Shown here piece after piece: positions 1-64,000 of a stretch of 64,000 bases of DNA (position 1 is the first letter of the stretch; every line of letters starts with the position of its first letter). Position numbers and translations under genes: made by a program. The notes beneath the pieces were generated by a model. It was given only the letters and a program-made list of their open reading frames with translations. It ran no database searches and had not been told where the DNA came from. Source of the stretch: Vreelandella halophila (GTDB lineage Bacteria; Pseudomonadota; Gammaproteobacteria; Pseudomonadales; Oleiphilaceae); assembly GCF_009856365.1 (NCBI RefSeq), contig NZ_WMEX01000006.1, positions 1 to 64,000 of the forward strand, given 5' to 3'.

Positions 1-64
1 GGTGGCGGTAGTTGATCACCACCATCGCGTCCTGATCGTAGTTGTAGGGCTTGAAGCGGGGCAT
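1..64 (-). CDS. IS transposase, N-terminal fragment (runs off left edge)
   Basis: Only the first 21 codons are inside the window, read leftward from an ATG at 64-62. They begin MPRFKPYNYDQDAM and continue VVINYRH. This opening resembles the N-terminus of DDE transposases that start with a DUF772-type domain (IS1182-like elements); this is recognition from memory, not a search. About 50-60 bases of AT-richer sequence precede it and should hold the terminal inverted repeat, perhaps around 110-127 where the sequence reads TTTTTCTACAGTCTC. The catalytic part lies outside the window, so it cannot be said whether the element is intact. Confidence 0.6.
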   Translation of the reverse strand, partial: MPRFKPYNYDQDAMVVINYRH

Positions 65-120
65 GCCAACGACTCCCTGTTGCTCGGTGCCAGCCTACCA
101 AATCGGGGGTTTTTCTACAG

Positions 121-225
121 TCTCAACGCCATTGTTCAGCGGCGACCTTTTCGCAGCGAAGCGGACAAAAGGGCGTCCGGTGGAGGGCCTTTAGGCCCGG
201 AACGAACTGGAACTACTTGTTAGCG
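121..225 (-). other. integron attC-like recombination site
   Basis: On the minus strand the order is R'' CGCTAAC (225-219), a 5-base spacer, L'' GTTCCAG (213-207), a central region with several small hairpins (for example GGGCC/GGCCC at 185-198 and GGAC/GTCC at 163-178), L' CTGAAC (139-134), a 6-base spacer, then R' GTTGAGA (127-121). L'' and L' are complementary except for one extra base, the extrahelical position typical of folded attC sites. R'' is the exact complement of the GTTAGCG box at 716-710, at the other end of the same cassette, as expected for a circularisable cassette. R' fits GTTRRRY except for its last base. The 105-base span is within the known attC range. Confidence 0.75.
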
Positions 226-715
226 TAATCACCCGGCCCCTTGTTGCGGAAATCTGTAAAGAACAGAACCGTTGAATCTGACACCCTGTGTGGCAGATTG
301 GATACGGCGAAGTTCTCAAATTGATGCACGCCTTCGCGAAGTAGACTGTTGCCTTGTGGGCTGTGAAGCCAAGCAACGCCACCAAGATTGACCAATACAG
401 TAAGCCAAAAAAACACGCGGAAACTCTGCTTCTTAGTCTTATGGCGCAGACGTTCCTGGGCAATAAGAGCCCCAGGCCAACCGAACAATAGCGCCACCAC
501 GTGGAGAGCATTCTCCGGCACGCGCCAAGATCCAACCTTCGCGGCGGCCTTGTCTTTTGCGTATAGAAAATAGGCTTTCAAGCTAACAATGAGAAAGAGC
601 ACACCAAAAGCAACAGGCGTATAGCCCAGGAAATAGGAGGCGACCAAGAATATGCCGAAGGCTAGTAGTAATATGTGGTGATATTTCACTGAAGAAAACC
701 TTTTATTCTCGCTAA
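127..715 (-). mobile_element. solitary integron gene cassette carrying a DUF1294 gene
   Basis: The unit is bounded on the minus strand by the crossover G|TTAGCG at 716/715 and by the R' box of the attC site at 127. It holds one open reading frame (689-213), with a leader of about 26 bases and the stop codon only a few bases past the start of R'', a compact layout typical of cassettes. No integrase gene and no second attC are visible; the nrdJ genes lie upstream and an IS start lies downstream. It is therefore either a lone cassette inserted at a secondary site or the last one or two members of an array continuing left. Boundaries follow the attC model and are inferred. Confidence 0.65.
213..689 (-). 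CDS. DUF1294 family small membrane protein
   Basis: 158 residues from a GTG start. The N-terminal half has two hydrophobic segments (about residues 5-22 and 26-43). The core shows the DUF1294 pattern: YAKDKAAAKVGSWRVPENAL, then LFGWPGALIAQ and RHKTKKQSFR, and a further hydrophobic helix around 93-110. DUF1294 proteins are small inner-membrane proteins of unknown function, some fused to cold-shock domains, and they occur in integron cassettes. The last 45 residues extend beyond the usual domain. The gene sits alone inside the cassette, so its expression probably depends on a nearby external promoter. The composition looks more AT-rich than the nrdJ genes next door, which fits transfer. Confidence 0.75.
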   Translation of the reverse strand: MKYHHILLLAFGIFLVASYFLGYTPVAFGVLFLIVSLKAYFLYAKDKAAAKVGSWRVPENALHVVALLFGWPGALIAQERLRHKTKKQSFRVFFWLTVLVNLGGVAWLHSPQGNSLLREGVHQFENFAVSNLPHRVSDSTVLFFTDFRNKGPGDYANK

Positions 716-743
716 CAGGTAATGATAGGAATTCTGCGTTATT

Positions 744-859
744 GATATCCCTGAATTCGGTATAGCGCCAGCTTGCTTTGCTGAGTTTATCCGGAATCTA
801 TCCATAAAATCAGGGGTCTACCACGCAGGCGTAGACCGCGATGTAATATCCTGAATTCC
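744..859. repeat. direct repeats and a palindrome between the cassette and nrdJb
   Basis: The motif ATATCC(C)TGAATTC occurs at about 746-758 and again at about 847-857. Between them is a perfect 7-base inverted repeat, GGTCTAC (815-821) and GTAGACC (831-837), with a 9-base loop. No coding frame is apparent in 717-887. The stretch is AT-richer than its surroundings. Its role is unknown; it could be the remains of the insertion target or part of an older mobile segment. Confidence 0.4.
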
Positions 860-887
860 CGTTTACCCGCATTCAATCAACCCCAAC

Positions 888-923
888 CAAAAAGCCCCCT
901 GGGGCGTGAACCGCAGGGGGCTT
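888..923 (-). terminator. Rho-independent terminator of nrdJab
   Basis: AAGCCCCCT (892-900) pairs with AGGGGGCTT (915-923) across a 14-base loop. Reading on the minus strand, the stem is followed by TTTTT. It lies just past the nrdJb stop codon. Confidence 0.85.
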
Positions 924-934
924 GGTATCCGGCG

Positions 935-1621
935 TTAGCCGCACTTACTTTCGCCGCAGGCAAGGCAGGTTTCACACCCATCCATCATCACCATGGCCTT
1001 GGTGTGGCATTTGCCGCAGACCGTGGCGTTGGGCGGGTAGCTGCCCTCGGCGTTGGTGGCCGGTTCGCCGTTGCTCTCAAAGGCGGCTTTCTTCTCGGCG
1101 ATCATCCGCTGGGTGAGCTCGCTCATCTCTTCGGTCTCGATCAGGCCGATGGCCTTCATGTGCTTCTCGATCACGTAGCCGATCTCGGCCACCAGCGAGG
1201 GCATGAAGACGCCGCCTTTCTTGAAGTAGCCGCCGCTCGGGTCGTGCACGGAGCGCAGCTCTTCCACCAGGAAGGTGACGTCGCCGCCCTTGCGGAACAC
1301 GGCGGAGAGCACGCGGGTGAGGGCGATCACCCACTGGAAGTGCTCCATGTTCTTGGAGTTGATGAACACCTCGTAGGGGCGGCGGGTTTCATGGTCCGTG
1401 CCCTCGTTGAGGATGATGTCGTTGATGGTGATGTACATCGCGTGGTCATCGATCGGCGGCTTGATCTTGTAGGTGGTGCCGAGCAGGAACTCGGGCCGCT
1501 CGATGTGCTCGTTCATCACCAGCGGCTGGTTCTCGGTGCTGGTCTGCTGCGCCTCATTGGCGGCGTTCTCTTCCTTGAGAACGCGCTGGTCGACGATTTT
1601 CTTCTCGATTCGGACGGTCAT
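935..1621 (-). CDS. nrdJb: class II ribonucleotide reductase, small C-terminal component NrdJb
   Basis: 228 residues. In Pseudomonas-type genomes the adenosylcobalamin-dependent ribonucleotide reductase is split into NrdJa (catalytic barrel) and NrdJb, and this protein matches the second part. It is acidic, and its last 28 residues carry a cysteine cluster (CGKCHTKAM, then CETCLACGESKCG) as found at the C-terminus of class II enzymes, where cysteines re-reduce the active-site disulphide and may bind zinc. It starts 30 bases after nrdJa and is followed by a clear terminator, so the two genes form one transcript. The product should work with NrdJa to make deoxynucleotides with or without oxygen when B12 is available. 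Confidence 0.88.
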   Translation of the reverse strand: MTVRIEKKIVDQRVLKEENAANEAQQTSTENQPLVMNEHIERPEFLLGTTYKIKPPIDDHAMYITINDIILNEGTDHETRRPYEVFINSKNMEHFQWVIALTRVLSAVFRKGGDVTFLVEELRSVHDPSGGYFKKGGVFMPSLVAEIGYVIEKHMKAIGLIETEEMSELTQRMIAEKKAAFESNGEPATNAEGSYPPNATVCGKCHTKAMVMMDGCETCLACGESKCG

Positions 1622-1651
1622 TTTTTCGGGTCTCCGTAGTCTGGATTCGGT

Positions 1652-3790
1652 TCAGTACTTGCCGTAGGTGCCTTCCTTGAGGGCATCGAAGAGGTTGGCG
1701 GCGTTGTGGAATTCGCCGTCGTATTCGATTTCCTCGTCGCCACTGACCTGGACGGTACTGCCATCCTCCAGCGTGAACTCGTATTGGGTGCCTTCAAGGT
1801 CCTTCTGCTTCACCAACACGCCCTGGAAGGCCTCGGGGTTGAAGCGGAAGGTGGTGCAGCCCTTCAGCCCCTGCTCGTAGGCGTACATGTAGATGTCCTT
1901 GAAGTCGTCGTACGCGAAGTCCGTGGGCACGTTCGCGGTCTTGGAAATGGAGGAGTCCACCCACTTCTGGGCCGCGCCCTGGATGTCCACGTGCTGCTTC
2001 GGGCTCACGTCGTCCGCCACGGTGAAGTAGCTCGGCAGCTGCTCCTCGGGGTTCTCGGAGTCGGGCATGGCCTTCTCGTTCACCAGCTCGCGGTAGGCGA
2101 GCAGCTCGAAGGAGAACACGTCCACTTTTTCCTTGGACTTGCGCCCCTCGCGGATCACGTTGCGTGAGTAGTGGTGCGAGAAGCTGGGCTCGATGCCGTT
2201 GCTGGCGTTGTTGGCCAGCGACAGCGAGATGGTGCCCGTGGGCGCGATGGAGGTGTGGTGCGTGAAGCGCACGCCTTTCTCGGCGATCTGCTGCACGACC
2301 TCCGGCTCCGCCTCGGCGATCTTCTGCATGTAGCGGCTGTAGCGCGCGTGCAGGATGCGCCCGGGCACCTTGTCGCCGGCGGTGTAGCCGTCTTCACGCA
2401 TCTCGGGGCGCAGTTCGAGCATTTCCTCGGTCACTTCGAACTCGTCGTTCATGATCGGGGCGGGGCCTTTTTCTTCGGCGAGGCGGACGCCTTCGCGCCA
2501 GCCTTCCAGCGCCATCTCCTTGGTCACTTCCTCGGTGAAGGCGACGGAGTCCGCAGAGCCGTAGGGCATGCGCAGCATGGCGAGCGTGGAGCCCAGGCCC
2601 AGGATGCCCATGCCGTGGCGGCGCTTGTATTCGATCTCGTGGCGCTGCTTGTCCAGCGGCAGGCCGTTGAGCTCGACCACGTTGTCCAGCATGCGGGTGA
2701 AGATGCCCACGACCTTGCGGTACTTGTCGTAGTTGAAGCGCGCCTTCTCGGTGAAGGGGAACTCCACAAAGCGGGTCAGGTTGATCGAGCCCAGCAGGCA
2801 GCTGCCGTAGGGCGGCAGGGGCTGCTCACCGCAGGGGTTGGTGGCGCGGATGTTCTCGCAGAACCAGTTGTTGTTCATCCGGTTGACCTTGTCGATCAGG
2901 ATGAAGCCCGGCTCGGCGTAGTCGTAGGTGGAGGACATGATCTTGTCCCAGATCGCGCGCGCCTTGAGTGTGCGGTAGATCCGGCAGGCGACATTGCCCT
3001 TGCCGTCGGTCACGTAGCCGTCCTTGACCGGGAAGTCACGGTAGACGAACTGTTCCGGGTCGTTCAGGTCCAGGCCTTCCTTCTCGGCTTCCTCGCTGGA
3101 GACGGGGAAGGAGAGTTGCCAGTCCGCGTCGTTCTTCACTGCCTCGATGAAGTCTTCGGTGATCAGCAGTGAGAGGTTGAACTGGCGCAGGCGGGCGTCT
3201 TCGCGCTTGGCTTCGATGAAGTCGATGATGTCCGGGTGGTGCACATCGAAGGTTGCCATCTGCGCGCCACGGCGCCCGCCCGCTGAGGAGACGGTGAAGC
3301 ACATGCGGTCGAAGATATCCATGAAGGACAGGGGACCGGAGGTGGTGGCGCCGGCACCCGCCACATAGGCGCCCTTGGGCCGCAGGGTGGAGAACTCGTA
3401 GCCGATGCCGCAGCCGGCCTTGAGGGTGAGGCCTGCTTCGTGGTTCTTCACCAGGATGTTGTCCATGGAGTCATAGACGGTGCCGGAGACGGTGCAGTTG
3501 ATGGTGGAGGTGGCCGGCTTGTGCGCTTCCGCGCCCGCGTTGGAGGTGATGCGCCCGGCCGGTATCGCGCCGTTGCGCAGGGCCCAGACGAAGTCTTCGT
3601 GCACGGCCTTGCGCTTCTTGGCGGTCTCCACGGAGGCCAGGGACTCCGCGACGCGCTTGTAGGTGTCCTCGATTTCACGGTCGACAGGCTCGCCGGCCTT
3701 GGTCTTGAGCTGGTACTTGCTGGCCCAGATGTCGACCGAGGTTTCCTGGAAGGGAATGTTGTTGGTCAGATCCTGAGTCTTGGCGTTCAT
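1652..3790 (-). CDS. nrdJa: class II (B12-dependent) ribonucleoside-diphosphate reductase, catalytic component NrdJa
   Basis: 712 residues. It carries the ribonucleotide reductase barrel: a conserved segment LKAGCGIGYEFSTLRPKG near residue 125, the substrate-loop motif NPCGEQPLPPYGSCLLGSIN near 316, and THHTSIAPTGTISLSLANN further on. The catalytic cysteine should be the one in NPCGE, in line with the family. Length fits the split NrdJa form rather than the longer fused NrdJ. It reduces nucleotides to deoxynucleotides using adenosylcobalamin as radical source. Transcription starts in a divergent region holding NrdR boxes and a structured leader, so repression by NrdR is likely. The start codon ATG at 3790 begins MNAKTQDLTNN. 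Confidence 0.93.
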   Translation of the reverse strand: MNAKTQDLTNNIPFQETSVDIWASKYQLKTKAGEPVDREIEDTYKRVAESLASVETAKKRKAVHEDFVWALRNGAIPAGRITSNAGAEAHKPATSTINCTVSGTVYDSMDNILVKNHEAGLTLKAGCGIGYEFSTLRPKGAYVAGAGATTSGPLSFMDIFDRMCFTVSSAGGRRGAQMATFDVHHPDIIDFIEAKREDARLRQFNLSLLITEDFIEAVKNDADWQLSFPVSSEEAEKEGLDLNDPEQFVYRDFPVKDGYVTDGKGNVACRIYRTLKARAIWDKIMSSTYDYAEPGFILIDKVNRMNNNWFCENIRATNPCGEQPLPPYGSCLLGSINLTRFVEFPFTEKARFNYDKYRKVVGIFTRMLDNVVELNGLPLDKQRHEIEYKRRHGMGILGLGSTLAMLRMPYGSADSVAFTEEVTKEMALEGWREGVRLAEEKGPAPIMNDEFEVTEEMLELRPEMREDGYTAGDKVPGRILHARYSRYMQKIAEAEPEVVQQIAEKGVRFTHHTSIAPTGTISLSLANNASNGIEPSFSHHYSRNVIREGRKSKEKVDVFSFELLAYRELVNEKAMPDSENPEEQLPSYFTVADDVSPKQHVDIQGAAQKWVDSSISKTANVPTDFAYDDFKDIYMYAYEQGLKGCTTFRFNPEAFQGVLVKQKDLEGTQYEFTLEDGSTVQVSGDEEIEYDGEFHNAANLFDALKEGTYGKY

Positions 3791-3839
3791 GAGTGGCGTT
3801 GTCCCTGGTTGTTACTTGGATACCGGTTGCGCAATGCAA

Positions 3840-3855
3840 CCACCATATCTTGTGT
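3840..3855 (-). promoter_or_regulatory. NrdR box, start-proximal
   Basis: The 16-mer CCACCATATCTTGTGT (plus-strand reading) agrees with the NrdR consensus ACACWATATATWGTGT at 13 positions. It lies about 50 bases upstream of the nrdJa start codon. It is the best single match of the three but has no partner at 31-32 bases. Confidence 0.6.
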
Positions 3856-3868
3856 TTAGGTTTTGAGC

Positions 3869-3969
3869 AGCCCGTGGCTCAGCCGGACCCCGCGGAGAGG
3901 GTAAAGCGGGGCATCTTCCCGGCTGCAGGGCTTAACAGGAGAGCAGGCCGAGGCAATGCCTCTGGCCTG
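3869..3969 (-). promoter_or_regulatory. structured RNA leader of nrdJ (candidate riboregulator)
   Basis: On the minus strand the leader first forms a strong hairpin from 3969 to 3944: CAGGCC/GGCCTG, with GAGGCA/TGCCTC stacked inside. It then forms a three-tier stem from 3932 to 3869: AGCCC/GGGCT outside, CAGCCGG/CCGGCTG in the middle, CCCCGC/GCGGGG inside. Both are between the paired NrdR boxes (presumed promoter) and the coding start, so they would be in the 5' leader. I do not find the B12-box or other core elements of a cobalamin riboswitch. A structured RNA class called the nrdJ motif has, as I recall, been catalogued upstream of class II reductases; this could be a member. Confidence 0.5.
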
Positions 3970-3997
3970 TTGACATGCACTGTCATTTTTGATTAAC

Positions 3998-4044
3998 CCC
4001 CAATATATCGACTTTTTCTTGTTGTTGATGCCCGTATCTTGTGG
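3998..4044 (-). promoter_or_regulatory. paired NrdR boxes, 31 bp apart, at the nrdJ promoter
   Basis: Box A (3998-4013) contains CAATATATCG and matches the NrdR core CWATATATWG except for one base. Box B (4029-4044) ends ATCTTGTGG and matches the right half of the consensus. The 31-base offset equals three helical turns, the spacing at which NrdR boxes usually occur in pairs. TATATT inside box A could also serve as a minus-strand -10 element, so NrdR binding would cover the promoter. Known biology: NrdR is the ATP/dATP-sensing repressor of ribonucleotide reductase operons. Confidence 0.65.
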
Positions 4045-4155
4045 TTTTGGCCTCTGGGGTGTCAAGTGAACATGGCGGCCAAATGGGGTGGGTGCGGCAG
4101 AATCCGCCCATGGCAGGGATTTAGGAAGGGGGCGGTCGCTGCGGTCCGAAAACTG

Positions 4156-4172
4156 TAGTATGCGATATACTA
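4156..4172. promoter_or_regulatory. operator-like palindrome upstream of the lipoprotein-ogt pair
   Basis: TAGTAT (4156-4161) and ATACTA (4167-4172) form a perfect 6-base inverted repeat around GCGAT. A further ATAGTAT follows within a few bases. It lies in the divergent region between nrdJa and the lipoprotein gene, 68 bases ahead of the latter, in an otherwise GC-rich context. The binding protein is unknown; it may instead be AT-rich promoter sequence that happens to be symmetric. Confidence 0.35.
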
Positions 4173-4239
4173 GATATAGTATTGGGTGAAGACTCCGGAG
4201 CAATGGGTTATCCTGCGGTTTTCGGAGATGGATGCCCTC

Positions 4240-4788
4240 ATGCGGATCAGGCTTCTGCTATTGCTCGTTCTGGCCGCTGCTGCACTGCTTGCGGCCGGTT
4301 GCACAACCACGGACGTGGCGATGGAGCAGCAGGTTGCTCCTGAGCCGGTCACTGACGACAGACCCCTGCCGAGCTGGAACCGGTTGATGCGGGAGACGCT
4401 GCCGGTGGTGAAGACGGAACTGGCTGCCGAAGGCGATCGTTTCCGCCCGCGGGCGTTTGTGCTGTCCCGCCGCGGTGGGGTCCGGGGAGTGCATATTGAT
4501 CCCGCTTCGGGGGCGGATGACACTGAGCGTATTGAGCTGATCTTCGAGAGTCTGAAAGCCATTCTGCGGGGAGACGACGTTGTGGCACTGGTGGTCTATG
4601 CCACCGGTAAGGGCGAGCTCCTCGACAGCCGCGACCGCAGCAACATGGTGGTGGCTCACCTTGAACATTTTTCCGGCCGGGCATTGCTGCGGCGCCTGAG
4701 TTACCAGCGGGAAGGCGATGAACTGACTTTCGGGCCCGAGGATGTGAACCGCACCGACGCTCTGGTAATGGGGAAGGGGAACCAATGA
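4240..4788 (+). CDS. putative lipoprotein of unknown function
   Basis: From the ATG at 4240 the protein begins MRIRLLLLLVLAAA and reaches a lipobox, LLAAGC, so it should be exported, lipidated and anchored in the envelope. Longer starts exist (ATG 4228, GTG 4186), but the short one gives a normal signal peptide with a GGAG sequence 12 bases upstream. The mature part is about 160 residues with no domain I recognise; it contains RPRAFVLSRRGGVRGVHI and a predicted alpha/beta stretch. Its stop codon overlaps the ogt start (ATGA), so the two are translationally coupled, though a shared role with DNA repair is not evident. Confidence 0.6.
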   Translation: MRIRLLLLLVLAAAALLAAGCTTTDVAMEQQVAPEPVTDDRPLPSWNRLMRETLPVVKTELAAEGDRFRPRAFVLSRRGGVRGVHIDPASGADDTERIELIFESLKAILRGDDVVALVVYATGKGELLDSRDRSNMVVAHLEHFSGRALLRRLSYQREGDELTFGPEDVNRTDALVMGKGNQ

Positions 4789-5333
4789 ACGTGATCTGGC
4801 TGCAGCGCCCGGAGCCCGCAGGGGATCTGGTGTATGGCGAGGTTGATTCGCCCTGGGGGCGGGTCTGGTCTCTGTGGCATGAGGATGCGCTGACCCAGCT
4901 TGCGTTTGTGGACAGCCCTTCTGATGTGGAAGCGCGTTTTCGCCGGGCGGCGAAGGTCTGGCGCCGGGAACCGGAACCAATACCGGAGGACGACGATCGG
5001 CTCTCCGGCCTCGCCGCCATCCTCCACGCCTGGCCCAACCAGGCGGCGGTCTCCATGCCGACGCTTGAGATGGTGGGGTCCGCGTTCCAGCAACGGGTCT
5101 GGCGTTATCTGTTGCGGCTCGACCCGGGGCAGTGCCTCACCTATGGCGAAGTCGCCCGTCACATTGGCCAGCCCGGGGCCGCCCGGGCGGTGGGCGCTGC
5201 GGTGGGCGCCAACCCGGTGCCTGTTCTGGTTCCATGCCATCGTGTGCTGCCGGCTTCCGGCGGAACCGGCAACTACGGCGGTGGTGAACGGCGCAAGCGG
5301 TGGCTGTTGAGCGGCGAGGGCGTGGGCCTGTGA
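4785..5333 (+). CDS. ogt: methylated-DNA--protein-cysteine methyltransferase
   Basis: 182 residues. The C-terminal DNA-binding domain shows the family signature VPCHRVLPASGGTGNYGGG, where the cysteine accepts the alkyl group from O6-methylguanine or O4-methylthymine in a single-turnover reaction. The preceding LTYGEVARHIGQPGAARAVG is the helix-turn-helix with the arginine finger. The N-terminal third (from MNVIWLQRP) is the poorly conserved RNase-H-like domain. The length fits Ogt-type proteins without the Ada regulatory domain. The start overlaps the upstream lipoprotein stop; the stop nearly abuts the convergent zinc-ribbon gene. No Ada-box was noticed, so expression is probably constitutive. 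Confidence 0.9.
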   Translation: MNVIWLQRPEPAGDLVYGEVDSPWGRVWSLWHEDALTQLAFVDSPSDVEARFRRAAKVWRREPEPIPEDDDRLSGLAAILHAWPNQAAVSMPTLEMVGSAFQQRVWRYLLRLDPGQCLTYGEVARHIGQPGAARAVGAAVGANPVPVLVPCHRVLPASGGTGNYGGGERRKRWLLSGEGVGL

Positions 5334-5337
5334 AGGC

Positions 5338-5712
5338 CTACTGGGCGTTCTGCGGCGGCAGACGGTAGCGCATGCGCTTGCTGATGCCACGGAACGAAAG
5401 GTAGAGCAGGTAGATAAAGGCGAGTACCAGGGTCAGCGCGCCCAGTGCCAGCCCGCCTTCCCGCAGCAGCAGGTTGCTGTTCCCTTCCGAAACCAAGAGC
5501 GCAAACGCCCGAACCCCGTGGTGCTGGAGCAGATAGAACGTGATCCCGCCCCCGAGTATCGCGGAGATGAACTGGCTGAAGATGATCAGTAGCGAGGGAA
5601 TGGTCGCGGCGTGACCGCAGTGGCCGCACTGGTAGCGGTCCGTGTACTCCGGCTCGTCTTCGTTCCGGATGGGATCCATAAGCCCCTGTCGGCAGTTCGT
5701 GCACACCAGCAT
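5338..5712 (-). CDS. zinc-ribbon, two-helix membrane protein of unknown function
   Basis: 124 residues. The N-terminus carries two CxxC knuckles, CTNCRQG (residues 4-10) and CGHCGH (about 29-34), which should bind one zinc ion. Two hydrophobic helices follow (about 42-62 and 84-107), and the tail is basic. The layout is that of small membrane-anchored zinc-ribbon proteins; I know no specific function. It converges with ogt, leaving four bases between the stop codons, and appears to be a single-gene unit. Confidence 0.6.
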   Translation of the reverse strand: MLVCTNCRQGLMDPIRNEDEPEYTDRYQCGHCGHAATIPSLLIIFSQFISAILGGGITFYLLQHHGVRAFALLVSEGNSNLLLREGGLALGALTLVLAFIYLLYLSFRGISKRMRYRLPPQNAQ

Positions 5713-5886
5713 GCGGCTTGGTCTCCGGCAGATTGCATGAGTGACTGACTGTATAGCCTTTCAGGCGCGACAGCACAACCCCGGTGGCTGCATCATCAGT
5801 ACAAGCGGCATTAGCAGCTTTCAGGCTGCATGCATGGCGGAAGCTGCTATGCTTGCTCCGGACAGTATCAAGGGTGGACAGGGAGC

Positions 5887-6174
5887 ATGCCTGAGCAGCG
5901 GCGTTACATCCGGACCAGCATGAGTGTGCGCATCATGGTGCGCCACAGTGAGATTGGCGAGCATGTATTCACAATGCGTGATCTGTCCGACGGCGGTATC
6001 TTCGTTCTTGTGGATAATGAGCCTTTCCCCGGGATTGGCAGTGAGGTGGAGGTCCAGGTCCAGGGGTTGCCCGTACCCGCGCCTGTGCGCCGGATGCGGG
6101 TCGTGCGCGAGGCCAGTGATGGTTACGGCCTGGCGTTCATGGATACGCAGACCGAGCAGGGAGAAGGCCATTGA
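5887..6174 (+). CDS. PilZ domain protein (c-di-GMP receptor type)
   Basis: From ATG 5887 the protein starts MPEQRRYIRTSMSVRI and is about 95 residues, the size of a stand-alone PilZ domain. The opening RRYIR corresponds to the RxxxR motif of c-di-GMP receptors, and LSDGGIFV matches the second signature D/NxSxxG. Both binding motifs are therefore present in near-canonical form. A longer reading from 5830 would add 19 unlike residues and is not favoured. The stop codon overlaps the start of the next lipoprotein gene. An HD-GYP-like gene follows close by and a GGDEF/EAL gene closes the window, so c-di-GMP signalling is well represented here. Confidence 0.8.
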   Translation: MPEQRRYIRTSMSVRIMVRHSEIGEHVFTMRDLSDGGIFVLVDNEPFPGIGSEVEVQVQGLPVPAPVRRMRVVREASDGYGLAFMDTQTEQGEGH

Positions 6175-6749
6175 GAACTGTGACAGGCGTTGTGCTGGTT
6201 CTGCTGCTGGCCATGGGCCTTTCAGGCTGTAGCACACAGCGGACCCACTATTCCGCCATGACCGCCGAAAACTCCGCTGGTGAGGAACGGCGTGTGCTGC
6301 TGAGATGGAAAACCGCACGCTACCCGGCCTGGCACTGGCGCCAGGACAGCGCCACACCGGTCACCGTGAAAACCCAGTGCAGCCGGCGCGAGTGGCAACT
6401 GCGCGATCCCGGAATGGATGGCGCCTGCTCGGAAGACGCGATTGCTGCCTGTGGTGACCCGCGGCTGGATGCCACGAACAGCGGTAAGCCGGTCGAGGCG
6501 GGGCAGGTGTGCATGCAGCTGACCGATGCTGACGGCAGCACGCGGGTACGGGATCTGGGTAGCCGCCTCGAGCTCCGCGTCAGCTGTTCTCCCCGCCAGA
6601 CGGGTGTGGACATGGGAGACAAAGTGGTCAACGTTGACTATCTGCGCGCTTCCTCCGTGCCCTATACCTTCCGGGTGCGCACTGTACCCACCGGCAGCCT
6701 TACTCAACGGCCGCCGCAGCTGGGTGACCATGTCTGCGATGACGGTTGA
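6171..6749 (+). CDS. putative lipoprotein, cysteine-rich
   Basis: 192 residues from a TTG start at 6171 that overlaps the PilZ stop; an AGGGAG/AAGG stretch sits just upstream. The signal peptide MRTVTGVVLVLLLAMG leads to the lipobox LSGC. The mature part has seven further cysteines (among them CSRREW, GACSEDAIAACG, VCMQL and HVCDDG), suggesting disulphides in the periplasm. No family is recognised. Translational coupling with the PilZ gene hints at an envelope-related role under shared control. Confidence 0.6.
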   Translation: MRTVTGVVLVLLLAMGLSGCSTQRTHYSAMTAENSAGEERRVLLRWKTARYPAWHWRQDSATPVTVKTQCSRREWQLRDPGMDGACSEDAIAACGDPRLDATNSGKPVEAGQVCMQLTDADGSTRVRDLGSRLELRVSCSPRQTGVDMGDKVVNVDYLRASSVPYTFRVRTVPTGSLTQRPPQLGDHVCDDG

Positions 6750-6819
6750 TCCACCGCCGGGAAAACTCCTGTAACATTTCGCCGCATTTGCGGAACGAAT
6801 CGTCACAGTCGGCGCGTTG

Positions 6820-6859
6820 CTTCTTCTTTCAATTTTGAAACAATGCAAAAAAGAAGAAG
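6820..6859. repeat. inverted repeat ahead of the HD-GYP-like gene
   Basis: CTTCTTCTT (6820-6828) and AAGAAGAAG (6851-6859) form a perfect 9-base inverted repeat around a 22-base AT-rich loop. It lies between the lipoprotein stop and the HD-GYP-like start, about 40 bases from the latter. It could be a leader hairpin, a regulator site or a weak terminator of the upstream pair. Confidence 0.3.
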
Positions 6860-6898
6860 TAGAACGAAGAAGTCATATCGGGCGTCGAGGATGAATCC

Positions 6899-8200
6899 AT
6901 GGGTGTACAGCGGCGAAAGATCTCCGTAAAGGAACTTGAAATCGGCATGTTCGTTGCGGATCTGGATCGGCCGTGGCATGAGACGCCGTTCCCCATCCAG
7001 GGGTTCTACATCCGCAACCAGAAGGAAGTGGATGAGCTGATCCGGCACTGCCGCCATGTTCATGTGGATGTGGCGGAAAAGCGCGAGAGTAGGGCCGCCG
7101 AGTCCACGGGTACCACGGCCCGCCGTGACGGTGGTGATGGCAAGGTGATCAAACTGCCTGCCGTCAAGGTGCGCAATCCCCACCATTACGAGACCACACG
7201 CCCGTTGCGCAAGGAAATCCGGAACGTTCAGCCGGTTCTGGATAACGTTGAAAAAGCCCTGGGTCGGGTTAATGAGATGCTGGCTGCCGGCCATAATGAG
7301 GTCGACGTTGAGGAGGTTTCCTCCGTTGCCCGCACGATGGCGGAGAGCGTGGCACGCAACCCCGATGCGCTGCTGTGGCTCAGTCGCGTCCAGAGCCGCG
7401 ATGATTATACCTATCGTCATTCCCTCAACATCAGCATCTGGGCCCTTCTCCTGGGGCGCCAGCTTGGGTTGGATCCGGATGTGCTGCACAAGCTTTCAAT
7501 GGGGGCGCTGCTTTCCCACATCGGTACAGCGCGTCTGCCCGAGGGCATGCAGGTAGCCGAGAGTGAGCTGACCACCGAGCAGTGGCAGACCTACTCCCGC
7601 TATCCGGAGATTGGGGCCCGCCTTGCGGCGGCCTCCGGTCTGCCGCGTGTGGTGGTGAACGTGATCCGTTACCACCGGGAGCGCCATAACGGCACGGGTT
7701 TCCCGCAGCGGGTCAACGGTGAGCATATTCCCCTGCTGGCGAAGCTGGTAGGACTGGTGGATTACTATGAATACCTGATCGAGCCCAGGGAAAGGCGCAG
7801 CCAGCTGACGCCGGCCCAGGCGGTTTCGCGGCTCTTTGAATGCCGCAACAGCCAGTTCCAGGAGGATCTGGTTGAGCAGTTCATTCAGGCGGTGGGTGTT
7901 TACCCGACGGGCACGATCGTGGAGCTGGCGACCCGTGAGGTGGCCGTGGTGGTGTCACACACGCCGAAACGCCGCCTCTGGCCCAGCGTTATGGTGCTGA
8001 CCGATACCGACAAGAAGCCCCTCCAGCAGGGCCACATCGTGGATCTGGCCAAACAGAATGAGGAGGCGGCGGACGCCAACGCCCGCATTGTGGACTGCAA
8101 ACCCTTCGGTTACGGGGGCATTGATCCCTCGCAGTACGAGGTGACCGGCGCGGCGGCACGCCAGCGCTCCCGCTGGAGTCTCAAGGGGCTGTTCAGTTGA
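6899..8200 (+). CDS. degenerate HD-GYP domain protein (DUF3391 N-terminus)
   Basis: 433 residues, ATG at 6899 with GAGG eight bases upstream. Residues 1-125 match the DUF3391 region usually found ahead of HD-GYP domains (KISVKELEIGMFVADLDRPW). The second half follows the HD-GYP layout (YRHSLNISIWALLLGRQLG, then GALLSHIGTARLP, then IRYHRERHNGTGFP). Active c-di-GMP phosphodiesterases read LLHDIGK and HHERxDGxGYP; here the HD pair is SH, the lysine is threonine, and HHER-DG-GYP is YHRER-NG-GFP. Most metal ligands are lost, so hydrolysis is unlikely and a c-di-GMP-sensing or scaffold role is more plausible. The 3' end overlaps the convergent lipoprotein gene by 8 bases. Confidence 0.8.
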   Translation: MGVQRRKISVKELEIGMFVADLDRPWHETPFPIQGFYIRNQKEVDELIRHCRHVHVDVAEKRESRAAESTGTTARRDGGDGKVIKLPAVKVRNPHHYETTRPLRKEIRNVQPVLDNVEKALGRVNEMLAAGHNEVDVEEVSSVARTMAESVARNPDALLWLSRVQSRDDYTYRHSLNISIWALLLGRQLGLDPDVLHKLSMGALLSHIGTARLPEGMQVAESELTTEQWQTYSRYPEIGARLAAASGLPRVVVNVIRYHRERHNGTGFPQRVNGEHIPLLAKLVGLVDYYEYLIEPRERRSQLTPAQAVSRLFECRNSQFQEDLVEQFIQAVGVYPTGTIVELATREVAVVVSHTPKRRLWPSVMVLTDTDKKPLQQGHIVDLAKQNEEAADANARIVDCKPFGYGGIDPSQYEVTGAAARQRSRWSLKGLFS

Positions 8201-9359
8201 CTTCCACCAGCAGGTTCTTGCGGACCCAGCGGTAGTTGTCGAAACCCGGGTAATCCACCTTGAAGTTGACGAGTATCGTGCCGCTTTCCGCGGGCCTGCT
8301 GGTATTCCGGTAGAACTCCACTGTGCCTTCCTGACGATCCACGCTGTGGATCGCCCAGCCCGAGCCTTCCGCTTTCGCCTCCAGTCGTTTCAGTGAGAAG
8401 CCGGATGAACCGGTGCGTTTTATGGCCACTGTTCTGATGCTGCCGTCTGAAGGGCCAATGGTCAGGGTGCCGGGCTCCAGGTAGAAGGCGGTCGCCAGGT
8501 CGTTCCTGAAATCGAGCGTGTCCTGGGAAAGAAACTCAATGGTATTGCCGGTGGGGGCTCGATCCAGGGTGCGGCGGGCATTGAGGATATTGCGCCGTTC
8601 ATCCTCCAGTTCTTCCACGCGGTCACCGGTCGCATTCCCGATCTCGGATTCAGTGGGCGGGGCTTCACAGAGCTCATCGCCCTCGGGAGCGAAGCAGATA
8701 CTGTCCAGCAGGCGGTTGGCCGGTGACGGGTCGATCAGGTCACCCGTGTCATCCTCCCGGTTGTCCTCTGAGATGTTGTCGGGTCTTGAGAACGACTCCG
8801 TGGAGACACTGAAATCAATGCGGGGATTGCTGTCATCGGCCAGGTAGCTGTTCAGTTGATCGATGGTCCGCTGCGTGATTTCAAGCGTTTCCTCCGATGA
8901 GGCCGGACTGTCCTGTTCAGCCAGGGCGCTCAGCAAACGGGTGATGTTGATGGCGATCGCGTTATTCTCGGCCAGATCCTCCTCGATGCCGCGGTGGGTC
9001 TCCAGGCCTTCCCCATCGGTGCCGCCACTGTGCAGCTGCCTGCGGGCCTCCGCCGTGAAATCGATGGGCGTGAGGAAGGGGGCAGCAGGGACGTTTTCGG
9101 CGAGAACGAGGTTACCCAGCCGGAAGGTCAGTGTTTCGCCGGGGTGGTAACGGAATTCACCGTTCTCACCGGTGGTCCCGGACTGGCTGCGCGTTTCATA
9201 ATGGATGTTTTCGACGCCCTCAGTGAAAAGGGTGCCCGTGCGCAGGTCGCCGTCCCCGTCGCCATCACTGCCGCCGCAGCCGGCAAGTGCCAACAGGCAC
9301 CCCGTGGTGAGGAAAGCGGTTACCATCCGTACTGCGTTTCGCGGGGTCTGGGTGGTCAT
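8193..9359 (-). CDS. putative lipoprotein with TGxxGEF-type repeat-like N-terminus
   Basis: 388 residues. The signal peptide ends in a lipobox (LLALAGC), followed by an acidic linker GGSDGDGDGD. The first mature domain reads NIHYETRSQSGTTGENGEFR then YHPGETLTFRLGNLVLA, a pattern I have seen in marine gammaproteobacterial lipoproteins sometimes labelled as organic-solvent transport related; the label is not informative. The middle is rich in Asp, Glu and Ser; the C-terminal 80 residues look like a beta-rich domain. No catalytic motif is visible. The gene overlaps the HD-GYP-like gene tail to tail by 8 bases. Confidence 0.55.
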   Translation of the reverse strand: MTTQTPRNAVRMVTAFLTTGCLLALAGCGGSDGDGDGDLRTGTLFTEGVENIHYETRSQSGTTGENGEFRYHPGETLTFRLGNLVLAENVPAAPFLTPIDFTAEARRQLHSGGTDGEGLETHRGIEEDLAENNAIAINITRLLSALAEQDSPASSEETLEITQRTIDQLNSYLADDSNPRIDFSVSTESFSRPDNISEDNREDDTGDLIDPSPANRLLDSICFAPEGDELCEAPPTESEIGNATGDRVEELEDERRNILNARRTLDRAPTGNTIEFLSQDTLDFRNDLATAFYLEPGTLTIGPSDGSIRTVAIKRTGSSGFSLKRLEAKAEGSGWAIHSVDRQEGTVEFYRNTSRPAESGTILVNFKVDYPGFDNYRWVRKNLLVEVN

Positions 9360-9510
9360 TGCTCGTCCATAGGCCCTGAACTGTTGCGTTTCGGCATTGT
9401 AGGAAGCTGCAGCCGATTCTGATCTGACACAGGTCGCAGATTGGGCAATGCCCTTGCATCAGGGCACGTGATCCCCATAATCAGCGACGTTGATTCGATA
9501 AGAGATCTCT

Positions 9511-10455
9511 ATGGAATACGCACTGGATATTCGCGGATTGCGCAAGACCTTTCCCGGTGGCCTTGAGGCGCTGAAGGGGATTGATATGCAGGTCGAAGCT
9601 GGTGATTTCTTTGCCCTGCTGGGGCCGAACGGGGCCGGTAAATCCACCACGCTCGGCGTGCTTGCGTCACTGGTGCGCAAGACGGCCGGGCAGGTGCGGG
9701 TTTTCGATGCCGATCTGGATACCGATCCCGCCCGCCTCAAGACATGGCTCGGCTTTGTGCCCCAGGAGTTCAACTTCAATCAGTTCGAGAAAGTGGGCGA
9801 CATCGTGCGTACCCAGGCCGGTTATTACGGTATGGCTCCGGCCCGAGCGGCGCTCAATGCCGAGCGTTACCTGCGTGAGCTGGGCCTGTGGGATAAGCGC
9901 AACTCACCGGCGCGTATGCTGTCGGGAGGCATGAAGCGCCGGCTGCTCATCGCCCGGGCGCTGGTGCATGAGCCCCGGGTGCTGATCCTGGACGAACCCA
10001 CGGCGGGCGTGGACATTGAGCTGCGGCGTTCCATGTGGGGCTTTCTTGAGCGCATCAACCGCGAGGGGGTCACGATCATCCTGACCACTCACTATCTGGA
10101 GGAGGCGGAAGCGCTGTGCCGCAACATCGCGATCATCGACGGTGGCCGCATTCTTCAGCACACCTCCAAGCAGGCACTGCTGCAGCAGCTGAGCATGGAG
10201 CATTTCATTCTCGATATCCGCAACGATCCCGGAACCCTGCCGCAGCTGGAGGGCTACCACTGCTTCCGCAATGATGAGGGGGCACTGGTCGTCGAGGTTG
10301 AAAAGGAGGACGGACTGAACGACGTCTTCCGCCAGCTCGGTGAACAGGGCTGGGAGGTGACCAGCATGCGCAACCGTTCCAACCGGCTGGAGGAGCTGTT
10401 CATGAGCCTGGTGGGCCGCTCGCTGCCGGCATCCGAAGAGGAGGAGAGCGCATGA
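9511..10455 (+). CDS. yadG: ABC-2 type exporter, ATP-binding subunit (YadG-like)
   Basis: 314 residues. Walker A is GPNGAGKST (residues 38-46), the signature is LSGGMKRRL (about 137-145), Walker B is VLILDEPTAGVD (about 156-167), and the switch histidine is in TTHYLEEAE. About 90 residues follow the nucleotide-binding domain as in YadG-like and NodI-like subunits. It drives a membrane partner by ATP hydrolysis on the cytoplasmic side; the substrate is unknown in the family. The stop overlaps the start of the permease gene by four bases, so the two are co-translated. It diverges from the lipoprotein gene at 9359. Confidence 0.88.
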   Translation: MEYALDIRGLRKTFPGGLEALKGIDMQVEAGDFFALLGPNGAGKSTTLGVLASLVRKTAGQVRVFDADLDTDPARLKTWLGFVPQEFNFNQFEKVGDIVRTQAGYYGMAPARAALNAERYLRELGLWDKRNSPARMLSGGMKRRLLIARALVHEPRVLILDEPTAGVDIELRRSMWGFLERINREGVTIILTTHYLEEAEALCRNIAIIDGGRILQHTSKQALLQQLSMEHFILDIRNDPGTLPQLEGYHCFRNDEGALVVEVEKEDGLNDVFRQLGEQGWEVTSMRNRSNRLEELFMSLVGRSLPASEEEESA

Positions 10456-11225
10456 CGCCGTACCAGATCTGGATCGCCTTCATGACCATTGTCGTGCGCG
10501 AGGTGCGGCGCTTCACCCGCATCTGGCCGCAGACCCTGCTGCCGCCGGCGGTGACCATGACGCTGTACTTCGTGATCTTCGGCAACCTGATCGGAAGCCG
10601 CATCGGGCCCATGGAAGGCTATGACTACATGGAGTTCATTGTGCCAGGGCTGATCATGATGTCGGTGATCACCAGCTCCTACGCCAATGTGGTGTCCTCG
10701 TTCTTCAGCATGAAGTTCCAGCGCAGCATTGAGGAACTGCTGGTCTCGCCCACGCCCAACTGGGTGATCCTGACCGGCTACCTTGCGGGTGGCATGGCGC
10801 GCGGACTGATCGTGGGTTTCGTGGTCATGCTGGTGTCGCTGGCGTTCACCACCCTGGAGTTCTACAGCCCGGTCCTGGTGGTTACCACGGCGCTGCTCAC
10901 CTCACTGGTGTTCTCTCTGGGCGGATTCATCAACGCGATGTTCGCCACCAAGTTCGATGACATCTCGATTGTGCCGACCTTTGTGCTGACGCCACTGACC
11001 TACCTCGGGGGCGTGTTCTATTCCATCAACCTGCTGGATCCGTTCTGGCAGGGGCTCTCCATGGCCAATCCCATTCTCTATATGGTGAACGCCTTCCGCT
11101 ATGGTGTCCTGGGCGCCTCGGATGTGGGGCCGGTGTGGGCGATCGCCATGCTGGTGGTGTTTGCAGTGGTGCTGTTCACGGTGAGCCTGCGCCTGCTTGA
11201 CCGGGGCAAGGGCATCCGCAGCTGA
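10452..11225 (+). CDS. yadH: ABC-2 type exporter, permease subunit (YadH-like)
   Basis: 257 residues with about six hydrophobic helices and the ABC-2 membrane pattern; the stretch SSFFSMKFQRSIEELLVSPT is typical of the coupling loop in YadH-type permeases, and PLTYLGGVFYSINLLDPFWQ is the conserved late segment. Together with the preceding ATPase it forms a homodimeric-type exporter in the inner membrane, substrate unknown. The start overlaps yadG (ATGA) and the end is nine bases from queF, suggesting one transcript of three genes. Confidence 0.87.
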   Translation: MTPYQIWIAFMTIVVREVRRFTRIWPQTLLPPAVTMTLYFVIFGNLIGSRIGPMEGYDYMEFIVPGLIMMSVITSSYANVVSSFFSMKFQRSIEELLVSPTPNWVILTGYLAGGMARGLIVGFVVMLVSLAFTTLEFYSPVLVVTTALLTSLVFSLGGFINAMFATKFDDISIVPTFVLTPLTYLGGVFYSINLLDPFWQGLSMANPILYMVNAFRYGVLGASDVGPVWAIAMLVVFAVVLFTVSLRLLDRGKGIRS

Positions 11226-11234
11226 GGAGGCGAC

Positions 11235-12053
11235 ATGGAACTGGATGATGCACCACTGGGCCGGACCAGCGCCTACCCTGAGCACTATGATCCGGCGCTC
11301 CTGTATCCTGTGGCCCGGGCACAGGCACGGGAGTCCCTGGGGCTGGCTGACGGCTGGCCCTGGCAGGGCGAGGACCGCTGGCAGGCCTGGGAATTGAGCT
11401 GGCTGCGCCCGGACGGGGTGCCCCGGGTGGCCACCGCCGAGTTCCGGGTGCCCGCGGATTCGCCCAATCTGATCGAATCAAAGTCGCTCAAGCTGTATCT
11501 CAATGCCTTCAACAGCACAGTGTTCGAAGGCGTGGAGTCGGTGCGCACCACCATCGAGCGGGATCTGTCCGAAGCCGCGGGCGCTGCAGTGTCCGTGGTG
11601 CTGGGGGATGTGGACGCGGATGCCAGACTGGTGGCACGGCCGGAAGGGGCACACCTGATTGATGACGTGGAAGGTGTGATCATGCCCGCCGATGGCCCTC
11701 TGGCCTCACTGCGTTCGCTGGATGGCGACGTGGTCACCGAGAGCCTGTGTTCGCACCTGCTGCGCAGCCTCTGCCCGGTGACGGGCCAGCCGGACTGGGC
11801 CACGCTTGTGGTCCACTATACGGGGGCCCGCATGCGGCCGGAGGCGCTGCTGGGCTATGTCATCAGCTACCGTGAGGCACGGGACTTCCACGAGGCCTGT
11901 GTGGAGCGGATTTTCACGGATCTGAGGGATACCCTGACGCCGGAGCGGCTGAGTGTGGGGGCGTTCTATACACGCCGTGGCGGGCTCGACATCAACCCCT
12001 GGCGCTCGACCCACCAGGGCGATGCGCCAGCACCAAGGTTGCTGCGCCAGTAG
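11235..12053 (+). CDS. queF: NADPH-dependent 7-cyano-7-deazaguanine reductase (bimodular QueF)
   Basis: 272 residues, the size of the E. coli-type two-module QueF. The nitrile-attacking cysteine is Cys180 in SLCPVTGQPDW. The NADPH-binding-type motif is in the N-terminal module: ESKSLKLYLNAFN. YEAR-like and GGLDINPWRS sequences near the C-terminus also fit. It reduces preQ0 to preQ1 in queuosine synthesis; queA and tgt, which use preQ1 in tRNA, are in the same window at 39.8-42 kb. The ribosome site GAGGAGG precedes the ATG at a good distance. Confidence 0.93.
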   Translation: MELDDAPLGRTSAYPEHYDPALLYPVARAQARESLGLADGWPWQGEDRWQAWELSWLRPDGVPRVATAEFRVPADSPNLIESKSLKLYLNAFNSTVFEGVESVRTTIERDLSEAAGAAVSVVLGDVDADARLVARPEGAHLIDDVEGVIMPADGPLASLRSLDGDVVTESLCSHLLRSLCPVTGQPDWATLVVHYTGARMRPEALLGYVISYREARDFHEACVERIFTDLRDTLTPERLSVGAFYTRRGGLDINPWRSTHQGDAPAPRLLRQ

Positions 12054-12056
12054 GCG

Positions 12057-13463
12057 CTATTCGTCACGCAGGCGTCGGGCCGCCCGGTCCAGCGCCTGTA
12101 TGATGTGTTCTCGTTCACGCTCGTCGACTTTCTCGGAATCCAGATACATCGCGAAGCCGTCCCCCTCATGCTCCAGGAAGCTGCGCTGGTCGCCCACGTC
12201 CTGGCGGAAGTCGATCACCTGGTAGATGGGTACCGGCCGTGCGAACCCTTTTACGGTGATTTCGCCCTTGTCCCGGCACAGGATGCTGTCCTTGATCAGT
12301 GAGAAGGTCTCGTAGGAAACCAGGATCTCGCCCGGATCCGCCAGTTCCTCCAGGCGGCTTGCCAGGTTCACTTCCTTGCCGATGATGGTGTAATCCATAC
12401 GGTTGTCCGCGCCGAAGTTGCCGACGGTGCAGAACCCGGTGCTTATGCCCATCCGTATCTCCAGGGGCGTGCGGATGCCCTGGCTCTTCCATTTCTGGCG
12501 CAGCACCGTCATGTGCTTGCGCATCTCGATGGCCATCGAGACACAGGCCTGTGTGTCCTTCTTCGCGCCCTGGCTGGTGGGGTCGCCGAAGAAGATCATG
12601 ATGCTGTCACCCACGAACTTGTCGATGGTGCCGCCGTACTTCAGCGCGATCTGGGACATCTCGGTGAAGTAGGTGTTGAGCAGCTCCGTCAGCCCTTCCG
12701 GTTCCATCTCCTCGGAAAGCTCGGTGAAACCCTGGATGTCGGAGAAGAAGACGGCCAGCTTCTTGCGCTGGGTTTCCAGCCGCACGTCGCGTTCACCGGT
12801 GAAGATGGACTGCCACACCTGTGGTGAGAGGTATTTGGCCAGCTTGTGGGATAGGGCGATGGACTGTTCACGCTGGTACTGGATCTGGGACTTGGCCGCC
12901 ACCAGCGCGCGCGCCTGGAGATAGGTGTAGAAGGCCATGACGCATACATAGAGCGTGGTCACCACGCCGCTCACCACGGTGAGGGTGGGCGGAGCCCAGG
13001 GCTCGAAGCTGACGCCGGCAATCGGCAGTGACGTAGTCACCCCAACCGCCAGTGCGGCAACGTTCAGCGCCCAGGCTCTCAGCCCCCCGACAATGATGCC
13101 GCTGAAGCTGATCATCAGCAGCAGCATCAGCGAGGGGATGACGCTGAACTCGATATAGACCGTCAGGGAGCCGATCAGGAAGCCGTCGAGCAGCAGTATG
13201 CGCTCGCGGATCTGTGGCGTGCGCCTGGGGAATATCGCCCGGGACAGGAAGTAGAGAACGTGCGGCCAGATCAGAGCCAGCGGCACGAACCAGATCAGGT
13301 AGTCATGGAAGTGATCGAGAAACACCCCTGTGCCGAGAATGGCAGCACCGGCCATGTAGCCGAGCACCCGCGCATGGTAATCCGGCATGGGCGGGATGGC
13401 GTTCGGTTTCTGCTTGGGGTCCATGGCCGTCAGGCTCGAAGGCATGAGGGGTACGTTCATCAT
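12057..13463 (-). CDS. cyaB: membrane-bound adenylate cyclase, class III, MASE2 sensor (CyaB-like)
   Basis: About 468 residues from the ATG at 13463; a longer frame to 13556 adds residues that do not look like protein. The N-terminal half has six hydrophobic helices of MASE2 type (LIWPHVLYFLSRAIFPRR, then ERILLLDGFLIGS). The catalytic domain carries both metal aspartates (VFFSDIQGFTELSE and YGGTIDKFVGDSIMIFFGD) and the adenine-specific lysine and aspartate (DKFVGD, DYTIIG), followed by NLASRLEELA. It should make cAMP from ATP, like Pseudomonas CyaB, which feeds the Vfr regulon. It ends three bases from queF (convergent) and starts divergent from the flagellar operon. Confidence 0.85.
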   Translation of the reverse strand: MMNVPLMPSSLTAMDPKQKPNAIPPMPDYHARVLGYMAGAAILGTGVFLDHFHDYLIWFVPLALIWPHVLYFLSRAIFPRRTPQIRERILLLDGFLIGSLTVYIEFSVIPSLMLLLMISFSGIIVGGLRAWALNVAALAVGVTTSLPIAGVSFEPWAPPTLTVVSGVVTTLYVCVMAFYTYLQARALVAAKSQIQYQREQSIALSHKLAKYLSPQVWQSIFTGERDVRLETQRKKLAVFFSDIQGFTELSEEMEPEGLTELLNTYFTEMSQIALKYGGTIDKFVGDSIMIFFGDPTSQGAKKDTQACVSMAIEMRKHMTVLRQKWKSQGIRTPLEIRMGISTGFCTVGNFGADNRMDYTIIGKEVNLASRLEELADPGEILVSYETFSLIKDSILCRDKGEITVKGFARPVPIYQVIDFRQDVGDQRSFLEHEGDGFAMYLDSEKVDEREREHIIQALDRAARRLRDE

Positions 13464-13628
13464 TGTCCAACGATCGCATCCATGTTGAGGGAACGTTACC
13501 AGCAAACTCCTGGGCTCACAATTGACCCCGAAGACAGCGGTTTCCGGCACTGGCACAGGTTTGCCGCTATGGCACCCGTATTTTTGCCGTTGCGGCGTTA
13601 ATGCCTGAATACAAAGGAGTGTAGCACT

Positions 13629-13646
13629 TTGGCACCGCTATTGCTT
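13629..13646 (+). promoter_or_regulatory. sigma-54 promoter of the flg operon
   Basis: TTGGCACCGCTATTGCT contains the -24 element TGGCAC and the -12 element TTGCT at the invariant spacing (TGGCACN5TTGC). It lies 43 bases before the flgB start. In polar-flagellated gammaproteobacteria, flgB operons are class II/III genes read by RpoN with FleQ or FleR/FlrC. Confidence 0.85.
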
Positions 13647-13688
13647 AATACCGACAAAGCCCGATTACCCGGCAAAAAGGGGCCAGTC

Positions 13689-14093
13689 ATGACCACGATC
13701 AGCTTTGACAACGCATTCGGCATTCACGATGACGCTCTGCGGTTGCGCTCCCAGCGCTCCGAAGTGCTCGCCAATAACCTCGCCAATGCCGATACGCCCG
13801 GCTACAAGGCGCGTGACATCGACTTCCAGGCGGCCCTTCAGCAGGCCCAGGGCCAGCAGGAAGGCCTGGCGATGACGGCCTCGGATTCCGGGCATATGAC
13901 CGGCGAGGGTGGCGGTGGCGGCAATCCGGAGCTGATGTACCGCAACCCGATCCAGCCGTCGATCGATGGTAATACCGTGGATACCCAGACGGAGATGTCC
14001 AAGTACATGCGCAACTCCATGGAGTTCCAGTCCAGTTTCCAGTTCCTGAACAGCAGTATTAAGGGACTCAAAGACGCACTCGCGGGGCAGTAA
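13689..14093 (+). CDS. flgB: flagellar basal-body rod protein FlgB
   Basis: 134 residues from the ATG at 13689, beginning MTTISFDNAFGIHDDALRLR. The rod signature LANNLANADTPGYKARDIDF is near the N-terminus, and the C-terminus forms the paired amphipathic helix (MSKYMRNSMEFQSSFQFLN) common to axial proteins. FlgB is the most proximal rod subunit. It is the first gene of a ten-gene operon and directly follows a sigma-54 promoter. An upstream in-frame start at 13629 overlaps the promoter and is rejected. No flgA, flgM or flgN gene is found next to it. Confidence 0.95.
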   Translation: MTTISFDNAFGIHDDALRLRSQRSEVLANNLANADTPGYKARDIDFQAALQQAQGQQEGLAMTASDSGHMTGEGGGGGNPELMYRNPIQPSIDGNTVDTQTEMSKYMRNSMEFQSSFQFLNSSIKGLKDALAGQ

Positions 14094-14096
14094 ACC

Positions 14097-14555
14097 ATGT
14101 CACTCAATCAGGTCTTTGATATTGCCGGCTCTGCCATGTCGGCCCAGTCGATCCGGCTGAACACAACCTCCAGCAACCTGGCGAACGCCGAGACGGCCAG
14201 TTCCAGTACGGATGACGTTTACCGTGCGCGCAAGCCCGTTTTTTCCGCCATCCAGGCGGACATGATGGGCCAGGGCGGCGGCGTGCAGGACGCGGGTTTT
14301 TCGCGCAACGAACTGGAATCCGCCGGGGTTCAGGTGGATGCCATCGTGGAAAGCGATGTTGAGCTGGAGCAGCGTTATCAGCCGGATCATCCCAAGGCGG
14401 ATGACAACGGCTATGTGTATTACCCGAACGTCAACGTGGTGGAGGAGATGGCGGACATGATGTCGGCGTCGCGCTCCTTCCAGACCAACGTTGAGGTGAT
14501 GAACACGGCCAAGAGCATGATGCAGCGCGTCATGACGCTGGGTCAGGGCCAGTAA
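14097..14555 (+). CDS. flgC: flagellar basal-body rod protein FlgC
   Basis: 152 residues starting three bases after flgB. It opens MSLNQVFDIAGSAMSAQSIR and has the axial N-terminal pattern NTTSSNLANAETASSS. The conserved NVNVVEEMADMMSASRSFQT block lies near the C-terminus. It is a proximal rod subunit built between FlgB and FlgF/FlgG. Confidence 0.95.
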   Translation: MSLNQVFDIAGSAMSAQSIRLNTTSSNLANAETASSSTDDVYRARKPVFSAIQADMMGQGGGVQDAGFSRNELESAGVQVDAIVESDVELEQRYQPDHPKADDNGYVYYPNVNVVEEMADMMSASRSFQTNVEVMNTAKSMMQRVMTLGQGQ

Positions 14556-14576
14556 GCGGGAACGGGGGTAGCGACG

Positions 14577-15269
14577 ATGGACGGCGTTAACAGCTCAACC
14601 AATTCGGCTTCGGACATCCTCAAGGAGTACCGGAACCAGAATCAGGGTGGCAAGAGCGAGGGCGGCAACAAGGCCTCGGATATGGGCCGCAATGAGTTCC
14701 TGGATCTCATGATGGCCCAGATGCAGAACCAGAACCCTCTGGACCCGCAGAAGAACGAGGATTTTGTGGCTCAGCTGGCCCAGTTCTCTTCCCTGGAGGA
14801 GATGCAGAGCCTGAACTCCTCTGTTGAGGATGCCATGGGCCAGTTCCGCTCCACCCAGGCGCTGCAGGCCTCCGCCATGGTCGGGCAGCAGGTTCAGGTA
14901 GAGGGCAACATCGCCAACCTTGGCCCTGAGGGCGAGGTGAAAGGAGCGGTGGAAGTGCCTTCGGCTACCTCGAATCTGCGGGTCAACGTGTACAACCCTT
15001 CCGGGGAACTGGTTCGCCAGATGGACATGGGCCAACAGGGCAGCGGCACAGTGGATTTCAGCTGGGACGGTGAGAATGGCGACGGCGATCTGATGGAGCC
15101 GGGCGATTACCGGGTCCAGGCGGAAGCCCAGTACGACGGCGAGACCCAGGAGCTGGCTACCCGGCTCAATGCGAACGTGGACAGCGTCAACCTGGAGAAC
15201 GGGGGCGTGACGCTGAACCTGGCAGGGCGCGGCTCAGTGCCGCTGGACCAGGTCAAACAGATCAACTGA
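14577..15269 (+). CDS. flgD: flagellar hook capping protein FlgD
   Basis: 230 residues. The conserved N-terminal scaffold segment reads GRNEFLDLMMAQMQNQNPLD, followed by NEDFVAQLAQFSSLEEMQ. The C-terminal half is the FlgD Ig-like/tudor region (GDYRVQAEAQYDG). FlgD caps the growing hook and is needed for FlgE assembly; it leaves once the hook is complete. The gene lies directly upstream of flgE as usual. Confidence 0.95.
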   Translation: MDGVNSSTNSASDILKEYRNQNQGGKSEGGNKASDMGRNEFLDLMMAQMQNQNPLDPQKNEDFVAQLAQFSSLEEMQSLNSSVEDAMGQFRSTQALQASAMVGQQVQVEGNIANLGPEGEVKGAVEVPSATSNLRVNVYNPSGELVRQMDMGQQGSGTVDFSWDGENGDGDLMEPGDYRVQAEAQYDGETQELATRLNANVDSVNLENGGVTLNLAGRGSVPLDQVKQIN

Positions 15270-15294
15270 TAACAAGTAGTGGGCGAGGTTTACC

Positions 15295-17262
15295 ATGGCG
15301 TTCAATATCGCACTCAGCGGACTCAATGCGGCCCAGACGGATCTGGACGTGAAAGGCAACAACATCGCCAACGCCAGCACCACGGGCTTCAAGCGCTCGC
15401 GGACGGAGTTTGGTGACCTCTACAGCTCCGGCCTGCAGAACCTGGGCGATACGTCCGCGGGTGATGGGGTCAGCGTTCAGAACACCCGGCAGCTTTTCCA
15501 GCAGGGCAACATCACCGCCACCAGTAATGGCCTGGACATGGCCATTGATGGGGAAGGGTTCTTCGTTCTGGAGGGCGCCAATGGCGAACGCCAGTTCTCG
15601 CGCGCCGGTCAGTTCGGTGTGGACCAGAACGGTTTTGTCACCAATAACCAGGGGGCCCGGGTTCAGGGGTTCCAGGCCAATGAAAGCGGGCAGGTTGGTG
15701 ATGTTCGTGGCGATCTTGAGGTGAACACTGAGAACCTGGCGCCCAAGTCCACCACCAATGTTGCGGCGAATCTTAATCTAGACTCCAGAGAGACGGTGCT
15801 GCGCGTTCAAGCCCAGAGCTATGTTGCTGGCGGGAGTGATGTCAACACGACGAATACTGGGAATCAGGGTATTCCCGAGGCGGGCTGGAGTTACAGTGCT
15901 CCTGACGGCACAAGTGAGGACTTTACCTCACAGGGCGATGTTTCGGCGCGAGAGTTGGCAAGTGAGCTGGATACCCGGGATGGTATTACTGCGACAGCTG
16001 AGCCAACCAGTACTACCTTGCAGAACCTTAATGGTGATGCTTCATGGGATGGTGCCCAACTCACTGTCAATGTAGGTGCCAGCAATTCCGTAACCCTTGA
16101 AAAAGGGACGGATTTTGACAACGCCACTGAGCTTGCCAACGCGCTGAACAATTCAAATATAAGTGGTTTCAACGCCTCGGTTAATTCGGGAGATGTTGAA
16201 CTCAACGATAATGAGGGAAGGAATCTCTCGTTTACCTTGACTGATCCCTCAAGTGGTGCCGGAAGTGGTGATTTCGCTCAAATTGATAGCAGTAATGGCG
16301 GAGCGACGACTCTGGATAGTTCTGATGCGGTAACCGCGGTTGGCACTATTCGCGTGGAGGCCGCTCAGGGCTACTCCATGGAGGGAGCAACAGTTAGTGG
16401 TGTTGATAATAACATTGCTGACACCAAGGTAGATCAGACAAATATAGATCGGAATGCCTTCGATCCTAATGACCCGAATACCTATAATCATTCCACTTCG
16501 ACAACGATCTACGACAGTCTGGGCAACCCGCATGAAATGACCCAGTATTTTGTTAAGCAGTCCCGGGTGGGTAATCCGGATAACTCCTGGAAAAGCTATG
16601 TGGAGATTGATGGCGAGCTGGTTGGCAACACCTCTGAAAACCCCGATGGCGAAGACGGATTTGATCTGGTTTTCCAGAATAACGGGAGCTTGGATACTGC
16701 CGCGTCCGACGATGTGTTAATCAACGACTGGGTTCCCAAGGATCAGGATGGCAACGCTAATGGTGCCGCTGGCCCCAATACTGGTCTTACCGAGCCCCCG
16801 CTGCCCCCGGATTCGAACAGCTCCAACTTCGTCCTTGATTACAGCAACACCACCCAGGTCGGCTCCGGGTTCGCCGTCAATGACCTCCAGCAGAATGGCT
16901 TCGCAACCGGCCGGCTGACGGGACTGGATGTGAGCGAGGAAGGCGTGATCCAGGCGCGTTTCAGCAATGGCGAGTCCGAGGCGCTGGGCCAGATCGCTCT
17001 GGCTAATTTCCGGAACAACGAAGGGCTTGCTCCGGTTGGGGATACCGCCTGGGTTGAAACCATCGACTCCGGCGATGCGGTGATCAGCCGCCCCAATACC
17101 GGTCCCCTGGGCGCAATCCAGTCCAGCTCCGTTGAGGAATCCAACGTCGATCTCTCCGAGCAGCTCGTGGGTCTGATTACCGCCCAGCGGAACTTCCAGG
17201 CCAACTCCAAGACCATTGAGACCTCGGACCAGATCACCCAGACCATCATCAACCTGCGGTAA
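15295..17262 (+). CDS. flgE: flagellar hook protein FlgE, enlarged
   Basis: 655 residues, well above the roughly 400-460 of E. coli and Pseudomonas. The N-terminus (MAFNIALSGLNAAQTDLDVK, then GNNIANASTTGFKRSRTEF) and the C-terminus (VDLSEQLVGLITAQRNFQAN) are canonical. The enlargement lies at about residues 170-420, where the DNA (about 15760-16540) becomes AT-richer with codons rare in the flanks (AGA, ATA). This segment is rich in Asn, Asp, Ser and Thr and contains ARELASELDTRDGITATAEP, which resembles a segment of FlgK here. It should be the exposed outer part of the hook, free to vary. Confidence 0.94.
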   Translation: MAFNIALSGLNAAQTDLDVKGNNIANASTTGFKRSRTEFGDLYSSGLQNLGDTSAGDGVSVQNTRQLFQQGNITATSNGLDMAIDGEGFFVLEGANGERQFSRAGQFGVDQNGFVTNNQGARVQGFQANESGQVGDVRGDLEVNTENLAPKSTTNVAANLNLDSRETVLRVQAQSYVAGGSDVNTTNTGNQGIPEAGWSYSAPDGTSEDFTSQGDVSARELASELDTRDGITATAEPTSTTLQNLNGDASWDGAQLTVNVGASNSVTLEKGTDFDNATELANALNNSNISGFNASVNSGDVELNDNEGRNLSFTLTDPSSGAGSGDFAQIDSSNGGATTLDSSDAVTAVGTIRVEAAQGYSMEGATVSGVDNNIADTKVDQTNIDRNAFDPNDPNTYNHSTSTTIYDSLGNPHEMTQYFVKQSRVGNPDNSWKSYVEIDGELVGNTSENPDGEDGFDLVFQNNGSLDTAASDDVLINDWVPKDQDGNANGAAGPNTGLTEPPLPPDSNSSNFVLDYSNTTQVGSGFAVNDLQQNGFATGRLTGLDVSEEGVIQARFSNGESEALGQIALANFRNNEGLAPVGDTAWVETIDSGDAVISRPNTGPLGAIQSSSVEESNVDLSEQLVGLITAQRNFQANSKTIETSDQITQTIINLR

Positions 17263-17301
17263 TCCCACAGGTTGAGGACTGAATGAGCACAGGAGGGTTC
17301 C

Positions 17302-18054
17302 ATGGACCGCTCGCTCTACATTTCGATGACCGGCGCCAAGCAGAACATGTACGCGCAGCAGGTCAACGCCAACAACCTGGCGAACGCGGACACTACCGGG
17401 TTCAAGCAGGACTTCGCCAATGCCCGCAGCATGCCGGTATACGGCGAGCATCATCCGTCCCGGGCCTATGCCATGACGGAGAACCCGGGGGCGGATCTGA
17501 GCCATGGCCCCATGAAGCAGACCGGTCGCTCCCTGGATATCGCCATCAAGGGCGACGGTTGGCTGGCGGTGGAGCCGGAACCCGGTGATGAGGCCTATAC
17601 CCGTGCCGGAAGCCTTCAGGTTGATGCCAATGGCATCCTGCGTAACGGCGAAGGGCTGCCGGTCATGGGTAACGGAGGCCCGGTTGCCGTGCCGCCGGCG
17701 GATAAGATCGAGATCGGCTCGGATGGCACGCTTTCAGTCGTTCCAGCCGGGGCGCCCAGTGACCAGCTGGTGGAAGTGGACCGGCTCAAGCTGGTGGACC
17801 CGGGGGAGGACCAGATCCAGAAGGGGGATGACGGTCTTTTCCGTCTTAAACCGGATGCCGACCAGCAGGGCCCCCTGCAGCCGGACGGCGATGTCCAGGT
17901 GGTCAGCGGGTTTCTGGAGGGCTCCAACGTCTCCGCCGTGGAATCCATGATCCAGAACCTGCAGCTTTCCCGCCAGTACGAGATGCAGGTCAAGGCCATG
18001 CAGACCGCCGACGAGAACAGCCAGAGCGTGGCACGCTTGTTGCAAGACCTCTGA
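17302..18054 (+). CDS. flgF: flagellar basal-body rod protein FlgF
   Basis: 250 residues, ATG at 17302 with an AGGAGGG ribosome site. It begins MDRSLYISMTGAKQNMYAQQ, followed by the axial motif NANNLANADTTGFKQDFANA, and ends with the SRQYEMQVKAMQTADENSQ helix. FlgF sits between the proximal rod and the distal rod FlgG; the length is normal. Confidence 0.95.
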   Translation: MDRSLYISMTGAKQNMYAQQVNANNLANADTTGFKQDFANARSMPVYGEHHPSRAYAMTENPGADLSHGPMKQTGRSLDIAIKGDGWLAVEPEPGDEAYTRAGSLQVDANGILRNGEGLPVMGNGGPVAVPPADKIEIGSDGTLSVVPAGAPSDQLVEVDRLKLVDPGEDQIQKGDDGLFRLKPDADQQGPLQPDGDVQVVSGFLEGSNVSAVESMIQNLQLSRQYEMQVKAMQTADENSQSVARLLQDL

Positions 18055-18141
18055 TGGAAACGTCATGGGTGACGGAAAAGCGGCAACCCGATGCCGCCCG
18101 CCCGGAAGGGCGCCTCACCCACGCGATCGGAGGACAGAACA

Positions 18142-18927
18142 ATGCATCCAGCACTTTGGGTCAGCAAGACCGGCCTCGCCGCTCAGGACAAGCAGCTGAG
18201 CACCATCTCCAACAACCTGGCGAACGTCAATACCACCGGATTCAAGCGTGACCGGGCCAATTTCCAGGATCTGATGTACCAGACGGAGCGCCAGCCCGGC
18301 GGCCTGTCTTCCCAGAATACGGAATTGCCTTCCGGGCTGCAGCTGGGTACTGGTGTACGCGTTGCGGCCACCAGCAAGGAGCATACCCAGGGGGACATGA
18401 AGGTCACGGACCAGTCCCTGGACCTGGCCATTGACGGCGATGGCTTCTTCCAGGTGCTCAAGCCGGATGGTGAGATCGCCTACACCCGCAATGGTGAATT
18501 CCAGCTCAATTCCGAGGGCGATATTGTCACGCCCAACGGCAACCCGCTGGAACCCAACATCAACGTTCCCGAAGATGCCACTTCCGTGACCATCGGACGT
18601 GACGGCACTGTCAGCGCCAAGATTGCCAACGAGCCGGAACCGCAGCAGCTGGGCCAGATCGAGCTGGCGGATTTCGTGAACCCCCAGGGGCTTCAGGCCA
18701 TAGGCAGCAACCTCTATCAGGAGACCGCGGCCAGCGGGGACCCGTTGATCGGGGAGGCCGGCATTGACGGCATCGGCACCATCGAGCAGGGCATGCTGGA
18801 GGGCTCCAATGTGGAGGTGGTCGAGGAAATGGTGAACATGATCACCACCCAGCGGGCCTACGAGATGAACTCCAAGGTCGTGTCCTCCTCGGATCAGATG
18901 CTCCAGTTCATTACCCAGAACCTGTAA
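18142..18927 (+). CDS. flgG: flagellar basal-body rod protein FlgG (distal rod)
   Basis: 261 residues from the ATG at 18142, which has GGAGGA upstream; a longer frame from 18091 is not supported. It begins MHPALWVSKTGLAAQDKQLS and shows SNNLANVNTTGFKRDRANFQ and the FlgG-type ending EMVNMITTQRAYEMNSKVVS. The length equals that of E. coli FlgG, in keeping with the tight length control of the distal rod. Confidence 0.96.
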   Translation: MHPALWVSKTGLAAQDKQLSTISNNLANVNTTGFKRDRANFQDLMYQTERQPGGLSSQNTELPSGLQLGTGVRVAATSKEHTQGDMKVTDQSLDLAIDGDGFFQVLKPDGEIAYTRNGEFQLNSEGDIVTPNGNPLEPNINVPEDATSVTIGRDGTVSAKIANEPEPQQLGQIELADFVNPQGLQAIGSNLYQETAASGDPLIGEAGIDGIGTIEQGMLEGSNVEVVEEMVNMITTQRAYEMNSKVVSSSDQMLQFITQNL

Positions 18928-18952
18928 CGCCTCGGGTAGGGGGAGAACCGTT

Positions 18953-19639
18953 ATGACCAAGCCGTCCATACTGCTCAAAAGGGCCGCGTTGCTGATCCTG
19001 ATGGTGACGCTGGCGGGCTGCCAGGCGATGACCCGTGAGCGGGCCAAGCCAGGTGATCCCGCGTTCGCGCCGGTGGAGCCAGAGGCCATGATGGCGGATC
19101 AGCCGGTCAACGGCTCCATTTACCAGAACTCCCGCAGGCATAACCTGTTCAGCGACAGCAAGGCGCTGAATGTCGGGGATGTTGTGACGGTGCAGCTACA
19201 GGAAAGCACATCGGCCTCCAAGACATCCAACACGAGCATCGCGAAGGACAGTGAAACAGGCCTTGAAGCGCCATCGGTGCTGGGTCAGACCGGTTTGGAT
19301 ATCGGGACCGATGTGGGGCAGGACCGGCAGTTCGACGGCGAGGCCGAGGCGGATCAGAGCAACCAGATCACTGGCAGCATCACGGTCACCGTGGTGGAGG
19401 TCATGCCCAATGGTGTGTTGCGGGTGCGCGGTGAGAAATGGCTGGAGCTGACCCAGGGCAAGGAATACGTGCGGGTGTCCGGTCTCATCCGCCAGCAGGA
19501 CATCGGTTCGGATAACCGGGTGAGTTCCCGCCGGATCGCGGACGCGCGGATTTCCTATGGCGGGACCGGCGACTTTGATCAGGCCAACCGCATGGGCTGG
19601 CTGACCCGCTTCTTCAACAGTGAATGGTGGCCGCTTTGA
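18953..19639 (+). CDS. flgH: flagellar L-ring lipoprotein FlgH
   Basis: 228 residues. The signal peptide ends in the lipobox LAGC (residues 19-22), placing it in the outer membrane. The conserved body includes [14 protein letters not shown]-like sequence ([20 protein letters not shown]) and [20 protein letters not shown] with [20 protein letters not shown]. It forms the L ring around the rod. The 3' end overlaps the longest open frame of flgI but not its likely start. Confidence 0.95.
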
Positions 19640-19662
19640 GGTTTCGTACAGGAGGGTTTGCC

Positions 19663-20757
19663 ATGTGGAACCGGATTGCCGCGGTATTGATGCTGGCAGT
19701 GATGGTCGCCACACCGGTCCAGGCCGACCGGCTCAAGGATCTGACCTCGGTCAAGGGCGTGCGCGACAACCAGCTGGTCGGTTACGGCCTGGTGGTGGGA
19801 CTTGATGGCAGCGGGGATGGAGCGCCGTTCACGAACCAGAGCCTGCGCAACATGATGGATCAGTTCGGCATCACTATTCCGCCGGGCGTTGACCCCGGTG
19901 CGGACAACGTCGCGGCCGTCATGGTCACGGCGGATCTGCAGCCCTTTGCCAGCCCCGGCCAGGAAATTGACGTCACCGTCTCCTCGGTGGGCGATGCGGA
20001 CAGCCTGCGCGGCGGCACGCTTCTGATGACACCGCTGCAGGGGGCGGACGGAAAGACCTATGCCATGGCCCAGGGAAGTCTCGTGGTCGGGGGCTTCGGC
20101 GCCGAGGGTCAGGACGGCTCTTCGATTTCCGTGAACATTCCCAGTGTCGGGCGTATTCCCCAGGGCGCGACCGTTGAACGCCGCGTACCTACCGCCTTTT
20201 CGGAAGGGGACACCATCACCCTGAACCTGCGTAATCCGGATTTCACCACGGCGCGCCGGGTGGTTGAGGCGATCAACAACAAGCTCGGCGCGGAGACGGC
20301 GTATGCGAAGAATGCCTCGTCCGTGCGGGTGCGGGCGCCCCGGGATGCCTCACAGCGCGTCAGCTTCCTCTCCATCGTGGAGAACATTGAGGTCTCGCCG
20401 GCGGAGGAAGCCGCCAAGGTGGTGATCAACTCACGCACCGGCACCATCGTGGTGGGTCAGAACGTCAAGGTGAGCCCGGCAGCGGTCACGCACGGCAATC
20501 TCAGCGTGACTATTACCGAGAACCCGGAAGCGGTGGCCCCGGGCCTTTTCGGCGAGGGCGACCCGGTCGTTGTTCCGCAGACGGATGTGGCCATCGAGCA
20601 GGAGGAAGCCCGCATGTTCAAGTTCGGGCCGGCGGTCACTCTGAACGAGATCGTGCAGTCCGTGAACCAGGTGGGCGCAGCACCCGGCGACATCATGGCG
20701 GTGCTCGAGGCTCTCAAACAGTCCGGCGCGCTGCGGGCGGAACTGATCGTTATCTGA
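19663..20757 (+). CDS. flgI: flagellar P-ring protein FlgI
   Basis: 364 residues from the ATG at 19663, with GGAGGG eight bases before it. A cleavable signal peptide ([20 protein letters not shown], cut after A) directs it to the periplasm. The mature start [20 protein letters not shown] and [11 protein letters not shown] are the family hallmarks, and the C-terminus [20 protein letters not shown] is also typical. It assembles the P ring in the peptidoglycan layer, normally with help from FlgA, which is not in this window. Confidence 0.96.
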
Positions 20758-20767
20758 GGTTGAAGCC

Positions 20768-21754
20768 ATGATCCAGTCATCTGCAGGCGGTACCAGCGAC
20801 GCGCATATCTACACCGACATGAGCGCCATGAGCGATCTCAAGCGGCTGGCCGATACCGATCGTGATCAGGCGCTCGAAAAGGTTGCCAAGCAGTTTGAGG
20901 CCCTGTTCCTGCAGCAGATGATGAAGTCCATGCGTTCGGCCAACGAGGTGTTCAGCGAGGGCAACTACCTGAACAGCCAGGAGACCGAGCAGTACCAGGA
21001 CATGTTCGACAAGCAGCTAACCCTGAGCCTGACCCAGGAGCGCAGCATCGGCATCGCCGATCAGCTGGTGCGCCAGCTGGGCGGAGGAGAACAGGGCGCT
21101 GACCGCCCGGACGCAAGGACGAGCATAACTGATTACAGCCGCCAGATGCCGGCTCCGGATCCGCAGCTGGCGGAGCGTGTGGACGAGGTCCGCCAGATGA
21201 TGCCGGAAGAGGGTAATGCCAGCTCTGACTCTGCTGCGGGCAGCGGCAACGAGCTGCCGGAACAGTTTAAGGGGCCGGAGCACTTTGTTCAGGAGCTCAG
21301 CCCCATTGCCCGTGATGTCAGTGAGCAGACCGGTGTGCCGGCGCAGGTGATGATCGCGCAGGCCGCGCTGGAAACCGGCTGGGGGCGCAACATGATCGGC
21401 GGTGAGCAGGAACCCAGTCGCAACCTGTTCGGCATCAAGGCGGATGAGCGCTGGAACGGGGATAAGGTCGAGATCACCACCACCGAATACCGGGATGGGC
21501 TGCCGCTGAAGGAGAAGGCGGATTTCCGCGCCTACCCGGATTACACCAGCAGCTTCGAGGACTACGCCAGCTTCCTGAACGAGAACCCGCGCTACCAGAA
21601 GGTACTGCAGCAGGCGGATGACCCGCAGGCCTTCGCCCAGGCGCTCCAGGATGCCGGTTACGCCACGGACCCAGCCTATGCCGACAAGATCCAGAACATC
21701 ATGGAGCGGCCCACGCTGGGCGCCGTGATCGATGACGGGACGGAAGGGGAGTAA
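20768..21754 (+). CDS. flgJ: flagellar rod-cap / peptidoglycan hydrolase FlgJ
   Basis: 328 residues, dual-domain form. Residues 1-105 are the rod-binding domain (VAKQFEALFLQQMMKSMRSA, YLNSQETEQYQDMFDKQLT). After a Pro/Ser-rich linker, residues 160-320 form the glucosaminidase domain with the catalytic glutamate Glu202 in AALETGWGRNMIGG and NLFGIKADERWNG downstream. It caps the rod and opens the peptidoglycan for it. Single-domain FlgJ exists in alpha- and delta-proteobacteria; the fused form fits a gammaproteobacterium. Confidence 0.95.
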   Translation: MIQSSAGGTSDAHIYTDMSAMSDLKRLADTDRDQALEKVAKQFEALFLQQMMKSMRSANEVFSEGNYLNSQETEQYQDMFDKQLTLSLTQERSIGIADQLVRQLGGGEQGADRPDARTSITDYSRQMPAPDPQLAERVDEVRQMMPEEGNASSDSAAGSGNELPEQFKGPEHFVQELSPIARDVSEQTGVPAQVMIAQAALETGWGRNMIGGEQEPSRNLFGIKADERWNGDKVEITTTEYRDGLPLKEKADFRAYPDYTSSFEDYASFLNENPRYQKVLQQADDPQAFAQALQDAGYATDPAYADKIQNIMERPTLGAVIDDGTEGE

Positions 21755-21760
21755 GCTGCC

Positions 21761-24412
21761 ATGAGTCTGCTGAATACGGGCCTGACCGGGATCCTGTCCA
21801 ACCAGAAGGCACTGGAGACCACCAGTAACAACATCACCAACGCCAATACGCCCGGCTACAGCCGGCAGCGGGCGGATTTCGTCTCCAATCCCTCCCAGGC
21901 TACAGGGAGTGGTTACATTGGACAGGGCGTTAACGTTGCCGACATACAGCGCCTCAACGATGAATTCATCAATACCCAGCTGCGTTCAGACACCACCCTT
22001 CATTCGGAACAGACTGCCCTGGTCGAGAACCTGAATGGCATGGACGATCTCCTGGGGAACGAGAAAACCGGCCTTAACCAGGCCCTGACCCAGTTCTTCG
22101 GCACCCTCCAGGATGCAGCAGAGAGCCCGGCCTCCAGCTCGCTGCGCGAGCAGGCGCTGAATCAGGCCGATAACCTGGTGGCACGGTTCAAGTCCGTGGA
22201 CAGTCAGCTGCGTTCCCGAGAGCAGACCGTGGATGACCGCATTTCCGCGAATCTGAACGAGATCAACTCGCTAGCGGATGGTATCGCGGAGCTCAATCTC
22301 AAGATCGCGGAGTCACCGGGGCGTGCCAGTGGGCGCGATGCCAACGAGCTTCTGGACAAGCGGGACGAGAAGCTGCGGCAGCTTTCGGAGCTGGTGCAGG
22401 TCCAGACCAATGAGAACAACGACGGCACCGTTGATGTGAGCATCGGCAAGGGCCAGGGCATTGTCAGCAAGGGCAACAGCGCCACGCTGCGCCTTTCCGG
22501 CAGCACCGAGCAGGCGGGCCGTCGGGAAGTGCTGCTGGAGGGCGTTGGTCGCGATCGGGCCATCACCCATGAGATCACGGGTGGTGCCTTGGGTGGCAAC
22601 CTGACCTTCCGGGACGAGATCCTGGAGCCGACCCTGAATGGGATCGGGCGGATCGCCATTGGGTTGTCCGAGCGCATGAACGAGCAGCACCAGCTGGGCC
22701 AGGATCTTAATGGCAACCTGGGGGGCAACTTCTTTCGCGATATCAACTCGGAAAGCCTGGCCCGTGGGCGGATCACGCCGTCCGCTGAAACCGCCGAAAG
22801 CGGTAACCGGCAGGCCCGTGTAAACATCACCGACAGCAGCAAGCTGGATACCCGCTCCTACACACTGGAATTCACCGGCCCGGACGATCAGCAGTACCGC
22901 ATCCGCGACGCCACCAGCGGGGAACTGGTGAAAACCGGCAGCATCAGTGACAGCCGGCCCTCGACCATCTCCATGGAAGGCTTTGAGATCGAGCTGGAAT
23001 CCGGCGATTTCCAGCAGGGCGATGAGTTCACCATCCGGCCCACCTACAATGGCGCCCGGGATATGGCGACGGAAATTGTGGCCGGTGAACAGATCGCCCT
23101 GGCAGCCCCCATCCGCGCCGAGGCCAGCAGTGGCAACCAGGGGACCGGGCAGATCACCCAGGGAACCATGCTCAACATCCGCGATCCGGAGACCGGCCGC
23201 CGGCTGGATGCCCTGGACGAGAACGGCAACCTTGATCCGCCCATGGAGATCCGGTTCCTTTCGGAGAACCGCTATGAGGTGGTGGACGTTTCCGACCCTG
23301 CCAACCCCAAGCCACTGGATCCGCCCATGAACAATGTGCGGTTTGAGCCCGGGAAGACGAATACGGTGTTCAGCGGAGATCCGGGGGCGCGGGTTGTGAC
23401 AGCATCCGGGCCCCAGGGTGTGGGTCCACAGGTCGGGACGGACAATGGCTATACCGGGCAGACGCTGGAAATCCGGACCCGGGATCCGGAAACCGGTGTG
23501 GTTTCCACACAGCCACCGCTCGACATCAATTCTGACGAATCGGCCCAGTCCATTGCGGATAAACTCAGTGGTCGCTCAGGCGTCCAGGCAACCGCTTACA
23601 CGGAAGCACGTCTGACGTTTTCTGGCTCAGATGCAGAGATCGACATCAACGGTGTGACGCTTGATATCGATGGTCCACTCAATTCCGATTCCGTGGAAGA
23701 TGCGATCAATAACAACAATGACTTTGCCTCGCTGGATCTGGATGTAATCAACGATGGTTCATCAATAAAGCTTCGCTCAAACACGGGTGCGGATATCAAC
23801 GTTGGGTTTGATGATCAGGGTACTGGGGGCGGGGTTGCGATAGAGAAGCCTGATCCTTATGAATCCGGCACCACAGGCGCGACGGTTAATCTACCTGCAG
23901 ATGGCGCGGAAGCAACTGTCGGGGGCTATGTGGATACAACCCTCGCCGATGGTGTGCGTCTGACCGCCGATAATGATGGAGTCTTCGACCAGGCCCCCAG
24001 CAGTGAGCCCGCCTACAAAGGCTTCCAGTTCGAACTCAGCGGCAACCCGGAGGCCGGTGACAGCTTCCGCCTTGAAACCAACGAGGGTGGCACCTCGGAT
24101 AACCGTAACGGCCTGGCGCTGGGCGACCTGAACGCCAAGAATTACCTCGATAACGGCAATTTCAGCTTCACGGACGCCTATGGTTCCGTGGTCGAGGATG
24201 TGGGCTCGCGCACCCAGACTGCCCAGGTGGACAAGGAAGCAGCGGGGACGCTCATGGAGCAGTCCCAGAAACAGTGGGAGGAGCAGTCCGGCGTTAATCT
24301 GGACGAAGAAGCCGGCAGGCTCATCCAGTTCCAGAACGCCTACAGCGCCTCATCGCAGGTGGTCTCGGTAGCCCGGGACCTGTTCAATACCCTGCTCGGC
24401 ACCTTCAACTAA
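21761..24412 (+). CDS. flgK: flagellar hook-associated protein FlgK (HAP1), enlarged
   Basis: 883 residues compared with about 550 in E. coli. The N-terminus (MSLLNTGLTGILSNQKALET, NNITNANTPGYSRQRADF) and C-terminus (VNLDEEAGRLIQFQNAYSAS, SVARDLFNTLLGTFN) are canonical HAP1. Two extra stretches sit in the exposed middle: about residues 345-560 and 560-750. The second is AT-richer (about 23520-23960) and contains AQSIADKLSGRSGVQATAYT and several flagellin-IN-like elements; it resembles the FlgE insert. FlgK forms the hook-filament junction. Confidence 0.94.
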   Translation: MSLLNTGLTGILSNQKALETTSNNITNANTPGYSRQRADFVSNPSQATGSGYIGQGVNVADIQRLNDEFINTQLRSDTTLHSEQTALVENLNGMDDLLGNEKTGLNQALTQFFGTLQDAAESPASSSLREQALNQADNLVARFKSVDSQLRSREQTVDDRISANLNEINSLADGIAELNLKIAESPGRASGRDANELLDKRDEKLRQLSELVQVQTNENNDGTVDVSIGKGQGIVSKGNSATLRLSGSTEQAGRREVLLEGVGRDRAITHEITGGALGGNLTFRDEILEPTLNGIGRIAIGLSERMNEQHQLGQDLNGNLGGNFFRDINSESLARGRITPSAETAESGNRQARVNITDSSKLDTRSYTLEFTGPDDQQYRIRDATSGELVKTGSISDSRPSTISMEGFEIELESGDFQQGDEFTIRPTYNGARDMATEIVAGEQIALAAPIRAEASSGNQGTGQITQGTMLNIRDPETGRRLDALDENGNLDPPMEIRFLSENRYEVVDVSDPANPKPLDPPMNNVRFEPGKTNTVFSGDPGARVVTASGPQGVGPQVGTDNGYTGQTLEIRTRDPETGVVSTQPPLDINSDESAQSIADKLSGRSGVQATAYTEARLTFSGSDAEIDINGVTLDIDGPLNSDSVEDAINNNNDFASLDLDVINDGSSIKLRSNTGADINVGFDDQGTGGGVAIEKPDPYESGTTGATVNLPADGAEATVGGYVDTTLADGVRLTADNDGVFDQAPSSEPAYKGFQFELSGNPEAGDSFRLETNEGGTSDNRNGLALGDLNAKNYLDNGNFSFTDAYGSVVEDVGSRTQTAQVDKEAAGTLMEQSQKQWEEQSGVNLDEEAGRLIQFQNAYSASSQVVSVARDLFNTLLGTFN

Positions 24413-24424
24413 GGGAGGCGGATC

Positions 24425-25645
24425 ATGCGTGTTTCCACCAGCCAGATCTTCAACCAGGGGATCCAGCAGTTCCAGAACCTTAACGCCCAGCAGGCGCGTA
24501 CCCAGGAGCAGGTGGCCACTGGCAAGGAGGTGCTCAGCCCCTCTGATGACCCGGTGGCGTCCACCCGTATCGTTCAGCTCAAGGATGACCTGGCGCGCAG
24601 CGAGCAGTACCAGGATACTCTGGACATGACACAGACCCGGCTGGAACGGGAGGACGGGACGCTCTCCAGCTATACGGATGCGCTGGCGCGTACCCGCGAA
24701 CTGATGGTCCAGGCGGGCAGTGGTTCTCTGAGTGAGTCGGATCGTGAGTCCATCGCCCAGGAGCTGCGGCAGGTGAAGGGGCAGATGGTCAGCCTGGCCA
24801 ACACCCAGGGCCCGGAAGGCGAGTTCCTGTTTGCCGGTTTCCAGGGCGGGGAAAAGCCGTTTGGCGAGGATGTGTCCGGCAACATTGAGTACCGGGGCGA
24901 TTCCGGCGAGCGTTCAGTGCAGATCGATGACGGGGTCACGATCAAGGTGAACGACAATGGCCGGGAGACGTTCGAGGCCATTCCCAGCGACCGGCCCACG
25001 TTCAATACCCGTGCGGCCCAGAATAACGAGGGCAGCGGCCGGATCAGCAGCGGCGTTGTAACCGACCGGGAGGAGTTCGAGCAATTCTACCCAGACGACC
25101 TGGTGGTTACTTTCGACGAGGTTAGCGGGAACACCGAATACACCGTCAAATCCCAGAGAACGGGTGAGGAGTTCATTTCGGGTGAGGATTATGTGAGCGG
25201 CAATCCCATCGAAGTGAATGGAATGCGGTTTGAGGTCAGCGGTGAGCCGAAAAAGGATGATAGCTTTACGGTGACCAGTGGCGACCAGCAGAGCATCTTC
25301 GGCACCATGGAGAAGATGATCGAGGGGCTTGAGACACACCCCAATACCCCGGAAGGGCGCGAAGCGCTTGAGGATACCATCGACCAGGGTCTGGCCAACC
25401 TGCAGAACGCCGAGGACCGGGCCACGGAAATCCAGGCCGGCGTGGGTACACGCCTGAATACCGTGGAAAGCACCAAAGAGTTCCTGAAGGACAGCGATCT
25501 TCTGGCCCAGGAGACCCTGTCAGACCTGGAAGATGTGGATTATGCCGAGGCCATCAGCCGTCTGACCCAGCAGAACTTCACGCTCCAGGCGGCCCAGCAG
25601 TCGTTCGCCCGGATCTCACGTCTGTCGCTGTTCGATGCGCTGTGA
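24425..25645 (+). CDS. flgL: flagellar hook-associated protein FlgL (HAP3)
   Basis: 406 residues, longer than the 317 of E. coli through an insert around residues 170-280. The N-terminus MRVSTSQIFNQGIQQFQNLN with the flagellin-like coiled coil (TGKEVLSPSDDPVASTRIVQ) and the C-terminal LTQQNFTLQAAQQSFARISR are conserved. FlgL is the second hook-filament junction protein. It is the last gene of the operon; the tRNA-Leu promoter starts at the very next base, so flg transcription may run into the tRNA. Confidence 0.94.
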   Translation: MRVSTSQIFNQGIQQFQNLNAQQARTQEQVATGKEVLSPSDDPVASTRIVQLKDDLARSEQYQDTLDMTQTRLEREDGTLSSYTDALARTRELMVQAGSGSLSESDRESIAQELRQVKGQMVSLANTQGPEGEFLFAGFQGGEKPFGEDVSGNIEYRGDSGERSVQIDDGVTIKVNDNGRETFEAIPSDRPTFNTRAAQNNEGSGRISSGVVTDREEFEQFYPDDLVVTFDEVSGNTEYTVKSQRTGEEFISGEDYVSGNPIEVNGMRFEVSGEPKKDDSFTVTSGDQQSIFGTMEKMIEGLETHPNTPEGREALEDTIDQGLANLQNAEDRATEIQAGVGTRLNTVESTKEFLKDSDLLAQETLSDLEDVDYAEAISRLTQQNFTLQAAQQSFARISRLSLFDAL

Positions 25646-25673
25646 TTGACGCGGCGCAGACCGCGCGTATAAT
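25646..25673 (+). promoter_or_regulatory. sigma-70 promoter of tRNA-Leu
   Basis: TTGACG (25646-25651), a 16-base spacer and a perfect TATAAT (25668-25673). The GC-rich CCGGCGG after the -10 is the discriminator type of stringently controlled stable-RNA promoters. The -35 begins directly after the flgL stop codon. Confidence 0.85.
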
Positions 25674-25709
25674 CCGGCGGTCACTGCCCACCGCAGTGAA
25701 CCAGCCTTG

Positions 25710-25795
25710 CCGGGAGTGGCGGAACTGGTAGACGCGCTCGACTCAAAATCGAGTGGCCTTGTGCCTTGTGGGTTCGAGTCCCACCTCCCGGACCA
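25710..25795 (+). tRNA. tRNA-Leu (anticodon CAA)
   Basis: The acceptor arms CCGGGAG and CTCCCGG pair over 7 bases, followed by A and an encoded CCA. The anticodon stem CTCGA/TCGAG closes the loop CTCAAAA, giving anticodon CAA. A variable arm of class II size precedes the T arm GTGGG-TTCGAGT-CCCAC. The D region GGCGGAACTGGTAGACGCG is typical for leucine tRNAs. Confidence 0.96.
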
Positions 25796-25808
25796 TCTTC
25801 CCCTCTCG

Positions 25809-25836
25809 CTGACGGCTCAGTCAGTCTGTGGTTTTT
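25809..25836 (+). terminator. possible terminator after tRNA-Leu
   Basis: CTGAC (25809-25813) pairs with GTCAG (25820-25824) over a 6-base loop, and TTTTT follows at 25832-25836. The stem is short and the T-run is displaced by seven bases, so it is a weak candidate. It overlaps the end of the convergent histidine kinase gene. Confidence 0.35.
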
Positions 25837-28800
25837 CCTGCACTGATTTAATCAACTCAACGGCCCGTTTCTCGATTTCGCCGGGTGTCACGGATGCTTT
25901 GTTCACGACAGCCGCGACGCGGGAGGCGATTCTGCGTGGCACTTCGTAGCCGGAGAGAATCATCACAGGTACCTCGGGTTGGGCGCGGTGGAGTGATTCC
26001 CATAATTCGATCCCGCTGCCGTCGTCCAGTTTCAGATCCAACAGTATGAGGTCGTATGAGGCCTGCCTCAGACACTCGTGTGCCTGACGCAGTGAGACGG
26101 CCCGCTCTACCCGGCTCCAGGGCTCAAGCTGAGCAGCGACGACCGTTGCCAGATCGGTGTCATCCTCTACATGCAGTATGCGCGCTTTGCCGTGAGGCTT
26201 AATTGGCTCTGGCATGGCACGAGGAAAGCGAAACCAGAACCTTGCACCTTCGCCCTCACGGGACTCAAAGCCGATGATGCCACCCATGCGTTCGACCAGC
26301 TCCCGCGTCACGGCCAGGCCCAATCCAGTGCCTCCCTTTGCGCGGGAGTCCGAGGCGTCTGCCTGAGCAAAGCGCTCGAAAATGCGGCTGCGAAATGACT
26401 CTGGAATCCCGGGACCCTGGTCAATAACGCTGACCAGGGCTCTACCTTCGGCACTGGACTCACAGTGAATCGTGACCCCTGCGCCACGCGGCGAATGTTT
26501 GCATGCGTTGGATATCAGGTTGGCCAATATTTGCTGGAGACGGCGCGGATCAACGCAAACCTGGCCGTCTGACGAACCGGTGCGTTTGAGTATCACTTCA
26601 TAGGGCTCGGCGAAGCTCTGCATCTGTTCGATAGCCTGATCGATGAGGGGTGCAAGCTCGACGTCCTGAAAACTCAAATCCATTTCACCGGCGGCGAGTC
26701 TATTCAGATCAAGAAGGTCGTTGACCAGTTGAATAAGCCGATGGCTATTCTGTTCGGCGATCCTCAGCATTTTCTCCATACGTGCAGGCACTTCGCCTAC
26801 CGCACCGCCAGTGATCAGCCTCAGCGAGCCGGAGATTGCAGCAAGCGGCGTACGCAGTTCATGGCTTATTGTCGAAACGAACTCGTTCTTAAGCTGTTCG
26901 TTGCGTTGGTTTTCGGTGAGATCCCTGGCCACCAGAACCCAGCGATGTAACGGATCATATTGGCCGTGCGTGCGTGACAGGCTCAGCTCCAGAGGGGTAG
27001 AAGCTTTGCCGGGGATGGCGAGCGAGGTGTTCCACCGAGCCAGAAGCGATTCGTTGGAGCGCTCCTCGCAGGGGGCAGCCTCTTCCGTGGCCAAACGTTC
27101 GGTCAGCTCCGGCAGGCGTGAGCTTAAACGGGAACCGATGGCATCGGTCGGTAGCTCAAGCAGCTCAGTGGCGGCACGGTTGTGAGTGATGATCGTGGTG
27201 TCTGAATCGAGTACGAGAACGGCGTCAACGAGGGAGTCGAAGAGTTGCTGAAGGAATTGCCGATTGGCCTCCAGTTCCTCGATAGCGTGGTGCTCGCTCG
27301 AGACATCCTGAATCTGGGACACAAAATGCAGCGGTTCACCGTTGTCGTTGGTCACGAGTCCCACCGACAGTAGGGCATGCATAATGCTGCCGTCCTGCCG
27401 GTAATACCGCTTCTTCATCTGGTAATGACTGATCCGGCCGGCAAGCAGGTCCTTAAGCAGAGCCAGATCGGTATCCAGGTCGTCCGGGTGGGTCAGGCTC
27501 TGGAAATCGGTCTTCAGGATTTCCTCGCGGGAGTAGCCAAACAAGGTGGGTATGGCCTCATTCACATCGAGCCACCCCCCTTCGAGAGAGACCAGTGCCA
27601 TGCCCAGTGCAGCCGAGTTGAACGCCTCGCTGAACCTGTCTTTGGCGAGTCGAGCTTCCTTTTCAGCGCGTAAACGTTCTGTAATGTCTACGGCCATCCC
27701 TAGAAAGCCATTGATCGTCCCGGCGTCATCCCGCATCGCACTCACAGCCAGCTGCACCTGGCGGTGCTGGCCATCCTTGCGTACGTAGGTCCATGTCAGC
27801 GTCTCAGGCGTGCCTTGGCGCGCTTTCTCAACGAAAACATCAAAGCCCTGGAATGGCTCGCCGAATTCTTCTCTCAGCCTGTCGCCGCGCTGCTCTATTT
27901 CGGAAGCCAAGTGAAACAGCGCGGGTGTATGAAGGTTGACCAGCTTTTCAGCCTGATAGCCGAGGAGCGTTTCCGCTCCGGGGTTAAAAAGCGTGATCAG
28001 GCCCTGAGGGTTGGTTGCGATGATGGCAACATTAACAGAGGCATCAATTACTGACTGAGGATAAGCTCGGGTCCTGTTCAGGTCGCTATAGGCGTGGCGG
28101 AGAGATGTGATATCGCTCATGGTGACGACTGCGCCAAGCGATCCGCCAGAGTCGTGTTCCAGGCGCTCACCATTACAGAGCACGACGCGTGGTGCCTGAT
28201 CATGTGCTTGAATCACGATCTCAGCGTTGCGAACCTGCTCCCCTCGCCAAGCGCGCAACAGGGGAATGTGTTCTGTCGCCAGTGGCGTTTCGCCATCCGG
28301 CTCGTACAGGTTGAAATGCTCTGACCACTGCTCCGCGGGAAGGGCGCGAGGGTCCACCCCGTGCCACTCACGCGCCTTACTGTTGAACTGGGCCAGATTG
28401 CCCTCACGGTCGCATGACACTGTGGCGTCCGGCATCGAGTCAAGCAGGACGGAAAGTGTGCGTGCGTTGATATCGGCTTGCTGCTTTCTGACCCATTCTT
28501 CAAGGCGCTCGACAGTTAATCGGGCCAGACGCTGGAGACTGTCTTGCTGTCCGTCGCTCAGCTTGTCGCGGGGGCGGGTGTCAATTACGCATAGGGTTCC
28601 GTAAGCATGCCCACTCTGGCCCACAAGTGGCGCGCCTGCGTAATAGCGAATACCCGGAGGGCCGGTCACCAGGGGGTTGTCGGCGAAACGGTCATCTTTC
28701 TGTGTGTCGCACACCTCCAGAACCTCGACGCTGTGAATGGCGTGGGCACAGAAAGACTCCTCCCGACCGGTTTGCCGCTCGTCCAGGCCACAGGACGCTC

Positions 28801-28993
28801 TGAACCATTGTCGGTCGGCATCCACCAGCGACACCAGCGCAATTGGTGTGTCACAGAGCTGGGCAGCGATATGCACCAGGTCATCGAATTCGTGGTCCGG
28901 GGGCGCATCCAGACTTTCAAGCCTGGCCAGTGCCTGTACACGTCCTGGCTCGTCGTGGGGTAACGGTGCAGATTGGAAGTGTTTGCCGGTCAT
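25817..28993 (-). CDS. hybrid sensor histidine kinase (GAF, multiple PAS, HisKA, HATPase, receiver)
   Basis: 1058 residues, with no membrane segment seen. The order is: GAF domain (about 20-170; contains CGLDERQTGREESFCAHAIH), four PAS-like segments to about 690 (for example TNPQGLITLFNPGAETLLGY), HisKA with the phospho-accepting histidine near residue 710 in STISHELRTPLAAISG, HATPase with NLISNACKHSPRGAG, DQGPGIP and GGTGLGLAVTRELVERMGG, and a C-terminal receiver with the aspartate near 985 in LILLDLKLDDGSG. The GAF+PAS input suggests a cytoplasmic redox, light or ligand sensor; the signal is unknown. No partner regulator lies beside it. It converges with tRNA-Leu. Confidence 0.9.
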   Translation of the reverse strand: MTGKHFQSAPLPHDEPGRVQALARLESLDAPPDHEFDDLVHIAAQLCDTPIALVSLVDADRQWFRASCGLDERQTGREESFCAHAIHSVEVLEVCDTQKDDRFADNPLVTGPPGIRYYAGAPLVGQSGHAYGTLCVIDTRPRDKLSDGQQDSLQRLARLTVERLEEWVRKQQADINARTLSVLLDSMPDATVSCDREGNLAQFNSKAREWHGVDPRALPAEQWSEHFNLYEPDGETPLATEHIPLLRAWRGEQVRNAEIVIQAHDQAPRVVLCNGERLEHDSGGSLGAVVTMSDITSLRHAYSDLNRTRAYPQSVIDASVNVAIIATNPQGLITLFNPGAETLLGYQAEKLVNLHTPALFHLASEIEQRGDRLREEFGEPFQGFDVFVEKARQGTPETLTWTYVRKDGQHRQVQLAVSAMRDDAGTINGFLGMAVDITERLRAEKEARLAKDRFSEAFNSAALGMALVSLEGGWLDVNEAIPTLFGYSREEILKTDFQSLTHPDDLDTDLALLKDLLAGRISHYQMKKRYYRQDGSIMHALLSVGLVTNDNGEPLHFVSQIQDVSSEHHAIEELEANRQFLQQLFDSLVDAVLVLDSDTTIITHNRAATELLELPTDAIGSRLSSRLPELTERLATEEAAPCEERSNESLLARWNTSLAIPGKASTPLELSLSRTHGQYDPLHRWVLVARDLTENQRNEQLKNEFVSTISHELRTPLAAISGSLRLITGGAVGEVPARMEKMLRIAEQNSHRLIQLVNDLLDLNRLAAGEMDLSFQDVELAPLIDQAIEQMQSFAEPYEVILKRTGSSDGQVCVDPRRLQQILANLISNACKHSPRGAGVTIHCESSAEGRALVSVIDQGPGIPESFRSRIFERFAQADASDSRAKGGTGLGLAVTRELVERMGGIIGFESREGEGARFWFRFPRAMPEPIKPHGKARILHVEDDTDLATVVAAQLEPWSRVERAVSLRQAHECLRQASYDLILLDLKLDDGSGIELWESLHRAQPEVPVMILSGYEVPRRIASRVAAVVNKASVTPGEIEKRAVELIKSVQEKPQTD

Positions 28994-29188
28994 GAGGTCG
29001 AAAGGGTCCTTATGCTGCCAGGCCGGTCTCAGAGAGGATTGTTATTCAGTGTGGGTAATCCGGCGAGAGTCTGCCACCTTTATTTGGCGGGACGGCCCAG
29101 CAGCACAGGCGGGATGAAGACGTGTGGTCAGTTTTCTCGAGGCCCAGCGTCCCGCCATCCGATTCCGTCGGGCTGGTTTCCGGTTAGC

Positions 29189-29221
29189 GGCCGGTCCCTT
29201 GGTAAATGGCAGGGACCGGCC
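29189..29221 (-). terminator. strong hairpin after the helical His-rich gene
   Basis: GGCCGGTCCC (29189-29198) and GGGACCGGCC (29212-29221) form a perfect 10-base stem with a 13-base loop, seven bases past the stop codon of the 29228-29686 gene. There is no T-run on either side, so it may act as an RNA 3'-end stabiliser or with Rho. The remaining gap to the histidine kinase start (28994-29188) shows nothing else. Confidence 0.5.
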
Positions 29222-29227
29222 CACGGT

Positions 29228-29686
29228 TCAGACGTCCTGCATGCGTCCGATTTCCCGCGCGATCCGCATGGCTTCGTGACGTTCCAGGTTCAGCAGGTTC
29301 TCCACCATATCCCGGGCCTCTGGAATCTCGGCACGATCCTTAAGGTTCTGGTAGAGATCGATGATCTGGTCGTGGAAGTCAAAGATCTCGTGGCAGATGT
29401 CATCGAATCCCATACGGGTGTAGGGGAGATCACAGGTCCGGTGCGTCTCGATCGGTTTGTGGGAGAGGAAGTCATAGATCCAGGTCTTCAGGGCCCGGGC
29501 GTCACCTTCCCTCTCAAAGTCTGTAACCAGTTTCTCCAGTTCTGTCTCATGGGTTGCGAGGTAGTCGAGCAGTATCCGCGCACGCTCTTCCTGGTGCTCG
29601 CTGGCGCAGTGTGCCAGGCACGCGGCCATGTGGTGGTGGAGGGTGCGGGTCCAGTCGATCAGGTCTTTGAAGGTCTTGAGTTCCAT
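29228..29686 (-). CDS. helical, His/Glu-rich protein of unknown function (ferritin-like fold possible)
   Basis: 152 residues, all-helical in appearance, with an AAGGAG ribosome site. Histidines and acidic residues recur at helix spacing: LHHHMAACLAHC, SEHQEER, LATHETELEKLV, HEIFDFHDQIIDLY and NLERHEAMRIAREI. These suggest a four-helix metal-binding bundle of hemerythrin or ferritin type, but I do not recognise a named family and no canonical ExxH di-iron set is certain. It is 14 bases downstream of the APC permease gene and should share its transcript. Its position beside copper genes makes metal or stress handling plausible but unproven. Confidence 0.6.
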   Translation of the reverse strand: MELKTFKDLIDWTRTLHHHMAACLAHCASEHQEERARILLDYLATHETELEKLVTDFEREGDARALKTWIYDFLSHKPIETHRTCDLPYTRMGFDDICHEIFDFHDQIIDLYQNLKDRAEIPEARDMVENLLNLERHEAMRIAREIGRMQDV

Positions 29687-29700
29687 AGGATGCTCCTTGC

Positions 29701-31044
29701 TCAGTTACCGTGATGATGGTGGCTGTTCCCGGAGTGCACAGGGTTGTTGGCGAGAAAGACACTCTCCACGAACAGTATGACAACCATGGCCAGCGCCGCC
29801 ACGCCAATGACAATGGGGTCACTGGTGATCTTAACCCAGATAAAACCACCCAGGACTATGACATCAAGCAGGATGGCCGTCACCAGGATGGCGGGATGGG
29901 CGCCGACCGTATGCCTGAGGTAGCGCAGCACGCCCCAGTGAATGGCGATGTCCATGATCAGATAGAAAATGATGCCCAGCGCGGCGATTCTGGTCAGATC
30001 AAAAAACGCGGTCAGGATCAGGCCCAGAACCACGGTATAGACCAGGGTATGCTTCTGGATGTCGCCCGGCATTCCGAAATGGCTGTGGGGAACGAGCTTC
30101 ATTTCGGTGAGCATGGCAAGCATGCGCGAGACGGCGAAAATGCTCGCGATGATGCCGCCGGCAGTAGCCGTCATCGCCAGGATGACCGTGAACCAGAGGC
30201 CGTAGTCACCGAGTGCTGGCCGGGCGGCCGCGGCCAGGGAATAGTTCCGGGTCTCGATGATCGCGGTCAGTGACAGGTTGCTTGCCACCGCGAAGCCCAC
30301 CAGCGTGTAGATCACGACACAGAGCGCTATGGAAATGATGATGGCGCGGCCCACATTGCGGTGGGGGTCCGTGAGCTCGGAGCCACTGTTGGTGATGGTG
30401 GTGAAGCCCTTGAAGGCAAGTATGCCCAGTGCAGTGGCGCCCAGGAAGCCGGCGTAGGTCGGTTGTGGCTCGGAGCGCGCAAAGTCCACCGCGATGCTGT
30501 CCGCGAGTGCAACGCCGACGAGTCCAAACACAATGATCCCGCCGATCTTGATCACCCCGATGGCCGATGCCGTGCCCTCAATCAGGCGATTCCCCGACAG
30601 GTTGATAAGAAAGGCCAGCAGGAGCAGTCCGACACCCAGCAGCGGCACCAGCTGGCTCTGGTCGCCGATCTCGAACAGCTGGAGGGTATAGGCACCGAAT
30701 GTCCGGGCCAGGAAACTCTGGGCGATGACCATCGAGAAGTACATCAGCAGGGCATTGAATGCCGTGGGCAGGGTGCTGCCATAGGCCTTGTGCAGATACA
30801 TGCCGATCCCCCCGGCCGAGGGGTAGGTATTGGACATCTTGATGTAGGAGTAGGCGCTGAACGCCACGATCACGGCAGCCGACAGGAAAGCAAGAGGGAA
30901 CAGGGTGCCCGTCATCTCCGCCATCTGGCCGGTGAGCGCGAATATGCCGGCTCCGATCATTACACCGGTGCCGAGCATCACGGCGCCGGGCAGTGTCAGG
31001 CTGTTCCGGGCGTACCTGGGGGTTCGGTCATGGTCTGATGGCAT
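29701..31044 (-). CDS. APC superfamily amino acid permease
   Basis: 447 residues, about twelve membrane helices. The first helix shows the APC signature GTGVMIGAGIFALTGQMAEM, and SAGGIGMYLHKAYG fits the second/third helix region. The C-terminus ends in a histidine run (NSHHHHGN), which could be a metal-binding tail. The transported compound cannot be told from sequence; amino acids or polyamines are usual. GGGAG precedes the ATG. It diverges from copA over a 176-base gap holding the operator-like repeats, and is followed by the helical His-rich gene. Confidence 0.8.
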   Translation of the reverse strand: MPSDHDRTPRYARNSLTLPGAVMLGTGVMIGAGIFALTGQMAEMTGTLFPLAFLSAAVIVAFSAYSYIKMSNTYPSAGGIGMYLHKAYGSTLPTAFNALLMYFSMVIAQSFLARTFGAYTLQLFEIGDQSQLVPLLGVGLLLLAFLINLSGNRLIEGTASAIGVIKIGGIIVFGLVGVALADSIAVDFARSEPQPTYAGFLGATALGILAFKGFTTITNSGSELTDPHRNVGRAIIISIALCVVIYTLVGFAVASNLSLTAIIETRNYSLAAAARPALGDYGLWFTVILAMTATAGGIIASIFAVSRMLAMLTEMKLVPHSHFGMPGDIQKHTLVYTVVLGLILTAFFDLTRIAALGIIFYLIMDIAIHWGVLRYLRHTVGAHPAILVTAILLDVIVLGGFIWVKITSDPIVIGVAALAMVVILFVESVFLANNPVHSGNSHHHHGN

Positions 31045-31133
31045 GGAATCTCCCTGGTCGGCGTATGAACACTATCCTGCTGACCATAATGACAGAAGCT
31101 GAACCGGGGCTGACAGAGCCGTTTTGCGGGCCG

Positions 31134-31157
31134 TCAGTTTCATGTCAGCTTTTTGTG
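31134..31157 (+). promoter_or_regulatory. operator-like direct repeat upstream of copA (candidate CopR box)
   Basis: TCAGTTTCA and TCAGCTTTTTGTG stand as two TCAG half-sites 11 bases apart. Nearly the same 24-base element precedes the Met-rich gene at 35799-35822, differing at five positions. Tandem direct repeats with about one-turn spacing are how OmpR-family regulators bind, and one is encoded in the cluster. Confidence 0.65.
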
Positions 31158-31220
31158 CCAGGCTCATGCTTCCATTCTCGTCGACCGGGCCGACGATCCG
31201 GAGATTGAGGGAGTTTGAGC

Positions 31221-32975
31221 ATGAGCAACCACCAGAAGCCACGCCCCCTGTCGCGCCGTGACATTCTCAGAACGGGCTCCACAATGGGCCTGATGCTTGG
31301 GCTTGGCAGCCTCCTGCCGGGCTATGCCCTGGGCCTGACCGGTAACCGGGAGCTGACACGACGTACAGAGGGCAACTCGGACATCTATGAGCTGACCATT
31401 GATCGCACCCCGCTGACCATCGATGGCCGCCGGAGCGTGCAGCCGATCACGGTGAATGGTTCGGTACCGGCGCCGTTGATCCGGCTGCGCGAGGGCCGCG
31501 AAGCGGTGCTCCGTGTGACCAACCGGCTTGACGAGCCCACCTCCATCCACTGGCACGGCATCCTGCTGCCGTTCGAGATGGATGGGGTGCCGGGCGTGAG
31601 CTTCCCGGGGATTGCCCCGGGCGAGACCTTTGAATACCGCTACCCCGTACGCCAGAGCGGTACCTACTGGTACCACAGCCATTCCGGCTTGCAGGAGCAG
31701 CTGGGCCACTACGGGCCGCTGATCGTGGACCCGGAGGAACCGGAGCCGTTCGAATACGACCGGGAGTATGCCGTTGTCCTCTCCGACTGGACCTTCAATG
31801 ACCCGTCGGAGGTCATGCGCAACCTGAAGGTGGCGGAAGGCTATTACAACTACAATCGGCGCACGGTTTCCGATTTCTTCGAGGACGTCGCGACCATGGG
31901 GTGGAGTGCTGCCTGGGAGAAGGCTGGCATGTGGGGCCGCATGCGCATGACACCCCGGGACATACTGGATGTGACCGGCGCCGAGTACACCTACCTGATG
32001 AATGGCATGTCGCCGGATGACAACTGGACCGGTCTGTTTGAGCCGGGCGAGAAGGTACGTCTGCGCGTGATCAACGCCTCGGCCATGTCCATTTTCGATG
32101 TGCGCATTCCCGGGCTCCCGATGACGGTTGTCGAGGCGGATGGCCAGAAGGTCGAGCCCGTGGAGACGGATGAGTTCCGCATCGGTGTGGCTGAGACCTA
32201 CGATGTCATCATCGAGCCGCAGGACGAAGCCTATACCCTGTTCGCCCAGTCCCAGGACCGCTCCGGATTCACTCGTGGCACCCTGGCCGTGCGTGAGGGC
32301 ATGACGGCGCCGGTACCGGAACTCTATCCGCGTACCGAGCGTGGCATGGCAGCCATGGGCATGGCGGATCATGGCAGTGATGGCGCCATGGATCACGGTT
32401 CCATGGACGGGATGATGCATGGCAACGGGGACCAGCCTCCGGTGGCGGACCGCCAGATCTCGCATGGCCCGGACAACCACGGCGCCGGTGCCGCTATGGT
32501 GGCAATGAACCCGGGACCGAGACTCGATGACCCCGGCGTGGGCTTTGAACACGTGGAGCACAGGGTGTTGACCTATGACCAGCTCCGGGGGCTGCACGCC
32601 TGGCCGGATGAGCGTGAACCCCAGCGCGAGGTGGAACTGCACCTGACCGGCAATATGGAGCGTTACATGTGGTCCTTTGACGGCGAGAAGTTCTCGGAGG
32701 TCGATGGCCCCATTCCGTTCGGTTACGGCGAGCGCCTGCGCCTGATCCTGGTCAACGACACCATGATGGATCACCCCATTCATCTCCACGGCATGTGGAT
32801 GGAACTGGAGACGGGGAACGACGGCTATCGGCCGCGCAAGCACACACTGCTGGTCAAGCCCGGGGAAATGATCTCGGCGCAGATCACGCCGGAGCATAAA
32901 GGCGACTGGGCCTTTCACTGCCACCTGCTCTACCACATGAAAGCGGGCATGTTCCGCGTGGTGTCCGTTCAATGA
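31221..32975 (+). CDS. copA: periplasmic multicopper oxidase, copper resistance protein CopA
   Basis: 584 residues from the ATG at 31221 (GGGAG upstream). A Tat signal, RPLSRRDILRTGS, sends the folded enzyme to the periplasm. All four copper-binding motifs are present: SIHWHGIL (about 108), TYWYHSHSG (about 150), DHPIHLHGMW (about 517) and HCHLLYHMKAGMF (about 566), the last holding the type 1 copper cysteine, histidine and methionine. A Met/His-rich insert (MAAMGMADHGSDGAMDHGSM) near residues 375-400 fits CopA/PcoA proteins and may bind extra Cu(I). It detoxifies copper by oxidising Cu(I). It heads copA-copB-copRS. Confidence 0.95.
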   Translation: MSNHQKPRPLSRRDILRTGSTMGLMLGLGSLLPGYALGLTGNRELTRRTEGNSDIYELTIDRTPLTIDGRRSVQPITVNGSVPAPLIRLREGREAVLRVTNRLDEPTSIHWHGILLPFEMDGVPGVSFPGIAPGETFEYRYPVRQSGTYWYHSHSGLQEQLGHYGPLIVDPEEPEPFEYDREYAVVLSDWTFNDPSEVMRNLKVAEGYYNYNRRTVSDFFEDVATMGWSAAWEKAGMWGRMRMTPRDILDVTGAEYTYLMNGMSPDDNWTGLFEPGEKVRLRVINASAMSIFDVRIPGLPMTVVEADGQKVEPVETDEFRIGVAETYDVIIEPQDEAYTLFAQSQDRSGFTRGTLAVREGMTAPVPELYPRTERGMAAMGMADHGSDGAMDHGSMDGMMHGNGDQPPVADRQISHGPDNHGAGAAMVAMNPGPRLDDPGVGFEHVEHRVLTYDQLRGLHAWPDEREPQREVELHLTGNMERYMWSFDGEKFSEVDGPIPFGYGERLRLILVNDTMMDHPIHLHGMWMELETGNDGYRPRKHTLLVKPGEMISAQITPEHKGDWAFHCHLLYHMKAGMFRVVSVQ

Positions 32976-32998
32976 GTGTGCCGAACAGGAGGATTTCA

Positions 32999-33775
32999 AT
33001 GGCGGTCAAACAGGTTCGTTATACGGCCCTGCTGGTCCTGGGTCTGCTGGTGCCGGCCACAGGCGCTCTGGCGCAGGGCGTGGGGCCGCAGGCAGAGCCG
33101 GAGTGGTCACTGCCGGTGCACGACGATGTGACCCATGGCCAGCTTCTGATGGACCGTTTTGAATATCAGGACGGCGACGATGAGGATGTCTTTGCCTGGG
33201 AGGGGCAGGCCTGGTGGGGCGGGGATACGCACCGCCTGATTGTTGACTCCGAGGGCGAAGCCCTGGTCTCAGGTGGCGATGGCGGCGACGTGGAAAGCTT
33301 CGACGTGCAGTATGGCTACGGAGTCAGTGCCTACTGGCGAGCCAAGGCGGGCCTCGGGTATCAGACAACCTTCGGGCCCGGGCCGGACAGGGACCGGGCT
33401 TCGGCCGTTGTCGGCTTTGAAGGGCTGGCTCCCTACTGGTTCGAGGTGGACACCGGCCTGCGCGTCAGTGAGGATGGCGATGCGGTCGCCGAATTCGAGG
33501 GTGAGTACGACTGGCTTTTCACCCAGCGCGTGATCCTGCAGGGCCGGGCGGAGACCAGCTACGCGTTCAGCGAGGTGCGTGAGTTCGGCGTTGGTGAGGG
33601 CGTTAACGGCCTCACCCTGGGGCTGCGTCTGCGCTATGAGCTGGCGCGTGAGTTTGCGCCCTATGTCGGGGTGCGCTGGCAGGATCAGTACGGCGACACG
33701 GCTGAGCTGACCCGGGCCGAAGGTGAGGATACAGAGAAAACATCCCTGGTTGCCGGTGTGCGCTGGTGGTTCTGA
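32999..33775 (+). CDS. copB: outer-membrane copper resistance protein CopB
   Basis: 258 residues from the ATG at 32999, which follows AGGAGG at ideal spacing; the ATG overlapping the copA stop lacks one. The signal peptide is MAVKQVRYTALLVLGLLV, ending at ALA/Q. The mature protein alternates short beta strands (VQYGYGVSAYWRAKAGLGYQ, YAFSEVREFGVGEGVNG) and ends in VAGVRWWF, the C-terminal aromatic of outer-membrane barrels. CopB/PcoB proteins sit in the outer membrane and aid copper resistance. The Met-rich N-terminal repeats of Pseudomonas CopB are missing here. Confidence 0.92.
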   Translation: MAVKQVRYTALLVLGLLVPATGALAQGVGPQAEPEWSLPVHDDVTHGQLLMDRFEYQDGDDEDVFAWEGQAWWGGDTHRLIVDSEGEALVSGGDGGDVESFDVQYGYGVSAYWRAKAGLGYQTTFGPGPDRDRASAVVGFEGLAPYWFEVDTGLRVSEDGDAVAEFEGEYDWLFTQRVILQGRAETSYAFSEVREFGVGEGVNGLTLGLRLRYELAREFAPYVGVRWQDQYGDTAELTRAEGEDTEKTSLVAGVRWWF

Positions 33776-33784
33776 AGGAATGCC

Positions 33785-34450
33785 ATGAGACTGCTGCTTG
33801 TTGAGGATGACAGCCTGCTTGCCGAAAGCCTGGAACGCCAGCTTTCGGCGGCAGGCTTCAGTGTGGACAGCATCGCCACGGCGTCGGGGGCGTCCCAGCT
33901 TGGCAGGCAGGAGGACTATCGTGTCGTGGTGCTGGATCTGGGACTGCCCGACGGCAATGGTCTGGATGTGCTCAGGAAGTGGCGCTCGCATGGGGTGACC
34001 ATGCCCGTGCTGATCCTGACTGCCCGCGGTGACTGGCAGGATAAGGTGAGCGGTCTCAAGGCCGGTGCCGATGACTACCTGGCCAAACCCTTCCAGACGG
34101 AAGAGCTCCTGGCCCGTCTGGATGCCCTGATCCGCCGCAGCGAGGGACGGGTGGATTCGGTCATTGCCGCCGGCCGGTTCCGGCTGGATGAGAACCGTCA
34201 GGTCCTGGAGACACCGGATGGCGAGGAACACCCCCTGACGGGGACGGAATTCCGCCTGCTTCGCTGCCTGATGAGCCGGCCCGGCCAGCTGTTTTCCAAG
34301 GAAAAGCTCCTGGAGCAGGTCTATAATCTGGATGAAAGCCCGAGCCACAACGCGATTGAGGCCTATATCCGCCGACTGCGTAAGCTCGCGGGGCAGGAGG
34401 CCATTGTGACGCGCCGTGGCCAGGGGTATATGTTCAATGCCATGGATTGA
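33785..34450 (+). CDS. response regulator, OmpR family, likely copper-responsive
   Basis: 221 residues. The receiver has the acidic pair EDD (residues 7-9), phospho-acceptor Asp51 in VVLDLGLPDG, the threonine in LILTARGD and the lysine in LAKPF. The winged-helix output domain shows LTGTEFRLLRCLMSRPGQLF and SHNAIEAYIRRLRKLAG. Overall it resembles PhoP/QseB. It overlaps the kinase gene by 14 bases and follows copB, so it probably controls this island through the repeated TCAG elements at 31134 and 35799. Assigning it the name copR rests on context. Confidence 0.9.
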   Translation: MRLLLVEDDSLLAESLERQLSAAGFSVDSIATASGASQLGRQEDYRVVVLDLGLPDGNGLDVLRKWRSHGVTMPVLILTARGDWQDKVSGLKAGADDYLAKPFQTEELLARLDALIRRSEGRVDSVIAAGRFRLDENRQVLETPDGEEHPLTGTEFRLLRCLMSRPGQLFSKEKLLEQVYNLDESPSHNAIEAYIRRLRKLAGQEAIVTRRGQGYMFNAMD

Positions 34451-35777
34451 CCTCAACCGCTCCATCCGGCGGACCCTGCTGATTGTACTGCTCCCCGCTG
34501 CCATTGCCCTGATGGGGGCCGCCTGGGTTATCCATGGCGCCCTGCTGGAGCGCATGGCGCACAGTTTTGTGGAAGATCGTCTCAGGGAAGAGGTCGGGTT
34601 TCTCAGGCACCGTCTCAATCAGGCCCATGGAAGCGTGGAAGCGCTGAATACCGGGGCGTATTTCGAGCAGGTGCTCCACCATGCGTTCGCAGTGCGCGTG
34701 GGTTCCCGGCAATACGTCAGCCCTTCTTCCTGGAGCTCATTACTGGTCCCCCTTCTGGAAGAGAGCCGGACTGGATTCATCCGGCGGACCGGGGCCGACG
34801 GAGAGATTTCTGATTACCTTGCCTACCGTGAAACCTTCGAGCGGCAGGGTCGGGAGGCAGTGATTGTTGTTGCCGAAGACCTGTCCCGGCTTGGGGCCAG
34901 TCAGCGCGAACTGCACATCTGGACGGCGGTGGTTTCCGCGGTGTTACTGGGCCTGCTCGTTCTGGTGATCTGGATTGCGATCCGGCTTTCCCTGGCTTCT
35001 GTGGCGAGGCTCCAGGCCGCGCTGAAAGAGTTGCAGCAGGGCGAACGGGAACGTCTCGATATTGAGACGCCCGCCGAGTTCCAGCCACTTGTGGGGCAGC
35101 TGAACCAGCTCCTCGACACCCTTGATCAGCGTCTGATCCGGTCGCGGGAGGCACTGGCTAACCTGTCTCACAGTGTGAAGACACCCATTACGGCCGTCCG
35201 CCAGGTTCTTGAGGAGCGCGAGCAGCCCCTGGACTGGGATATGCGCCAGCAGCTGGCCCGGCGACTCTCTGATATTGACGGTCAGCTCGAGACCGAGATG
35301 CGCCGCAGCCGCTTTGCCGGCGCCCAGGCTGGCAAGGGCGCCGCGCCAGTGAGCCAGGCGCGGGAACTGCTCTGGATGCTGGGGCGTCTCTATCCTGAGA
35401 AGGACTTTGAGCTCGAAACCGCTATGGCGGACGAGCATCGCTGGCCGATTGAGGAATACGACCTCAACGAGATCCTCGGGAATATCCTGGATAACGCGGG
35501 GAAATGGGCCGCTTCAAGCGTGACCCTGTCGTTGCGTGAGGATGAAACGGGATTGGTCATTGAAGCCAGTGACGACGGCCCAGGGGTACCCCAGGAACAA
35601 CTGGCGACACTTGGAGCACGTGGTCAGCGCCTGGATGAGCAGGCCGCGGGACATGGGCTGGGACTTGCCATTGTCAGGGATGTTGTCCGGCGGTACGACG
35701 GCCGGGTGGTGTTTGACCTCAGTGACTCTGGCAGCTTCCGTGCCCGGGTCGTCCTGCCCGAGAGAATTTCGCTGTAA
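34437..35777 (+). CDS. sensor histidine kinase, PhoQ-like core, likely copper sensor
   Basis: 446 residues from the ATG at 34437. Two membrane helices (about 13-35 and 165-187) flank a periplasmic domain of about 130 residues. The dimerisation helix has His245 in NLSHSVKTPITAV, the HSxKTP form typical of PhoQ-type kinases rather than the HELRTP of CusS. The ATPase domain reads NEILGNILDNAGKWA, DDGPGVPQEQ and GHGLGLAIVRDVV. The periplasmic part is not strikingly rich in Met or His, so direct copper binding is not obvious. Genetic context (between copB and a Met-rich protein gene) is the reason for the copper assignment. Confidence 0.87.
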   Translation: MPWIDLNRSIRRTLLIVLLPAAIALMGAAWVIHGALLERMAHSFVEDRLREEVGFLRHRLNQAHGSVEALNTGAYFEQVLHHAFAVRVGSRQYVSPSSWSSLLVPLLEESRTGFIRRTGADGEISDYLAYRETFERQGREAVIVVAEDLSRLGASQRELHIWTAVVSAVLLGLLVLVIWIAIRLSLASVARLQAALKELQQGERERLDIETPAEFQPLVGQLNQLLDTLDQRLIRSREALANLSHSVKTPITAVRQVLEEREQPLDWDMRQQLARRLSDIDGQLETEMRRSRFAGAQAGKGAAPVSQARELLWMLGRLYPEKDFELETAMADEHRWPIEEYDLNEILGNILDNAGKWAASSVTLSLREDETGLVIEASDDGPGVPQEQLATLGARGQRLDEQAAGHGLGLAIVRDVVRRYDGRVVFDLSDSGSFRARVVLPERISL

Positions 35778-35798
35778 TAGCTTAACGTTTGAGGGCAA

Positions 35799-35822
35799 TC
35801 AGTTTCAGATCAGTTTTCTGTG
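35799..35822 (+). promoter_or_regulatory. operator-like direct repeat upstream of the Met-rich gene (candidate CopR box)
   Basis: TCAGTTTCA followed by TCAGTTTTCTGTG, the same design as the copA element (19 of 24 bases identical). It lies 75 bases before the start codon, close to the 64 bases seen at copA. A further perfect inverted repeat, GGACCA/TGGTCC at 35840-35856, sits in the leader. Confidence 0.65.
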
Positions 35823-35896
35823 GTTTGATGGAAGTTGTCGGACCATGGGTTGGTCCTGGTTACGATCAATAAGAACCAGTAAAGGAGATGTAAGGG

Positions 35897-36292
35897 ATGA
35901 AAAAGATAATCGCGTTGGCGCTTTTCACGGTATTGGCTGTGAATCCCGTGTTCGCCCAGCAAGGCAACAAGCATGGCCATGACGGCATGATGGGCAATGG
36001 TTCGGGCATGGGCATGATGCATGGCGAACAGATGCAGGAGCACATGCAGCGGATGCACGAAAAGATGAATCAGCTCAGGGGAACGACGGATGCCGAGGAA
36101 CGTCGTGAACTCATGCGCGAACATATGAACAGCATGCAAAGCACCATGCAGATGATGCAGGGCGGTAAGGGGGCCGGTAATGGTCAGTCTGAAATGCCCA
36201 TGGAGCAGCGCATGCAGCGCATGGAACAGCACATGCAGATGATGCAGGGCATGATGAAGCAGATGATGGAGCGTGAGTCGCTCGAAGAGTGA
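35897..36292 (+). CDS. small periplasmic Met/His-rich metal-binding protein
   Basis: 131 residues with a signal peptide (MKKIIALALFTVLAVNPVFA, cut before QQG). About a quarter of the mature part is methionine, with His and Gln, in heptad-like repeats: GMGMMHGEQMQEHMQRMHEK, MNSMQSTMQMMQGG and QRMEQHMQMMQGMMKQMMER. Methionine clusters bind Cu(I) or Ag(I), and the helical spacing suggests a coiled coil lined with thioethers. Similar small proteins occur beside cop/cus genes. It is preceded by its own CopR-type repeat and followed by the DUF2231 gene. Confidence 0.75.
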   Translation: MKKIIALALFTVLAVNPVFAQQGNKHGHDGMMGNGSGMGMMHGEQMQEHMQRMHEKMNQLRGTTDAEERRELMREHMNSMQSTMQMMQGGKGAGNGQSEMPMEQRMQRMEQHMQMMQGMMKQMMERESLEE

Positions 36293-36310
36293 GAGGCACA
36301 GGGGGCTGTG

Positions 36311-36907
36311 ATGATCGAGATTGTTCCCAACTGGCATCCCATCTGGGTGCATTTCCCGATTGCCCTGCTGAGCATGGCCACGGCTTTTTTCCTGCTTGGC
36401 CTCGTGCTTCAGGACAGGGCTGGGGAGAATGTGACGGCTGCGGCACGCTGGAACCTGGTCATTGGCAGCCTCCTTCTCCTGCCGACGCTGTTTACGGGTT
36501 ACCTGGCCTATAACTCGGTGGCCCATGATGGCCCGGGGCACCAGGCCATGGAACGGCACATGACCGCCGCCTGGGTGACGGTCGCGGTGTTTGCAGTGGC
36601 GGCTGTGCTCGCCTGGCTTGAGCGCCATCGTGCTCGGGGTGCCGGCGTGCTGCTTGCCGTGGTCATGCTCGTGGGGACCGCTGCGGTTGGGGTCACGGGT
36701 TATCTCGGGGCGGAAAACGTGTATCGCCATGGTCTTGGCGTTGAGCGTCTGCCCAAGAGTGTTCAGGAGCCAGTAATTAAGCGTTCCGTGGAGTCCTCTG
36801 AAGGAGGAGCTGGGGAAGCCGGCGAGCCTGAACAGCAGGAGTCAGAGCACGGCGGTGCTGAGAAGACGGCACCCGAAGGTCATGAGGGGCATGACCACGC
36901 GCATTAA
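36311..36907 (+). CDS. DUF2231 membrane protein with His/Glu-rich tail
   Basis: About 198 residues; ATG at 36311 (a GTG just before is possible) with AGGGGG upstream. It opens with NWHPIWVHFPIALLSMATAF, the DUF2231 signature with conserved histidines, and has four hydrophobic helices. The last 45 residues are hydrophilic, rich in Glu, and end HEGHDHAH. DUF2231 proteins are inner-membrane proteins resembling b-type-haem membrane domains and often sit next to copper or cytochrome genes; a haem or metal role is inferred from the membrane histidines. It likely shares the transcript of the Met-rich gene. Confidence 0.72.
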   Translation: MIEIVPNWHPIWVHFPIALLSMATAFFLLGLVLQDRAGENVTAAARWNLVIGSLLLLPTLFTGYLAYNSVAHDGPGHQAMERHMTAAWVTVAVFAVAAVLAWLERHRARGAGVLLAVVMLVGTAAVGVTGYLGAENVYRHGLGVERLPKSVQEPVIKRSVESSEGGAGEAGEPEQQESEHGGAEKTAPEGHEGHDHAH

Positions 36908-36953
36908 GCGCGCGGCGTCTCTCTTTTGGCTGGAAACTCTCCAGTCGGGAAGA

Positions 36954-38492
36954 TTATCCCGTTTTGCGGTCCTCCCGGGAAGGTTCCCGGGGAATCCGCA
37001 CATGCACCCGCTGGTGCTCGTAGGGCCGGCGCAGGGCGATCAGCAGGGCCGGAATGAACGCCAGCAGCAGGAGTCCAAACGGCAGGCCACTGGCGATAGT
37101 GGCCGACTGCAGGGCATTCAGTCCGCCTGCCCGCAGAAGCACCGCCGTAACCAGCCCGATGGCCGTCATCCAGAACAGGCGCTGCTGCCAGCTGGGGTCG
37201 CGGCCGTTCGAGGTCAGCGTGGCCACCACCAGCGATCCGGAATCCGCTGAGGTCACAAAGAAAACCAGAACCACGAGGATCGCGATGCCGATGGTGGCGG
37301 TACTCAGCGGCAGAAACTCCAGGAAGTTGTACAGGCTGGAGTTGGGTGCCTCCATTACCGTCTGCACGAAATCTGCGTTCTGGAACAGTTCCAGGTGCAG
37401 GGCATTGGCGCCGAACACCGTCATCCAGAGGAAGTTGAAGAATGACGGAACCAGCAGTACACCCAGCAGATACTCCCTGATCGTCCGGCCCCGTGAGACA
37501 CGCGCGATGAACATGCCCACGAAGGGCGACCAGGAGATCCACCAGCTCCAGTAGAACACTGTCCAGGAAGACTGCCAGTCCGTGCCCTGGTAGGTCTCAT
37601 TCCAGGTCGACAGTGTCAGCAGATCGTTGAAGTAACCGCCAATGTGCTGCCCGAGTGCCTTGAGGACGAACACAGTCTCGCCGGTAACCAGGACAAACAG
37701 CATCAGGCCCCCGGCCAGAAGCAGGTTGATCTTGCTCAGCCGCCGCACGCCACTGCTGAGGCCGGTGAGTACCGAGACGAGCGCGACAGCACACACCACG
37801 CCAATGAGTAGCATCTGCAGCCAGAGCCCGGACTCATAGCCGGTGAGCTGGGCGATACCCGCGGCCGCCTGGCTGGTGCCGAGCCCCAGCGAGGTGCAGA
37901 CGCCGAACACGGTACCGATCACTGCGGCGAAGTTGGCGAACCCCCCGATTCGCCGGGCGCGCTTGCGGCTGACCAGTTCCTTGAGTGGCGCTTCGAAGCA
38001 CAATGGGTGATTGGCGTTGAAGTGGAAGTAACCCAGTGTCAGGCCGACCAGCGCATAGATGGCCCAGGGATGCAGCCCCCAGTGCAGGAAGGTGGTTTCC
38101 ATGGCCAGTTGAGCGGTGTCCGCGTTGTTTCCAACAAAAGGGCCGAATGTATCGTAGTGCTGGAGTGGCTCCGAGACACTGTAGAACAGCAGCCCGATGC
38201 CCATGCCGGCGGCAAAGAGCATCCCGAACCAGTCCAGTCGGCTGAACTCCGGCCTGGCGTCTTTACCGCCCAGGCGGATGTGCGCCAGGGGGCTGAAGAT
38301 CAGGTAGACCGCGAACAGCAGCGCGGCATTCATAATGAGGATCAGCAGCCAGCCCGTGTTATGGGAGAACCAGTCCTGGAGCCCCGAGAACACGCTCCGG
38401 GCCAGTTCCTGCTGCAGGGTCGCAAACGCCAGCAGCGCGATGATGGCCGTGGCGGACACAATGAAGAGGCGGAAGCGGCGGAGTCGGTTCAA
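36954..38492 (-). CDS. BCCT family transporter (betaine/choline/carnitine)
   Basis: 512 residues from a TTG start (GGAGA upstream), twelve membrane helices. The family signature is WTVFYWSWWISWSPFVGMFI followed by ARVSRGRTIREY; GMGIGLLFYSVSEPLQHY and TTFLHWGLHPWAIYALVG are also conserved BCCT segments with the substrate-cage tryptophans. It imports a quaternary amine such as glycine betaine or choline, driven by sodium or protons, usually for osmoprotection. The C-terminal extension is short. It faces the copper island tail to tail and is a single-gene unit. Confidence 0.92.
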   Translation of the reverse strand: MNRLRRFRLFIVSATAIIALLAFATLQQELARSVFSGLQDWFSHNTGWLLILIMNAALLFAVYLIFSPLAHIRLGGKDARPEFSRLDWFGMLFAAGMGIGLLFYSVSEPLQHYDTFGPFVGNNADTAQLAMETTFLHWGLHPWAIYALVGLTLGYFHFNANHPLCFEAPLKELVSRKRARRIGGFANFAAVIGTVFGVCTSLGLGTSQAAAGIAQLTGYESGLWLQMLLIGVVCAVALVSVLTGLSSGVRRLSKINLLLAGGLMLFVLVTGETVFVLKALGQHIGGYFNDLLTLSTWNETYQGTDWQSSWTVFYWSWWISWSPFVGMFIARVSRGRTIREYLLGVLLVPSFFNFLWMTVFGANALHLELFQNADFVQTVMEAPNSSLYNFLEFLPLSTATIGIAILVVLVFFVTSADSGSLVVATLTSNGRDPSWQQRLFWMTAIGLVTAVLLRAGGLNALQSATIASGLPFGLLLLAFIPALLIALRRPYEHQRVHVRIPREPSREDRKTG

Positions 38493-38656
38493 GAGTCGGT
38501 CTCCGTTGAGGTCCAGTAACGCGGGCCGCGTATCCTAGCATCTACGTTGTGCTACGCGTGATCCGCCACTCTGGTTTGGATGCTCATAAGCAGCGTCGTG
38601 CCACAGCTGGTACACTGCCGTGATAGGAAGCACACCAGCATGGACAGGGGTGGTTC

Positions 38657-39658
38657 ATGGAGCGGTTGATTCAGTCACTGCTGTCGTTCCTTTCGGGCAA
38701 CGGCAGTAAGGGAAAAGCCCGGGGAGATACCAGTCGTCGGGAAGGTAATGATGAAATACAAGCCACTGAGGCGGATACCGCCGGGGAAGTGGCTCGGTTG
38801 CATGCGTGGCTGGTAGGGCGTTCCACAACCCCGGATTCCGGACCCACGGTTCCGGAACAGGCCATGCTGTCGGAGCTGAGGCTCCGCATCCGTGAACGGC
38901 GGCTGTCGCGGATTCCCCGCCAGCCCCGGGTCCTGCCGAAACTGATACGGGCACTGGGCGATGAACGCCAGACCCACCGGGATATTGCCACCATCATTGA
39001 GGATGAGCCGGCCCTGACCGATGAACTGCTGCGTGTGGTGAATCTCACCGCCACTAACAGTGGTCAACGCCCTATTGAATCCGTTCAACAGGCGGTTCTG
39101 CTTGTAGGGTTTGAAGGTGTGCGGCGGGCGGTCTCCGAGGCGGTCATGCGCCCGGTCATGCAGGCAGCCTCCCGGGCCGAAGCCGGCTTTGCGCGTAATG
39201 TCTGGCAGTGGGGCCTGCTCTGCGCCAATGCCTGTGATCGCCTCGCGCATCAGGAGCCCGGCGGAGGGCCGGACCTGTTCATGCTGGGCCTTATACCGGG
39301 GCTTGCCTATCTGACGTTGTACCGGGAACTGGAGTCCATCGCGAGCGCTCAGTCCGGAGATCACTCTGTCAGCCCGGCGCTGCTCGTCAGTGTGCTGGAG
39401 GAGCAGCGGGGAGCCATGCTGGAGCGTCTGGTGTCGGCCTGGGAGTTGCCCGCCTCCTATCGCGACGAGCTCAGGGAGCTGCATGACTCGCCGCTGGGCC
39501 TGCAGGCCTCAACCCTGTCCCGGGGGATGGTTCTGGGCACCCATGAAACGCTCCGCCAGGCCGGGTGCGGGACACTGCTCCAGAAGGAGCTGGAGGCAGT
39601 GACCGGGCTGGATCAGCCCCGGCTGGAACATGTCCTGACCGATCTTCGGCGCGCCTAG
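38657..39658 (+). CDS. HDOD domain protein
   Basis: 333 residues. After a poorly conserved 90-residue start, the HDOD domain begins at RIPRQPRVLPKLIRALGDER, with IATIIEDEPALTDELLRVVN and the SVQQAVLLVGFEGVRRAVSE block. HDOD domains resemble HD phosphohydrolases but lack the catalytic residues and act in signalling, for example in flagellar number or stress regulation. No second domain (GGDEF, EAL or kinase) is attached. The gene stands alone between the BCCT gene and queA. The following 155 bases show no gene. Confidence 0.82.
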   Translation: MERLIQSLLSFLSGNGSKGKARGDTSRREGNDEIQATEADTAGEVARLHAWLVGRSTTPDSGPTVPEQAMLSELRLRIRERRLSRIPRQPRVLPKLIRALGDERQTHRDIATIIEDEPALTDELLRVVNLTATNSGQRPIESVQQAVLLVGFEGVRRAVSEAVMRPVMQAASRAEAGFARNVWQWGLLCANACDRLAHQEPGGGPDLFMLGLIPGLAYLTLYRELESIASAQSGDHSVSPALLVSVLEEQRGAMLERLVSAWELPASYRDELRELHDSPLGLQASTLSRGMVLGTHETLRQAGCGTLLQKELEAVTGLDQPRLEHVLTDLRRA

Positions 39659-39813
39659 CCTCCGGGGATCCAGCCCCAGAGGGCCCAGGGTGCCGGGGGT
39701 CAGGAACCTGCACCGAGTAGATCCTGTTGCCCAGCTGAAAGCCTGAGCTTCCCCACCGACTATGGCTCCGGTACCATTCGCGCCCAGAACTAACCGCTTG
39801 GACCCTCCGCGCG

Positions 39814-42343
<2,530 letters not shown>

Positions 42344-42370
42344 TCTTCCGGTTCCGCACAAGGATCACCG

Positions 42371-44224
42371 ATGCTTAACAAGTATCCTCTCTGGAAGAAC
42401 CTGCTGGTATCGGCCGTGGTTCTTCTCGGTATCATTTACGCGCTTCCGAACCTGTTTCCGGACGATTACGCTGTCCAGATCAGTGGCTCAAGTGCCTCCG
42501 TCAGCGTTGACGAAACGCTGCTGGACAGGGCTCAGGAAGCCCTGGACGAGGCAGACATCGACTACCGGGATCCTTCGGTGGATGACGGCGCGGTCATGCT
42601 GCGTTTTGACTCCAGTGATGCGCAGCTGCGTGCCCGCTCCGAGCTCCAGGAGGCGCTCGGTTCCGAATACGTCGCTGCGCTGAGCCTGGCGGCAACCACG
42701 CCGGACTGGCTGCGATCCATCGGCGCGACGCCGATGAATCTGGGGCTGGATCTGCGCGGCGGTGTCCACTTCCTGATGCAGGTGGACATGGAGGCGGCAG
42801 TGGAACGTCGGCTGGATGTCTACGCCAGCGAGATCAAGCGCCAGCTGCGCGAGGAACGGATCCGCTACCGCGGTGGTGATGCCGAAGAGGGGCAGCTGGA
42901 ATTTGTCTTCCCCAGCGAATCCGCGCGGGATGACGCCGCCTCGCTGGTGAGCTCGGAATACGATCAGTTCCGCAGCAATACCCGCTCCGACGGTGAGGAT
43001 TATATCCTGGAGTTGACGCTCAACCAGCAGTCGGCATCGGAGATCCGGGACTACGCCCTCAACCAGAACCTGACCACGCTGCGCAACCGGGTGAACGAGC
43101 TGGGCGTGGCCGAGCCGCTGATCCAGCAGCAGGGCAGTGACCGGATCGTGGTGCAGCTTCCGGGTGTGCAGGACACTGCTGAAGCCAAGCGGGTTCTGGG
43201 CTCCACTGCCAATCTGGAATTCCGGCTTGAAGCACGCTCGGACGCCTCCTCCGCACGAACGGAAACCTTCCCGTTCCGCAACAATCCTAACCGCACGGCG
43301 GAGCTTGAGCGTGATGTCATCATCACCGGTGACAATGTGGCGGATGCTAACCAGTCGTTCGACGAGAACGGTCAGCCCCAGGTCAACATCACCCTGGACG
43401 GGCCCGGTGGCAGCATGATGCAGGATGTAACCCGGGATGCCGTGGGGCGCCAGCTGGGCGTGCTCTTCATTGAGCACAGCAGTGAGGAGGTTGAGCGTCA
43501 GGTGGATGGTAAGACGGTCACCGAGCGCGTACGTGAGACCGAGCGCAGCATCATCAGTCTGGCGACCATCCGCAGCACTCTGGGCAGCAACTTCCGGGTG
43601 ACCGGCCTGGAGAATGTGGCGGAAGCCTCGGAGCTGGCGTTGCTGCTGCGCGCGGGTGCGCTGGCAGCGCCCATCTACTTCGTCGAAGAGCGCACCATCG
43701 GCCCGAGCCTGGGCCAGCAGAACATCGAGTCGGGCATCAACTCCGTGATCCTCGGTTTCGTCCTGGTCGCGCTGACGATGCTGGTGATCTACAAGGCCTT
43801 CGGGTTGCTTGCGAATGTCGCGCTGATGGTGAACCTGACGCTGCTCGTGGGCGCCATGTCAGTGCTCGGGGCAACGCTCACGCTGCCGGGTATCGCGGGC
43901 ATTGTGCTGACGGTCGGCATGGCGGTGGACGCCAACGTGCTGATCTTCGAGCGCATCAAGGAGGAACTGCGGGAAGGGCTGCCAGTCCAGTCCGCCATCA
44001 ACGCGGGCTTCAGCCGGGCTTTCGTGTCCATCTTTGATGCCAACGTCACCACCTTCCTGGTCGCCGGCATTCTGTTTGCCGTGGGGACCGGGCCGGTGAA
44101 AGGTTTTGCCGTTACCCTTCTGATCGGCATCCTGACATCCATGTTCACGGCCCTCATGGTCAGCCGCGCCATCGTCAATGCCACCATTGGCGGGCGCAGT
44201 GACCTCAAGGCACTGTCAATCTGA
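42371..44224 (+). CDS. secD: protein translocase subunit SecD
   Basis: 617 residues. After the first helix (LLVSAVVLLGIIYALPNLFP) comes a large periplasmic domain (P1), containing MNLGLDLRGGVHFLMQVDME, the D1 motif. The C-terminal membrane part has five helices with LGATLTLPGIAGIVLTVGMA and VDANVLIFERIKEELREG, the D4-type motif. SecDF uses the proton motive force to pull exported proteins across the membrane. The gene is followed immediately by secF. Confidence 0.96.
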   Translation: MLNKYPLWKNLLVSAVVLLGIIYALPNLFPDDYAVQISGSSASVSVDETLLDRAQEALDEADIDYRDPSVDDGAVMLRFDSSDAQLRARSELQEALGSEYVAALSLAATTPDWLRSIGATPMNLGLDLRGGVHFLMQVDMEAAVERRLDVYASEIKRQLREERIRYRGGDAEEGQLEFVFPSESARDDAASLVSSEYDQFRSNTRSDGEDYILELTLNQQSASEIRDYALNQNLTTLRNRVNELGVAEPLIQQQGSDRIVVQLPGVQDTAEAKRVLGSTANLEFRLEARSDASSARTETFPFRNNPNRTAELERDVIITGDNVADANQSFDENGQPQVNITLDGPGGSMMQDVTRDAVGRQLGVLFIEHSSEEVERQVDGKTVTERVRETERSIISLATIRSTLGSNFRVTGLENVAEASELALLLRAGALAAPIYFVEERTIGPSLGQQNIESGINSVILGFVLVALTMLVIYKAFGLLANVALMVNLTLLVGAMSVLGATLTLPGIAGIVLTVGMAVDANVLIFERIKEELREGLPVQSAINAGFSRAFVSIFDANVTTFLVAGILFAVGTGPVKGFAVTLLIGILTSMFTALMVSRAIVNATIGGRSDLKALSI

Positions 44225-44234
44225 GGGTGATCGA

Positions 44235-45191
44235 ATGAGTGAAAGCAGCAAACGTACTATCGACTTCATGGGCTTCCGGCGGGTCGCCGCCGCGCTCTCG
44301 ATCATTCTCGTTCTGGGCTCGGCTGTCAGCCTCGGTATCAAGGGGCTGGAACTGGGCCTGGACTTCACCGGGGGCAGCCTGGTTGAGCTAGAGTACGCCG
44401 AGGCGCCGGCTCTTCCGGAGGTGCGCGGCCAGTTGGAATCCGCGGGCTTTGAGAATGCCATGGTGCAGAACTTTGGCTCGGATACCGCGGTCCTCATCCG
44501 GCTTCCGGCCGAGTTCGACGACTCCGTGGGGGATCAGGTGGTGTCCGCGCTCAGCCAGGGTTCGGAGCTGACCCTGGAGCGCTCCGAATACGTTGGCGGC
44601 CAGGTGGGCGAAGAGCTGCGAGAGCAGGGCGGCATCGCGCTGCTTCTGGCGTTCTTCGTGGTGCTGATCTATGTCGCCATGCGCTTCCAGCTCAAGTTTG
44701 GTTTCGCTTCCGTGGTGCCGCTGGTCCATGACGTTCTGATTGTGCTCGGGATCTTTTCGGTCTTCCAGCTCACCTTTGATCTGACGGTGCTGGCGGCCCT
44801 TCTGGCGGTGATCGGTTACTCGCTCAACGACACCATCATCGTGTCCGACCGTATCCGGGAGAATTTCCGTCGCATCCTCAAGGGCGGCCCTGAAGAGATC
44901 ATCAATACCTCTCTCAATCAGGTGCTGCTGAGGACCATTGTCACGTCCGCGACCACACTGGTGGTGCTCCTGTCACTGCTGGTCTTTGGCGGCGAAATGA
45001 TCCGGAACTTCGCGCTGGCCCTGTTCATCGGTGTTCTGGTGGGTACCTATTCGTCCATCTATGTGGCGGCGAACATGCTGGTGGCCCTGAACGTGAACCG
45101 GGATGATCTCTACGTGCCGAAAAAGGAAGGTGCGGAGGGGAGCCAGCCGGAAGAGGAGGAACCGCCGGACTGGCTCAAGCGCATGGAGTGA
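44235..45191 (+). CDS. secF: protein translocase subunit SecF
   Basis: 318 residues from the ATG at 44235, ten bases after secD. It carries GLDFTGGSLVELEYAEA in the periplasmic start, then the six-helix RND-like part with AVIGYSLNDTIIVSDRIREN and RTIVTSATTLVVLLSLLVFG. It forms the SecDF complex. An acidic tail (EGAEGSQPEEEEPPDW) closes the protein. It ends 13 bases from the convergent SuhB-like gene. Confidence 0.96.
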   Translation: MSESSKRTIDFMGFRRVAAALSIILVLGSAVSLGIKGLELGLDFTGGSLVELEYAEAPALPEVRGQLESAGFENAMVQNFGSDTAVLIRLPAEFDDSVGDQVVSALSQGSELTLERSEYVGGQVGEELREQGGIALLLAFFVVLIYVAMRFQLKFGFASVVPLVHDVLIVLGIFSVFQLTFDLTVLAALLAVIGYSLNDTIIVSDRIRENFRRILKGGPEEIINTSLNQVLLRTIVTSATTLVVLLSLLVFGGEMIRNFALALFIGVLVGTYSSIYVAANMLVALNVNRDDLYVPKKEGAEGSQPEEEEPPDWLKRME

Positions 45192-45204
45192 ATGCGGGCG
45201 CCTT

Positions 45205-46008
45205 TCAGGCGCCTGTCATGCGCTGCCGGTAGGGCTGGGCCTGCTGCAGGATTTCCCGGAACAGCAGGTTGTTGGCAATCACCAGCTCGCCGGCCTTGCG
45301 GCCGAGGGGGTTGCCACGGAGGTCACCGCCCACAGCTCCGGCTTCCTGGCTGATGAGGCTGGCCATCACCTGCTCGTGTCGCTGGTCGGTGGCCAGAACG
45401 GCCGCGTCCAGATAACCACCCGCAACCCTTGCCATGTCCAGAACACTGCAGCCGTTGTAGTGCAGGTCCGCGCCCTCGCGCACCAGCGATCCCGCCACGT
45501 CCAGCCAGACGCCACTGTCCTCGCCACTGCTGCGGCGGTTGAACAGGTTGCAGCTGATCAGGGTCTGTGCGAGTTGCTGGGTGGCGCGGGCCCGGATGCG
45601 CTGGCTGTTGAGGACTGCTCCGTAGCCCCTGCTGAAGGCGTACTCCTCGCCGGTAAGCGGGCACAGGACCACGAGGTTCTCGGGGCGGTCGTTGATCTTC
45701 TGGAGCAGGGCTGTTGCGAATTCCGGCAGCCCGCGCGCGAAGTTGCGCTCCCCCAGGATGGGGAAAACGTGCCAGCTCTGGGCCCAGTCGCCCGCCTCCA
45801 CATTGCCCGCGGGGGCAATCCAGTGGTCCTTGTAGGAACGGCGCAGCAGTTCTTCGGTGCGTTCATGGATGCGGTGCTCAATGGCATGCACAGTGCGCAC
45901 CACCGCCTCCGGCGCCTTGCTGTCGGCGTCCAGGCGGGCCTGCTGGTCCTTGAGGAAATCGCTGTTCTGCCTTGCCGCGCGCAAGGCCATCTTGATTGCT
46001 GGCTGCAT
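45205..46008 (-). CDS. SuhB-like protein with inactivated inositol monophosphatase site
   Basis: 267 residues from the ATG at 46008; an upstream extension to 46137 is not protein-like. The start MQPAIKMALRAARQNSDF matches SuhB (MHPMLNIAVRAARKAG), and position between secF and trmJ is that of suhB in Pseudomonas. However, the metal-binding sites are gone: the EESGE region reads HWIAPAGNVEAG, DPLDGTTNF reads FPILGERNF, and the WDFAAG region reads DQRHEQVMA. It cannot be a normal phosphatase. SuhB in E. coli also works, without catalysis, with NusA in rRNA antitermination; this protein may keep only that role. GCSVLDMARVAGGYLDAAVL keeps the fold region. Confidence 0.8.
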   Translation of the reverse strand: MQPAIKMALRAARQNSDFLKDQQARLDADSKAPEAVVRTVHAIEHRIHERTEELLRRSYKDHWIAPAGNVEAGDWAQSWHVFPILGERNFARGLPEFATALLQKINDRPENLVVLCPLTGEEYAFSRGYGAVLNSQRIRARATQQLAQTLISCNLFNRRSSGEDSGVWLDVAGSLVREGADLHYNGCSVLDMARVAGGYLDAAVLATDQRHEQVMASLISQEAGAVGGDLRGNPLGRKAGELVIANNLLFREILQQAQPYRQRMTGA

Positions 46009-46192
46009 CAGGTTACCAATGGGGTCCGATTCGGATGGGCGGCGAACTATACCAGAAAACGCCGGCCAAGACGATTGCCGGGCGGCGTCTGGCGTCAGGG
46101 AAACCCGCGAGCCGTCTGCCGCAGCTCTGTCGTGCATGCTAGTATGCGCCCATCATTGGTAACAGGCGCCCGCCCGGCGGGTGGAAATCGGA

Positions 46193-46987
46193 ATGTCGGA
46201 CTATCCTTCCCTTGAAGGCCTCCGGGTGGTGCTGGTTGAACCTTCCCATCCGGGGAACATCGGTGCCGTGGCCCGGGCCATGAAGAACATGGGTGTCTCC
46301 GAGCTGGCCCTGGTGTCGCCGGTTTCCTTCCCGGATGAAAAGGCCAGCGCCAGGGCCTCAGGGGCGGATGATGTGCTGGCGAACGCCCGGGTTGTATCGG
46401 ACCTTGGGGAGGCCGTTGCAGACTGTGTGGAAGTGATTGGTGCCAGTGCGCGCTCCCGTAGCGTGACCTGGCCGATTCTCAATCCGCGTGACTGCGGTAG
46501 CCGGGCGCTGGAGCAGCGCCTGCAGGGTCCTGTGGCCCTGGTTTTCGGCCGTGAGGATAATGGGCTTTCGAATGAGGAGCTCAGGCGCTGCCATTACCAT
46601 GTGCAGGTGCCTGCGAATCCGGACTTCAGTTCCCTGAATCTGGCCATGGCGGTGCAGGTGATGCTCTATGAGGTGCGTATGCAGAGCCTGTTCGATGTGT
46701 CGGAGTCTCCAGCGCCGCAATGGCAGAGCACTCATAGCCCGGTCGATGACGGCTGGGATGAGCTGCCGGCCACCGCTGCGGACATGGAGCGCCTGCTGGC
46801 CCACCTGGAGCAGACGCTGACGACCACCGGTTTTCACGACCCGGAGCGTCCGCGACAATTGATGGTCAGGATGCGTCGGCTGTTCCAGCGGGCTCATCCT
46901 GACCGCATGGAAATGAACATTCTCAGGGGAATCCTGACCAGCGTTGATAAGCTGGCCCGTTCCCGGAACAGGGGCAATCATGTTTGA
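46193..46987 (+). CDS. trmJ: tRNA (cytidine/uridine-2'-O-)-methyltransferase TrmJ
   Basis: 264 residues from the ATG at 46193. The SPOUT-class N-terminus reads [20 protein letters not shown] then [12 protein letters not shown]; the knotted SAM site has [15 protein letters not shown] and [20 protein letters not shown]. The C-terminal 100 residues form the small dimer/tRNA region. It methylates the 2'-OH of nucleotide 32 in tRNAs. It diverges from the SuhB-like gene and overlaps cysE by 8 bases. Confidence 0.94.
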
Positions 46988-47786
46988 CCATCTGCGCGAG
47001 GACATCCAGAGCGTCTTTCACCGTGATCCCGCGGCCCGTAATGCGTTCGAGGTGCTGACCAACTATCCCGGCCTGCATGCACTGCTTTTCCACCGGATGA
47101 ATCATCGACTCTGGCAGTGGGGCTTCAAGTGGCTGGCACGTACCATCTCCACCTTTGCCCGCTGGCTTACAGGGGTTGAGATCCACCCCGGGGCTACCAT
47201 CGGCAGGCGGTTCTTTATTGATCACGGGATGGGGGTGGTCATCGGTGAGACGACGATCATTGGTGATGATGTCACCCTTTACCAGGGCGTGACCCTGGGG
47301 GGAACCAGCTGGAACCACGGTAAACGCCACCCGACCCTGGGGGATGGCGTGGTCGTGGGGGCTGGTGCCAAGATTCTGGGTCCCTTCACCATCGGCCGTC
47401 ACGCCAAGGTGGGCTCAAACGCTGTGGTCACCAAGGAGGTCCCCGAGGGGGCAACAGTGGTGGGCATCCCCGGGCGTATCGTGACCAAGAAGGAAGAGCC
47501 CGAGGAGGGGCGCCGCAAGGCTATGGAGGAGAAGATCGGTTTCGATGCCTACGGGCTCAGCGAGGACATGCCGGATCCGATCGCCCGCTCTATTCGCAGC
47601 ATGCTCGACCACATGCATGTGGTGGACGAGCGTATCGAATCCATGTGCAGGGCGCTGCAACAGATGGACAGCTATCGTGGTTCCACGGAAATGCCACCGC
47701 TGCCGCTTGACTTCGACTGTGGCGACGTGCCGGCTGAAGGTCGGGACAAGGCGGCTGACGAGGGTGAGTCGGGGGCAAATACTTGA
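46980..47786 (+). CDS. cysE: serine O-acetyltransferase
   Basis: 268 residues from the ATG at 46980. The left-handed beta-helix acyltransferase carries [40 protein letters not shown] and [17 protein letters not shown], with the His and Asp of the active site. It makes O-acetylserine for cysteine synthesis, the sulphur donor used by IscS next door. The form is of the shorter EpsC/NifP type with a C-terminal extension of about 90 residues, rather than the E. coli form with a longer N-terminal helix domain. Its stop codon lies inside the iscR promoter. Confidence 0.93.
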
Positions 47787-47811
47787 CTGTTTTACTTGGT
47801 TAATTGATAAT
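47779..47811 (+). promoter_or_regulatory. iscR promoter with IscR type 1 site
   Basis: TTGACT (47783-47788), a 17-base spacer and GATAAT (47806-47811) make a good sigma-70 promoter. Overlapping it, 47779-47803 (starting ATACTTGACTGTTTTA) agrees with the IscR type 1 consensus ATASYYGACTRWWWYAGTC-RRSTAT except at a few right-half positions. This is the arrangement by which Fe-S-loaded IscR represses its own operon. Confidence 0.75.
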
Positions 47812-47846
47812 CAAGGCCTATCTGTCAGCGCAACCGGATTCCGATC

Positions 47847-48332
47847 ATGAAGCTGACCACCAAAGGGCGCTACGCTGTTACCGCGATGCTTGATCTGGCC
47901 ATCCATTCCGGGAGTGGGCCGGTTTCCCTTGCGGACATCTCGCAGCGCCAGGGCATATCGCTGTCCTATCTCGAGCAGCTTTTCGCGAGACTGCGCCGCA
48001 GCCACCTGGTCACCAGTGTGCGTGGGCCGGGAGGTGGTTACCGGCTGACGCAGGCGGAAGATGCGATATTCGTGGCGGATGTGGTGGACGCGGTCAATGA
48101 GTCGCTGGACACCACCCGTTGTAATCGTGCCGGCGACTGCCAGAATGGCGAGATGTGCCTGACCCATCACCTCTGGGCGGATCTCGGCGATGAGATCCAT
48201 CGCTTTCTAAGCCGGATCAGTCTGGCGGAACTCCGGGATAAACCGGAGGTTCAGGCGGTGGCTCAGCGTCAGGATCAGCGCCAGCGCGAAACCGCGCTTA
48301 TTGCGGGCGACACCCGCCACGCAAGTGCCTGA
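47847..48332 (+). CDS. iscR: Rrf2-family Fe-S cluster regulator IscR
   Basis: 161 residues. The helix-turn-helix start [20 protein letters not shown] and [20 protein letters not shown], the wing [10 protein letters not shown], and the cluster ligands in [20 protein letters not shown] (three cysteines and the histidine) are all present. The holo-protein should carry [2Fe-2S] and repress the type 1 site in its own promoter. Only iscS follows it in the operon; see the finding on the contracted isc locus. Confidence 0.96.
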
Positions 48333-48373
48333 GCGGTTGCCGCGCGGACGGTTCCCAACAGCGAAACAATCCC

Positions 48374-49549
48374 ATGACACAGACCATCTATCTTGACTAT
48401 GCCGCCACCACGCCCGTTGACCCGCGTGTGGCGGAGACCCTTCAGCAGTACCTGACGCCGGACGGCATCTTCGGCAACCCGGCTTCCCGTTCTCATGCCG
48501 TGGGCTGGCAGGCCGAAGCAGCGGTTGAGCAGGCGCGCGCCCGGGTGGCTGGGCTTATCGGTGCGGACAGCCGGGAGATCGTCTGGACCTCGGGCGCCAC
48601 CGAATCCGACAACCTGGCCATCAAGGGCGCGGCGCTGGCCAATCAGGCCAGGGGCGGCCATGTGGTGACGTCCATCATTGAGCACAAAGCGGTGGTGGAC
48701 TGTTTCCAGTGGCTGGAGGAAAAGGGGTTTGAGGTCACCTGGCTGGAGCCGGATGAGTACGGCTGTATTGCAGCGGAGCAGGTCGAGGCGGCGCTCAGGG
48801 AAGACACCATCCTTGTGTCGCTGATGGCGGTGAATAACGAGCTGGGCAGCATCAACCCGATCGCGGCCATCGGGAGCCTGCTGCGTGAACGGGGTGTCCT
48901 ATTCCATGTGGACGCGGCCCAGGCCTCAGGCAAGATGGGTCTGGATGTCACCCGTATGCCGGTGGACCTGATGGCCCTGTCCGCGCACAAGGTCTACGGG
49001 CCCAAGGGTATTGGGGCGCTCTACGTGCGGCGGTCACCGGATGTCACCATCGAGGCTCAGATGCATGGTGGCGGTCATGAACGTGGTCTGCGGTCAGGAA
49101 CCCTGGCAACCCATCAGATCGCGGCCATGGGTCATGCTTTCAGCCTGGCGCTTGAGGAGGGTGATGCCGAGGCGGAAAGGTTTGAAGCGCTGCGTGCGCG
49201 CTTCATTATGGGCCTCGAAGGGCTGGCGGGCGTCCAGGTGCATGGTCCGGAAACCGAGCGCGTTCCCGGCATCATCAATATCGGCTTTGAGGGCGTGGAT
49301 GGCGAATCCCTGCTGCTGGCCCTGAGGGGTATTGCTGTCTCCTCTGGTTCGGCCTGCGCTTCAGCCACTACTGAGCCTTCCTATGTGCTTCAGGGTATCG
49401 GCCTTCCGCCGGAAAAGGCTCAGGGGTCGCTGCGTTTCTCCCTGGGGCGTTTCAGTACGGAAGCTGAAATCGACGCTGCCGCCGAACGCATCACAGAGGC
49501 GGTGCAGAGGCTGCGCGAACGCAGTGCCGCGCGGCGTGCGACGGTGTGA
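48374..49549 (+). CDS. iscS: cysteine desulfurase IscS
   Basis: 391 residues. The PLP-binding lysine is in [19 protein letters not shown] and the persulphide cysteine is in [17 protein letters not shown], the group I loop of IscS. The N-terminus [18 protein letters not shown] is canonical. E. coli and Pseudomonas IscS end in a tail (SPLWEMYKxGxDL...) that docks IscU; here the protein stops after [13 protein letters not shown]. No iscU gene follows. The enzyme probably serves tRNA thiolation and other sulphur acceptors more than ISC assembly. Confidence 0.94.
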
Positions 49550-49573
49550 CTTTACGCCTGAGGTGCGTATAAT
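49546..49573 (+). promoter_or_regulatory. likely promoter of ndk
   Basis: A perfect TATAAT at 49568-49573 is preceded at 16 bases by GTGACT (49546-49551), a four-of-six -35 match that overlaps the iscS stop. It gives ndk-rlmN its own start about 40 bases before the ndk ATG. Confidence 0.5.
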
Positions 49574-49617
49574 TCCGCCCGGATTCCACAGATTACTGAT
49601 AACAGGAGTTTCATCCC

Positions 49618-50049
49618 ATGGCTATTGAGCGCACCCTGTCGATCATCAAGCCGGATGCGGTATCCCGCAACCTGATCGGCGAAATTGAGAGCCGTTTCGA
49701 GAAAGCCGGTCTGCAGGTTGTGGCAGCCCGCATGATCCACATGACCCAGGAGCAGGCGGAGGGTTTCTACGCCGAGCACCGTGAGCGCTCGTTCTTTCCG
49801 GATCTGGTGGGCTTCATGACCTCCGGCCCGGTTATTGTCCAGGTGCTGGAAGGCGAGAACGCCATTGCCCGGAACCGTGAACTGATGGGCGCGACCAACC
49901 CCAAGGAAGCGGAAGCAGGCACCATCCGGGCGGATTACGCCGATTCGATCGACGCCAACGCGGTTCACGGCTCTGATTCGCCGGAATCCGCCGAGCGCGA
50001 GATCGCCTATTTCTTCAACGACAGCGAGATCTGCCCGCGCACCCTGTAA
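49618..50049 (+). CDS. ndk: nucleoside diphosphate kinase
   Basis: 143 residues. It begins [20 protein letters not shown] and has the catalytic histidine in [20 protein letters not shown]. It balances nucleoside triphosphate pools by phosphate exchange. In Pseudomonas ndk follows the complete isc operon; here it follows iscS directly, 68 bases away, and precedes rlmN. Confidence 0.97.
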
Positions 50050-50079
50050 GACCAGCGCGGACAGAGAAGGTATCCAAGC

Positions 50080-51207
50080 ATGAGCAACACCGGCACCCAG
50101 AGTTCAGCTGAGAAGGTTAATCTTCTTGGCCTGCCGCGGCACAAGATGGAGCAGTTCTTCGTCGATATCGGCGAGAAGAAGTTCCGTGCCGGGCAGGTCA
50201 TGAAGTGGATTCACCATTATGGGGTGGATGACTTCGAGGCCATGACCAACGTCAGCAAGACGCTCCGTGCACGACTGGCGGAGATCGCCGAGATCCGGGG
50301 GCCGGAGGTTCTTCTTGATGAAACCTCGAGCGACGGCACACGCAAGTGGGTCATGCGCATGGCCGAGGGCAACAGCATCGAGACGGTGCTGATTCCCGAT
50401 GGCGAGCGCGGCACCCTGTGTGTGTCCTCCCAGGTCGGGTGCAGCCTTGACTGCAGTTTCTGTTCCACCGGCAAGCGTGGCTTCAACCGCAATCTCTCCG
50501 CGGCGGAGATCATCGGTCAGGTCTGGGCGGCGCTGCGAACCTTCATGCCCTTCGATCGCACGAAGGAGCGGCCCATCACCAATGTGGTCATGATGGGCAT
50601 GGGTGAGCCGCTGCTGAATTTCGACAACGTTGTCGATGCCATGGACCTGATGATGGATGACTGGGCGTACGGCATTTCCAAACGCCGGGTGACCGTCAGC
50701 ACTTCCGGGGTGATTCCGGCGCTGGAGAAACTGGGCGAGGTTTCCGATGTGTCACTTGCCATTTCGCTCCATGCCCCCAATGATGAGCTGCGGAACGAAC
50801 TGGTGCCGCTGAATCGCAAATACCCGATTGAACGTCTGCTTTCGGCGACGAAGCAGTACCTGTCGGGACTCGGGGATCGGCGCAGGGCAACCATCGAGTA
50901 CACGCTGATTGAGGGCGTCAACGACCAGCCGGAGCATGCATCGCAGCTTGCGGATCTGCTGGTGGACGTGCCGTGCAAAGTCAACCTGATCCCGTTCAAT
51001 CCCTTCCCCGAGAGCGATTACCGTCGCCCGAGCGGGAATGCGGTGAAGCGGTTTCAGGACATAATGAACCAGGCCGGCTATATTACAACGGTGCGTACAA
51101 CACGCGGCGACGATATTGATGCCGCCTGCGGCCAGCTGGTCGGCCAGTTCGAGGACCGTACCCGCCGCAGTGAGCGTTATATTCCGGTTCACCAGGAGGT
51201 GGGCTGA
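50080..51207 (+). CDS. rlmN: dual-specificity 23S rRNA/tRNA adenine-C2 methyltransferase RlmN
   Basis: 375 residues. The radical-SAM cluster is bound by [11 protein letters not shown], and the methyl-carrying cysteine is near the C-terminus in [43 protein letters not shown] and [18 protein letters not shown] are family hallmarks. It makes m2A2503 in 23S rRNA and m2A37 in some tRNAs. It needs a [4Fe-4S] cluster, as does IspG downstream, although the local isc operon is contracted. Confidence 0.97.
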
Positions 51208-51225
51208 AGGCAAACGATTCGGAGG

Positions 51226-52038
51226 ATGACTGACTCCATGCCAGTGCGATCAAAGGCTGACGCGATGCGGATCACCGCGATTCTGATGCTTTGCATTGTC
51301 GCGGCGGGTTGTGTCTCGCAGCGGCAGGGAACCTTCGCCTCAGGCAATCCTGAGCAGGCGGAGGAGGATTACGTGCGTCTGGGGTTGGCCTATATCCAGA
51401 ATGACCGCTATGACCGGGCCCGCCAGCATCTGGATCGTGCGCTTGAGATCAATGATGAAAGCGCCCCCGCCATCGCCGCCAAAGCGTTGATCAACGAAGA
51501 GCAGGGTGAATACGACCTGGCCGAGCAACGCTTCCGGCGGGCACTGGATCTGGAACCGGAGTATACCCGTGGCCGTTCCCATTTCGGGGTTTTCCTCTAT
51601 AACCGTGGCCGGTATGAGGAGGCTCTGGAACAGTTCCGGAAGGCATCCGAGGACACCGATTACGACAGTCGCGCCGGGGTTTTTGTGAACCTGGCACGTA
51701 CCGCGAGCCAGCTTGACCGCCATGATGAGGCGGCGGACGCCTATAAGCGCGCCATGAAGCTGCGGCGTGGCAGTACGACAGCCCACATCGGTGCGGTGAC
51801 GGCCCTGATCGATGCCGGGCGTTATGCGGAAGCCCGGCCCCTTTACCGTCGACTGACCATGCGCATCGAACGCTCCCGGGAGCTCTCCCATACGCCTGCG
51901 TCCCTGCTGGCGGGGATCCGGCTGGCAAGAGAGTCAGGCGAGGAGCGAGAGGCGTCCGGGCTGGTGGAGCAGTTGCGTGAGCGCTTCCCGGATTCCGAGG
52001 AATACCAGCAATACAGGACCATGGTCACCGATGAGTGA
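51226..52038 (+). CDS. pilF: type IV pilus biogenesis/stability lipoprotein PilF/PilW (TPR)
   Basis: 270 residues. Starts at 51226 or at ATG 51265 (MRITAILMLCIVAAGC) are possible; the latter gives a standard lipoprotein signal ending in the lipobox VAAGC. The mature part is built of TPR repeats (DYVRLGLAYIQNDRYDRARQ and similar, about five). PilF is the pilotin that helps the secretin PilQ assemble in the outer membrane. The gene sits in the conserved place between rlmN and rodZ. The stop overlaps the rodZ start. Confidence 0.92.
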   Translation: MTDSMPVRSKADAMRITAILMLCIVAAGCVSQRQGTFASGNPEQAEEDYVRLGLAYIQNDRYDRARQHLDRALEINDESAPAIAAKALINEEQGEYDLAEQRFRRALDLEPEYTRGRSHFGVFLYNRGRYEEALEQFRKASEDTDYDSRAGVFVNLARTASQLDRHDEAADAYKRAMKLRRGSTTAHIGAVTALIDAGRYAEARPLYRRLTMRIERSRELSHTPASLLAGIRLARESGEEREASGLVEQLRERFPDSEEYQQYRTMVTDE

Positions 52039-52981
52039 AGAGGGTAGCGCCGAGAACAGTAACGGGCCGACAACCCGGCTCGTGGGCGAACAGCTGCGAA
52101 CCGCCCGCGAGCACCACGGAATGGATCGACAGGATGTCGCGGATCAGCTGCATCTGAGGCCATCGATCATCCAGGCCATTGAGGAAAGTGATTATGAGGC
52201 CATGCCCGCGGATCTTTTCCTCAAGGGGTATGTCCGGACCTATGCGCGTCTCACGGAACAGGACGGGGATGATCTGATTGCCCGCCTGGATCGGGAACTC
52301 GAACCCTACCGCGAGAGTCAGGAGGCGCAGAAGGAGCCCAGCCCGACAGAAGTCATACGTCAGAAGAAGATTCGCAGGCGTCGTATCGGGGGCATGACCA
52401 TCGCGGTTGTGGCAGTGCTGCTCCTTGGCTGGGTGGTCTACGAGTACGGACCCTGGGTGGTGGATTCTGCGGTGGAAGCGGCTGGTGAAGTGGAATTCGA
52501 AGTGCCGGATCCAGGTTCTGGTGCGGGGGCAGAGGCCGACTCCGAGCCCGAGCCTGAGCCTGCCACCGCAACGGATGAGGACGACACCACTGGTGCGGGG
52601 AGCTCCGAGGCTGGCGCGGATACCGAACCGGCATTCTCGACGCCTGTTGCCCAGGTTGATGACTCTGGTGGCGCTGCGTCCAACGGTGGAACACAGACGG
52701 CTACCGGCGAACAGCCGGGTGGCAGCCAGCCATCGCTGACCATTACGTTTGATGGTGCCTGCTGGGTTGAGGTGGTTAACGGCAACGGAGAGCGGGTTGT
52801 GGTCACCCTTGCCCAGGAAGGTGAGACAGTTGAATATGAGGGCCCCGTGCCCTTTGAAGTGCTGCTCGGCAACGTTGACGCGGTAGCCTCGGTGCGCTTT
52901 ATGGGCGAAGCGGTGGAACTCGAACAGTACCCCGTGAATGCCGGGCGTACACAGTTTGTACTTGATACAGCCAATGGCTGA
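52031..52981 (+). CDS. rodZ: cytoskeletal cell-shape protein RodZ
   Basis: 316 residues from the ATG at 52031, overlapping the pilF stop. Residues 15-85 form the Xre-type helix-turn-helix ([20 protein letters not shown]), followed by a basic juxtamembrane stretch ([12 protein letters not shown]) and one membrane helix (about 125-143). The periplasmic side has a long acidic Pro/Ser/Thr/Glu-rich linker, then a DUF4115 beta domain ([20 protein letters not shown]). RodZ links MreB to the membrane in rod-shape control. The very acidic linker fits a halotolerant host. Confidence 0.93.
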
Positions 52982-53022
52982 ACCCCGCAGGGGCAGCCGC
53001 AGAGAATGGCAGGTTCAGAACG

Positions 53023-54141
53023 ATGCTTAAGAACGAAGAGTCTCCCATCAAGCGCAGGCCATCCCGCCAGATCCATGTGGGGTCGGTTCCCGTGGGGGGC
53101 GATGCGCCCATAGCCGTTCAGAGCATGACGAATACCGATACCCTCGACGTTGAGGGGACGGTGGCGCAGATCCGTGGCCTGGAGGAAGCCGGTGCCGACA
53201 TTGTCCGGGTATCGGTTCCGGACATGGATTCCGCTGAGGCCTTTGCGAAGATCCGCGCTGCCGTGAATGTGCCGCTGGTGGCGGACATCCACTTCGACTA
53301 CAAAATCGCGTTGCGTGTGGCGGAGCTGGGCGTGGACTGCCTGCGCATCAATCCCGGCAACATCGGGAAGGAAGAGCGGGTCAGGGCCGTTATCAACGCC
53401 GCCAAGGATCACGGCATCCCGATCCGTATCGGCGTCAACGCCGGCTCCCTGGAAAAGGATCTGCAGCGCAAGTACGGCGAACCCACCTCCGAGGCGATGG
53501 TGGAATCCGCCATGCGCCATATCGAGATCCTCGACCGGTATGATTTCAAGGACTTCAAGGTCAGCCTCAAGGCCTCCGATGTGATCATGGCGGTCCAGGC
53601 CTATCGACTCATCGCGGATAAGATCGAGCAGCCCCTGCATCTGGGGATTACCGAGGCTGGCGGCCTGCGTTCCGGCGCTGTGAAATCGTCTGTGGGTCTG
53701 GGGATGCTGCTGGCGGAAGGGATCGGTGATACCATCCGCATCTCGCTGGCGGCGGACCCGGTAGAGGAGATCAAGGTTGGCTTTGATATCCTCAAGAGTC
53801 TGCGCCTGCGCACGCGCGGGATCAACTTCATCGCCTGCCCGAGTTGCTCGCGCCAGAACTTTGATGTGATCGGCACCATGAATGAGCTGGAATCCCGTCT
53901 GGAGGATGTGAACACCTCCATGGATGTGGCCGTGATTGGCTGCATCGTGAACGGGCCAGGTGAGGCAAAGGAAGCGGACATCGGCATCACCGGCGGTACC
54001 CCCCAGCACCTGATGTACCAGGACGGGGACAAGGATCGCAAGATCGACAAGGCCTCCCTGGTGGATGACCTGGAGCGCGAGATCCGTGAGCGGGCGGCGC
54101 GCAAGAAGGCGGAAGAAGACGCCATCATCGCCAAGGGCTGA
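53023..54141 (+). CDS. ispG: 4-hydroxy-3-methylbut-2-enyl diphosphate synthase (flavodoxin)
   Basis: 372 residues. The TIM-barrel part carries [20 protein letters not shown] and the cluster domain the cysteines in [13 protein letters not shown] and [20 protein letters not shown], which with a glutamate bind [4Fe-4S]. It performs the penultimate step of the MEP isoprenoid pathway. The length is that of the compact bacterial form. Confidence 0.96.
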
Positions 54142-54180
54142 TCGCGGGCGGGCAACCACGCGACCGAACAGGGGAGAACC

Positions 54181-55479
54181 TTGGCCAGAATACAGGCAAT
54201 TCGTGGAATGAATGACATACTGCCGGACCAGTCACCGGTCTGGCAGTATGTGGAGCGCACTCTGGGTGGTGTGCTCAGCGCCTATGGGTATCGCGAGATC
54301 CGGATGCCCATCGTGGAGAAAACCGAGCTGTTCAGCCGGTCCATCGGCGAGGTGACCGACATCGTCGAAAAGGAGATGTACACCTTTGAGGACCGCAATG
54401 GCGACAGCCTGACCCTGAGACCAGAGGGGACCGCCGGCTGTGTCCGGGCAGCGGAGCAGCACGGTCTGCTGTTCAACCAGCAGCAGCGCCTCTGGTATAC
54501 CGGCCCCATGTTCCGCCACGAGCGGCCCCAGAAGGGACGTTACCGTCAGTTCCACCAGATCGGCGTGGAAGCCTTCGGGATGGAAGGGCCGGATATTGAC
54601 GCCGAGCTGCTTCTGATGACCGCCCGCATCTGGCGGGCACTGGGCCTGGCGGGTCAGGTGCGCCTGGAGATCAACTCCCTGGGCACCGCTGAGGACCGGC
54701 AGCGCTACCGCGAGGCGCTCACCGCCTATCTTGAGGGCCATCGTGATCGACTGGACGAGGACAGCCAGCGGCGTCTCGCCGAAAACCCGTTACGGATTCT
54801 CGACTCGAAAGTGGCTGAAACCCAGCGCATCCTCGAGGATGCCCCGGTATTGGCCGACTATATCGGGGAAGAAAGCCGCGAGCATTTCCGGGTGCTGTGT
54901 GAGCGTCTGGATGCAGCCGGCCTTGCCTACAGCGTGAATTCCGGCCTGGTCCGGGGGCTGGACTACTATGGTAAAACCGTGTTCGAGTGGGTCACCGACG
55001 CGCTGGGGGCCCAGGGCACGGTCTGTGCCGGGGGCCGGTACGATGGTCTGGTGGAGCAGCTCGGTGGGCGCTCGACGCCCGCGATCGGGTTTGCCATGGG
55101 AATGGAACGGCTGATCCTGCTGCTCGAGACCGAAGGGCTGATCCCGGAATGGGTCAACGGCAATGCGGATATCTATGTCATGGGCATGGATGACAGCCTC
55201 TCCGGCCAGGCATTCGGCCTTGCGGAGCGCCTGCGGGATGCACTGCCGGCGCACCGGGTGGTCAGCCACTGCGGTGGTGGCGGTTTCAAGAGCCGTATGA
55301 AGAAAGCCGACGCCTCCGGTGCACAGCTGGCCGTGATCCTGGGTGCGGATGAAGCCGCGGCCGGTGAGGTCAGCGTGAAGAACCTGGCAAACACCGAGCA
55401 GCAGCGGATTGCGCAGTCCGAGCTGGTAGCCGCCTGTCAGGCCCACCTCGGTGACAAAGCGAACGAACAGGGAGAATAA
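54181..55479 (+). CDS. hisS: histidyl-tRNA synthetase
   Basis: 432 residues from a TTG start that has GGGGAGAA upstream. The class II core shows [20 protein letters not shown], motif 1/2 with [11 protein letters not shown] and [19 protein letters not shown], and the histidine-specific [18 protein letters not shown]. The C-terminal anticodon-binding domain follows. It charges tRNA-His. Confidence 0.96.
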
Positions 55480-55483
55480 GAAA

Positions 55484-56131
55484 GTGGCCGAAGAAGACGA
55501 ACAGTGGGAAGCGTTCAAGCGCTGGTGGAAGCAGAACGGTTCCAGCGTGCTGATGGGCATTGCCATCGTGGTTCTGGGTATAGCCGGCTGGCAGTACTGG
55601 GAGGCGCGTGAAGCCTCGGCCCGCGCGGAAGCCCGCCAGGGTTTTGACAGCGTGATCAGCACACTGCAGTCGGATAAGGAGACTGAGGAGCGGCTTTCCA
55701 CCATGGAGTACGCTCTGGACAATCTTAAGGACAGCCAGCCGGACAGCCCCTATACGGTGTTCTCTGCCATGGTTGCGGCCAGCGTCTATATGGAGGAATC
55801 CCGCGCGGAGGACGCTGTTGAGGAACTGGAATGGGCGCTGGAGCAGGCAGGGGGTCAACCGCTGCCGCGGGTGATCCGTCTGCGCCTGGCCAGGGCTCAG
55901 CTGGCCAGCGGCGAGGCTGAGGGCGCGATCGCGACACTGGAAGGCCTTGAGGATGCCGGGGAATTCGCTCCCCTGTTCCATGAACTCAGAGGTGATGCTC
56001 ACCATGCTGCGGGGAATGAGGACGCGGCGCGTGAGGCCTATCAGGCAGCGCGCGAGTCGCATGGTGAGGATGTGAATGATCGCCTGCTTGAAATCAAGCT
56101 CAGTGACCTTGCCGTAATGGAGGAGGGTTGA
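55484..56131 (+). CDS. yfgM: YfgM-type TPR membrane protein
   Basis: About 215 residues from a GTG start at 55484, with GGGAG nine bases upstream; a frame from 55451 would overlap hisS. It starts EEDEQWEAFKRWWKQNGSSV, then one membrane helix (LMGIAIVVLGIAGWQYW) and a periplasmic TPR-like helical domain. YfgM associates with SecYEG and periplasmic chaperones. It is in the usual place between hisS and bamB, with which it overlaps by one base (TGATG). Confidence 0.92.
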   Translation: MAEEDEQWEAFKRWWKQNGSSVLMGIAIVVLGIAGWQYWEAREASARAEARQGFDSVISTLQSDKETEERLSTMEYALDNLKDSQPDSPYTVFSAMVAASVYMEESRAEDAVEELEWALEQAGGQPLPRVIRLRLARAQLASGEAEGAIATLEGLEDAGEFAPLFHELRGDAHHAAGNEDAAREAYQAARESHGEDVNDRLLEIKLSDLAVMEEG

Positions 56132-57294
56132 TGCGGGCACCTGCCGCAGCGTGGCGCTGCCTGACGACCTGCATTCTGGCCGGCGCGGTGCTTGCCGGGT
56201 GCAGCAGTTCCGAACCCCGGGAACAGCCAGCTCCCGTCCCCGGGGTCAGTGGCGACGCTGAGATCCGCGAGATCTGGAGCCGGCGTGTCGGGGAGGGAAT
56301 GGACGGCCAGTACCTTTTCCTGTCCCCCGGGATTCACGAGGAAACGGTCTACGCCGCCACCCAGAACGGCTACATAACGGCCTATAACGCCCGCAATGGC
56401 CGTCGTGACTGGTGGGAAAAGCTGGATGAGCGCCTTCTTGGCGGTGTGGGCGTGGACGCGGATCATCTCTATGTCGTGACCCGCAATGGTGAGCTGATCG
56501 CTCTCTCCCATGAAGGGAAGGAGCAGTGGCGCACCTCGCTGCCCAACGAAGCCCTGGTGCCGCCGCAGAGTAACGGGCGCTATGTGGTCGTGCAGACCAT
56601 CGACGGCGAGCTTCTGGCGTTCAGCCAGTCGAATGGCAACCGGCGCTGGCAGTACGACAGCAACATGCCGGTGCTCAGCTTCCGCGGCAATGCCACGCCC
56701 TGGATCGATGGCAGCCGTGTCATCGCCGGCTTTGACAACGGTCGGGTGGTGGCGCTGGATGTGAACAGTGGCGCCGTCCAATGGGAGCAGAGACTGGCTC
56801 AGCCGGCAGGCAGAACCGAGCTGGAGCGGTTGGTGGACGTGGATTCCTCGCCCCATGTGGTTGACGATACGGTCTATGTGAGCGCCTATCAGGGCAGTGT
56901 TACGGCACTGGAGCTGCGCTCCGGCGAGGAACGCTGGAGCCGTGAGCTGTCCAGTCTGGAGGCGCCCGCCGTCACGGAGGAGCAGGTTGTGGCTGCCGGT
57001 GCCGACGGGACCCTGGTGGGTTTTGAACGTGCTTCCCGCAGTGAACTCTGGCGCCACCGTGAGCTGGCCTGGCGTCAGCCGACGGCACCCGTGGCGCTCG
57101 GCAACCATGCCGTAGTCGGGGATTTCGAAGGCTATCTCTATGCGGTTGATGCCACCGACGGCACCATTGATAGCCGTGTTCTCGTGGACGACGAAGGCCT
57201 GCGTTCGGATCCCATCCGCTTCCGTGACCGTGTGATCGTGTTCGGTAACGGGGGCTGGCTGGCCTCCTACCACGTACGGGAAGGTGACCGCTGA
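56131..57294 (+). CDS. bamB: outer-membrane assembly lipoprotein BamB
   Basis: 387 residues from the ATG at 56131. The lipobox VLAGC follows a signal peptide. The mature protein is an eight-bladed propeller with repeated GxxxALD/WRY-type elements (VYAATQNGYITAYNARNGRR, LYVVTRNGELIALSHEGKEQ, VIAGFDNGRVVALDVNSGAV). BamB is part of the BAM complex that inserts outer-membrane proteins such as CopB. It precedes der. Confidence 0.95.
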   Translation: MRAPAAAWRCLTTCILAGAVLAGCSSSEPREQPAPVPGVSGDAEIREIWSRRVGEGMDGQYLFLSPGIHEETVYAATQNGYITAYNARNGRRDWWEKLDERLLGGVGVDADHLYVVTRNGELIALSHEGKEQWRTSLPNEALVPPQSNGRYVVVQTIDGELLAFSQSNGNRRWQYDSNMPVLSFRGNATPWIDGSRVIAGFDNGRVVALDVNSGAVQWEQRLAQPAGRTELERLVDVDSSPHVVDDTVYVSAYQGSVTALELRSGEERWSRELSSLEAPAVTEEQVVAAGADGTLVGFERASRSELWRHRELAWRQPTAPVALGNHAVVGDFEGYLYAVDATDGTIDSRVLVDDEGLRSDPIRFRDRVIVFGNGGWLASYHVREGDR

Positions 57295-57299
57295 AGTCC

Positions 57300-58727
57300 A
57301 TGACGCCCGTAATCGCCGTTGTCGGCCGCCCCAATGTGGGCAAGTCCACGCTGTTCAACCAGCTTACACGCAGTCGGGATGCGCTGGTGGCCGACTTCTC
57401 GGGCCTGACCCGGGATCGCCAGTACGGCGAGGGCCGCCACCATGGGCACCGCTTCATCGCCATTGATACCGGTGGCCTTGCCGGTGACGACGAGGGCGTG
57501 GACCAGCTCATGGCGGACCAGGCCGAGGCGGCCATTGAGGAGGCCGACGAGGTCCTGCTGGTGGTCGATGGCCGTGCCGGGCTCACTCCCGGTGACGAGT
57601 ACATCATCGACCGGCTCCGCCGGCAGGGCGTGGCGGCGCACCTGGTCGTCAACAAGACCGACGGCCAGGACGAGGATCAGGCGTCCGCGGAGTTCCACGG
57701 CCTTGGTTTTGATCCCCTCCACCGGATTTCCGCCGCCCATAACCGGGGCATCCGCCGTCTCCTGGACGATGTGCTTGGCGATGCCGAAGCCCTGGAAGAG
57801 GAGGCCGAAGAGGCGGAAGAGGACGGGCGCATCCAGGTCGGGATCATCGGCCGGCCGAACGTGGGCAAGTCCACGCTGGTCAATCGCATCCTCGGCGAGG
57901 ATCGGGTTGTGGTCTATGACGAACCCGGCACCACACGGGACAGCATCCGGGTCCCCTTCAGCCGCCGGGATCGCGACTACACCCTGATCGATACCGCTGG
58001 TGTGCGCCGCCGGCGCCAGGTCAAGGAGAAGGTCGAGAAGTTCTCGGTGGTGAAAACACTCCAGTCCATCGAGCAAGCCCATGTGGTGATCGCGATGATC
58101 GATGCCCGTGAAGGACTCGTGGACCAGGACATGCACCTGATCGGCTTTGCCCTGGATGCCGGTCGTGCCGTGGTGGTGGCGGTCAACAAGTGGGATGGCA
58201 TGGATCCCGAGGACCGGCGCTGGCTGAAGGAGCACCTGAAGTGGCGGCTGGGTTTTCTGGACTACGCCCGGATGCACTTCATCTCGGCCCTGCACGGCAC
58301 AGGTGTGGGGGATCTCTACGACTCCATCGATGCGGGCTACGACTCCGCCATGGCCAAGTGGTCCACCAATCATCTGACCCGCATTCTGCAGGATGCCGTT
58401 ACCCAGCATCCGCCGCCCATTGTGCGGGGCCACCGCATCAAGCTGCGCTATGCCCACCAGGGTGGGTCCTGTCCGCCGCGGATCGTGGTCCACGGGACCC
58501 AGGCGGATGCCGTGCCCAGGGATTACCAGCGGTACCTGGAGAATACCTACCGTCGGGTTCTGAAGGTCGAGGCTACGCCCATCCGCTTTGAGTTCCGTGC
58601 GCCGGATAACCCCTTCGAGGGCCGCAAGAACACGCTCAACAAGCGCCAGAAGCAGAAGAAAGCGCGCCTGATGCAGCACGTCAAGAAGAACGAGAAGCAG
58701 AGCAAGCGCCGCAAGAAACGGGGCTGA
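57300..58727 (+). CDS. der: ribosome assembly GTPase Der (EngA)
   Basis: 475 residues with two tandem GTPase domains: G1 motifs GRPNVGKSTLFN (about 8-19) and GRPNVGKSTLVN (about 183-194), with DFSGLTRD / NKTD and DEPGTTRDS / VNKWDG. A KH-like C-terminal domain and a basic tail (KRQKQKKARL, KRRKKRG) follow. Der is needed for 50S subunit maturation. It is the last gene of the conserved block and converges with pta. Confidence 0.96.
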   Translation: MTPVIAVVGRPNVGKSTLFNQLTRSRDALVADFSGLTRDRQYGEGRHHGHRFIAIDTGGLAGDDEGVDQLMADQAEAAIEEADEVLLVVDGRAGLTPGDEYIIDRLRRQGVAAHLVVNKTDGQDEDQASAEFHGLGFDPLHRISAAHNRGIRRLLDDVLGDAEALEEEAEEAEEDGRIQVGIIGRPNVGKSTLVNRILGEDRVVVYDEPGTTRDSIRVPFSRRDRDYTLIDTAGVRRRRQVKEKVEKFSVVKTLQSIEQAHVVIAMIDAREGLVDQDMHLIGFALDAGRAVVVAVNKWDGMDPEDRRWLKEHLKWRLGFLDYARMHFISALHGTGVGDLYDSIDAGYDSAMAKWSTNHLTRILQDAVTQHPPPIVRGHRIKLRYAHQGGSCPPRIVVHGTQADAVPRDYQRYLENTYRRVLKVEATPIRFEFRAPDNPFEGRKNTLNKRQKQKKARLMQHVKKNEKQSKRRKKRG

Positions 58728-58746
58728 CGCGCTTCAGGCCAGCCCC
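58720..58746. terminator. possible bidirectional hairpin between der and pta
   Basis: GGGGCT (58720-58725) pairs with AGCCCC (58741-58746). The stem spans both convergent stop codons and lacks a T-run, so it is only a weak candidate. Confidence 0.3.
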
Positions 58747-60869
58747 TGATCCTCCACCTGTTTCGCCTGTATCGCCGTCAGTGCGATGGTGAAGACGATG
58801 TCCTCCACCATGGCTCCCCTTGAGAGATCGTTCACCGGCTTACGCAGGCCCTGCAGCATGGGGCCGATACTCACCACGTTGGCGCTGCGCTGTACCGCCT
58901 TGTAGGTGGTGTTGCCGGTGTTCAGGTCCGGGAATACGAAGACGGTGGCGCGGCCCGCCACTGGGCTGTCCGGGGCCTTGCTGCGGGCGACACTTTCAAT
59001 AGCGGCGGCGTCGTACTGCAGTGGGCCGTCGATCAGCAGTTCCGGGCGGCGCTCGCCGGCGAGGGTGGTGGCCTGACGCACTTTCTCCACATCATCCCCG
59101 CTGCCGGAACTGCCCGTGCTGTAGCTGATCATGGCCACCCGGGGGGTGATCCCGAACGTTGTTGCGGAGTCGGCACTCTGGATGGCGATGTCCGCCAGCT
59201 CCTCAGCGTCGGGGTCTGGATTCACGGCACAGTCGCCGTAGACCCGCACCTGGTCGGGCAGGCACATGAAGAACACTGAGGAGACGATCCGCGCCGCCTG
59301 GTGGGTCTTGATCAGCTGCAGGGCAGGGCGGATGGTGTTGGCGGTTGTGTGCACCGCGCCGGATACGAGCCCGTCCATCTCGTCCAGGGCCACCATCAGG
59401 GTGGCCAGCATCACGTTGTCCTCCAGCAGTGCGCGGGCCATGTCGGGCTTCATGCCCTTGTGCCGGCGCAGCTCGACCATGCTGTCCACATAGCTGTCAC
59501 GGACCTCGTCCGGGTCGATGATGCGGATGCTGTCGGGCAGGGTGATGTCCCGGGAATGGGCCACTGAATGGATGTGGTCGGGCTTGCCCACCAGCACACA
59601 TTCGGCAATGCCCTTTTCCTGGCAGCGCGCGGCGGCCTGCAGCGTTCTCGGTTCATCGCCCTCTGGCAGGATGATGCGCTTGCCGGCCTCGCGGGCACGA
59701 CGGGTCAGAAGATAGCGGAACGCTGGTGGTGACAGACGGGGCTCACGGTCCACCGCCAACTGGTCGCGCAGCCACTCGGCATCGATGGCCTCGGCTGTTG
59801 TCTCCATGACCTTTTCAATGCGCTCGGTGTCATCCACGGGAACGGCAATACTCATGGATGCCAGACAGTGGGTGGTGTGATAGGTATCCATGGTGGAGGT
59901 CATGATCGGCAGGCCGGTTTCCAGCGCCGAACGGCAGAAAGTCAGGGTCTGATCACTGGGCCTGAGTCCGCCCGTCAGGACCATTCCTGCCAGGGGAATG
60001 CCTGAGAGTGCCGCCAGAGCGGCCGCGACGATGATGTCTTCACGGTCACCGGGGGTGACCAGCAGCGTGCCCGGCCTGAGTGTGTTCACCATGTTGGGAA
60101 TGGTGCGGGAAGCGATGCTGACGCGGCGCACCCGGCGCTGGTCCATGTCGCCACCGTGCAGGCGGGCGGCGTCCAGTTCCCGGGCTATGTCGCTGACCCG
60201 GGGTTCCACCAGTTGCGGGCGCCAGGGAATGGCACCAATGAGTCTCAGGTGGCCGTCCCGGAGTGGCGGGCATTCGCTGGCCCAGTCGGGCACCGGATCC
60301 GGTTCCGTGTCGTCGGTGGCCAGCGGCAGTCTGTGACCGGTGGGCTCGCCCAGTCGGTTCAGGATGGCGCCAATCACCGGTGTCGATCCGGATTCAGAGA
60401 AGATGCGGCTGGTAAAGGTCAGGCGTTCGCCCAGTTCCCCGGGCCCACGTTCGCCCGGGGCGCTTACCAGGATCACCTGTGCGTCCAGGTTGCGGGCCAT
60501 TTCCACATTCAGCCGCTGGGTGTAGCTCTCCTGGCTGTCCGGCACCAGCCCCTCAACGATCACTACGTCGCAGTCCTCGCAGGATTCGTGATAGCGGCTG
60601 ACGATGTCCTCCATGAGTTCGCCGGAACGGCCCTGATTGATCCGTTCCTGGGCGTGACGCAGGGACACCGGCGTGGAGGGCTCAAGGTTGGTGCGGGCAC
60701 GGATGAAATGGACGGAGGCGTCGGAATCCTCGCCCATGGCGCTCTGGGCTACCGGTTTGAAGAAGCCCACGCGCAGCCCCAGGCGGTCGAGTGACCGCAC
60801 CAGGCCCAGGCATACGGAAGTGAGCCCGGAGTGGAGGTCGGTCGGGGCAATGAACAGGTTCTGGGCCAT
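58734..60869 (-). CDS. pta: phosphate acetyltransferase
   Basis: 711 residues, the long form: an N-terminal BioD-like P-loop region (FIAPTDLHSGLTSVCLGLVR), a DRTGG domain and the C-terminal transferase domain (AGKRIILPEGDEPRTLQAAA, GLVSGAVHTTANTIRPALQL, VFVFPDLNTGNTTYKAVQRS). It interconverts acetyl-CoA and acetyl phosphate. The ATG overlaps the ackA stop (TGATG), so the pair is coupled with ackA first. It converges with der. Confidence 0.96.
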   Translation of the reverse strand: MAQNLFIAPTDLHSGLTSVCLGLVRSLDRLGLRVGFFKPVAQSAMGEDSDASVHFIRARTNLEPSTPVSLRHAQERINQGRSGELMEDIVSRYHESCEDCDVVIVEGLVPDSQESYTQRLNVEMARNLDAQVILVSAPGERGPGELGERLTFTSRIFSESGSTPVIGAILNRLGEPTGHRLPLATDDTEPDPVPDWASECPPLRDGHLRLIGAIPWRPQLVEPRVSDIARELDAARLHGGDMDQRRVRRVSIASRTIPNMVNTLRPGTLLVTPGDREDIIVAAALAALSGIPLAGMVLTGGLRPSDQTLTFCRSALETGLPIMTSTMDTYHTTHCLASMSIAVPVDDTERIEKVMETTAEAIDAEWLRDQLAVDREPRLSPPAFRYLLTRRAREAGKRIILPEGDEPRTLQAAARCQEKGIAECVLVGKPDHIHSVAHSRDITLPDSIRIIDPDEVRDSYVDSMVELRRHKGMKPDMARALLEDNVMLATLMVALDEMDGLVSGAVHTTANTIRPALQLIKTHQAARIVSSVFFMCLPDQVRVYGDCAVNPDPDAEELADIAIQSADSATTFGITPRVAMISYSTGSSGSGDDVEKVRQATTLAGERRPELLIDGPLQYDAAAIESVARSKAPDSPVAGRATVFVFPDLNTGNTTYKAVQRSANVVSIGPMLQGLRKPVNDLSRGAMVEDIVFTIALTAIQAKQVEDQGLA

Positions 60870-62071
60870 CAGGCGCTCCTTTTCCCGGTGGTCAGGCGAT
60901 GTGTATCGAGGGCGATCATCTGTTCCTCGTCCGTGGGGATCACCAGTACCGGCGGCGTACCAGAAGCGTGGATGCCGGCGGCCTCAGCCGACCCCGGGTG
61001 GCGATTGGATTCCCCATCCAGTGTCAGTCCGAAAATGCCGAGGTGTGCCAGTGTCCGTTGCCGCACCAGGGGGCTGTTTTCGCCGATGCCCCCGGTGAAG
61101 ACCACCGCGTCCAGCCGTTCCAGTGAGGCCATCATGGCACCGATGTAGCGTGCCAGCCGGAAGCAGAAAACGTTGACGGCCAGATCGGCCTGTTCATGGC
61201 CGTCTTCGGCTGCCTCTGTGAGGGTTCGCATGTCGTGGCTGACGCCGGAAAGTCCGAGCAGACCACTCTCACGGTTGAGCATGTCGTGTATGGCCTCGGC
61301 GCCGTAACCTCGACGCAGCAGGAAGTCGAACAGGCCGGGATCAACGTCGCCGCTGCGGGTTCCCATGACCAGACCCTCCAGGGGCGTCAGGCCCATGCTG
61401 GTGTCCACGCTCAGGCCATCCCGGACAGCGGTGACACTGCAGCCATTGCCCAGGTGGGCCGAGATTATGGACGTGCGCTCAGGCGGCTGCTCCAGCCAGC
61501 CCGCGGCCTGTTGCAGGATCCAGCGGTGGCTGGTGCCGTGGAAACCGTAGCGGCGCACCCCGTGATCCCGGTAGAGGGCCCTTGGCAGGGCGTAATGATA
61601 CGCCGCCTCCGGCAGTGACTGGTGGAAGGCGGTGTCGAACACAGCCACCTGGAGGCAGTCGGGATACAGGGCCTGCGTGGCGCGGATGCCGGCAAGATTG
61701 GCCGGATTGTGAAGCGGTGCGAGTGTGCTGCAGGCATCAATGGCCGCGGTGACCTGATCGTCGATCAATGCCGAATCCGTGAAGGCCTCGCCGCCATGCA
61801 CCACACGGTGGCCCACAGCGTCCGGTTCCCGGGTGAGCAGGCCCTGTTCATTCAGGCGTCCCAGGCAGGCCTCCAGCGCCTCATGGTGGCCGCTGCCGGT
61901 GGCGAGGGACTCACTGGCGCTCTGTGGTGCCTTCTGGTTCAGGGTTGGGTTGTCCGTTCCCAGCCGCTCCGCCAGGAAGGCGGCCAGGATGCGGTAGTCG
62001 GGCGCGGTTGCCAGTGTCAGTTTCAGAGACGAACTGCCGGCATTGATAATGAGCAGGTGCTGTTGATCCAT
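60869..62071 (-). CDS. ackA: acetate kinase
   Basis: 400 residues. It opens LLIINAGSSSLKLTLATAPD and keeps VGHRVVHGGEAF, SAHLGNGCSVTAVRDGLSVD, GLVMGTRSGDVDPG and VFTGGIGENSPLVR, i.e. all ASKHA active-site motifs. With Pta it makes ATP from acetyl-CoA and releases acetate, or works in reverse for acetate uptake. It starts ten bases from the GGDEF/EAL gene end and may be read from further upstream. Confidence 0.96.
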   Translation of the reverse strand: MDQQHLLIINAGSSSLKLTLATAPDYRILAAFLAERLGTDNPTLNQKAPQSASESLATGSGHHEALEACLGRLNEQGLLTREPDAVGHRVVHGGEAFTDSALIDDQVTAAIDACSTLAPLHNPANLAGIRATQALYPDCLQVAVFDTAFHQSLPEAAYHYALPRALYRDHGVRRYGFHGTSHRWILQQAAGWLEQPPERTSIISAHLGNGCSVTAVRDGLSVDTSMGLTPLEGLVMGTRSGDVDPGLFDFLLRRGYGAEAIHDMLNRESGLLGLSGVSHDMRTLTEAAEDGHEQADLAVNVFCFRLARYIGAMMASLERLDAVVFTGGIGENSPLVRQRTLAHLGIFGLTLDGESNRHPGSAEAAGIHASGTPPVLVIPTDEEQMIALDTHRLTTGKRSA

Positions 62072-62080
62072 GCCGGCATC

Positions 62081-64000
62081 CTAACCGTCCATGTGGTCGC
62101 TGCACCAGAGCAGGAACTCGCGCTCATTGAGCGGATGGGTGAACAGGAAACCCTGGGCGTAGTCGCAGCGTTCCGTACTGAGGAATTCCAGCTGGTCCTG
62201 GTATTCAACGCCTTCGGCGACCACCTTCAGCCCCAGGCTGTGGGCCATGTTGATGATGGCGCTCACCAGCGCGGTATCGTCGGAGTCACGGTTCAGGTCG
62301 CCCACGAAGGATTTGTCGATCTTGAGCGTATCGAAGGGGTAATTCTTGAGATAGCCCAGGGCGGAGTAACCGGTTCCGAAGTCATCCACCGACAGGCGCA
62401 CCCCCATTTCGTCGAGGTCGCGGAGCACGCGGTCCGTTTCCAGGTTGTTGTCCAGGATCAGCCGCTCGGTGATCTCCAGTTCAAGATACTGGCCTTCCAG
62501 GCCGGTTTCCTGCAACGCGGCACTGACCGTTTCCACGAAATGCGGATCCCGGAACTGGCGGGGCGACACGTTCACCGCCATGATCACGGGGTCCCCCGTC
62601 TGCTTCTGCCAGCGGCTGACCGTCCGGCATGCCTCACGGATCACCCAGCGGCCGATGGTGATGATGAGCCCGGTTTCCTCGGCCAGCGGAATGAAGCGGT
62701 CCGGGGGCACCATGCCGAGGGTGGGGTTATTCCAGCGCAACAGGGCCTCAGCGCCCATGATGCGGCTGTCCCCGAGCCGCAGTATGGGCTGGAAGCGCAG
62801 CTCGAATTCCTGCATTTCCAGTGCCCGCCGGAGCAGGCTCTCCGTCTGGAGTCGTTCCTGGGAGACTTCCTTCATCTCCGGCGCGAAGCGCTGGAAGGCG
62901 CTCTTGCCCCGGTTCTTGGCCTCGTACATCGCCGCATCCGCGTTCTGCAGCAGGTTGGTGCTGTTCTCCCCGTCACCGGGATAGATGGCGATACCAATGC
63001 TGGTACTTACAAACACTTCCTGACCGGCGATATGGAACGGTGGCACGAAGGTCTGGAGGATACGTTCAGCTACCTGTTCAGTGGCCCCGGGGGAGGCCAG
63101 GGTGGGCAGGATGATCAGGAACTCGTCGCCACCGAGACGGGCAACGGTGCTGGTGCCGCGCAGACAGGCGGAGATCCGGCGCGAGGCCTCAATGAGCATG
63201 TTGTCGCCGGCATCGTGGCCCATGGTGTCATTGACGTGTTTGAAGTTGTCCAGGTCCAGGAACATGACGCCCACCATGGTCTGGTCACGCCGCGCCTGTG
63301 CCAGGGCCAGCTTGAGGCGGTCGAGCGCCAGCATCCGGTTGGGCAGGCCTGTGAGGATGTCGTAGTTGGCCTGGCGCAGGAGCTGCTGTTCGTAGCGTTT
63401 GCGGATGCTGATGTCCTCGCCGAGGATCAGGTAATGGGACGGGTGCTCGTCGGTATTGCGGATGGGGGTCACCACCACCTGTTCCCAGAAACGTTCGCCG
63501 TTGTCCCGCGTGCGCTGCATCTCGCCCTGCCAGACGCCTACCCGCTGGACCTGCAGACGGACGTTGTTCCACAGCTCACGGTTTTCCTCCTCACTGAGGG
63601 TATCCGCGGTGAGGAAGGCCGGATGGTGGTCGATAACCTCCTCCATACGCAGGCCGGTGAGCTGCAGGAACTTGTTGTTGGCGTATTCAATCTGCCAGGC
63701 GCGGTCGCAGATGATCACCGATGACGGGCTCTGTTCCAGGGCCAGGGAGAGCTTGCGGATTTCCGCCTCGTCCGCTTTCTGGCGCTCCAGGTCCTCGCGC
63801 ATGCGTTCGCGCATGCTGTTGATGGCTTCGGTGACATGGTCAAGCTCATCCTGGCGCCGGGAGGGTCGGGAATGCCGGTCCAGTAACAGGGGTTCGTCCA
63901 GATTCTGCAGCGTGAACCGGCGAGCGTAGTTCGCCATGGTGGTGAGGTGGCGTGCCACAAAATAGTGGAAGATCCAAAGCAGGAGCAGTGACAGGAAAAA
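62081..64000 (-). CDS. GGDEF/EAL c-di-GMP protein with PAS (5' end outside the window)
   Basis: At least 639 codons; the frame stays open to the right edge with a membrane helix (FFLSLLLLWIFHYFVA) before the first internal start at 63958, so the real start and a likely periplasmic sensor lie outside. The order is membrane helix, HAMP-like linker (DELDHVTEAINSMRERM), PAS (SPSSVIICDRAWQIEYANNK), GGDEF with intact RLGGDEFLIILP, and EAL with intact MGAEALLRW, EITERLILDN and DDFGTGYSALGYLK. The inhibitory RxxD site reads RGTS and is lost. Both catalytic motifs are intact, so it could make or break c-di-GMP. Confidence 0.92.
   Translation of the reverse strand, partial: FFLSLLLLWIFHYFVARHLTTMANYARRFTLQNLDEPLLLDRHSRPSRRQDELDHVTEAINSMRERMREDLERQKADEAEIRKLSLALEQSPSSVIICDRAWQIEYANNKFLQLTGLRMEEVIDHHPAFLTADTLSEEENRELWNNVRLQVQRVGVWQGEMQRTRDNGERFWEQVVVTPIRNTDEHPSHYLILGEDISIRKRYEQQLLRQANYDILTGLPNRMLALDRLKLALAQARRDQTMVGVMFLDLDNFKHVNDTMGHDAGDNMLIEASRRISACLRGTSTVARLGGDEFLIILPTLASPGATEQVAERILQTFVPPFHIAGQEVFVSTSIGIAIYPGDGENSTNLLQNADAAMYEAKNRGKSAFQRFAPEMKEVSQERLQTESLLRRALEMQEFELRFQPILRLGDSRIMGAEALLRWNNPTLGMVPPDRFIPLAEETGLIITIGRWVIREACRTVSRWQKQTGDPVIMAVNVSPRQFRDPHFVETVSAALQETGLEGQYLELEITERLILDNNLETDRVLRDLDEMGVRLSVDDFGTGYSALGYLKNYPFDTLKIDKSFVGDLNRDSDDTALVSAIINMAHSLGLKVVAEGVEYQDQLEFLSTERCDYAQGFLFTHPLNEREFLLWCSDHMDG

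Follow-up and report, generated by a model that had tools for sequence, protein, structure and literature searches.

How does an integron cassette come to lie beside a ribonucleotide reductase gene with no integrase next to it? The question is raised by the first bases of contig C16 of Vreelandella halophila, whose initial 64,000 nucleotides are the window, i.e. the whole stretch of DNA analysed here. A preliminary description had noted a DUF1294 gene bracketed by complementary heptamers, and had read it as a solitary cassette inserted beside a reductase operon. We find that the gene is an integron cassette with a genuine attC site, and that the attI site at which it lies lacks an adjoining integrase. 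The parts of the cassette are as follows.

710..716, minus strand: 5' boundary of the cassette, GTTAGCG, exact complement of R'', with the crossover at G716 / T715
213..689, minus strand: cassette gene for a DUF1294 protein of 158 aa, with a GTG start and a TAG stop inside the attC site
125..225, minus strand: attC site, found with the held-out covariance model R2, the match spanning 121-225
207..225, minus strand: attC boxes R'' CGCTAAC (225-219) and L'' GTTCCAG (213-207), separated by the spacer AAGTA
125..139, minus strand: attC boxes L' CTGAAC (139-134) and R' GTT (127-125), separated by the spacer AATGGC
125..127, minus strand: GTT of the attC R' box, the recombination core, which is also the triplet targeted by an insertion sequence

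The boxes named in the preliminary description are present where it had placed them. R'' (225-219) and the 5' boundary (716-710) are exact reverse complements, the 7-mer occurring in a fraction of 0.029 of shuffled cassettes, and the pairing of L'' with L' leaves one extra, extrahelical base in L''. The covariance-model search that had been proposed as a check gave the segment 121-225 as the only significant match in the 64-kb window, with 67.9 bits and E=1.1e-18; the next match reached 10.2 bits and E=2.5 when all matches to E=10 were considered. Model R2 was trained on nine other attC sites of the genus, the window site being left out, and its E-values are rough. It is on this held-out score that we regard the attC site as real. 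The bare box pattern did not rise above chance in the window: a simple box scanner gave the attC site 10.3, tied seventh to eighth of 14 window matches, and the best match in one shuffled window scored 11.8. Folding of the attC segment as DNA was unremarkable (z -1.8), and Rfam at gathering thresholds returned no attC in the window, a tRNA elsewhere in it being the sole match. The open reading frame at 689-213 matches Pfam PF06961 (E=2.5e-21). For relatives of the DUF1294 gene elsewhere (19 loci, best segment 64% identity), R2 gave 0 attC matches in the 8 loci to which it was applied.

The sequence on the other side of the 5' boundary holds the following features.

713..772, minus strand: core of an orphan attI site, 60 nt, paralogous to the intI-linked attI of contig C2
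838..880, minus strand: upstream block of the extended attI with the GAATTCAGGATATT motif, similar in other copies by alignment
935..1621, minus strand: host gene for a separate protein resembling the C-terminal part of a B12-dependent ribonucleotide reductase
1652..3790, minus strand: host gene nrdJ (TIGR02504, 572.7 bits)

The neighbouring gene was thus rightly called a reductase gene, the enzyme being an adenosylcobalamin-dependent ribonucleotide reductase; the product of 935..1621 matches NF006417 with E=1.2e-13, far under the cut-off of that model. The idea of an ordinary insertion beside the reductase, with no attI, did not hold. Window positions 711-778 match the region between the C2 integrase and its first cassette at 79% over 68 nt (BLAST, E=2.0e-8), and the attI core scores 65.8 bits with the attI model R1, the window copy being among its training sequences. 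Further upstream, positions 842-858 form a 17-nt exact match with the 1939k copy of another genome of the genus, G001.

The genome of the window (G000; 3.34 Mb, 19 contigs, 96.86% complete) has a single match above the integron-integrase cut-off, a full-length protein on contig C2 (411.5 bits, cut-off 265), and the remaining integrase-family matches reach at most 86.4 bits. In agreement with the preliminary description, the family search revealed no integron integrase in the window and none adjoining the cassette; a weak integrase-family match on the same contig lies outside the window (C16:218562, 21.3 bits). IntI similarity was absent from the 2287 nt searched upstream of the window attI (tblastn, E<=1), so that an intI adjoining the attI, as in a complete integron, is not found at this site. 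The C2 intI is preceded by CTG-N10-CAG (L013:13180-13210), which we take to be a LexA-like box. We also noted that the first cassette at the C2 attI (L013:13685-13954 and the preceding frame) is 86.6% identical over 597 nt to a cassette of the array in G004; it is presumably a BrnT/BrnA-like toxin-antitoxin pair, and Pfam gave only weak CopG/HicB-like matches for it.

The window genome has at least three attI copies besides the linked one on C2. The third copy of the genome, on C14, has GGT instead of GTT, and a fourth on C12 is degenerate and reaches only 16.2 bits at a cassette start. Among 163 genomes of the family, R1 produced 14 strong matches (>=26 bits; 11 of them R1 training sequences), every one in the genus of the window, and the best match outside it was partial, with 20.2 bits; this type of attI therefore looks genus-specific. 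The 11 aligned cores share 28 invariant columns out of 60, and all of them end at the cassette border. When C12 is included, there are 15 attI sites in four species of the genus (sampled by five genomes, of which G002 is 68% complete and has no attI match): four beside intI and 11 orphan. IntI similarity (tblastn, E<=1) was present at all four linked sites, though truncated in G003, and absent from the 2.3-5 kb upstream of all 11 orphan sites. The orphan copies on C14 and at 1771k of G001 keep part of the region upstream of intI, and no intact attC was found near the 657k site of G004. Half of the LexA-like box was seen at C14 and at G001 1771k.

A comparison of the junction with relatives, as had been suggested, demonstrates that orthologous orphan sites hold different cassettes. 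At the nrdJ sites of G000 and G001, all 2287 of 2287 nt in front of the GTT align with 95.5% identity, after which the cassettes differ; at another orphan site, compared between G001 and G003, 2129 nt align with 93.7% identity, again as far as the GTT. Beyond it, neither pair has a common stretch longer than 120 nt at E<=1e-8, the similarity between G000 and G001 at nrdJ being attC-sized only (82.5% over 103 nt). In G001 the nrdJ attI is followed by an insertion sequence at the border and then a different cassette, and in G004 by a third, different one, so the window gene and its two boxes are not conserved as vertically inherited sequence. The nrdJ locus of G003 has no R1 or R2 match and carries different genes; a 658-aa ATPase-like open frame, recognised by eye, and others stand there in place of attI and cassettes (L074:5274-8720). 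We regard the region beside nrdJ as an insertion hotspot.

The borders were likewise compared across the genus. At 10 of the 15 attI sites the first R'' and the 5' border are exact complements; in a permutation test on 12 sites (omitting G001 nrdJ, G004 657k and G004 C2:93), which include these 10, 2000 permutations gave 0.9 exact borders on average and never more than 5. As for the other sites, G003 120k matches R'' at 6 of 7 positions, G003 C12 and G004 657k have no match, G004 C2:93 runs off its contig, and G001 nrdJ has TTAGCG after the insertion sequence at the border and CGCTAAC in its attC. Entire cassettes also recur from one array to another: one on C15 of G000 is found at 97.6% over 659 nt in the integrase array of G001 and at 89.8% over 567 nt in the region of an orphan site of G003.

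The view of the window cassette as a lone one needs correction as well. The window holds one attC, and contig C19 carries two cassettes with attC; synteny appears to join C16 through an insertion sequence to C19, for which reason the window cassette is probably not alone and the array probably comprises three cassettes. If this join is right, the array would have the two or more integrase-less attC sites that define a CALIN. The insertion sequence is represented in the window by its end.

1..124, minus strand: left end of an IS1182-like insertion sequence, with the terminal repeat GAGACTGTAGAAAAAC at 124-109 and a transposase starting MPRFKPYNYDQ...

Contig C16 begins at base 1 of the window, inside this element. 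The R' box had been given as GTTGAGA; the GTT does belong to R', and the GAGA is the end of the insertion sequence. A near-identical left end lies at four contig ends of the window genome, and we saw such ends at the end of C12 and at the starts of C14 and C16. Relatives of the element were seen in G001, G003, G004, G009, G013, G014, G018, G019, G023 and G030. The complete relative in G001 is 1755 bp long, has a frameshifted transposase and is flanked by GTT on both sides (GTT-IS-GTT); the 353-aa N-terminal part of its transposase matches Pfam DUF772 (57.3 bits) and nothing else, i.e. no DEDD transposase of the IS1111/IS110 type was recognised in it. A weak match to a plasmid annotated IS1182-like was obtained (76.5% over 81 nt). 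To describe the target, 21 left ends from 14 genomes were picked from the loci in hand, dropping duplicate loci, right ends and matches without a locus. GTT precedes 20 of these, and an attC precedes 17 at p<0.02 relative to 1539 GTT positions of the window; those with no significant attC are in G000 C15, G024, G012 and G005, the last lying inside an attC by eye. The IS1182-like group is thus an apparent second attC-targeting group of insertion sequences besides IS1111-attC, and no report of IS1182-like elements targeting attC was found among the open-access literature matches listed. A decayed copy was also seen directly after an attC GTT in G003 (C12:301196; L129 from ~9197). In G001, another element with GGAACCTCTG ends is inserted at GTTAR in the nrdJ attI (L070) and in the 1771k attC (L071); we assume it to be IS5-like, and its insertion probably duplicated TTAR.

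Since the attI type recognised by R1 looks genus-specific, a separate model, R3, was needed for a large sister genus, whose attI is of another type but is laid out alike; R3 was built from the intI-proximal block of 11 linked copies. An integron-integrase match at E<=1e-60 is present in 113 of the 163 family genomes (107 above cut-off). The sister-type attI occurs in 113 copies in 70 of the 163 genomes, 31 of them beside intI (30 at 164-176 nt from it and one at 378) and 82 away from it, a count of orphans that in fragmented assemblies can include linked sites cut by contig ends. These 70 genomes comprise 20 with linked and orphan copies, 11 with linked copies only, 19 with intI only elsewhere and 20 without intI at E<=1e-60. 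Sure orphans in genomes with both kinds number five, in four single-contig genomes (G151, G101 with two, G080 and G113).

The sister-type attI forms a module of 267-277 bp in 26 of 27 loci with both borders recognised (182 bp in L252); among the 34 loci considered, L221 gave no block by BLAST and L244 no border. It starts a few tens of bases beyond the LexA-like box seen in linked copies and ends in CTGTT at the cassette start, with the same G/TT as in the genus of the window. By eye, an exact R'' match leading into an attC was recognised at 10 of the 18 orphan sites that have a border and at 6 of the 14 such linked sites; the remainder lack the match, have one that no attC follows, or offer too short a sequence. 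Model R2 found 50 attC matches in 14 of 19 orphan loci, all 50 of them downstream and on the strand of the module; the loci with no R2 match were L220, L225, L246, L248 and L252, and in four of these attC-like sequence was recognised by eye. IntI similarity (E<=1e-5) was found in none of the 20 orphan stretches fetched, most of which hold at most ~4 kb upstream. A near-palindrome, ACGAACGCGTTCG, was seen at both ends of the ~275-bp module, e.g. in L219 and L222, and may serve IntI or a regulator as an accessory binding site.

Moreover, linked and orphan arrays share cassettes. In the single contig of G151 a 431-bp cassette, measured from GTT to GTT, is 100% identical in the linked and the orphan array, 387 kb apart, and the orphan array also holds a 99.8% copy as well as a 99.3% copy that is first at the orphan attI. 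The left neighbour of these copies is an attC in some and the attI in others, and almost nothing is alike left of the GTT, the border being exact. The cassette that is first at the linked attI is second in the orphan array in both G080 (99.8% over 826 nt) and G069 (99.7% over 377 nt), and a cassette of the orphan array in G113 is 99.8% identical over 439 nt to one of the linked array in G148. The first cassette of G101 is 100% identical at the linked and the orphan attI; here, copying of the whole attI region could have been the cause.

The attI copies of a genome also tend to resemble one another. Six species of the sister genus share one orthologous orphan site, at which their first cassettes differ and have attC-sized matches of 42-75 nt only. 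In 13 of the 15 species pairs the two orphan attI are less similar to one another than either is to the linked attI of its own genome, the exceptions being G069 with G113 and G069 with G062. Among 14 ranked copies, the linked one of the same genome comes first for 11 of the 15 orphans and second or third for the other four. Likewise, the nrdJ attI of G004 is separated from the linked attI of that genome by 3 differences in 60 positions, and from its nrdJ orthologues by 12. Gene conversion, or selection for a match to IntI, would each keep attI copies alike.

The presence of attI copies, the exact borders, the different cassettes at orthologous sites and the near-identical cassettes in linked and orphan arrays together point to an integrase acting in trans. 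The attI site in the window is observed directly; its use by a distant integrase is strongly suggested by these comparisons. We propose, with a probability of roughly 0.8, that a single integrase supplies cassettes in trans to several attI sites scattered over the genome and that the window is a distant docking site. Integron integrases excise cassettes as folded single strands. The C2 integrase would be made under SOS control, as the LexA-like box before intI suggests, and acting in trans it would insert cassettes at the G/TT of any attI of its own, near or far. Some observations speak against this: the integrase of G003 is broken, so that the sites of G003 cannot be served by it now; the upstream remnants at C14 and G001 1771k fit the loss of a former integrase; and orphan sites can decay, as judged by C12 (16.2 bits), C14 (GGT) and G004 657k. 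With somewhat less confidence, though we still hold it to be likely, the pattern in this bacterial family is one of distributed integrons, in which a single integrase would be combined with dispersed attI modules of ~150 to 275 bp, at loci kept between species, with cassettes exchanged at G/TT and the modules evolving in concert with the resident attI.

The remnants just mentioned, together with the broken intI of G003, are also what one would expect if the orphan sites were decayed integrons that lost their own integrase, leaving a frozen array and nothing acting in trans; CALINs have indeed been proposed to be degraded integrons, in the relevant passage of PMC9024848. We consider this unlikely, since orthologous orphan sites lacking intI carry different cassettes in different species, the cassette at the orphan attI of G151 has its counterpart in the linked array at 99.3-100% identity, and the orphan modules of the sister genus have a common left border past the LexA-like box, with IntI similarity in 0 of 20 stretches. 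Less probable still is that RecA moves cassettes and homogenises attI through homologous exchange of attI and attC, no integrase being needed at the orphan sites. The resemblance of orphan attI to the linked copy of their own genome would follow from it, attC sites are alike enough to recombine, and in G101 the attI and the first cassette are common to both sites. However, the G151 copies start exactly at the GTT despite having attC in one case and attI in the other as neighbour, which homologous exchange does not predict; it may nevertheless be behind the concerted evolution of attI. As to the reading as a solitary cassette in an ordinary attG-like secondary site, the window does have no integrase and a single attC, but a 79% attI match that ends at the cassette border contradicts such a site, as do the different cassettes that come after the orthologous attI of G001 and G004, and we judge it very improbable.

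In the usual description, an integron consists of one integrase, one attI and one array. The statement that there is only one attI per integron is made in PMC3607928. What we propose, a trans-acting integrase serving several attI, resembles a sedentary chromosomal integron in its TIGR02249 integrase, its attI, its many similar attC sites and the LexA-like box before intI, and is unlike it in having several attI per genome, most of them away from the integrase. It resembles CALINs in that attC cassettes stand without an adjoining integrase, and differs from them in that the cluster starts at a recognisable attI copy, the apparent receiver of cassettes. Mobilisation of CALINs in trans is stated in a passage of PMC12444791, and the Xanthomonas CALINs described there are similarly placed at a few conserved loci away from intI; in contrast to the sites reported here, no attI is mentioned in that description, on which the comparison is based. 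The IntegronFinder 2.0 paper limits attI detection to class 1 (PMC9024848), so orphan attI sites would escape that program. Among the matches listed from open-access titles and abstracts, we found no description of an integrase-less attI that takes cassettes in trans. The insertion sequence is comparable to the IS1111-attC elements, a known attC-targeting group, in lying at the end of attC sites (PMC11187229); according to the title and abstract of that paper, IS1111 elements have a DEDD transposase and a guide RNA, whereas ours is an IS1182-like element with DUF772 and GAGACTGTAG ends, flanked in G001 by GTT to its left and right.

If the proposed reading is true, integrase-less clusters can be live, some of them would be remote arms of one integron, and each new cassette would gain several genomic addresses. 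Persistent attI modules could then explain the conserved positions of integrase-less clusters, and both the origin of such clusters and their conserved positions would become testable by a search for attI copies.
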